This document shows, piece after piece, positions 1 to 27,279 of a stretch of 27,279 bases of DNA. The translations under genes and the position numbers were made by a program. Position 1 is the stretch's first letter. Each line of letters opens with the position of its first letter. The stretch is from a virus. The stretch covers positions 1 to 27,279 of the IMG/VR virus record IMGVR_UViG_3300024520_005967. The stretch is one strand, 5' to 3'. The notes beneath the pieces were generated by a model. That model was not told the origin of the DNA. It saw nothing but the letters and a program-made list of their open reading frames with translations, and searched no databases.

Positions 1-134
1 CACAGCTTGCAGGTCACGGCTTGGCCTCGAGCGCGGTCTCTACCGTCCCGGACGTGCCGACACAGCGAGAGTCGATCACCATCTCGGAGACGATGGACGA
101 CGTCTCTCCAGGGCAAGCGCATCGAGACGGGCAT
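1..134 (-). CDS. Partial hypothetical protein, 3' end outside window
   Basis: An open frame starts at ATG 134, overlapping the TGA of the upstream gene as TGATG, and runs off the left edge without a stop. The visible 44 residues begin MPVSMRLPWRDVVHRL and are rich in arginine. No domain is recognised. The overlap fits the translational coupling seen through this operon, but the ribosome binding site is weak, and another minus-strand frame here is also open until a TGA near position 14. Assignment is therefore uncertain, and this could be a non-coding open frame. Confidence 0.3.
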   Translation of the reverse strand, partial: MPVSMRLPWRDVVHRLRDGDRLSLCRHVRDGRDRARGQAVTCKL

Positions 135-409
135 CAGCGACCCGCCATGGCGGCCAGTTCGACGCGTCCGCCTACGTCCCTCACGAGGCGACGCGCCTCC
201 TCTTCGCTACCGGCCGCCCCGAGCCAGAACCCTGGATCTCGGCGGTCGACGATCGGCCAAACCAGCGTACCCGTCTCGGTGGTTGGCGCACCCGCGACGA
301 GCTCGGCAGACGGGTCACGGATCCGCCGCCGTATCTCCTCGGACAGTCGACGGGATGCGGTCCCTGCCTCTTGGGCCGTGACGACGCGGACAGGCTCCTG
401 GTCGCTCAT
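134..409 (-). CDS. Small hypothetical phage protein (91 aa)
   Basis: Begins MSDQEPVRVVTAQEAG and ends at TGA 134. The ATG at 409 is chosen over an in-frame GTG at 415 because AGGAGG lies about 6 bases upstream of it. The gene follows the M15 peptidase gene almost without gap. The middle part (RLSEEIRRRIRDPSAEL) looks like an amphipathic helix, and the rest has the short hydrophobic stretches of a small soluble alpha/beta protein. No signal peptide or membrane segment is seen and no family is recognised. Its place next to the lysin suggests an accessory late gene, but that is only positional. Confidence 0.65.
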   Translation of the reverse strand: MSDQEPVRVVTAQEAGTASRRLSEEIRRRIRDPSAELVAGAPTTETGTLVWPIVDRRDPGFWLGAAGSEEEARRLVRDVGGRVELAAMAGR

Positions 410-411
410 CG

Positions 412-717
412 TCACCTCCTCGGCTGATACTCGACGTGGAGGTGAGTATCTTCAAGCACGACGTCGAAGTCCTCGCCGAGATTCTCCTTTGCGGCAGTGG
501 CAACAAGCTCGGCAGAGTACTCGTCGAGATCCCTGGTCCTGAAGTCGAGTGCGGCTCCTGCGTAGTGGAGCGAGGTAGTCGAATGCCTCGAGTCCGAGCC
601 GGAGGTGATGACGCAGTCGGCACCGATCGCGGTGAAGCACCCGGCAACGACGAGCGAAGCCACGGCCATCTGTGGCTGCAGAGACGCGAGCTTGACGCCA
701 GGTTTCAGTTTCATCAT
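412..717 (-). CDS. Minimal M15/VanX-type peptidase, likely endolysin
   Basis: A 101-residue protein that fits a zinc peptidase of the M15 (VanX / L-alanyl-D-glutamate peptidase) fold, which cuts peptide cross-links of peptidoglycan. The visible signature is SLHYAGAALD at residues 49-58 (zinc ligands H51 and D58 by family analogy), then VVLEDTHLH near 86-94, giving the ExxH motif with E89 as probable general base and H92 as third ligand. It has no signal peptide and no wall-binding domain. It is close to the minimal catalytic core, so export would rely on a holin. The start overlaps the stop of the propeller gene as ATGA, so translation is probably coupled. As the only recognisable peptidoglycan enzyme here it is the best endolysin candidate; a virion-associated or host-modifying peptidase is possible. 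Confidence 0.72.
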   Translation of the reverse strand: MMKLKPGVKLASLQPQMAVASLVVAGCFTAIGADCVITSGSDSRHSTTSLHYAGAALDFRTRDLDEYSAELVATAAKENLGEDFDVVLEDTHLHVEYQPRR

Positions 718-2093
718 GGCGCACCCCACGCCGAGGTATCCCCAGACTCGAAGCCGTCGGCAAACACCAGCGACGGATCCGGCGGCGGAGCGAGCAGCTG
801 GTGAGAGTCCAGAATGCTGAAACCTGCCCGGTAAAGGACGTCCCCTGGGCCGAGTCGGCCACCGCGCGGCGCGAAGGCGTTGAAGCCTGGACCTCCTTGA
901 GGGGGAGCCCCGCAGTCCTCGTAGTACCAGCCCCAGTAGCCTTCGGGGTGGCCCTGGGGAGTCAGCTCGACCAGGGCGGCCGGGTCGCTGGCGTCGTAGA
1001 GGTATTCCCGTTGCGGGACACAGTTGCCGAAGATCTGTGTACTCCCCACGTAGAGGTAGGGCTTGCCGTCGGCGCCGAAGGAGACGGAGACGGTGGTCGG
1101 AGCGACGACGGAGCTCGTGGAATAGACCGTGGGGGTCGGCAGCGTACACGCGCCGGCGTTGGTGATGCAGCTCACGTCGTAGACCCAGAGTTTCCCAGCG
1201 GTGCCTACTTTCACCGGAATCGCCAGGTAGTGACTGCCGCCGTACTCCCACATCACCGTTTCCCCGGTGCCCGAAATGCCCGAGAGAGTCCCCGTGAGCT
1301 TGATCGGCGGGGAGCCGCCAGGGAACGAGGAGATGTTCGATGCGTCGAGAATCGAGATCGACACGAGGTTCCGGTAGACTACGAAATCGCCGGTTCCGCC
1401 GATCGCCACGGACGCTGAGCTTCCGGACATCACCACCCCTTTAGAGACCCCAGGGCAACTCTGGTCCTGCTCATGGCACGAATCGAGGGCGGCGGCGGCG
1501 GTCAAATCATAGAGGCGAACAGTCCCACCGCTGAGCGCGAAAGCGTAGGCACGGGCTCCGATCGCAGCCACGTAGAGGTAGCGCACGTATACGTCACTGT
1601 CCCCGTAGTGGTAGCCGACGTCCCCCTTGTTGCTCGTGTCCCAGACGATGAAGCCGAAGTCTTCGGCCCCGGTCACCACCACGTTCGAGTTGCCTTCGGG
1701 CACGCCGATCGAAGTGATGAAGGAATTCTTGTCGGTGAAGTGCCACCAGGTGATCTCCTCCGAGGCATCGACAAAGCCGAAGGCGATGGGCGCCGTCGGG
1801 GCGGAGATGTCGTAGAGCTTCATCCCCTGGCCGGTGGCCGTGAAAAGGTAGTCTCCCTCGACGGCGAGCGCATGCCAGAAAGGAGTGTCGCCTGGCTCGC
1901 CGTCGACGTGGGTCGAATCGCCGAGTACGCGGCGGGCGTCCCCTGTGAGCGTGACGGGTTGGAGGCGTTCGCCCCACCGGGAGGCCTCGACGGATCGTGC
2001 CGGGGTGCGGTACGGCTCGAAGACGAGCTCGGGCTCCTTGGGGGCGGCGGCGGCGAGGAGGAGGCTAGCTGCCGCCAGTGCGATAATCCTCAT
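714..2093 (-). CDS. Secreted LVIVD-repeat beta-propeller protein
   Basis: 459 residues. The N-terminus MRIIALAAASLLLAAAA is a clear signal peptide with likely cleavage near residue 17-18, so the product is exported. The body has repeated units such as VEGDYLFTATGQGMKLYDIS and VRLYDLTAAAAL, matching the LVIVD or WD-like pattern of beta-propellers. Cysteines (SCHEQDQSC, CITNAGAC, and others) could form disulfides outside the cytoplasm. The C-terminus carries FADGFESGDTSAWG, a short conserved tail seen at the ends of many exported bacterial proteins. Its start overlaps the stop of the lipoprotein gene as ATGA. This is not a normal virion or lysis gene. It is more likely a host-derived accessory gene (moron) acting at the cell surface or in the medium. 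Ligand and function are unknown. Confidence 0.7.
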   Translation of the reverse strand: MRIIALAAASLLLAAAAPKEPELVFEPYRTPARSVEASRWGERLQPVTLTGDARRVLGDSTHVDGEPGDTPFWHALAVEGDYLFTATGQGMKLYDISAPTAPIAFGFVDASEEITWWHFTDKNSFITSIGVPEGNSNVVVTGAEDFGFIVWDTSNKGDVGYHYGDSDVYVRYLYVAAIGARAYAFALSGGTVRLYDLTAAAALDSCHEQDQSCPGVSKGVVMSGSSASVAIGGTGDFVVYRNLVSISILDASNISSFPGGSPPIKLTGTLSGISGTGETVMWEYGGSHYLAIPVKVGTAGKLWVYDVSCITNAGACTLPTPTVYSTSSVVAPTTVSVSFGADGKPYLYVGSTQIFGNCVPQREYLYDASDPAALVELTPQGHPEGYWGWYYEDCGAPPQGGPGFNAFAPRGGRLGPGDVLYRAGFSILDSHQLLAPPPDPSLVFADGFESGDTSAWGAP

Positions 2094-3019
2094 CGCTTCG
2101 CCACCGCTTCGAGATCGCTCAGCAACAACTGCCCGAGCCTCTTGGGACCGAGGTCACCTCCTAGCATCGGGTCAGCCTGCGTAACGAGCCAGAGCCAGAC
2201 ATGCTCGACGTGAGACCAGTAGACCTCCCCTTCGAAGGCCTCGCTCGGAGCCTCCGGGTGGAGCCGGTGCCAGTTGGCGTGAGCCACGGCGACGTCACCG
2301 CGGCCGCTGCCGATGACCTGAGCGCGCATCGCCAGCCACCAGCCGGAGAGCGGCGGCGGCTCGTCGCCGGTGTGGTAGAACTCGCCGTCGTAGACGGCGG
2401 TGACCAAGCCCGCCGCGCGACGGCTCAGCTCGCACCAGCCGCCTCCGTAGCCGTGATCGGTGGCGCACCAAGGGTGCTCGTGCGGAGCCACGAACGGCTC
2501 ATCGAGAGCGAGAGGGGCCAGGACGTCTGGGCTGATGGCCATACGGGCGTCTGCCCCGGTCCATCCGAGGAGCGGCGCACACGGGACTCCCGGAGGGCAT
2601 CTCCTGGCCATCTCGAATCGAACCGCGCGCGACTTGGAGGCCCAGTGCAGGGCGACCTCTTGGGCCGTCAGCTGGTCCGGCCGCACCCTTCCGAAATTCC
2701 AGTAGTCAACGGCGATCGGATTCGGACCGAGAAACCAGCGTTTCAGCGCCTTGTCGGACGGACGGCTTGACGCAGGGATGCCGGAGATTCCTCGGCTGCT
2801 CATACCCTGGGGTCCCAGGGCCGCGACGGGGAAGCTCGGGTTGGTCTTGGCCCACCAATCCTCCCAGCTGCAAGCGCTGGAGCCGGAGATCTCACAGGCG
2901 AGTTTCCACTCGACGAAGTCCTTGGCGGGTTCGGTGATCTCCGGGGGTAGACTTGCGCAGCCGACGGTAAGGACGGCGAGAATGAGTACGAAGGCGATAG
3001 TGGTGTCTTTGGGGTTCAA
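2090..3019 (-). CDS. Putative lipoprotein of the lysis/accessory region
   Basis: The start is taken as TTG at 3019 because AAGGAG sits 7 bases upstream. This gives MNPKDTTIAFVLILAVLTVGC, a short lipoprotein signal with Cys21 as the lipid site; the lipobox TVGC is close to the consensus but not perfect. A longer upstream reading is open but has no signal sequence at its N-terminus. The mature part of about 289 residues contains several Cys (ACEISGSSAC, RRCPPGVPC, and the Cys pair near HPWCATDHGYGGGWC) and is rich in Trp and His, as in a periplasmic enzyme or binding protein. No family is recognised. It lies between the lipase and propeller genes and overlaps the latter by 4 bases. An outer-membrane spanin role was considered, but the protein is much longer than known o-spanins. 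Confidence 0.6.
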   Translation of the reverse strand: MNPKDTTIAFVLILAVLTVGCASLPPEITEPAKDFVEWKLACEISGSSACSWEDWWAKTNPSFPVAALGPQGMSSRGISGIPASSRPSDKALKRWFLGPNPIAVDYWNFGRVRPDQLTAQEVALHWASKSRAVRFEMARRCPPGVPCAPLLGWTGADARMAISPDVLAPLALDEPFVAPHEHPWCATDHGYGGGWCELSRRAAGLVTAVYDGEFYHTGDEPPPLSGWWLAMRAQVIGSGRGDVAVAHANWHRLHPEAPSEAFEGEVYWSHVEHVWLWLVTQADPMLGGDLGPKRLGQLLLSDLEAVAKR

Positions 3020-3101
3020 GAGCAATCTCCTTTTCCAAGATGAATCGAACGAGCTGAGCGAGCTCGCTGGCGGTTTCGCCGATGGCCTCACGCGGGGACA
3101 T
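2892..3101 (-). CDS. Possible small gene overlapping the lipoprotein start
   Basis: An open frame of 69 codons starting MSPREAIGETASEL overlaps the end of the lipase gene by 14 bases and the lipoprotein gene by 128 bases in another frame. GAGGAG lies about 11 bases before the ATG. The first 35 residues look like a normal helical peptide; the rest is very rich in arginine, as expected from an alternate reading of the lipoprotein gene. It may be a real short peptide that delivers ribosomes to the TTG start, or a chance reading. An embedded Rz/Rz1-like layout came to mind, but the peptide has no membrane segment. Confidence 0.33.
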   Translation of the reverse strand: MSPREAIGETASELAQLVRFILEKEIALEPQRHHYRLRTHSRRPYRRLRKSTPGDHRTRQGLRRVETRL

Positions 3102-4167
3102 CGGGATCGCGTCTCCTCGCCGTGTCTTCCTTCCGTGGCAGTATGACGCGGGGCAATACGTCGTTTTCAGCGTCACGCTCTGGTGTATGCCAGCCGTCAG
3201 CGTGCTCCTCGGCGTCCATGCCGGCGCGGTGCCCGGGTAAAGCCTTCATCTTCCGAAGCCCTTCCATCCACCCGTGAGCGCGTGCCGACTTGGCAAGACG
3301 AAGGGTCCGAAGGACCGACAGTGGTGTCGCGTCTTTGTAGTTACCCCACGGACCTTGACCGACGATGGCGGGGTCGCCTGCCGTCTTCAGCAAGACCGGT
3401 ATCCCAGCGTGCTTTGCGGAGATCGGTGGACATGACGGAGGGGCACCGACGACGGGATCTCGGTAGGTGCGGCCGTCCGCGGCGACGTGGAAGTTGACGA
3501 CGCGGTAGACGGGCCCCCAGCGACCCGGAAGGACGGTCACTCTTGGACGCACTTTGTGCCCACGGGTGTTCGAATCAAACCACCGCGCGCCCTTCTTCCC
3601 AAAGACCCGAGGCGACTCGAAGGTGTAGCAGACGCGCACGCGGTAGCCCCAGTAGGAGAGCAACGGCAGGAGAAGGTAGCACATTACTCCTCCGAGGCTG
3701 TGCCCCATGACGACGATGTCGAGCTCTGCCCAGGGGTGGCCATCCGGGTAGGTCCGGAGGCTCCTCATGTGGTCTCGGAGCTTCGGTCCGATCGCTTGCA
3801 CCTGGCGGAGAATCCCTTTGCCGGCCCAGACGCTAGAAGGCAGGACACCGGGCCACGGCCACCTGATAATGCTCCTGAGGTCGGAGATGATATCCCAACC
3901 CTCAGAGGTGCCCCGGGCCGCGATGATGACGAGCAGGCGGTTGGCGGGCGCGTCGTAGCGCCAGGCGACGCCAACCTGTGCGGCGCCGGCGGAGAGCATC
4001 ACGCCGTCGTCGAATCCCTCAAGCCGCACGTCTTCGCGCCACTCGCCGTGGGCTTGGTAAGCCAACCCGGCGAGCTCACAAGCGGCCACTCCGGGGGCTT
4101 GTGCGTTATCCCAGACGGTCAGGTCGGCGTCAAGGGCGGCGGACGAGAAGACCTCGGCGAGCTTCAT
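3088..4167 (-). CDS. Class 3 lipase-like alpha/beta hydrolase
   Basis: 359 residues with the features of lipase class 3 serine esterases. AARGTS at 83-88 corresponds to the oxyanion-hole region. VVMGHSLGG at 152-160 holds nucleophile Ser157 in the nucleophile elbow. TFESPRVFG at 182-190 is the usual conserved strand after it. Candidate partners are D237 in RDPVVGAPP and H253 in KHAGIP, matching the family's D-x-V-P and H-x-G positions. No signal peptide is seen, so it would need release by a holin or act inside the cell. The start is coupled to the preceding 58-codon gene (TGATG). In phages of mycolic-acid hosts LysB esterases attack the envelope; this one belongs to a different family, but a role in breaking envelope lipids at lysis is a reasonable inference. 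The C-terminal 60 residues are charged and may be disordered. Confidence 0.72.
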   Translation of the reverse strand: MKLAEVFSSAALDADLTVWDNAQAPGVAACELAGLAYQAHGEWREDVRLEGFDDGVMLSAGAAQVGVAWRYDAPANRLLVIIAARGTSEGWDIISDLRSIIRWPWPGVLPSSVWAGKGILRQVQAIGPKLRDHMRSLRTYPDGHPWAELDIVVMGHSLGGVMCYLLLPLLSYWGYRVRVCYTFESPRVFGKKGARWFDSNTRGHKVRPRVTVLPGRWGPVYRVVNFHVAADGRTYRDPVVGAPPSCPPISAKHAGIPVLLKTAGDPAIVGQGPWGNYKDATPLSVLRTLRLAKSARAHGWMEGLRKMKALPGHRAGMDAEEHADGWHTPERDAENDVLPRVILPRKEDTARRRDPDVPA

Positions 4168-4343
4168 CAGTACCCCCTCGCCGCCAGGTCACGACGGATC
4201 GTCGCGCGCTTCATGAGGAGCCCGTCCAGCTCAAGAACTTCAACCGGCACGGGTTCCCCCGCCTCCCTGGCCCGTGCCTGGAGCGTCTTCAGGCGACGAA
4301 TCTCCACCGAAAGAGCGTCGTTCTCTCCGGGCCAGGGGCTCAT
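4167..4343 (-). CDS. Small coupled protein (58 aa)
   Basis: Starts MSPWPGENDALSVEIRRLK at ATG 4343, overlapping the previous stop as ATGA, and ends with TGA sharing a base with the ATG of the lipase gene. The peptide is mostly helical, with a leucine/charged pattern (residues 12-30 and 38-56) that could form a short helical hairpin or coiled coil. It fills the whole gap between two genes with a tight overlap at each end, which strongly supports it being translated. No family is recognised. It could be a chaperone or inhibitor of the lipase, but only the position suggests this. Confidence 0.65.
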   Translation of the reverse strand: MSPWPGENDALSVEIRRLKTLQARAREAGEPVPVEVLELDGLLMKRATIRRDLAARGY

Positions 4344-4753
4344 CGGCCACCACCCGCTTCGGAGATCTCGACTCGTGCGTAGGCGTCCGCGACGGCGTGG
4401 GATGCGTAGGCGTCTGGGTCGTCAAGGATCTCCCCGGCTTGGTCAAGCGACATACCGCCGGCAAGCGGATGGATCGCGACGTGGTGTTGAGCGCTCCTCG
4501 CCTCAGCGCCCGAAACGAATAGGTGCGTGACGACGCCGTCAGTACCGCGGCAGTCCCGACCCCAGTGCGCCCACGGGGTAGGCGCGTCGTCGTTCATGGT
4601 TACCTTGACCCAGGCCCCAAGGACGACGTCCTCGCCGTCTTGGCCGATCTCCGTTTCCAGCGTTGCCGGGCCGGCCGCAAGGACGTCGGGGAGAGTGCGG
4701 GCGAAGGTGATGTATGGGGCGGTGCTCATTGGACGGTTGATGAATTTGGCCAT
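4340..4753 (-). CDS. Hypothetical phage protein (137 aa)
   Basis: Begins MAKFINRPMSTAPYITFAR after AAGGAG 6 bases upstream, and is the first gene behind the strong promoter at 4788-4815. The sequence (GAWVKVTMNDDAPTPWAHWG near 46-65, then HLFVSGAEARSAQHHVA) suggests a small beta-rich soluble protein. No signal or membrane segment is present. It shares the theme of a small W-rich beta protein with the product at 6656-7108 (KLWVHWGAENHGFV) and could be related, but similarity over the full length is not clear by eye. It heads the group lipase, lipoprotein, propeller and peptidase. Function unknown. Confidence 0.7.
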   Translation of the reverse strand: MAKFINRPMSTAPYITFARTLPDVLAAGPATLETEIGQDGEDVVLGAWVKVTMNDDAPTPWAHWGRDCRGTDGVVTHLFVSGAEARSAQHHVAIHPLAGGMSLDQAGEILDDPDAYASHAVADAYARVEISEAGGGR

Positions 4754-4787
4754 GTCGCGCTCCTTGGTTCGTTGACTGACGAGGACT

Positions 4788-4815
4788 ATTATAGCCGGCG
4801 TGACTAGGAAGTCAA
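4788..4815 (-). promoter_or_regulatory. Strong sigma70-type promoter
   Basis: On the minus strand: TTGACT at 4815-4810, a 16-base spacer, then a perfect TATAAT at 4793-4788. Transcription would start near 4781, about 28 bases before the ATG at 4753. The -35 overlaps the end of the HTH gene. The -35 is part of a short dyad, TGACT-TCCT-AGTCA, which could be an operator. It would express the accessory and lysis group separately from the structural block. Confidence 0.75.
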
Positions 4816-5379
4816 GGCCTTTCTCTCTTGAATGAAGACCTCCCCCGCCCCCTCCTTCCCGGCAACGAGAATCTCAATGAACCGCGCCGCGTCCATCCCC
4901 TCGCCCTCGAGCAGGGCCGGAAGCTTGCGGCGCAGCTGCATGAGCTCGGCTTCCCCCATGGTCAGCACCAGCTCGGCGACCTGGGCATTGATCTCGATCT
5001 TGACCGGGCCGTCTACCCCCCAGAGCTTACGCCGTGACGCCGAGAGCTTCACGAGGGCGTTTTGCCAGCTGATAAACTCGTCGGTATCCACGTCGGCACG
5101 ACCACAGGACGGGCACTTTTCCTGCTCAAACTGCAATCCGAAGTCCCGGCGGACCTTTTCAAGCCTGGCGTCCTCGATGCCTCTGACTTCCTTGGCGCGA
5201 GCGAGGTCTTCTTCGTCCATCACACTGAGCCGCGCGTTGACGTCGTGCCAGGACGTGGACTTGTCGACCCCGTGGTGCTCGGCGATCTGCTCGTAGGTCC
5301 AACCGTCGAGCTTCAGGGCGAACGCATCGGACCTGCGTTGCTCGCGAGCGACGGCGGTCACTCTGGCCGCTTTACCCAC
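4804..5379 (-). CDS. HTH protein, small terminase subunit-like
   Basis: 191 residues from a GTG start at 5379. The frame is open to 5571, but the upstream part reads like non-coding DNA and contains the promoter, so the start must lie after 5449. Residues 19-48 (FALKLDGWTYEQIAEHHGVD then KSTSWHDV) form a clear helix-turn-helix like those of small terminase subunits and sigma region 4-like factors. A long charged helix follows (residues 55-85), then CPSCG at 89-93 and a C-terminal helical part. In phages such proteins recognise the packaging site, yet no large terminase gene follows here, so a regulator is an equal possibility. It has its own promoter and an overlapping 14-codon leader. Confidence 0.62.
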   Translation of the reverse strand: MGKAARVTAVAREQRRSDAFALKLDGWTYEQIAEHHGVDKSTSWHDVNARLSVMDEEDLARAKEVRGIEDARLEKVRRDFGLQFEQEKCPSCGRADVDTDEFISWQNALVKLSASRRKLWGVDGPVKIEINAQVAELVLTMGEAELMQLRRKLPALLEGEGMDAARFIEILVAGKEGAGEVFIQERKALTS

Positions 5380-5416
5380 CGTGGCCGCCCTCGGTCGCTG
5401 CGGTTTCCTCTGACAT
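5372..5416 (-). CDS. 14-codon leader peptide
   Basis: ATG 5416 with GAGGAGG 5-6 bases upstream opens MSEETAATEGGHGG and stops at TAA 5374-5372. The stop lies just inside the GTG start (5379) of the HTH gene in the neighbouring frame. This is the strongest ribosome binding site in the area and no equally good one serves the GTG. Either the peptide couples translation to the HTH gene, or the ATG is the real start of that gene and the frames join by a slip or a base error at the GGTGGGTAAA run. Confidence 0.5.
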   Translation of the reverse strand: MSEETAATEGGHGG

Positions 5417-5448
5417 TGGGGCCTCCTCGAGGTTCCTTGTCCAGAGGC

Positions 5449-5477
5449 ATCATAGAGCACCGGTGGCCAAACGTCAA
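5449..5477 (-). promoter_or_regulatory. Strong sigma70-type promoter of the HTH gene
   Basis: TTGACG at 5477-5472, 17-base spacer, TATGAT at 5454-5449 on the minus strand. Both boxes differ from consensus at one position. Predicted start near 5442 gives a leader of roughly 14 bases before the GAGGAGG of the 14-codon peptide. Confidence 0.72.
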
Positions 5478-5607
5478 GAAGCGCCCGGGGCCTGAGTCCC
5501 AGAGCGCCGGCGTGGTGGCCAGAGATCTGCCCGGCCGGCTTCAAGGACCGACCGGGCACGGGCAGGGGCATGGACTCACGCTTTGGTTGAAGCCCTGCCG
5601 CACACCG

Positions 5608-5636
5608 AACCTACCGCGGGGCTCGGCCGGTGTCAA
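5608..5636 (-). promoter_or_regulatory. Possible second upstream promoter
   Basis: Perfect TTGACA at 5636-5631, 17-base spacer, and TAGGTT at 5613-5608 on the minus strand. The -10 is weak. It could act in tandem with the promoter at 5449-5477 and be controlled by an activator, or be a chance match. Confidence 0.4.
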
Positions 5637-5712
5637 GGGATCCGGTCAACGACGCCTGGCCCCCTCGACATTCGCCCCACCACCACGGTGGTAGTTCCGT
5701 CGGTCGCCGAGG

Positions 5713-5769
5713 CTACGTGCCCGGATTCGTGTCGTCGTCCGGCGGTGGCCCGCCGTTACGAATCTTCAT
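5713..5769 (-). CDS. Possible 18-codon peptide
   Basis: ATG 5769 overlaps the stop of the membrane protein gene as ATGA and opens MKIRNGGPPPDDDTNPGT before TAG at 5713. The overlap resembles coupled genes elsewhere in the window, but the peptide has no structure and is very short. It may be a chance reading. Confidence 0.25.
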   Translation of the reverse strand: MKIRNGGPPPDDDTNPGT

Positions 5770-6212
5770 GGATTGTCCTCCAGGATCATGAGGCGGCTAC
5801 GGGTGTCGATTGCCGCATCGGTGAATCGGTTATCCAGCTTGAAAAGCTGGGTCTTCTGCTCTTCGTATTGCGCGCGGTAGTAGCCGAGGGCCGCTCTTGC
5901 GTCATTCAGATCTCCCAAGATCCGAGCGCGCTCCTCGGCTCCTTGGTCGATCTCCTGCCGCAAGAGATCCATCCTGGACGACGCCGACCGCGTGCCGCTA
6001 TCGATGAGGGCGAGAAGATTCTCGCCTTGCCGCTCGGTGGTGGACGCTTTGGCGCCGGCGACGAGCTTCACTAGCTCGGCCTCGGCTTCGTACCGCTCGA
6101 CGAAACGCCAGATCCGAACGAATGTGATGGTCGAAAAGATCAGAGCAAGAATCGCGCTGACGGTGCCGAGAGCGGGCCCGGCGAAGCGCCGCCGGGCGGC
6201 CCTACTCTGCAC
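5766..6212 (-). CDS. Membrane-anchored coiled-coil protein, holin/spanin candidate
   Basis: 148 residues from GTG 6212, overlapping the preceding gene by 11 bases. One membrane helix lies at about 12-32 (PALGTVSAILALIFSTITFV), preceded by basic residues (MQSRAARRR), so the N-terminus should stay in the cytoplasm. After it a long charged helix with heptad pattern runs to the end (ERYEAEAELVKLVAG through EEQKTQLFKLDNRF), as in inner-membrane spanins or membrane-anchored late proteins. It pairs with the next upstream gene, which also has membrane helices and a coiled coil. An inner-membrane spanin partnered by a lipoprotein is one model; a holin accessory or tail-associated membrane protein is another. 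Confidence 0.55.
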   Translation of the reverse strand: MQSRAARRRFAGPALGTVSAILALIFSTITFVRIWRFVERYEAEAELVKLVAGAKASTTERQGENLLALIDSGTRSASSRMDLLRQEIDQGAEERARILGDLNDARAALGYYRAQYEEQKTQLFKLDNRFTDAAIDTRSRLMILEDNP

Positions 6213-6663
6213 GGTGGTCAGTTCCCATGTTGGCCTCTAGGAGAGCCTTTAGTTCATGAATGGCTTCCCCTGTGCTCTTCATCGCGGTCATCCTTGGCAG
6301 GTCGCCGACGGCGTCCTCGAGTCTAGAAAGTCTGCCGCTGATGGTCTCGAGCTCCGCCTTCACTTCGTCCTTGATCGTCACGTGGACGCCGGAGTGCCGC
6401 CGAAGGTCGGCCCCAAAGGACCGAATCGCCATCGAGTTGCCACCAAAGGCGACGCCGCATGCGACGAGAGAAATAATGAGGCCGATTATCAATCCCTGGG
6501 TCTCTTTGAGTGCCGCGACCTCTTTGTCGGCCAGTTCACGGTGCGTCACGTACTGATCGTGGGCGAAGCTCTCCTTGGCGGGCGCCTGGGCGTAGACGAA
6601 GCCGGCCGCCGTCAGGACGACGACGAGAAGAAGGGTTACGAAAGCGCCCCGTGGTCTACTCAT
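6202..6663 (-). CDS. Two-helix membrane protein, holin candidate
   Basis: 153 residues from ATG 6663, overlapping the previous gene by 8 bases. The first hydrophobic segment is at about 9-25 (VTLLLVVVLTAAGFVYA, possibly a signal sequence ending at AQA), the second at about 58-75 (GLIIGLIISLVACGVAFG). A charged helical tail follows, with a coiled-coil segment around 95-118 (VKAELETISGRLSRLEDAVG). Two helices and a charged tail fit class II holins, but the tail is longer than usual. The position after the fibre genes and the overlap with another membrane protein support a lysis role. No specific family is recognised. Confidence 0.55.
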   Translation of the reverse strand: MSRPRGAFVTLLLVVVLTAAGFVYAQAPAKESFAHDQYVTHRELADKEVAALKETQGLIIGLIISLVACGVAFGGNSMAIRSFGADLRRHSGVHVTIKDEVKAELETISGRLSRLEDAVGDLPRMTAMKSTGEAIHELKALLEANMGTDHRAE

Positions 6664-7108
6664 TCTCCATCACCTCGATCGTCGCCTCGATTTGCGCCAA
6701 CCGCGCCAAGGCAGCCGCTCGTGCGTCGTAGAGGTTCCCGAGCTGGTTTCTCGCGGCGTCGGCGTGCCTATCGGCGACCTCAGGCTCGGTGTCTGGCAGC
6801 CATGCGTTGAGTCCCGCGATGACGGCGTCGCGGATCTCCATCGCGTCTTCTCGCGTCGCTTTTCGACCCCTGACGATGACGCCCGCCGGAGTCGGCAGCC
6901 AGTTGACGACCGAAGGATCGCCCTCGATAGGTGATTCGGTCGCCGTGCGTCGGTTCGTCCCCTTGACGTTGTAGCTAGCGCCGCCTGCCGTCGTCACGGT
7001 GACGAAGCCATGGTTCTCGGCGCCCCAGTGTACCCAAAGCTTACTGGGATCCGAGCCTGAGCGAACCTCAACAAAGATGTCCCCGACGGTCGTGGTGATT
7101 TGTTTCAT
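6656..7108 (-). CDS. Hypothetical protein downstream of the tail fibre
   Basis: 150 residues from ATG 7108, with AGGAG 7 bases upstream inside the end of the fibre gene. The N-terminal 65 residues look beta-rich (TVGDIFVEVRSGSDPSKLWV, then HWGAENHGFVTVTT). The C-terminal part is helical with repeated alanine (LYDARAAALARLAQIEATIE). No membrane segment is present. Placement directly after the fibre suggests a fibre chaperone or small tail-associated protein, but no family is recognised. Confidence 0.65.
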   Translation of the reverse strand: MKQITTTVGDIFVEVRSGSDPSKLWVHWGAENHGFVTVTTAGGASYNVKGTNRRTATESPIEGDPSVVNWLPTPAGVIVRGRKATREDAMEIRDAVIAGLNAWLPDTEPEVADRHADAARNQLGNLYDARAAALARLAQIEATIEVMENE

Positions 7109-7111
7109 CTC

Positions 7112-8500
7112 TTAGCTCCTCTTGACTAGCAGCGTGGATAGCGTGACGTCCTCCAGGACGTAGTTTTTGGTGTTAGTCTCGTTCTCGATCCAGAGCTCCA
7201 GAGTATCCCCTTTTGTGAGGGTCGCCATCCCGGACATGCTCGCGCTACCAGCCTGGGAGCCGCCGCCGCCGATATTTCTATCCACGTGCAACGGTGCGAC
7301 GATAGTTGCCCCGTTGTTTTTTTGTACGGTGAGTTCGAAGCGTGAAGACGATCCGGTCACAGAGTTCACAGTGATGGACGATATGATGATGTAGTCGCCG
7401 GTCTTGCCGATGGTGATGTGGTCGTTGGTGTGGTCCGGGGTCATACCACTGGCGGGGTCGTTGGTGTCGAAGTGGACGAACTGCACCGCCACCCCAGCGG
7501 TGGATATCACTGTCTGCGACGTATTTTGGACGACTGAGATCCCGCCATAATCGCGGACGGCCTTCCGGGACCTTTCGTGCCAGGACGTTCCATCATGGAC
7601 CAGGACTATAGACTCGTATGCTACCTCCCCGAACGCCTCCTGGAGGTGGAAGGTGTTGGCCGCAAAGCCTCCATTGTGGACGAGCGACACCAGCGCATCC
7701 TTCGAGATGATGCAGATCGCCATGCCGTCGCGGCCGCCGGTGATCGTCGTCAAGGCGTTGCCGCCGGCGTTGCCGGTCAGGTTGACGTTGTTCGAGGTCA
7801 CGGCGAAGGTGGCGGCAGCTGCGCCCAGGGTGACATTTTGGAACGGCGACGAGACCGCTCCCGAGGTCATCGTGAGCCCATCATCATGGACCCGGACACG
7901 CTCGGCAAAGTTGCCAGACTTCAGGACGAGCTCTGCGCTTGCCACGGCTGACCCAATGGATAGCAACGCTGCGTCGTAATTCCACCGGATCTGAGCTCCG
8001 GAGTTGTCCCCTGGCGACCCCATCAGGATGGTACTGTTCGAGGCGTCGGGGGTGAGGATAGACATTCCGCCCGCTGCATTCTTCTCGACGGTCAGGTCAT
8101 CAGCGGTTCCGCCGGCGGTGACTGAACCCGCCGTGGATGCATGGACGTGGAGCGTCCCGTCGGGCGTCGAATGGCCTGCCCCAATCGCGACGCGGTTCGC
8201 CGAGTTGTCGAGGACCATCGTGCTGGCGTTGCCGTAGTCGCGGAAGTAAAGATCCGCCTCGGCATCTTGCGGCTCAACGTAGAGGTCGCCGCTCGACACC
8301 GTCACATCCCACTGGCCCGTGGAGTCCTCGATTCCGATCGTCGGCGTCGATGCCGCGTAGACGTGGAGCTCCTCGGTCGGCGTGATGCCGATGCCGAGAT
8401 AGCCGTCGTCGGTGAAACGCGCCACCTCAGAGTTGCGCAGGATCACCGCGGCTGCCGAGTAGACGGCCGAGCCTTGTGGTGGCATTCTCCAGACGGCCAT
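7112..8500 (-). CDS. Tail fibre with C1q/TNF-like C-terminal domain
   Basis: 462 residues. The N-terminal and central parts hold short beta repeats of the kind LGIGITPTEELHVYAA, VAIGAGHSTPDGTLHVHA and ERVRVHDDGLTM, typical of trimeric fibre shafts. A segment at about 240-310 (NVNLTGNAGGNALTTITGGR through HDGTSWHERSR) is a shaft-to-head element common in phage fibres. The last 130 residues (FVHFDTNDPASGM, HITIGKTGDYIIISSITVN, FELTVQKNNGATI, GDTLELWIENETN) match the ten-strand jelly roll of C1q/TNF-like heads. The protein probably trimerises and binds the host surface through this head. It lies after the hub and distal proteins, the usual place for a receptor-binding protein. Start ATG 8500 has GAGGA about 11 bases upstream. 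Confidence 0.78.
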   Translation of the reverse strand: MAVWRMPPQGSAVYSAAAVILRNSEVARFTDDGYLGIGITPTEELHVYAASTPTIGIEDSTGQWDVTVSSGDLYVEPQDAEADLYFRDYGNASTMVLDNSANRVAIGAGHSTPDGTLHVHASTAGSVTAGGTADDLTVEKNAAGGMSILTPDASNSTILMGSPGDNSGAQIRWNYDAALLSIGSAVASAELVLKSGNFAERVRVHDDGLTMTSGAVSSPFQNVTLGAAAATFAVTSNNVNLTGNAGGNALTTITGGRDGMAICIISKDALVSLVHNGGFAANTFHLQEAFGEVAYESIVLVHDGTSWHERSRKAVRDYGGISVVQNTSQTVISTAGVAVQFVHFDTNDPASGMTPDHTNDHITIGKTGDYIIISSITVNSVTGSSSRFELTVQKNNGATIVAPLHVDRNIGGGGSQAGSASMSGMATLTKGDTLELWIENETNTKNYVLEDVTLSTLLVKRS

Positions 8501-8563
8501 CTACTCGGTCCTCACTATTGACTTGAGGCGCTCGCACCCCGGTGGCAGCTTCCAGAGGTTCAC
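8501..8563 (-). CDS. Tiny gene between distal tail protein and fibre (20 aa)
   Basis: GTG 8563 with GGAGG about 10 bases upstream opens MNLWKLPPGCERLKSIVRTE and stops at TAG directly before the fibre ATG. The peptide fills most of the 70-base gap, has good ribosome binding spacing and ends exactly at the next start, all in favour of translation. Its function could be to couple translation to the fibre gene. It could still be a chance reading because of its size. Confidence 0.42.
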   Translation of the reverse strand: MNLWKLPPGCERLKSIVRTE

Positions 8564-8570
8564 CTGGTAC

Positions 8571-9449
8571 CTACCTCCAGGGCCGATACTGTAGAGCCGA
8601 CATCTGGTAGAAGTCTGCGGAGGTCCCGACCTGTGGCGCCACCGCGGTGAAAGAGACCGTCCTCGACGTCGAGCTGACGATCCCGCCCTCGAGGAGTGTG
8701 TCGCGCTGCGTTGCGAGCCCTGGCGTCCTCAGCAGCACGAAAGGCCGGGACGTACCGACCGCACCGAGAACGTCCATCAGCGTGAGCTTGTCGGCCGCCG
8801 TGAGCCGCTTGGCCTTCATTGAAGTCTCGAGGAGCGAGTCAAGCGGCTGGCCGGCTGGCCCGCCACCTGAAGACATCGTGACCTTACCGCGACTGACGAC
8901 GCTCGGAGGCTCCTCGAAACCGATCACCGACGACGTCGACAACGTCTGGTACTCGCCGATCCAGGCGTATCCCGCCGACCAGGCGAAATCGGGCGCCGAA
9001 GTGAGGACGATCCGGACGCTCTTGACGCCGGCGGTAGTGTCAGGGATCTCGACGCCGCCGCTGGTGGTCGTCCACGTGTAGACGTACTGGACGTATGCAC
9101 CGAGGCTCCCGAAGGCCGACGCGATGGCGTAGGCCGGCACCGCGACCGCTCCGGAGTCCTTGAGATCGGACCCCGAGCCGTAGGTCTCGTGATCATGGAG
9201 TAGCACCTGTACCGTCGGCGACGTCGCTCCGGACGTGTCGAAGTTGTAGAGGATGATCCCGGTGATGCTCTTCGCCGCCCCGCCCCAGTGAATGTCGATG
9301 GTCGTATCCGCTGCGGGTGACACGGTCATCGCCACCGCCACCCAGCGGCTCAGGAGGTTGGACTCGTTCGCGCTCTGGCCACTGGAGATCACCGCCGCGG
9401 CGTCGTCGGCGTGATTCACGAGGCCAAGAAAAGGGGGTTGAGTTGCCAT
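8571..9449 (-). CDS. Distal tail/baseplate protein
   Basis: 292 residues, starting MATQPPFLGLVNHADDAAAV. The first 180 residues look like a galactose-binding-like or jelly-roll domain (RWVAVAMTVSPAADTTIDIH, SITGIILYNFD, VKSVRIVLTSAPDFAWSAGY, WIGEYQTL), often found in minor tail proteins. The remaining part (KRLTAADKLTLMDVLGAVGT, RPFVLLRTPG, then YQMSALQYRP) resembles the baseplate portion of siphovirus distal tail proteins. It lies between the hub and fibre genes. The ribosome binding site is weak, so the exact start is less certain than the frame. Likely role: structural part of the tail tip. Confidence 0.65.
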   Translation of the reverse strand: MATQPPFLGLVNHADDAAAVISSGQSANESNLLSRWVAVAMTVSPAADTTIDIHWGGAAKSITGIILYNFDTSGATSPTVQVLLHDHETYGSGSDLKDSGAVAVPAYAIASAFGSLGAYVQYVYTWTTTSGGVEIPDTTAGVKSVRIVLTSAPDFAWSAGYAWIGEYQTLSTSSVIGFEEPPSVVSRGKVTMSSGGGPAGQPLDSLLETSMKAKRLTAADKLTLMDVLGAVGTSRPFVLLRTPGLATQRDTLLEGGIVSSTSRTVSFTAVAPQVGTSADFYQMSALQYRPWR

Positions 9450-9463
9450 CTGATTCTACCGGT

Positions 9464-9667
9464 TCAACAGGCGATTCCGAGGCGCCTTGCTTCGACCATC
9501 AAGGATGCTAGGGATTCTTCCTTGGATGGCCGGCCGGCATGGTCGAGTTCGTCTTCAAGGTCCAGGAGCTTGTCCTTGATCCTCGACTCCTCTCGCTTTC
9601 CGCGCGCTCTATCGCGGTCGAGGCCGTCAAGGAAGTCCTGTGGCGCGTCTTCAATCGTGAAACTCAT
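9464..9667 (-). CDS. Small helical protein of the tail module (67 aa)
   Basis: Starts MSFTIEDAPQDFLDGLDRDR with a very strong AAGGAGG 5 bases before the ATG. The protein is highly charged and helical (RGKREESRIKDKLLDLEDEL at about 22-41), suggesting a short coiled coil. No membrane segment is seen. It sits between the hub and distal tail genes, with 10 and 14 base gaps. It could be an assembly chaperone or a small tail tip component; no family is recognised. Confidence 0.7.
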   Translation of the reverse strand: MSFTIEDAPQDFLDGLDRDRARGKREESRIKDKLLDLEDELDHAGRPSKEESLASLMVEARRLGIAC

Positions 9668-9677
9668 GGCTTCCTCC

Positions 9678-12212
9678 TTAAGGAATCCAGACGATCAGGC
9701 CCATAGCCTCGGCGGCAGGGCGGACGGTTCGCTCGACTATGATACCCGGAGTCGCCGCGAGAGACAACCTCGGCCAGGTGATCGCCCACTCTTGCCCCAC
9801 GGCGTAAGCCAGCTGTTCGGCGAGATCGGCGCGCACAGTTAAACGGATGAGCTTCCCCTGCGAGAGCGCGTAGACCTTCTTGCAGACCGCCAAGGCGTCC
9901 TTCCGCCGGGTGACGTGGGTCAGATAGGTACCCTCGGGTGTCGTGGCCGCAGCCGTCGCGTCCATCGGCCAGCGGACGTACCGCCACTCTTCAGAGATCC
10001 ACTCGCGGATTTCGTCGTCGACGACCTCAGGGACCTCCGTCGCCGGGACGGGCGCCCAGGTCTTGGCGTAGCTGGTGCGGACCACGGACGGTGCCGAGCG
10101 TGACCGAAGGGACGTCGCGTTGATGATCTGCGCGGCGACGATCGATCCCGCGGAGCTCGCGTCGTCGGGATGCTGGTACTCGACGACGGAGAACGTCCCC
10201 GCGTCCGCCTCGACAACCCACGTCAGGGCCGATTTCGACAGGACGTCCATCACCGTGCGCGCCGTAGTCTCCTCTGAAACCAGGTAGCCGACCTTGATGT
10301 CGACCAAAGTCAGGCTCTGAGCGGGCATCGTCGCGTCGCTCCACTCGGGACCGTAGCTCACGGCGATCTGGCGGAGCACGTTCGCCACGTACTCCGGAGG
10401 CGAGTAGTAACCCGCCGGCGGCGAGCCCTCGTCGGCGAGCATCGTCGGGTCGCCGACGACGTCGGCGACCAGTCCAGCCGGTGCCGCCTGGGAGAACGTA
10501 AGGAACCAGCGGTTTAGATTCCCGGCCGCGTAGTACGGGGAGTCGAAGAGATTGCCGTCCAGGATCGTCCAGTCGTTCTCTCCTGACGGCGTCCGCACCG
10601 ACGCCGTCGAGCTGCCCGCTGATGCCCAGCTCTTGAACCCGGCATCATCCGCCACCTTGACCGTAAAGCGTTCCGTGGTCCCCTCGCGGTGAGATCGAAA
10701 AGGCGTTGGCGTCACCTTCTCGACCTCTACCGTGGAGTCGTAGTCTCCGGACGTTGTTGACGAAATCGCGATCCGTTGCGACGGCACCCACTTCGACCCA
10801 TAGCGAGTTCCGGCGGCGAGCCCGGTCTCGCGGAACGTTCGAAGAGCGTCGTCGAAGTAGTAGGTTCCGCCCGCTTCGACCCAGTCAAGAGCCAGCGCCA
10901 CTCCCTGTGAGTAGAGGTGGGTGACGTCGCCGATCGTCGCGGCCACCTCGGCGATGTCGAGAGCCGTGTCGATCATGCGCACTGGCGCCGCGAAGACTCG
11001 TCCCAGAGCTACCGGGATCGGTGACCCCGCGAGACTCGCCTCGCCGGTCAACGTGCTGGCCCACGCCGTCGACGCCGTCAAAGTGCAGTGCAGCTCATTC
11101 CCTGACTCGTCAGTGGCGACCGTCGAGAAGCGGTCGGCCATCTCCAGGGCCAGCTGAAGATTTGTCTCGTCTTCAGGTACGAGCGGCCCGATCCGCGCGA
11201 AGACCTCATCTTCAGTAAGGATCGAAGACCAGATCCTGGCGCAACCAAGCCCGAAAGTGTGGCCGTTCGCTGAATTCCCGATGACGATATGATCCTCGGC
11301 GCCGCCGCCGTTCGAGACGTTCAGGATTGTAGTGGCGTCGACGACTTTCGTCGTGCCGTCGTAGACGGTCAACTCCATGTTGCCCTCATCCCATATGACA
11401 GTCACCCACTTGAAGTCGTCCTCATCAGTCCCGCTCACCATGTCGACGATCACGTAATCGTCAGCGAGCCCAGGCGCATAGCGCATAAAGAGTTTCAGGT
11501 CGTCGGCGTTGTCCCGCAAGATACCGACGAGGACCTCGTCGCCGCTATCTTGAATGCTGAAAAGCTCTTGGGAATTCGGCGAGCCGCCGGTGGTATCGGC
11601 GCAGCTCAGATACCATTGAGCCGTGAAGTCACCGCCGAGAAACGTTGGAGCCACGCCCGCCGCGCTGCTCATGTCCTGCGTCGACATCTCGACCTTGCCG
11701 CCGAGTCCCTGGTACCGGTGCAGGGCGAAAGACGCGTCCGCCTCCGCCATCTTCGGCTCGACGATCCAGCGGATCGAGTCATCTTTGTTGACCGGTCGCT
11801 CTCTGATCCTTCCGTTGTAGAAGGTCGCGAAGTCGGCGACGACCGGGACGGCCCCGGGTTGCTTGAAGCAATACTGGCCGACGACCGTACCGTCCACAAG
11901 AGCATAGGTGCTGTCGAAGAGGTAGTCGTATTTCCCGGCGTTTGTGGGCAGCGCTGGGTTGGTGGTGTTGATGTCTTGGGTCTTACGGTAGAGCGCGCCA
12001 CCGACGGCCAGCACGCCGTCGGGCTGAAGGTCGTAGCCGCTCTCGGTGAACTCCCAGGCCTCGACGTTCGACCAGTCCGGAGAATAGCTCTCGCCCTGGT
12101 CTCCCCCGCTGGGAATTGTCCAGCCGCGGCTTGAGATCCTGATGACGACGTCGGCGCCCGCGGAGTCCGCTACCGTGATGTCCCAGATCACCCAGAGGAT
12201 CGGCTCAGACAA
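9678..12212 (-). CDS. Tail hub/baseplate protein with LamG-like insert
   Basis: 844 residues from TTG 12212; GGAGG lies 7 bases upstream inside the end of the tape measure gene, overlapping it by 8 bases, and no better start is seen. The N-terminal part (ISSRGWTIPSGGDQGESYSP, RVFAAPVRMIDTALD) and C-terminal part (VLRQIAVSYGPEWSD, VMDVLSKSALTWVVEADAGT, RADLAEQLAYAVGQEWAITW) match the tail-associated hub proteins of long-tailed phages, which form the ring under the tube. Between about 165 and 350 is a beta-sandwich resembling LamG/concanavalin domains (FTAQWYLSCADTTGG, WVTVIWDEGNMELTVYDGTT, IVIGNSANGHTFGLGCARIW), probably a carbohydrate-binding insertion. It would sit at the tail tip and may give first contact with surface sugars. 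Confidence 0.75.
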   Translation of the reverse strand: MSEPILWVIWDITVADSAGADVVIRISSRGWTIPSGGDQGESYSPDWSNVEAWEFTESGYDLQPDGVLAVGGALYRKTQDINTTNPALPTNAGKYDYLFDSTYALVDGTVVGQYCFKQPGAVPVVADFATFYNGRIRERPVNKDDSIRWIVEPKMAEADASFALHRYQGLGGKVEMSTQDMSSAAGVAPTFLGGDFTAQWYLSCADTTGGSPNSQELFSIQDSGDEVLVGILRDNADDLKLFMRYAPGLADDYVIVDMVSGTDEDDFKWVTVIWDEGNMELTVYDGTTKVVDATTILNVSNGGGAEDHIVIGNSANGHTFGLGCARIWSSILTEDEVFARIGPLVPEDETNLQLALEMADRFSTVATDESGNELHCTLTASTAWASTLTGEASLAGSPIPVALGRVFAAPVRMIDTALDIAEVAATIGDVTHLYSQGVALALDWVEAGGTYYFDDALRTFRETGLAAGTRYGSKWVPSQRIAISSTTSGDYDSTVEVEKVTPTPFRSHREGTTERFTVKVADDAGFKSWASAGSSTASVRTPSGENDWTILDGNLFDSPYYAAGNLNRWFLTFSQAAPAGLVADVVGDPTMLADEGSPPAGYYSPPEYVANVLRQIAVSYGPEWSDATMPAQSLTLVDIKVGYLVSEETTARTVMDVLSKSALTWVVEADAGTFSVVEYQHPDDASSAGSIVAAQIINATSLRSRSAPSVVRTSYAKTWAPVPATEVPEVVDDEIREWISEEWRYVRWPMDATAAATTPEGTYLTHVTRRKDALAVCKKVYALSQGKLIRLTVRADLAEQLAYAVGQEWAITWPRLSLAATPGIIVERTVRPAAEAMGLIVWIP

Positions 12213-15200
12213 GGGGCGTCCTCCCGGGGTCGAAGGGTGGCGTCGTCGTCGGGATGTCGTCGCGTTGCCGGTCGAGGAGATCCGTGTAGAGACCCCTTAT
12301 CACCCGATCCTCTTCGGCCTGCTCCAGGCTGATTCCGGCCATGTGCTCAAGGATTGCGGTCTGCCTCGCCGACTCGTTGGCGATGATGGCCAGAGGGTCG
12401 GTGACCAGCGGGGAGGGCCCTTGGACCACCGGCCCGCCTACGCCGCCGCCGACCGTCCCGTCGTCGCCACCACCAAGGCCGCCGCTTGTGGGATCGATCC
12501 CTGACAGAGTCGCGATGACGTCGGCCACGATCCGGCTATAGATCGGGCCCGAGCCACCGGTGAAGGCCTGCGCGGCCGCCAGATAGTCTCTGGTGGCTTC
12601 CTCGATCTGGCTGAGGGCGTCGAGGTCTTGCGGGTTGGTCGCGAGCCTGTCGCGTAGGCTCTGGTATCGGGACTGAGCGTTCTCCAGCACCGCCCGCCCG
12701 GAAAGCCCGCCGCTGGCGCCCCCCGTGAGCTCTTGGAGGAGGTCCTTGATCCCTTCGGTTGCCCGTGCCCAAAACGCCTCGAGCTGGTCAAGGTGGATCT
12801 GACCGGCCTCGGCGAGCTGCTCGGCGCTCCCGCCCATGAGGTCGAGCGCTGTCGTGATGTCGAGGTACTCGGCGTTGATGGCGTCCAACTCCGACTGTAG
12901 AGCGCTGGTGACGTCGAGCGTCCCGCGATACATGTCGAGGAGCTTGCCTGGTGCAGCGGCCTCCAGGTCGCCGAGGTCGGCGTCGGCGATCATCGCCTCA
13001 AGGACCGCTATGAGCTGATCGTGGAAGACGTGTCCTTCTGGAATCAGGTCGGCGAGGTCCAGAGCGTTACCGCTGGCGATCAACTCCTCGATGGTCATGC
13101 CGAATGACTGCGCGAATTGATTGAGCCTGTCGCGGGCCGACATCCCCCCGAGGTCCAGGTTCATTGCGTCGCCGACCTCTCGGTCGAAGTCCTCGAAAGC
13201 CGCGATCCAGTCCCGTGCCTGCGTCTCAAACCGCCCGACGTCCGTGCTCTCGAAACCGCGGATAAAGTCCCGAATCGCGGCGGCCAGGTTGGTGATGTCG
13301 GCCGCGACGTCGCCGGAGCTGGGGGGCAAGGGAGACCCGCTACCTCCCCCTCCCCCTCCGCCTCCGCCGCCCGTGGTAGCGCCAGCAAAGTAGGCATCCC
13401 AGTCGGGCGGATTCGCGTTCATGAATTCGAGGAACCCGCCGAGCGTGTCGATCGCCTCTTGTGCCAGCATGCCCTCGGCTACCAGCATTTGGAAGCGGAG
13501 ATTCATGTTTGCCATCTCGAGCTCGAACCGCATGATCTCCAGCTTGCGCCGAAACTCCTCTCCGCCCTCGATCTCGCCATAGTACTGGTCGATGAGGTTC
13601 AGGAGATCGCCGCCGAGAGCTGCCTCCTGGGCGTCGTGGACCTGCTCCAACAAGCTCTCGTACTTCCTCGACGAGATCGCGCCACGCTCGAATGAGAGCC
13701 TGAGATCCTTGAATGCCTTCCGGCTCTCGCGCATCGACTTTCTGGTATTCTCCAACGGGAGATTGAGCCCGTCGACCATCTCGGCGACCAGGTCGCGATT
13801 CATTCGGCGCGCCCAATCGTTGATGGTCTCTTCCATGGCCCGAAAGGCCACCTCAACGGGTATCCCGAGATTCTCCGCTTGCTCCGCGGCGATCAGGGCC
13901 GCCTCTTCCATGGCGGCGCGCCGCGTCTGCTCGATGTCCTGCTCTGCGCTGATGAAGTTCTCTCGCCGGCCCTCGGTCGAGAACGGCTCCAGAAAGTCGC
14001 GCCGAATCTGCTGTAGCTGGAGCCGCTGGAATTCCGCGGCGTCTGCCGCACTCATGCCCGCCTCGGCGGCGGCGGCGGCGTTCTGAGCGACTTCGGCGAG
14101 CTGGGCGGCCAGATCCCCCAGAGTGCCGCTCGCCGATCCGGCATTGCGGCTCAACACGGTAAGCTCCTCAGTGAAGCTCTCAAGCTCCTGGGCAGCGGCT
14201 TCCGCGGCGCGTCGCTGCTCTTCTTGTTTTTGCTTACGTCGTCCACCACCACCGCGGACCTTGGCATCGCTGAATTCAAAAGCGGCGATCTCTTGCGCGA
14301 ACCCTCGCCAGGCCTCCATCTGCGCCTCGGTGATCCCGAGAGACGCCGCGTTCAGCTCAAGCTCTCTGACGAGAAGCTGAATCCGAATCTGCGCCGACCG
14401 GAACTCGAGCTCAGCGATCATCATCTGAAGTTCTTGATTCCCCATCACCTGGACGCCAAACGCTTCTTGGAAGCTGGCGATTTCGGAGAGGAACCCGAGC
14501 TCTCCTTGAATCGCTACGCTCTCACGGATCATGTCGATGAAAGACTGGGAGATCCGGCCGGCAGCTTCCTCCGCTTGTTTCCCGGACATAGCGATGGCCT
14601 TGCCGAAGTCTCCTATCGGCCCTGAAGCCTCTCCGGCTGCGTCGCCTGCATCACGCCCCCCTCCGCCGACCTCCCCTTTGCCGTCAAGCGGTCCGCTCGT
14701 CGGCTCGGCGATCCTGGACTCTACCGCTGCGAGAAGCGCCTCTTGTCGGGCAATCTCTGTTTCTTGCGCGTCCCCAAACGCCTCAGCCGCGGCCGCCCAC
14801 TCGGCGAAGCGACCGAGGTTGAGAGACACCCCGGCGAGTGCCGCTCCGGACGCGAGGATCTGATCCTTCTGGGCTTGAATCTCTCGCTCTCGGAAGGCGG
14901 TGACATCCCCGATCGATACCCCTAGCCTGAGCAACTGCTCTGAGGTTATGTCAAGCGAGGTAAGCCATTGGTCTGCCGTGGTCTTCGCTGCCGAGTAGGT
15001 CACCGTCAGCCCAGCGTTCACGTCGTCAAGCTGGCGAAGTAGAGGGATCAACGGGGCGAGCTCTTCAACGGTTCTGCCGAATCCGACCCTCCCCAGGGCC
15101 TCGCTGAGGATCGGCCCGATGCCTTCAAGCGAAGCCTCACCGACTGCGATTCGGAGACCCTCGGCAAAAGCGCTCTCGAAGCTTTCGAAGACCCCAAAAA

Positions 15201-17526
15201 CCGTGTCGTTGATCAGGAGTTGGAATTTCTCACCGTCGGCCCTTACCTGAACTCCGATCTTGTCGAGATCGGTGACCATGAACCCTACCGATACGCGGAA
15301 ATCGTCGATAGCATCGTTCATCGCGTGGACTGCTTTTATGGCCTCGACGTCGCCGACGGCTCCGGTCCCAATGGCCTGACCCGTGCGGACCCCGCCGGTC
15401 GTCTCGGTTGAGATAGGCAGACCGAAGACGCGGGCGCGCTTACGTTCGATACTCGCCGACACGGCATCGAAGACGGCGACAAATGCGGCGATAACGGGGG
15501 CGGCGGCTGCCAAGCCAGCCCCGATACCTCCGGCACCCCCGCCTCCGGCACCCCCGCCTCCGAACGCTCCGGCAACTTGCCCCGCGGTCCCGGCGGCGCC
15601 CGCGGCACCGCCGCCTGAGCTTGAGATCGACGACAGCGCATTGATGACCGATCCGACAATCCGCCCAAGGTCGGAGTCCAGGAGTCCGAGAGTGTTGGCC
15701 ACGGCGGTGAAGCCGTCAAACATGGCTTTCTGGGCGTCCTGCTGCTGCTCGAGCGCGGCCTTAGATGCCTTCTTTCTTGTCTTGAGCCCGTCTTTCGCCG
15801 CGTCGTCCGCCATCTTCACCCGGGCCTTGATAGCGTCACTTTCGAGCTTGGCGGCGTCCGCTTGCATTCGATGGAAGTCTCCCAGGTTGACGCCGGCCGG
15901 AAACCCTGGCGTGCCAAGGTCGGGAGCGACCGGGCCGAGGCCGCCAGATCCTTGCCCGGGACGCACTCCGGGAAAGGCTGCGAAGAATCCTTGGGCGACT
16001 TCGGCGGCCTGCGACTGCGCGATCAAGTCGAGCTGCGCGCGCGCGTCCTTGAGGTCGGCGACGAGCTGGACCACGCGCTGGTCAGCCAGGCCGACGCCCG
16101 ACGCCAATTGTAGGCGAGCGGCATCTCCGGCATCCTCCGCGGAAATACCGAAGGCGCGCATCAGCCGTGCCGTCTCGCGCAGCTCGGTACCTTTATCGGT
16201 CACGGCCGCGAGAGCTTTCTCGGTAGCCAAAATGGACTTTTCGGACCGGTCCCATTCCCGATTGACGGGCGGCAGGGCGGCAGCCATGGCCTGCGCCCAC
16301 GAGACGGCTTCGTCGCCGACGTCTACGAAGCGATCCATTGTCTTGACGTGGATCGTGACCGCCTCTTCCGTCTCCTCTGTCTCTTTTCCGAATCGGGACT
16401 GCCACTCCGCGGCCAGCGCCATGGCGAGCGCCACCGACCGGTAGGCGTCGCCGAGCGGACCCATCGTTCGAGTCGTCTTGACGTTTTCAGCCGCACCGTC
16501 TCGCGTAGCGCGTGTCAATTGCGTCAGGATCTCGAAGTAGGTGCGGAGGCCGCCCTCTTCGAGCGCTATGCGGCCGACCTCTTCCTTGAGATCGCCGAAT
16601 TCCGTCGTCAGCGCCTTACTCGCGCCGCCGAACTTTCTCGCCGATGCCGCCGCATCTCCATATTGCTTGTCGAGTTCTTTGAGGATAACCCTCTGCGCCT
16701 CAGCTGACCGGCCGGCTAGAACGAGATCCTTGACGAGCTGCTCTTGTTGCGCTGACAGCTGTGTGCCGCTGCGGCGGAGGGCCGTCAATCCGCGAATCGG
16801 ATCGTCCAAAGCCTTCGCCACTTGGAGCAAACTAGCGTTCAGGTCAGTTTGCATGACCTCGCTCATATTGATAGCGGCCTCGATGCCGGGCCGGAAGCTG
16901 TCGCGAGTAATCTTCCCGAACGTGGCGAACTGCGATGCCAGCCGGAGAATGTCCTCGTCGGCAACGCCTGTCGTGAACTGGATCTCTGAGGCCATATCCG
17001 CAATCTCTTGCGTCGTCATCCCAAGAGTGTTTCCCATGGACTTCAGTCGCGATTCCACCTGCGCCATGACGTCGGCCTGCTTCTCAGCAGCTTGGATCGA
17101 TGACAGTAGCCCACGAGTCAGAAGGCCGACACCGGCGGCACCTGCCAATGTAGAGTAGGCCCCGGAAAGAGCCCCGAGACGGGAAACCTGCACACGAGTC
17201 GCCTTGGAGGCCTCTCGTTGCGCCCTGGTGAATTCCTTCGTCTCCCGTTCTGCCTTGTCAAGCTTGACCGCGTAGGCCCCGGCCTCCTTGGTCGCTCGGT
17301 CGATGTCCTTACCGAAGGCGTTGACAGCCTTCCTGGCCGCCGCGACCGAGACGCCTTGCTTCTTGGCGATCTGTACCGCAAGCTCTTGCTTCTGGACCAT
17401 CAGGCCGAGCTTCTTGGTCGCGTCGACGCGCTCGTCTTTGAGCTTCCGCTCAGCGGCGATCAACTTCCGGACTTCCCGCCGGAAGTCCTCCGTATCGAGC
17501 CCGACAGTCGCTTCAAAGTCCGACAT
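12205..17526 (-). CDS. Tail tape measure protein
   Basis: 1773 residues, the largest gene here. The first 110 residues are charged coiled coil (FRREVRKLIAAERKLKDERV onward), followed by the usual hydrophobic stretch (GAYSTLAGAAGVGLLTRGLL at about 124-143) and the tape measure core (MASEIQFTTGVADEDILRLA, KALDDPIRGLTALRRSGTQL). Gly/Ala-rich low-complexity segments occur at about 635-680, and a run of ten glycines near 1384. Long helical segments fill the rest. The protein sets tail length; at the rule of thumb of 0.15 nm per residue it predicts a tail near 265 nm, long for a siphovirus. It follows the chaperones as expected. The ATG directly follows the TAG of the T gene, with AAGGA about 9 bases before it. 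No lytic transglycosylase or peptidase motif was noticed inside. Confidence 0.93.
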   Translation of the reverse strand: MSDFEATVGLDTEDFRREVRKLIAAERKLKDERVDATKKLGLMVQKQELAVQIAKKQGVSVAAARKAVNAFGKDIDRATKEAGAYAVKLDKAERETKEFTRAQREASKATRVQVSRLGALSGAYSTLAGAAGVGLLTRGLLSSIQAAEKQADVMAQVESRLKSMGNTLGMTTQEIADMASEIQFTTGVADEDILRLASQFATFGKITRDSFRPGIEAAINMSEVMQTDLNASLLQVAKALDDPIRGLTALRRSGTQLSAQQEQLVKDLVLAGRSAEAQRVILKELDKQYGDAAASARKFGGASKALTTEFGDLKEEVGRIALEEGGLRTYFEILTQLTRATRDGAAENVKTTRTMGPLGDAYRSVALAMALAAEWQSRFGKETEETEEAVTIHVKTMDRFVDVGDEAVSWAQAMAAALPPVNREWDRSEKSILATEKALAAVTDKGTELRETARLMRAFGISAEDAGDAARLQLASGVGLADQRVVQLVADLKDARAQLDLIAQSQAAEVAQGFFAAFPGVRPGQGSGGLGPVAPDLGTPGFPAGVNLGDFHRMQADAAKLESDAIKARVKMADDAAKDGLKTRKKASKAALEQQQDAQKAMFDGFTAVANTLGLLDSDLGRIVGSVINALSSISSSGGGAAGAAGTAGQVAGAFGGGGAGGGGAGGIGAGLAAAAPVIAAFVAVFDAVSASIERKRARVFGLPISTETTGGVRTGQAIGTGAVGDVEAIKAVHAMNDAIDDFRVSVGFMVTDLDKIGVQVRADGEKFQLLINDTVFGVFESFESAFAEGLRIAVGEASLEGIGPILSEALGRVGFGRTVEELAPLIPLLRQLDDVNAGLTVTYSAAKTTADQWLTSLDITSEQLLRLGVSIGDVTAFREREIQAQKDQILASGAALAGVSLNLGRFAEWAAAAEAFGDAQETEIARQEALLAAVESRIAEPTSGPLDGKGEVGGGGRDAGDAAGEASGPIGDFGKAIAMSGKQAEEAAGRISQSFIDMIRESVAIQGELGFLSEIASFQEAFGVQVMGNQELQMMIAELEFRSAQIRIQLLVRELELNAASLGITEAQMEAWRGFAQEIAAFEFSDAKVRGGGGRRKQKQEEQRRAAEAAAQELESFTEELTVLSRNAGSASGTLGDLAAQLAEVAQNAAAAAEAGMSAADAAEFQRLQLQQIRRDFLEPFSTEGRRENFISAEQDIEQTRRAAMEEAALIAAEQAENLGIPVEVAFRAMEETINDWARRMNRDLVAEMVDGLNLPLENTRKSMRESRKAFKDLRLSFERGAISSRKYESLLEQVHDAQEAALGGDLLNLIDQYYGEIEGGEEFRRKLEIMRFELEMANMNLRFQMLVAEGMLAQEAIDTLGGFLEFMNANPPDWDAYFAGATTGGGGGGGGGGSGSPLPPSSGDVAADITNLAAAIRDFIRGFESTDVGRFETQARDWIAAFEDFDREVGDAMNLDLGGMSARDRLNQFAQSFGMTIEELIASGNALDLADLIPEGHVFHDQLIAVLEAMIADADLGDLEAAAPGKLLDMYRGTLDVTSALQSELDAINAEYLDITTALDLMGGSAEQLAEAGQIHLDQLEAFWARATEGIKDLLQELTGGASGGLSGRAVLENAQSRYQSLRDRLATNPQDLDALSQIEEATRDYLAAAQAFTGGSGPIYSRIVADVIATLSGIDPTSGGLGGGDDGTVGGGVGGPVVQGPSPLVTDPLAIIANESARQTAILEHMAGISLEQAEEDRVIRGLYTDLLDRQRDDIPTTTPPFDPGRTPLV
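15527..15562 (-). repeat. Short tandem repeat in the Gly/Ala linker of the tape measure gene
   Basis: Plus-strand unit CCTCCGGCACCCCCG (15 bases) occurs twice in a row with the first 6 bases of a third copy. On the coding strand it gives a Gly/Ala-rich stretch. The multiple of three means copy changes would keep the frame and shift linker length. Confidence 0.7.
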
Positions 17527-18081
17527 CTACGTCTTTCCTTTGGGCTTTGGCCGTAAGGCAATCCCCTGGTGAGCGCCCGAGTGCATCGACTGGAAGAGGC
17601 TCCAGAGGAAAGATGCGTCGGGACCGTCGATCGGGATCTTCCCCATTTGGCAGAAAGGCGCCATGTCGGCATAGGTCGGTTCTGGAACGCCCACTCCGTC
17701 CCGCCTGAAGCCGAAGAAGGCGTCGAGCAAGGGTCGTAGCGCGATCATCAGCTCGAGGTGAAGCACCGCTTCGGGAAGCGGATCTTTCGCCGGCCACTCC
17801 GGGTACTCCTTGCGCAGTCGATCCGCTCGATCCCGCGGCGTGCCCGGGCTCTTTTTGCCCTGCTTGAGGCATATCGGGCACAGGAACATCGGCGCGAAAA
17901 CACAGCGTGGCTCGCCGGCCTTTGCCGGTGGCCCGCATAGATCCCGCGTTCTGTGGCACTTCTGGCATCGCCCTGGGTCCACGGCTCCCCCGCACTCGCG
18001 GCAATCTCGAAGGCGTAGATTGCCCTGGCGGGCCTCTTTGATTACGTCGTCGAGCTGAGCGAAGAGATAGTCCCACTTCAC
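17527..18081 (-). CDS. Tail-assembly chaperone T part, Cys-rich, made as G-T fusion
   Basis: Frame of 184 codons counted from GTG 18081, but probably translated mainly as the C-terminal part of a G-T fusion made by a -1 slip at 18099-18093, which adds LTSW before the V. The fusion would be 451 residues. The T part contains eight cysteines in an ordered pattern: CxxC at 27-30, CxxC at 39-42, C49, C60 and CxxC at 68-71, suggesting two zinc sites. The C-terminal half is helical and alpha-rich (LPEAVLHLELMIALRPLLDA). In lambda-like phages the T domain brings tail tube subunits to the G-coated tape measure protein. The direct neighbour on the 3' side is the tape measure gene, as expected. Confidence 0.8.
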   Translation of the reverse strand: MKWDYLFAQLDDVIKEARQGNLRLRDCRECGGAVDPGRCQKCHRTRDLCGPPAKAGEPRCVFAPMFLCPICLKQGKKSPGTPRDRADRLRKEYPEWPAKDPLPEAVLHLELMIALRPLLDAFFGFRRDGVGVPEPTYADMAPFCQMGKIPIDGPDASFLWSLFQSMHSGAHQGIALRPKPKGKT

Positions 18082-18881
18082 CCAGCTGGTGAGTTTTTTG
18101 TGACGTCCCCCACGCCGTTCTGGTAGTCCTTCTCCAGCTTCTCGGCTTCGTCGACGATCCAGTCGGTCATGGCGCCAGAGAGGGCCTGGCCACCGTGGGG
18201 CACTTCAGACACCTTGAGCTTGACGAGGAGCGCGTCGTAGGCCGCCTTGGCCGTCGTGGGCCGGTCGTCCTCTTCGGCATTGTGCAACGCGTCCTTGCGC
18301 AGCGCGGTGACTTCGAGACTCAATTCCTTGTCGGTCGCTTCGTCGATGGCCGTCCGCGCCGCCGCGATCTGGTCGGCTTTCGTTCCCTCGGCTTCGCCGA
18401 TGGCCTCCCGCGCTTCCGTGAGCTTCGCGACGTTGGCGGGGGTCGGCCATCCGCCCTTGGCGGTCGACTTCACCCACGCGGGCAGGTAGGCGGTATCGCC
18501 TTCGTCTTCGCGCAGAAGGTGGTCGTAGACGGTCTTGGCCGTGACCACCGCGGGATCCTCCGGAGCGACGACGCCACGCCAGTCCTTCACCAGGAGCGCC
18601 ACTCGCCGCCGCCGCTCTTCGCGCATGGTCGATGCCCCGAGCTCCATTGTCTTGATCGCGAAGGCCCTGGACGCGGCCGCGACGTCGCTACCGTCGTCGC
18701 CTGCGGCCGTCCATACCCTGGTCTGGTACTTCTTGACCGCGTCGTCGTAGGCCGGAGTCCCCGACCGGTGGATCTTCAGCTCGATGGAGCCGCAAGGGAG
18801 ATTCCACGGTGCCGTAAACCACCGAGAGGAGGACACCAGCGGGAGCCCGCTGGCGATGAGAGAGGCGTTCGAAAAACTCAT
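18078..18881 (-). CDS. Tail-assembly chaperone G
   Basis: 267 residues between the tail tube genes and the tape measure gene, the conserved place of the lambda G-type chaperone. The first 60 residues include a beta part (WNLPCGSIELKIHRSG), the rest is charged helices (AYDDAVKKYQTRVWTAAGDD, REERRRRVALLVKDWRG, KADQIAAARTAIDEATDKEL). It ends VTKNSPAG at TGA 18080-18078. The in-frame A AAA AAC heptamer covers the KN codons four codons before this end, so part of the ribosomes should shift to the T frame. G is expected to coat the tape measure protein during tail assembly. The 5' side holds a terminator (18909-18951), so its transcript level is probably below that of the tail tube. Confidence 0.8.
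   Translation of the reverse strand: MSFSNASLIASGLPLVSSSRWFTAPWNLPCGSIELKIHRSGTPAYDDAVKKYQTRVWTAAGDDGSDVAAASRAFAIKTMELGASTMREERRRRVALLVKDWRGVVAPEDPAVVTAKTVYDHLLREDEGDTAYLPAWVKSTAKGGWPTPANVAKLTEAREAIGEAEGTKADQIAAARTAIDEATDKELSLEVTALRKDALHNAEEDDRPTTAKAAYDALLVKLKVSEVPHGGQALSGAMTDWIVDEAEKLEKDYQNGVGDVTKNSPAG
18093..18099 (-). promoter_or_regulatory. -1 ribosomal frameshift site A AAA AAC
   Basis: On the minus strand the codons are ACA AAA AAC, so the heptamer fits X XXY YYZ exactly in the G frame. After a -1 slip the reading becomes CTC ACC AGC TGG GTG, entering the T frame without a stop. The G stop follows 12 bases after the heptamer (TGA 18080-18078). This is the same layout as the lambda G/GT site, though the heptamer differs from lambda's. 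Confidence 0.85.
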
Positions 18882-18908
18882 GTGATGTTACCCTGTCAGT
18901 GAGAAGTT

Positions 18909-18951
18909 GAAAAAGACTCCCGGCACCACCTGGCGCTCGCTCACCAGGAGT
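18909..18951 (-). terminator. Intrinsic terminator after the tail tube genes
   Basis: On the minus strand ACTCC pairs with GGAGT across a 26-base interval that also contains an alternative inner stem, CCTGG/CCAGG, and is followed by CTTTTT. It lies in the 106-base gap between the second tube-like gene and chaperone G. It probably reduces read-through to the chaperone and tape measure genes. Confidence 0.6.
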
Positions 18952-18987
18952 GGACGGCGGCGAGCATTTAGGCGCACCGAGGTACGA

Positions 18988-19443
18988 TCAGAAGGTGCGA
19001 TTAGCGGGCGAGCCGCCCCATGCTGCTGTCACTTGTCCGGAGATCTGGAAGCTCCAGGAGACTTTCCAGACCTGACCCACCTGGCCGCTGATGTCGAAAC
19101 CGGTTACCGGCGAGTTGAACGAGAAGGTAGGATTGTTGGCCGCCGCCGTCCCTGCCCCGTCGGCCTTCGGCTGCAGCACGATCGCGGTGTTGGTGGCTGA
19201 TGCGACGTAGCCGAAAAGGGTGTCGACATCATCCCACGGGCTCGCCGCGTTAAGCATCATCTCACCGGCCCACGAGTGGTTCCCGAGCGTCTTGATGTGA
19301 GCGTGGGCGAGGTCCGCCCAGCCGGTGATATCCTCGGTGTCGATGTTGAGGGTGAGGGTCGTCGAGGTCACTTTTGCGACCGTTGCGGTGTCGAGAGCGC
19401 TGGCCCATTGTAGGTAGCCGTCGGTGAACACAAATTCTGCCAT
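18988..19443 (-). CDS. Second tail-tube-like protein
   Basis: 151 residues starting MAEFVFTDGYLQWASALDTA. It shares its opening (MAE-VF-D) and the segment DITGWADLAHAHIKTLGNHS with the upstream 259-residue protein (DVTGFEHLAHEYHKGLGDGS), so the two look like paralogues of tail tube fold. The second half (NPTFSFNSPVTGFDISGQVG, WKVSWSFQISGQVTAA) is regular beta structure, as in tube subunits. Length is close to typical tube proteins. It is directly followed by a terminator, consistent with high expression. It could be the main tube subunit, with the longer one a capped or decorated version, or the reverse. Confidence 0.65.
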   Translation of the reverse strand: MAEFVFTDGYLQWASALDTATVAKVTSTTLTLNIDTEDITGWADLAHAHIKTLGNHSWAGEMMLNAASPWDDVDTLFGYVASATNTAIVLQPKADGAGTAAANNPTFSFNSPVTGFDISGQVGQVWKVSWSFQISGQVTAAWGGSPANRTF

Positions 19444-19466
19444 GATTCAAATCTCCGGGGGTAGGT

Positions 19467-20246
19467 TTAGGTGACGGCGGGTTTGGTGCGGATGCCGGCG
19501 ATAACGATAGGCGAAAAGGTCGGTGTCGCCGAGCCTCCGATGGTCGACTCGTAACGCCAAAAAGTGTCAGTCTCCGGCGTGGTATCGCCGTCCACGGTGC
19601 TGAACTGCACCAAATTCGCGGTATCTGTCGCTTGCGCAAAGGTGATGTGGGTCGTCGGCGTCGCCCAGTCGGTGGTTGCTGAGAGCAGGAGACCGTCCCA
19701 GGTCGGGCTCGTCCCCGAGGTCGCGGGGGAGTTGCTCATGATCTGGAGACACCAAAGCTCCTGGCCGGCTCCGAGCGCCCCCAGGGTGATCGTGGACCCG
19801 GTTACCGACGCCGTCGCGGGACCGTCAGAAGTGGCGAGTCCCGTCGAGTAGAAGACGGAACCGGACGCGAGCGCTCGCGTCGCCGGGCCGCCAAGGGTGA
19901 CGCCGGCGACGTTGTCCACTTGTCCTGACTTCTCGATGGCATTGAGGACCCCGGCGGCCATGAAGGCGTAGGACCCCTGAGCACCCGCCTCGAGGATGGC
20001 GACACGTGTCGCCGTGCCGGTGTCAAGGTTCAGGGTCAACGCCTTCTCATTGAGGACCACGTCGTCGAACGCGGTCACTGAGAAAGAGCCGTCGCCGAGA
20101 CCCTTGTGGTATTCGTGAGCGAGGTGCTCGAACCCCGTAACGTCGTGGGCGGCACGGTCGTGGTTGAGGGTGAATTGGGTCGCATAGAGGCCCATGCGGG
20201 CATCCTCGACCCAAATCCCAACGTCCTTGAAAACGGATTCAGCCAT
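19467..20246 (-). CDS. Tail-tube-like protein (259 aa)
   Basis: Starts MAESVFKDVGIWVEDARMGL one base after the stop of the tail terminator gene. The N-terminal 80 residues (YATQFTLNHDRAAHDVTGFE, SFSVTAFDDVVLNEK) resemble siphovirus tail tube proteins. The middle (ALTLNLDTGTATRVAILEAG through VTLGGPATRA) and the end (FWRYESTIGGSATPTFSPIV) are beta-rich. At 259 residues it is longer than a simple tube subunit, leaving room for an extra surface domain. The order terminator, tube, chaperones, tape measure supports the role. A related shorter gene lies immediately downstream. Confidence 0.7.
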   Translation of the reverse strand: MAESVFKDVGIWVEDARMGLYATQFTLNHDRAAHDVTGFEHLAHEYHKGLGDGSFSVTAFDDVVLNEKALTLNLDTGTATRVAILEAGAQGSYAFMAAGVLNAIEKSGQVDNVAGVTLGGPATRALASGSVFYSTGLATSDGPATASVTGSTITLGALGAGQELWCLQIMSNSPATSGTSPTWDGLLLSATTDWATPTTHITFAQATDTANLVQFSTVDGDTTPETDTFWRYESTIGGSATPTFSPIVIAGIRTKPAVT

Positions 20247-20247
20247 C

Positions 20248-20712
20248 TTATGAGGTCCCCCAAAAAGGCAAGGTGCCGAGTCGGACCCGGAAGCCTGCGG
20301 GTTGCTGTGTCGTGTCGAAGCCGCTCGGAGCGCTGTATTCCTGGAGCAAGAACGTCAGTCCGCCGGTGCCCTGGGCCGCCTCCAGGGCCGTGAGCGTTGC
20401 GGCGTAAACCGTGTCGGCGATTCCAATCGGCGCGGTCGGCTCGTCGATCACCCAGAGCATGAGCTCTCGACGGCGCACAGGGGCCGCGGTTGCCGAGGAC
20501 GTAAACCCGGGCAGGCTTCCCAGGGTCGAAGCGTCGAAGCGGCCATAAACGGTCGGATTTTCCCCTCCGGTGGGCTCCGGCGGCGCCATGGCGACCCCGT
20601 GCGGCAGCCATCCCTGCCAGCCGGTGCCCACCGCCGGCGCTACGCCGTCGAGAATGTCCATGACGTTTTCCCGGTCGGCGGCCGGCCACGAGTAGAGATT
20701 GGGCGTTGCCAT
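20248..20712 (-). CDS. Tail terminator/completion protein
   Basis: 154 residues from ATG 20712, which overlaps the upstream stop as TGATG. A longer open frame exists upstream but lies fully inside the neck protein gene. The sequence (YSWPAADRENVMDILDGVAP, ELMLWVIDEPTAPIG, TVYAATLTALEAAQGTGGLT) has the helix-then-strand outline of small tail completion proteins, which cap the tail tube before joining to the head. Gene order (connector, neck protein, this gene, tube) matches HK97-type modules. No catalytic motifs are seen. Confidence 0.6.
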   Translation of the reverse strand: MATPNLYSWPAADRENVMDILDGVAPAVGTGWQGWLPHGVAMAPPEPTGGENPTVYGRFDASTLGSLPGFTSSATAAPVRRRELMLWVIDEPTAPIGIADTVYAATLTALEAAQGTGGLTFLLQEYSAPSGFDTTQQPAGFRVRLGTLPFWGTS

Positions 20713-21194
20713 CAGAATACCATCCGCTTCTTTAGAGCCTTGCGCGCCGCCGTAGAGGCGGCGCGCTTGATGATCGCGGGCATCTTCCCGGCCGCGTGGT
20801 CCGCTCCCTTCTTGAGCGGCTCGTAGGCAGGCGCAGAGCCCCACCCGAACTCCTCGACGTTGAGGTTGTAGGGGTAGCCTCCATCAGATCGGGCGCCGCT
20901 GGTCACGAAGACGGGAGCGCCGAAAAGGTCGCCAAGCATCATGCCGTCGACCTGGAGCACGTCCGGAATCGGGTAGCTCGGCATCTGGCCGGCGTCACGG
21001 TATTTCGGGGTGCCCGTGGAGACCGCCAGGGACGCCCGGAAGCGACCCTTGGAGAACGGTGCACTGACAGGCGCAGGCGCCTCCTTGACGGCCTTCCTGA
21101 GGACCTCGCGCGCCCAGAGACGTTTGATCTCGTGCTCCCATGCCTCGATGGCGTGCTCCATCGACTTTCCGAGGGTGTCGAGCGGTTTCGACAT
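20712..21194 (-). CDS. HK97 gp10-like neck protein
   Basis: 160 residues from ATG 21194 with GGGAGG 5 bases upstream; longer upstream reading is in-frame but arginine-rich and overlaps the previous gene, so it is rejected. Features of the gp10 family are the N-terminal helix (MEHAIEAWEHEIKRLWAREV), the segment APFSKGRFRASLAVSTG (about 45-62), corresponding to the usual D-T-G-x-L-R-x-S motif, and the Y-x-x-x-x-E-x-G-like run YPYNLNVEEFGWG (about 110-122), with a basic C-terminal helix. Such proteins join head and tail. Its overlaps with both neighbours show a coupled operon. Confidence 0.7.
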   Translation of the reverse strand: MSKPLDTLGKSMEHAIEAWEHEIKRLWAREVLRKAVKEAPAPVSAPFSKGRFRASLAVSTGTPKYRDAGQMPSYPIPDVLQVDGMMLGDLFGAPVFVTSGARSDGGYPYNLNVEEFGWGSAPAYEPLKKGADHAAGKMPAIIKRAASTAARKALKKRMVF

Positions 21195-21772
21195 CACGAC
21201 CTCCCTGCCCAGATCAGCGTTTGCCCGACGAGAGGATCCACGCGGAGCACCACCGCCGCCACGCCGCCGCGGGTAGCGCGCCAACCTTTCCGAGGGGAAA
21301 AGTCCAGCGCGTTATCGGCCACCACGCAGGCCCAGGACAGGGTCCCCGTGAGGTCTTGTGGACGCGCGTCGGTCGAGGAGTCGACCATCACCGAGTAGCT
21401 TGCCGTCTCGGCACCGGCGGCGAGCGTTACGGCGTCGCCATCGGTGGCTGCCGCGGCAATTCCCGTGGTCAAGGTGACCGTGACGGTGTCGGCGGCCTTG
21501 TCGGCGTTGGCGTCCGCGGAGACCACGTAGTCGGCTCCGGCGAGAGTGATCTTTGAGCGGGCTCGGATCATGCCGGCCATGTTGGCGGTCGATGGCCTCT
21601 CCAGCACCAGCGTCGTCGCGTCCTCGGCAGCGTTCGCGCTCAGCTCCAGAGCAGTCACTCTGGCGCCCGCGTTGTCGGTCAGCCCTGGGTCGATCGAAAA
21701 GCTCACGCTGGCATCACTGAGAAGCTGCACAGTCGTTTGTGCAGTGGCGGCCATGAAACTTGCCATGCTCAT
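21194..21772 (-). CDS. Structural protein at the head-closure position
   Basis: 192 residues, almost all beta and Ala/Thr/Val-rich (VTALELSANAAEDATTLVLE, ARSKITLAGADYVVSADANA, DTVTVTLTTGIAAAATDGDA). The core lies in the place where head-closure (stopper) proteins are encoded, between the DnaT-like connector and the gp10-like gene. The final part (SWACVVADNALDFSPRKGWR, VVLRVDPLVGQTLIWAG) could form a small barrel. The start ATG 21772 overlaps the upstream stop as ATGA; an alternative ATG two codons later is equally possible. No precise family is recognised. Confidence 0.6.
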   Translation of the reverse strand: MSMASFMAATAQTTVQLLSDASVSFSIDPGLTDNAGARVTALELSANAAEDATTLVLERPSTANMAGMIRARSKITLAGADYVVSADANADKAADTVTVTLTTGIAAAATDGDAVTLAAGAETASYSVMVDSSTDARPQDLTGTLSWACVVADNALDFSPRKGWRATRGGVAAVVLRVDPLVGQTLIWAGRS

Positions 21773-22269
21773 CGCTGGGGCACTCCCATCATCCTGTGGA
21801 GCAGGCTCTTTGCCTCGGTCCCGGACACGCTACCGCTACTGCTCTTCGTGGCGACGTCGAGTTTAACCCTCGAGCCGCCGGCGAGCTGCACCTCGGTGAC
21901 ACCGGCGGGTACCTCGACCGTGGTACCGTCAAGCTCCTTGGCGACCTCCTCAGCCGCGTAGGCGCAGAGATCCAGAAGGATCGCCGGAATCTCGTCGGAG
22001 TCGACGGTTTCCCGGTCCACGTACCACCCGACACGGGGCGCCTCGAGGCCCTGGGTGATCTTGGTAGGCGTTCCTGATGCGCCGTCGACCAGCCGCGTGT
22101 CGATCCGCTGGGTTCCGCGGACGACCGCCGCTGTCTGCTGCGCGGTCGTCAACGCAGCGAACGCCGTCAGGCCTAGGTCGGCGATCCGGGTCGCGGTGTT
22201 GGCGACCGACTCGAAGGCGTTGGCCGATGTCACCCCGGTACCGTCCTCGAGTATGATCGTGATCGCCAC
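21769..22269 (-). CDS. Head-tail connector, DnaT-like/gp6-like family
   Basis: 166 residues from GTG 22269 with AGAGG 7 bases before it. The opening ITIILEDGTGVTSANAFESV is typical of the phage 'DnaT-like ssDNA-binding' or gp6-like adaptor family, in which a short beta strand, VEDGTG-type turn, and helices with AAVVRGTQRID and W follow. The centre PRVGWYVDRETVDSDEIPAI and the end (EVQLAGGSRVKLDVATKSSS) fit that pattern. By known phage modules it forms a ring attached to the portal. The family name suggests DNA binding, but in phages the location points to a structural adaptor. Confidence 0.68.
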   Translation of the reverse strand: MAITIILEDGTGVTSANAFESVANTATRIADLGLTAFAALTTAQQTAAVVRGTQRIDTRLVDGASGTPTKITQGLEAPRVGWYVDRETVDSDEIPAILLDLCAYAAEEVAKELDGTTVEVPAGVTEVQLAGGSRVKLDVATKSSSGSVSGTEAKSLLHRMMGVPQR

Positions 22270-22278
22270 GATAGACCT

Positions 22279-22815
22279 CTATTTGCGGATGCCGAGATCT
22301 CGCTCGAGCGTGGCCACGCTGGTGCGGCCGTGAAGCTTCTGGCCCGGGTTGGCCATCTTCCACCTCTCCCGAAGATCCTGGCGATACGCTTCCTTCTCGT
22401 CATCGACAGGCGGCGCCAAGTCGGCCGGTGATTCCTCCGTCGGGCCGGTCGTAGCCGGCCCGGCGGGACGCGAGTTGGCGGGAGGACCGGCGACGACGAG
22501 AGCGTCCGCCGCTGCCGCCATGGCCTCCTCCGTAAGGTCCTCCAAACGGTGCCCGTTGTCGAGCAGTCCCTTGAGAGCCACCGCCGCCTCGAGGCTATCC
22601 GTGGCCCCGGCGTCGCGCCAGGCCTTGAGGTCGACGGTGTGAATCTCCATCGCGACGATTTCGCCCGGGGGGTAGATCGTCGCGCGCCTGACGGGTGGCT
22701 TTGAGTTGTCGGCCTGTCGGGTCGCTTGCAAAGCAGTCGACAGCCGAGCGAATCCGCTCGGGTCGCTCTCAGCCAGGGCGGCCAGCTGGTGGGCCATTTC
22801 GTTAGCGTCAGGCAT
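22279..22815 (-). CDS. Hypothetical head-region protein
   Basis: 178 residues, AGGA followed by ATG 22815. The first 30 residues are a helix (HQLAALAESDPSGFARLSTA); a short strand follows (RRATIYPPGEIVAMEIHTVD), then helices (SLEAAVALKGLLDNGHRLED), a Pro/Ala-rich linker (about 110-140) and a basic C-terminal tail (KLHGRTSVATLERDLGIRK). Proteins of this type often occur between capsid and connector genes and may be minor head or assembly proteins. No family recognised. Confidence 0.6.
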   Translation of the reverse strand: MPDANEMAHQLAALAESDPSGFARLSTALQATRQADNSKPPVRRATIYPPGEIVAMEIHTVDLKAWRDAGATDSLEAAVALKGLLDNGHRLEDLTEEAMAAAADALVVAGPPANSRPAGPATTGPTEESPADLAPPVDDEKEAYRQDLRERWKMANPGQKLHGRTSVATLERDLGIRK

Positions 22816-22829
22816 GGTTTTATCCTGTT

Positions 22830-23282
22830 TTATCGGGTCGGGAACCCGCCCCAGGCCGACCAGTTGGCACCGGTTGCGATGGTTCCAGAGATGACGGAAT
22901 AGCCTCGGAGGTAGCGGTAGACCGTCCCGTCGACGTCGTTGTGCCCGTAGAGCAGGTACTCGCCCACGGTGCTGTCGACATCAACGCCCCCGACGAGAAC
23001 CTCGTTGGCCCCGAACTCAATGCACGCGAGCTGGACAATGGTCGAGGCGAACGTCGAAGACGTTGACCCTTGGATATAGAGCCGATAGAGCTCATCGTTT
23101 GAAGCGATCTCGATCGCAGTGAGCTTGATGGACACCACGAAGGGCGTCCAGGCCACACCGGGGCCGAGGTCGATGATCTGATTTGAGCCGCCGACCTGCC
23201 ATGCCGCGGTCGCGGCGATCAGGCCGGCGTCCTTGAGCTGGAAATTGATGTCGGGAGTGATTTGGGGCATCGTGCTTGCCAT
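22830..23282 (-). CDS. Capsid cement protein, Bbp16-like
   Basis: 150 residues from ATG 23282, with AAGGGG 6 bases upstream; an upstream open reading has no ribosome binding site and lies inside the capsid gene. Features NQIIDLGPGVAWTPFVVSIK, STSSTFASTIVQLACIEFGA and the C-terminal TVYRYLRGYSVISGTIATGA match the outline of Bbp16-type capsid cement proteins (IDLG near the start, then strands, then YLR-Y---G-I--G). It lies just after the major capsid gene, the usual place. Role: trimeric or dimeric decoration that stabilises the capsid. Assignment rests on motif outline only. Confidence 0.6.
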   Translation of the reverse strand: MASTMPQITPDINFQLKDAGLIAATAAWQVGGSNQIIDLGPGVAWTPFVVSIKLTAIEIASNDELYRLYIQGSTSSTFASTIVQLACIEFGANEVLVGGVDVDSTVGEYLLYGHNDVDGTVYRYLRGYSVISGTIATGANWSAWGGFPTR

Positions 23283-23292
23283 GATTTTCCCC

Positions 23293-24198
23293 TTAAAGAG
23301 TGACGGCGACGTCGGTGATGGCGGAATAGCGAGCGGCGACCCTATCGGCCTCGAGGAGGTGCGACGCGTACCAGTTGACCACGGTGTTATACTGGGTCCC
23401 GTTGCTGGGATCAAGCCCGAGGTCTTCGGCTCTGGCGGGAGCGACCTGGATGCCGTGGTAGCCTAGCGGGCCCAGGCTCACGCAGTAGGCCGAGGTCGTA
23501 GACGACGCCTCGGTGAAACCGAGGATGTCGGTGTCGGTAGCGTCGCGGTCGATGGCGACGATCGGAAGACCGCACACGACAGCGACGTCCGTGCCAATTT
23601 CGTTGTTCGTGCGCGTGACGTACCCGCTGACCCCAGTAGCAAGACTCGCGATCACGAACTTATCTCGAAGCGCTGGCGACATGAACCAGTGCGTTGGGTT
23701 GCGAACCATTCGCTTCACTTGAAGCATTCTAGTGATGGTCGCCGCACCGGCGCTCTCGGCCAGGAGGTTGGTACCGCTTGTCACCAGTCGCAACTGGAGG
23801 CCGCGGATGATACGCGGGTCGGACGAGTCGTCGCCCTTGATGATGTCGCGAAGGTAGTTCCGGCCGACAGACTCAATGAAGGCGCCGGCCTCTTGCTGGC
23901 GCCGTGCTCCCGAGCCGGTCTTGACCTGGAAGTCGTCAAAGTTGCTGATTCCCCCCTGGAGCTTCATGGGCTCAAAACCCGGCTGAACTGTGCCGGCGCT
24001 TGCGGTCCAAGACTCACCGACGGCTCGGTTGGTGGTGGTAGGTAGCGCCGTCTGTTGGTTGAAGGGCACGCCGGACTGTGCGCGTGTCTCCATTGGCCAC
24101 ACGCGGAAGAACGGCTCCGACTCAGTGAACTTTGCGGCGACTGCCTTTTCCTGTGCTGGCGCCTCGGTCTTCAGAAACTCGACCATGGTCATGGTCAT
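23293..24198 (-). CDS. Major capsid protein, HK97 fold
   Basis: 301 residues. No N-terminal protease is present and the first residues (MTMTMVEFLKTEAPAQEKAV) form a short helical arm. The E-loop region (RAQSGVPFNQQTALPTTTNR, GFEPMKLQGGISNFDDFQV) and the long spine helix (RRQQEAGAFIESVGRNYLRD, 98-118) are visible. A-domain features follow: MVRNPTHWFMSPALRDKFVI, YVTRTNNEIGTDVAVVCGLP (typical of 'distant target to strand' region), and the final NTVVNWYASHLLEADRVAAR. The scaffold gene directly precedes it and the cement gene follows. Start ATG 24198 has GAGGA about 9 bases upstream. This is the building block of the icosahedral head. Confidence 0.9.
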   Translation of the reverse strand: MTMTMVEFLKTEAPAQEKAVAAKFTESEPFFRVWPMETRAQSGVPFNQQTALPTTTNRAVGESWTASAGTVQPGFEPMKLQGGISNFDDFQVKTGSGARRQQEAGAFIESVGRNYLRDIIKGDDSSDPRIIRGLQLRLVTSGTNLLAESAGAATITRMLQVKRMVRNPTHWFMSPALRDKFVIASLATGVSGYVTRTNNEIGTDVAVVCGLPIVAIDRDATDTDILGFTEASSTTSAYCVSLGPLGYHGIQVAPARAEDLGLDPSNGTQYNTVVNWYASHLLEADRVAARYSAITDVAVTL

Positions 24199-24222
24199 GA
24201 TGGGTCTTCCTCGTGTTTGCGA

Positions 24223-24996
24223 TCAAGCCTCGGGTGACGACAAGACCTGGCCCAGAAAGGCTGCAGATCCGGCGTCGTGGGCCAGCGTGCCGTCGGTTGA
24301 CTCCGTCGTGCTTGAGAGGCCGCCCCCCCTGCCCTTGACCGGGAAGAGGGCCTTCCACTCACCGCCCCGCTTCTCCTCGACCAGCGCGCCCACCGTCTCC
24401 GAGGGCATGGCCGTCTTGGTCGCCGGGTCCAGAATCTGGAGCTGCGGTACGTCGCCCCTCCACCACTCGACACCGTCGTCCCCTTCTTTGGGGATGACGA
24501 ATGGCATGGCGGCCTGTTTCAGGGTGGGGAAGAAGATCGGGTCAACCGTCGGCTCAGCCTTGTAGAGCTCATGGGAGACATGAGAATCGAGCAACTTGTC
24601 GACCAGTAGCTCCTTGTCGGCCTCGGCGGCGGCGGCGGCCCTCTCGAGGCGAGAAACTCGCCCCTTGAAGTTCGCCTCGAGCCCTTCGAATTTCTCCTTA
24701 GCGAGCTCGGACGCCAGCTTTTCCACGGCCTCCGCGTCGACGCCGGCTGCGGTAGCCTTGCTCGCCGCCTCCATCGTGAGAACCTTGGCGCGAAGCTCGG
24801 AAAGCTCGTTGCGCCTGGCCTTGTCGGCATCGATCAGCTCGGAGTTTTTGTTCTTCAGACCCGCGGTGACGTCCTCAACGCCCTGGGCCGCGTCAACCGC
24901 GGAAGTCTCGATCCCTTGCAGGAGTCGCTTCACCTCGTCGTCGTCGGCCGCGTCAAAGGCGGCCCGTAGCTTCTGTATCGCTTCGGTTGTGCTCAT
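24223..24996 (-). CDS. Scaffold/head assembly protein
   Basis: 257 residues from ATG 24996 (AAGGGG about 11 bases upstream); the frame is open upstream to 25086, but that part crosses a hairpin and the plus-strand promoter. Residues 1-150 are charged helical and coiled coil (KLRAAFDAADDDEVKRLLQG, NELSELRAKVLTMEAASKAT, RVSRLERAAAAAEADKELLV), typical of scaffolds. The C-terminal 100 residues (HELYKAEPTVDPIFFPTLKQ, EWWRGDVPQLQILDPATKTA, GGEWKALFPVKGRGGG) are more globular and probably bind the capsid protein. It is the first gene of the capsid block, directly before the capsid gene. Confidence 0.8.
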   Translation of the reverse strand: MSTTEAIQKLRAAFDAADDDEVKRLLQGIETSAVDAAQGVEDVTAGLKNKNSELIDADKARRNELSELRAKVLTMEAASKATAAGVDAEAVEKLASELAKEKFEGLEANFKGRVSRLERAAAAAEADKELLVDKLLDSHVSHELYKAEPTVDPIFFPTLKQAAMPFVIPKEGDDGVEWWRGDVPQLQILDPATKTAMPSETVGALVEEKRGGEWKALFPVKGRGGGLSSTTESTDGTLAHDAGSAAFLGQVLSSPEA

Positions 24997-25033
24997 GTGG
25001 CTTGTGTCCCCTTGGGATGGTGCCGGGTTTCTT

Positions 25034-25049
25034 GACGCGTCTTCGCGTC
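25034..25049. other. Perfect hairpin between scaffold gene and plus-strand cassette
   Basis: GACGCG-TCTT-CGCGTC; on the plus strand it is followed by TTTCCTT, so it would resemble a weak terminator for plus transcription, while on the minus strand it sits about 38-53 bases upstream of the scaffold start and could shape the 5' leader of that mRNA. No plus-strand gene is upstream of it, so the leader role fits better. Confidence 0.45.
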
Positions 25050-25066
25050 TTTCCTTAGGGTCCAAG

Positions 25067-25087
25067 CTTGACCCTGGGGCCGTCAAG
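25067..25087. promoter_or_regulatory. Inverted repeat, candidate operator
   Basis: CTTGAC-N9-GTCAAG, perfect 6-base arms. It overlaps the -35 box and spacer of the plus-strand promoter, so a bound protein would block it. The HTH-like product of the same operon (25785-26225) is a natural candidate ligand; this is inference. Confidence 0.45.
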
Positions 25088-25096
25088 GGCTATCCT
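25068..25096 (+). promoter_or_regulatory. Sigma70-type promoter of the plus-strand cassette
   Basis: TTGACC at 25068-25073, 17-base spacer, TATCCT at 25091-25096. Predicted start near 25103 gives a leader of about 30 bases before ATG 25134, with AAGGAG at 25121-25126. The spacer has the optimal length. Confidence 0.68.
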
Positions 25097-25133
25097 TACG
25101 GATCATGGACACGCCAACCTAAGGAGACCAACG

Positions 25134-25379
25134 ATGAAGAGCTTTGACCCGCACGATCCCTATGACGGCCACAGCGGTACGCCCTCGCCACCTTCCAGAG
25201 AGGAACACGCGGAACGCGACCGCATCGCCAGGCAGCGTGAGACCTTCTCACTCGCGCGGGAGATTTTCGCTCGCCGTGGTGGCGAACCCGGGTTCGCCCT
25301 GCAAGCGGCCGATGGCTTCTTCCTGGCCGCAAAGACCTACTTTGCCGAACAGCCGGAGCCCGGTGAGGACGGCCAATGA
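25134..25379 (+). CDS. Small hypothetical protein, first gene of plus cassette (81 aa)
   Basis: Starts MKSFDPHDPYDGHSGTPSPP at ATG 25134 with AAGGAG 7 bases upstream, and stops TGA 25377-25379. The N-terminal 25 residues are polar and probably disordered. Residues 25-75 are helical (REEHAERDRIARQRETFSLA, REIFARRGGEPGFALQAADG), with pattern compatible with a small helical bundle. No membrane segment. It is expressed from the promoter at 25068-25096 and overlaps the next reading frame as ATGA. Small proteins at the start of phage early or immunity-type operons are often regulators or anti-defence factors, but nothing specific is visible. Confidence 0.7.
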   Translation: MKSFDPHDPYDGHSGTPSPPSREEHAERDRIARQRETFSLAREIFARRGGEPGFALQAADGFFLAAKTYFAEQPEPGEDGQ

Positions 25380-25474
25380 CCATCGTCGAGGGAATCATCT
25401 CTCTTCGGCCCTGGAAACGGCGCCAGGTCCACCTATACGACTCTTACATGACCGGCGACGTCGTCCCGCGCTAG
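25376..25474 (+). CDS. Tiny coupled protein (32 aa)
   Basis: ATG 25376 overlaps the previous TGA as ATGA. The peptide MTIVEGIISLRPWKRRQVHL and 12 more residues ends at TAG 25472-25474. It has a short hydrophobic N-terminus and a basic middle and could be a small membrane-peripheral or regulatory peptide. The coupling overlap is the only support; no own ribosome binding site is obvious. Confidence 0.45.
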   Translation: MTIVEGIISLRPWKRRQVHLYDSYMTGDVVPR

Positions 25475-25483
25475 CGCTTGGAG

Positions 25484-25555
25484 ATGAAGGCGCTGAGAAA
25501 GCGGCGGAGGCGCAACCGAATCGCGCGACTCTCACGGCGGCGGAACAGGGCATGA
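25484..25555 (+). CDS. Possible 23-codon strongly basic peptide
   Basis: ATG 25484 opens MKALRKRRRRNRIARLSRRR plus three residues and ends in TGA, overlapping the next ATG as ATGA. GGAG lies only one base before the ATG, too close for normal use. Composition is extreme (13 Arg/Lys of 23). It may be a real coupling peptide, or the region may only be the leader for the next gene. Confidence 0.25.
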   Translation: MKALRKRRRRNRIARLSRRRNRA

Positions 25556-25788
25556 TTGCGACCGGGCACCCGGAACCAATGGTCATCATCGACGTCAGCG
25601 GTGACGCGCTGGAAGTCGTGCACCAATCCGCTACCGAGAGTAGGGTCCCCACGGTATCGCTCGCTCTCGATAGTGCCGACAGCGTGTGGCTAAATCTCGA
25701 TCAGGCAACGTCCTTGAGGGACTGGCTCAGCGCCTGGATCGTGGCCGAAAAATCATCGGACTGCGGCCCCATCGAAGACTCGGCATGA
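25552..25788 (+). CDS. Small hypothetical protein of plus cassette (78 aa)
   Basis: Starts MIATGHPEPMVIIDVSGDAL at ATG 25552; the frame is open upstream but without a start codon or binding site. The sequence alternates strand and helix (PMVIIDVSGDALEVVHQS, VPTVSLALDSADSVWLNLDQ, ATSLRDWLSAWIVAEKSSD), a small alpha/beta fold. It ends TGA 25786-25788, overlapping the HTH-like gene as ATGA. The pattern V-L-x-L-x-x-x-D-x-V-W-L-x-L-D-x-A-x-x-L-x-x-W-L is seen in many small phage proteins of unknown role. No catalytic residues are evident. Confidence 0.6.
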   Translation: MIATGHPEPMVIIDVSGDALEVVHQSATESRVPTVSLALDSADSVWLNLDQATSLRDWLSAWIVAEKSSDCGPIEDSA

Positions 25789-26225
25789 GCAACTCCCCTG
25801 CGCCTCGGGGTCCATTGGGGCCCATGGAACCAACCAAGGCGCAACGCGACGCCCTCAGGAGTCTCCTGCAAGCCGCCAAGAGGGCTACCGGTCTCTCGTA
25901 CAACCGCCTCTCCGACAAGGTGTCGGACCTTCTCGGCGATGGCGATGGCCCGGACGAGTGTTACATCCGCTGGCTTTGCAATGGACCGCCGAGGCCTCTG
26001 TCGTCGCCGCTCTGGGCCGGGGCTATCTTCGCCGCCCTGGGAGTGTCCTGGACTGACGTGCTGCGCATCCTGGGAGGGACGAGTCCGCCGGGGTCGATCG
26101 TCTTCACCGAGGGAGCTCGCCGGCTCGTCGTGTCTGCCGCAGACGTGGACGCCCATGGATACGCCTGGCTGCGCTTGATCATCGAGGCGTGGTCAAGCCG
26201 GAGCCGCCGGACTCTCACCGGGTAA
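25785..26225 (+). CDS. HTH/XRE-like DNA-binding protein, putative regulator
   Basis: 146 residues from ATG 25785, coupled to the upstream stop as ATGA; a second start at 25824 (MEPTKAQRD) is possible. Residues about 18-75 (RDALRSLLQAAKRATGLSYN, RLSDKVSDLLGDGD, YIRWLCNGP, LWAGAIFAALGVSWTDVLRI) have the helix arrangement of XRE-type repressors: a helix, the turn TGLSYNRLSDKV, a recognition-like helix and a final L-G-V-x-W-x-x-V-L helix. The spacing between helices is longer than in lambda-type repressors. The C-terminal part (FTEGARRLVVSAADVDAHGY, RLIIEAWSSRSRR) is small. It may repress its own promoter, which contains an inverted repeat. It could also be an antitoxin-like protein. Confidence 0.58.
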   Translation: MSNSPAPRGPLGPMEPTKAQRDALRSLLQAAKRATGLSYNRLSDKVSDLLGDGDGPDECYIRWLCNGPPRPLSSPLWAGAIFAALGVSWTDVLRILGGTSPPGSIVFTEGARRLVVSAADVDAHGYAWLRLIIEAWSSRSRRTLTG

Positions 26226-26281
26226 CCCCCTTCTGTAACGGGGCGGCTCCTTCTGTCGCGTTGGACCGTGGCTGCAACCGA

Positions 26282-26371
26282 TGGGGCCCCTGCGGGAGTC
26301 GAACCCGCCAGCGCACGCCGCGACGCCAGGAGTCTAACCCCGACTCGGCTCGTGGTCAAGCCAAAGGCTCC
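26282..26371 (-). tRNA. Degenerate class II tRNA-like cloverleaf
   Basis: On the minus strand, a perfect T-arm lies at 26308-26292 (GCGGG TTCGACT CCCGC). Upstream are a perfect 5-base stem with 7-base loop (GAGTC GGGGTTA GACTC, 26346-26330), a 4-base D-like stem (GGCT/AGCC, 26362-26347), a 21-base variable region, and an acceptor pairing 5 of 7 (GGAGCCT with AGGGGCC). CCA appears near the 3' end at 26284-26282. Against a working tRNA are the missing U33, no GG in the D-loop, two acceptor mismatches and the offset CCA. It may be a decayed tRNA, a tRNA mimic or part of an attachment site. The rest of the 26226-26387 gap holds only a CCCC/GGGG hairpin after the plus-strand stop. Confidence 0.35.
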
Positions 26372-26387
26372 CGCCGGCCTTGAAGCG

Positions 26388-26873
26388 CTACTCGGTACGC
26401 CCTTGGCCAAAAACCATGAACTCCGTCAGGTCGGATAGGTCGTCCCGGACGGTAAAGCGCAGTCGGCATCCAGCCGCCAGATAAAGCGGCTCCCCGAGAC
26501 CCTTTGAGAGATTCCACCCGACCGGCATCGAATCGTCGCCGGCGGCAGTGATCACGGTGTTGTCTACCCCAGAAAGAGCCGCCCAGTCCGCATTTTTGAC
26601 GATGGAGGCCCCGTCCAGGAAATCGACCACGACAGCGCCGTCAGAGTCGACCGCCCTCACCAGCAGGCCGTTCGACAGCTCCGACAGCCCGCCGAACCTG
26701 CCAGGGGTCATGCTTCCATCGATGATCGAGGCGTTGACCCGATAAAGATACAGCGGTCCCGTAGGTGCGAAGATATCGAAATCGACCGCGGGCGAACTGC
26801 CGTCGACGGCCATTTTAGTAGAGCCTGCGCTGTCGTGGGCGTACTGAAAGAATGCTGCCGATGGCCTTGCCAC
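26388..26873 (-). CDS. Virion-like hypothetical protein (161 aa)
   Basis: GTG 26873 with AGGAGG 6 bases upstream, immediately after the previous stop. Starts MARPSAAFFQYAHDSAGSTK. The body is beta-rich (PLYLYRVNASIIDGSMTPGR, LLVRAVDSDGAVVVDFLDGA, PLYLAAGCRLRFTVRDDLSD), resembling small virion decoration or fibre-tip proteins. Ends FMVFGQGRTE. It belongs to the minus-strand structural transcript that enters from the right edge. No precise family is recognised. Confidence 0.68.
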   Translation of the reverse strand: MARPSAAFFQYAHDSAGSTKMAVDGSSPAVDFDIFAPTGPLYLYRVNASIIDGSMTPGRFGGLSELSNGLLVRAVDSDGAVVVDFLDGASIVKNADWAALSGVDNTVITAAGDDSMPVGWNLSKGLGEPLYLAAGCRLRFTVRDDLSDLTEFMVFGQGRTE

Positions 26874-26882
26874 CTCGACCTC

Positions 26883-27279
26883 CTAGACGTTCGTCGATGC
26901 TACCAGCGTCGGGTTCGCGTAGAAGACATGCATGAAGGATCGCCCCGCAGTCCCGTCAGCAGCGCCAGGAGTGACGACGCCGATGATGTTGTTCGCGGCG
27001 GCGTAGTACGTGGCGCTTTTCAGGGCGGTTGCCGCGACGAGATAGACGCCGTTGTTCCCGAGCCAGCCCTCCGTCTGTCCGGCCATCTGGAAGACCTCGC
27101 CGACGAGCATGTCGGTGGCCTTCAGGTCCGTTGCCGTGAGGTAGCCGTCAGCATCGTCGTCGTCACCGATCACCAGAGAGGCCGAAGTCCCGTCCCAAAG
27201 AACGGTGGTTCGGAATTGAATGTCGAGCACCAGCGAGCCGGCCGGGACTGGAATCGTGCCCGTGTAACTCGTGGCGGCC
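26883..27279 (-). CDS. Virion-like hypothetical protein, 5' end outside window
   Basis: The frame is open to the right edge; the internal GTG at 27230 is not the real start because the upstream residues (ATSYTGTIPVPAGSLVLDIQ) continue the protein pattern. The visible part has a strand-rich start (I-P-V-P-A-G-S-L-V-L-D-I followed by RTTVLWDGTSASLVIGDDDD), a loop with five acidic residues (GDDDDADGY) and AAANNIIGVVTPGAADGTAG. Such proteins with an IPVPAG-L-DI start occur as minor structural or decoration proteins in phages. Ends at TAG 26885-26883, which abuts the ribosome binding site of the next gene. Confidence 0.68.
   Translation of the reverse strand, partial: AATSYTGTIPVPAGSLVLDIQFRTTVLWDGTSASLVIGDDDDADGYLTATDLKATDMLVGEVFQMAGQTEGWLGNNGVYLVAATALKSATYYAAANNIIGVVTPGAADGTAGRSFMHVFYANPTLVASTNV

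Follow-up and report, generated by a model that had tools for sequence, protein, structure and literature searches.

A putative self-transcribed accessory operon of orphan genes divergent from the scaffold gene of an uncharacterised phage

Introduction

In the Mu-like phages of P. aeruginosa, the accessory region RGP G is located immediately upstream of the scaffold gene. Among the D3112-like members of this group, the region harbours an acr-aca locus, and it is lettered just before RGP H, which maps between the protease-scaffold and the major head genes (PMC4378225, PMC10155984). Such acr-aca loci follow a characteristic layout, with the small effector genes first, a gene for an HTH protein last, and a core promoter that contains inverted repeats (PMC9410906). 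A broader class of phage cargo is that of the morons, accessory genes with a promoter of their own inserted between late genes, as described in lambdoid phages and in the Mu-like phages of P. aeruginosa (PMC4378225).

The locus reported here shares traits with both systems. As in the case of morons, it shows an independent (predicted) promoter, lies among head genes, has no role in the core module and occupies a slot of patchy and varied content. Unlike morons, it is a multi-gene operon instead of a single gene and would be transcribed against the late genes, and it also differs from most of them in lacking a clear terminator and a deviant GC content, two features that are usual in morons, not required. 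As with acr-aca loci, the cassette carries small orphan genes first and a probable HTH gene last, in an accessory region of a phage, and its predicted core promoter, which lies no more than 150 bp from the first start codon, shows an inverted repeat that taken alone is within chance. The differences from acr-aca loci are its antisense orientation, the lack of detected similarity to known Acr or Aca proteins, and the putative character of both its HTH domain and its repression.

Four plus-strand frames with coding character

The DNA analysed (hereafter the window) comprises the 27,279 bases of IMG/VR record IMGVR_UViG_3300024520_005967, from an uncharacterised phage. The following frames make up the cassette:

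25134-25379, plus strand: frame 1, 81 aa, acidic, pI 5.1
25376-25474, plus strand: frame 2, 32 aa, basic, coupled to frame 1 through an ATGA overlap
25552-25788, plus strand: frame 3, 78 aa, acidic, pI 4.1
25785-26225, plus strand: frame 4, 146 aa, basic; 133 aa from the internal ATG at 25824

The frames of 81, 32, 78 and 146 residues proposed for this place in a first-pass annotation were all recovered. Coding scores and gene calls were obtained with a codon model built solely from the late genes of the window itself, which gave frames 1 to 4 scores of 17.5, 12.9, 17.8 and 25.4, respectively, towards the low end among the genes of the window. Frame 4 obtained a better coding score when started at the ATG at 25824 (133 aa) than at 25785. 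A gene caller with no information beyond the window retrieved exactly these four frames and no opposing one.

Wrong-strand open frames abound in this DNA. Outside the cassette, the window holds 229 non-genic ORFs, 12 of which score at least 12 (10 of them on the plus strand) and three at least 18, figures that would agree with frames left open by chance where GC-rich DNA separates late genes. However, only about 0.5 ORFs with a score of at least 12 are expected per 1.1 kb by our own estimate, which makes four consecutive frames on the same strand unlikely by chance. Moreover, the four run at 12.9-25.4 with coupled junctions, and no minus-strand frame accounts for these 1.1 kb, which would otherwise be devoid of genes although the phage contig is tightly packed. 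Chance is therefore a most improbable explanation, and the four frames are likely to be genes as judged from their coding statistics. The GC content of the segment (61-66%) is like that of the rest of the window and thus gives no sign of recent acquisition.

The frames had been described as a chain linked by ATGA overlaps, perhaps with a 23-residue frame in it. Two of these junctions are real, at 25376-25379 (frames 1 and 2) and at 25785-25788 (frames 3 and 4). The 23-residue frame (25484-25555) shows a coding score of -7.8 and an Arg-rich product with a pI of 12, is best read as an off-frame shadow and was discarded as a gene, which leaves frames 2 and 3 separated by 77 bases, so the chain is not coupled throughout. 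The reading of frame 3 remains open and protein-like back to 25474, where it has no start codon (p ~0.06), and this start-less stretch may be due to chance, to a frameshift or to a sequencing error. The 77 intervening bases, protein-like in sequence, could correspond to a decayed or frameshifted gene.

Such a break raises the alternative that the whole segment is a relic, a partly decayed stretch of early genes with no present function, in line with the start-less reading upstream of frame 3, with coding scores towards the low end of the window genes, and with the adjacent tRNA-like element described below, which is also defective. However, none of the four frames has lost its start or stop, the first is preceded by a strong ribosome-binding site, the promoter match is good, and the break itself reaches only p ~0.06, all of which make a relic a quite doubtful reading.

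Genes on either side of the cassette

The cassette is flanked by the following features:

24223-24996, minus strand: scaffold gene, 257 aa (PHROG 206, head scaffolding, E 7.5e-6 over 24223-25005)
26283-26369, minus strand: tRNA-like element (ARAGORN tRNA-Thr; perfect T-arm, poor acceptor pairing)
26388-26873, minus strand: late gene to the right of the cassette, 161 aa

The start of the scaffold gene was set by its Shine-Dalgarno sequence together with the gene caller. To the left of the cassette, the major head gene matches PHROG 212, and a decoration-type gene (22830-23276) is common to many relatives. The product of 26388-26873 aligns at 27.6% over its length with an ORF located downstream of the capsid gene in relatives L042/L093 (E ~0.01), and it probably derives from a minor structural gene. 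The cassette had been said to run against the surrounding late genes, and it does so, with scaffold and head genes to its left and a probable structural gene to its right.

The element at 26283-26369, a tRNA-Thr according to ARAGORN, was downgraded to tRNA-like given its poor acceptor stem and its Rfam result, in which the top family, tRNA-Sec, scored 23.3 bits and thus fell short of the gathering score (47). It could be either a decayed tRNA or the remnant of an attachment site. An imperfect direct repeat (26188-26213 / 26351-26380, CGTGGTCAAGCC...CCGCCGG.CT) connects the end of frame 4 with the 5' half of this element, and it is a possible duplication.

A predicted promoter and candidate operators in the divergent region

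The leftward scaffold gene and the rightward frame 1 are separated by a region of 137 bases (24997-25133), in which the following elements were detected:

25034-25049, plus strand: short hairpin ahead of the promoter, weakly terminator-like
25052, 25093 and 25118-25125 (inverted), no strand assigned: three copies of a TCCTTA(G/C)GG-like motif around the promoter, candidate second operator
25067-25087, no strand assigned: inverted repeat CTTGAC-N9-GTCAAG covering the -35 and the spacer, candidate operator
25068-25096, plus strand: sigma-70-like promoter TTGACC-17-TATCCT (consensus match)
25121-25126, plus strand: AAGGAG, the Shine-Dalgarno sequence of frame 1, at 7-8 bases from its ATG

An optimally spaced promoter had been announced for this region, and the site at 25068-25096 agrees with it, with 9 of the 12 consensus positions and a spacing of 17 bp. 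Two sigma-70-like sites occur in 2.5 kb versus 0.3 expected in shuffles, and the cassette would have a predicted promoter of its own, distinct from the late operon. The ribosome-binding site of frame 1 is stronger than those of most genes in the window. As for termination, the two terminator-like hairpins of the region are not significant against the 1.4 expected in shuffles, and a consensus scan revealed no terminator-like site after 26225, the end of frame 4.

The inverted repeat over the -35 and spacer claimed previously is indeed present at 25067-25087, but at least one 6-bp inverted repeat is found in 25% of the dinucleotide shuffles of the 128-bp stretch, so this repeat taken alone is within chance and was set aside as evidence of an operator. 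The three 6-bp inverted repeats observed occur in only 2.2% of the shuffles. A family of three 9-mer copies with at most one mismatch, like that of the TCCTTA(G/C)GG-like motif, the last copy of which overlaps the ribosome-binding site of frame 1, appears in 5 of 300 shuffles, a post hoc count. Altogether, these post hoc repeat statistics of 24997-25133 are suggestive of operators.

Orphan products and a weakly HTH-like last protein

The small products had been described as outside any recognised family, which holds for every library and collection searched, with no meaningful match in any of them. Frames 1 to 4 gave no meaningful match in PHROGs or Pfam, and frames 1, 3 and 4 gave nothing meaningful beyond chance in NCBIfam, PADLOC, IMG/VR or phage records. 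No homology to known Acr or Aca proteins was detected in Pfam, NCBIfam, PADLOC, PHROGs, phage records or PDB sequences, all of which are general libraries. Searches with frame 4 against plasmids retrieved only matches with E values of 0.3-4, mostly within chemotaxis proteins, and those against 398 genomes a single match (E 7e-4) with an internal stop, which is expected by chance at such a scale. At the DNA level, the segment showed no match to phages.

Frame 4 had been regarded as HTH-like. Neither Pfam (E<=1) nor PDB sequences (E<=10) offered a match for it, HTH_3/Xre-type families included. Its predicted helices span residues 5-22, 26-37, 43-53, 62-72 and 76-83, and AlphaFold2 run on the single sequence modelled a domain of five helices with a pLDDT of 58 (50-58 among all frame 4 models). 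Foldseek retrieved only meaningless matches for the full model (E>=1) and no significant match for the domain models (E>1). The structures ranked highest by Foldseek and VIA-align are mostly Xre, CI and C-protein domains, all of them weak, with Z values of 5.2 for 2ef8, 4.8 for 3b7h, 4.6 for 3eus and 4.0 for 1lmb, the best one (5.2) corresponding to C.EcoT38I. By eye, the sequence is read here as an Xre-like domain with a lengthened turn. The models suggest a weak resemblance of frame 4 to the HTH domain of lambda-repressor type, and the predicted fold supports, without proving, a DNA-binding role. The earlier reading is thus backed by the five-helix model and by the Xre/CI-type structures at the top of the ranking, whereas the lack of a profile match and the low pLDDT speak against it.

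The coupling of frames 3 and 4 through an ATGA overlap is also compatible with a pair of the toxin-antitoxin kind, in which frame 3 would be the toxin, frame 4 an Xre-type antitoxin and autorepressor, and frames 1 and 2 passengers. A toxin followed by an HTH antitoxin is a gene order known in some type II systems, and it has been likened to that of acr-aca operons (PMC9410906). However, the searches with frame 3 retrieved no family of toxins from Pfam or NCBIfam and no match at all from PADLOC, and its product is acidic (pI 4.1), unlike RNases of the RelE/HigB type, so that a toxin-antitoxin pair seems very unlikely.

An antisense slot before the scaffold gene in distant relatives

The capsid protein of the window is ~30% identical to those of Caulobacter, Ruegeria and Microcystis phages. 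Alignments of the capsid and decoration proteins yielded ~190 loci in all, which after removal of near-duplicates left 138 capsid loci. In 101 of them, the sequence extends for at least 2.5 kb on the upstream side of the capsid gene. Genes in the relatives were called with a simple codon-bias caller, which may have erred on some of the small ones. Of these 101 distinct relatives, 19 (the window included) showed antisense genes in the 3 kb that precede the capsid gene, mostly just before the scaffold gene, versus 8 of 91 in the 3 kb that follow it, an enrichment of marginal significance (Fisher p 0.06). The other 82 relatives have no antisense genes in the slot, and many relatives carry portal or head genes directly before the scaffold gene.

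The antisense content of the slot is diverse. Genes similar to HTH_17/excisionase occur in two independent cases, L035 (the same as L094; E 1e-14) and L113 (E 3e-7), and other cargo comprises a Dam methylase (L088), RtcB (L090), HNH (L038), a Lar/endonuclease-like gene (L016) and a ferritin-like protein. The RtcB RNA ligase (4507-5727 of L090, E 2e-78) lies antisense before the scaffold gene of a low-GC relative. Antisense cassettes of tiny genes, mostly without known families, directly precede the scaffold gene at 4876-6464 of L073 (seven genes) and at 4652-7053 of L027 (nine genes). No detectable relationship was observed between the slot cargo of the relatives and the products of the window, and hence the slot is reused while its content is not conserved. 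The stretch upstream of the scaffold gene is, as judged from these genomes, a cargo (moron) slot, and its cargo is accessory in kind.

A comparison of presence and absence among related phages had been proposed as a check of the cassette. It revealed a recurrent slot (19 of 101), but neither relatives of the cassette nor its exact empty insertion site were found among relatives with at most 36% capsid identity. The capsid query alone retrieved no close relative in IMG/VR, with alignments reaching only 36% identity. L035 was also considered as a close relative and rejected, since its tape-measure similarity (46%) is confined to one stretch, which we take to be a widespread tail domain.

These relatives bear on another alternative, that of a local divergent regulator whose HTH product would bind the 137-bp region and control the leftward scaffold-capsid promoter and its own operon, or act as the immunity repressor of a temperate phage. 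The cassette and the scaffold gene diverge across 24997-25133, with repeats over the region, and unrelated HTH_17/excisionase-like genes diverge from the scaffold gene in L035/L094 and L113. These are likewise small HTH genes in the same slot, but single genes of MerR/excisionase type with no similarity to frame 4. In the Ruegeria phage vB_RpoS-V10, an antisense gene annotated as a transcriptional regulator lies just after the head genes. It also opposes late genes and neighbours a capsid gene of distant relationship, but it is a single gene of 208 aa that follows the minor capsid genes instead of preceding the scaffold. Against a divergent regulator, no promoter-like site for the scaffold gene was found on the minus strand of 24997-25133, the HTH frame is the last one, ~0.8 kb from the scaffold gene and not adjacent to it, no integrase was detected among the window proteins searched against PHROGs, and most other relatives have no HTH gene in the slot. 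A divergent regulator is accordingly considered unlikely.

Other genes of the window

A frame of 101 aa at 412-717 (minus strand), the top scorer among the non-genic ORFs, resembles an M15-type peptidase by eye, and its product has no PHROG match. It is probably a real gene, possibly an endolysin. The gene at 714-2093 (minus strand) encodes a protein of 459 aa with a bacterial-type signal peptide and, by eye, a C-terminal FADGFESGDTSAW motif, which is typical of some bacterial secreted proteins. It is translationally coupled to the late gene at 2090-3091, an odd arrangement in a phage operon. At 4804-5571 (minus strand), a protein of 255 aa matches the PHROG family 'Rnase E' (E 7e-15), with weaker matches to DNA-binding proteins and regulators.

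Discussion

The explanation that we favour, with slightly more than even confidence, is that 24997-26225 constitutes a self-transcribed moron operon that occupies a cargo slot and whose last gene probably represses it. The coding character of the frames, the matches to a promoter and a ribosome-binding site, the divergent placement between late genes and the recurrence of antisense cargo in the slot were all observed. This segment would be an accessory operon that lies right before the scaffold-capsid genes and diverges from them, and its own promoter of sigma-70 type would allow expression while the late operon is silent or before the onset of late transcription. Frames 1 to 3 would encode small effectors acting on the host or its defences, whereas the product of frame 4, at the end of the operon, would bind the promoter repeats and repress the operon once enough of it has been made, resulting in a burst of expression followed by shut-off, as in acr-aca operons. 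We infer transcription, the HTH fold, autorepression and any effector role.

Anti-defence and host takeover are common roles for cargo of this kind, and by analogy either is a possible function of the cassette. The first-pass annotation pointed to an inserted regulatory, immunity or anti-defence cassette. The coding statistics and the comparison with relatives support an inserted antisense cassette among head genes, with an independent (predicted) promoter and a probable regulator in last position; no product match favours any of the three functions. Calling it an undescribed unit was an overstatement, as the sequences are orphans but units of this kind, moron cassettes in which a promoter and small genes precede a final HTH gene, are well described, and many relatives use the slot. 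In any case, the cassette is probably real and functional cargo of orphan effectors in a recurrent slot. Phages commonly show a layout of this sort, and what is new are proteins that match nothing known. A stronger version, in which a general slot for antisense cargo would hold an autoregulated operon with three wholly new small anti-defence or host-takeover proteins and an Xre-like repressor of a new type, is rather improbable as it stands.

The cassette would leave the current ideas of phage genome organisation unchanged, and it would add new families of small proteins. If the stronger version were true, the slot could be mined across the capsid lineage for undescribed anti-defence genes. 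And if the slot truly serves for cargo in this capsid lineage, which is widespread, it would provide a simple genomic address for small anti-defence or regulatory genes in uncultured phages where homology fails.
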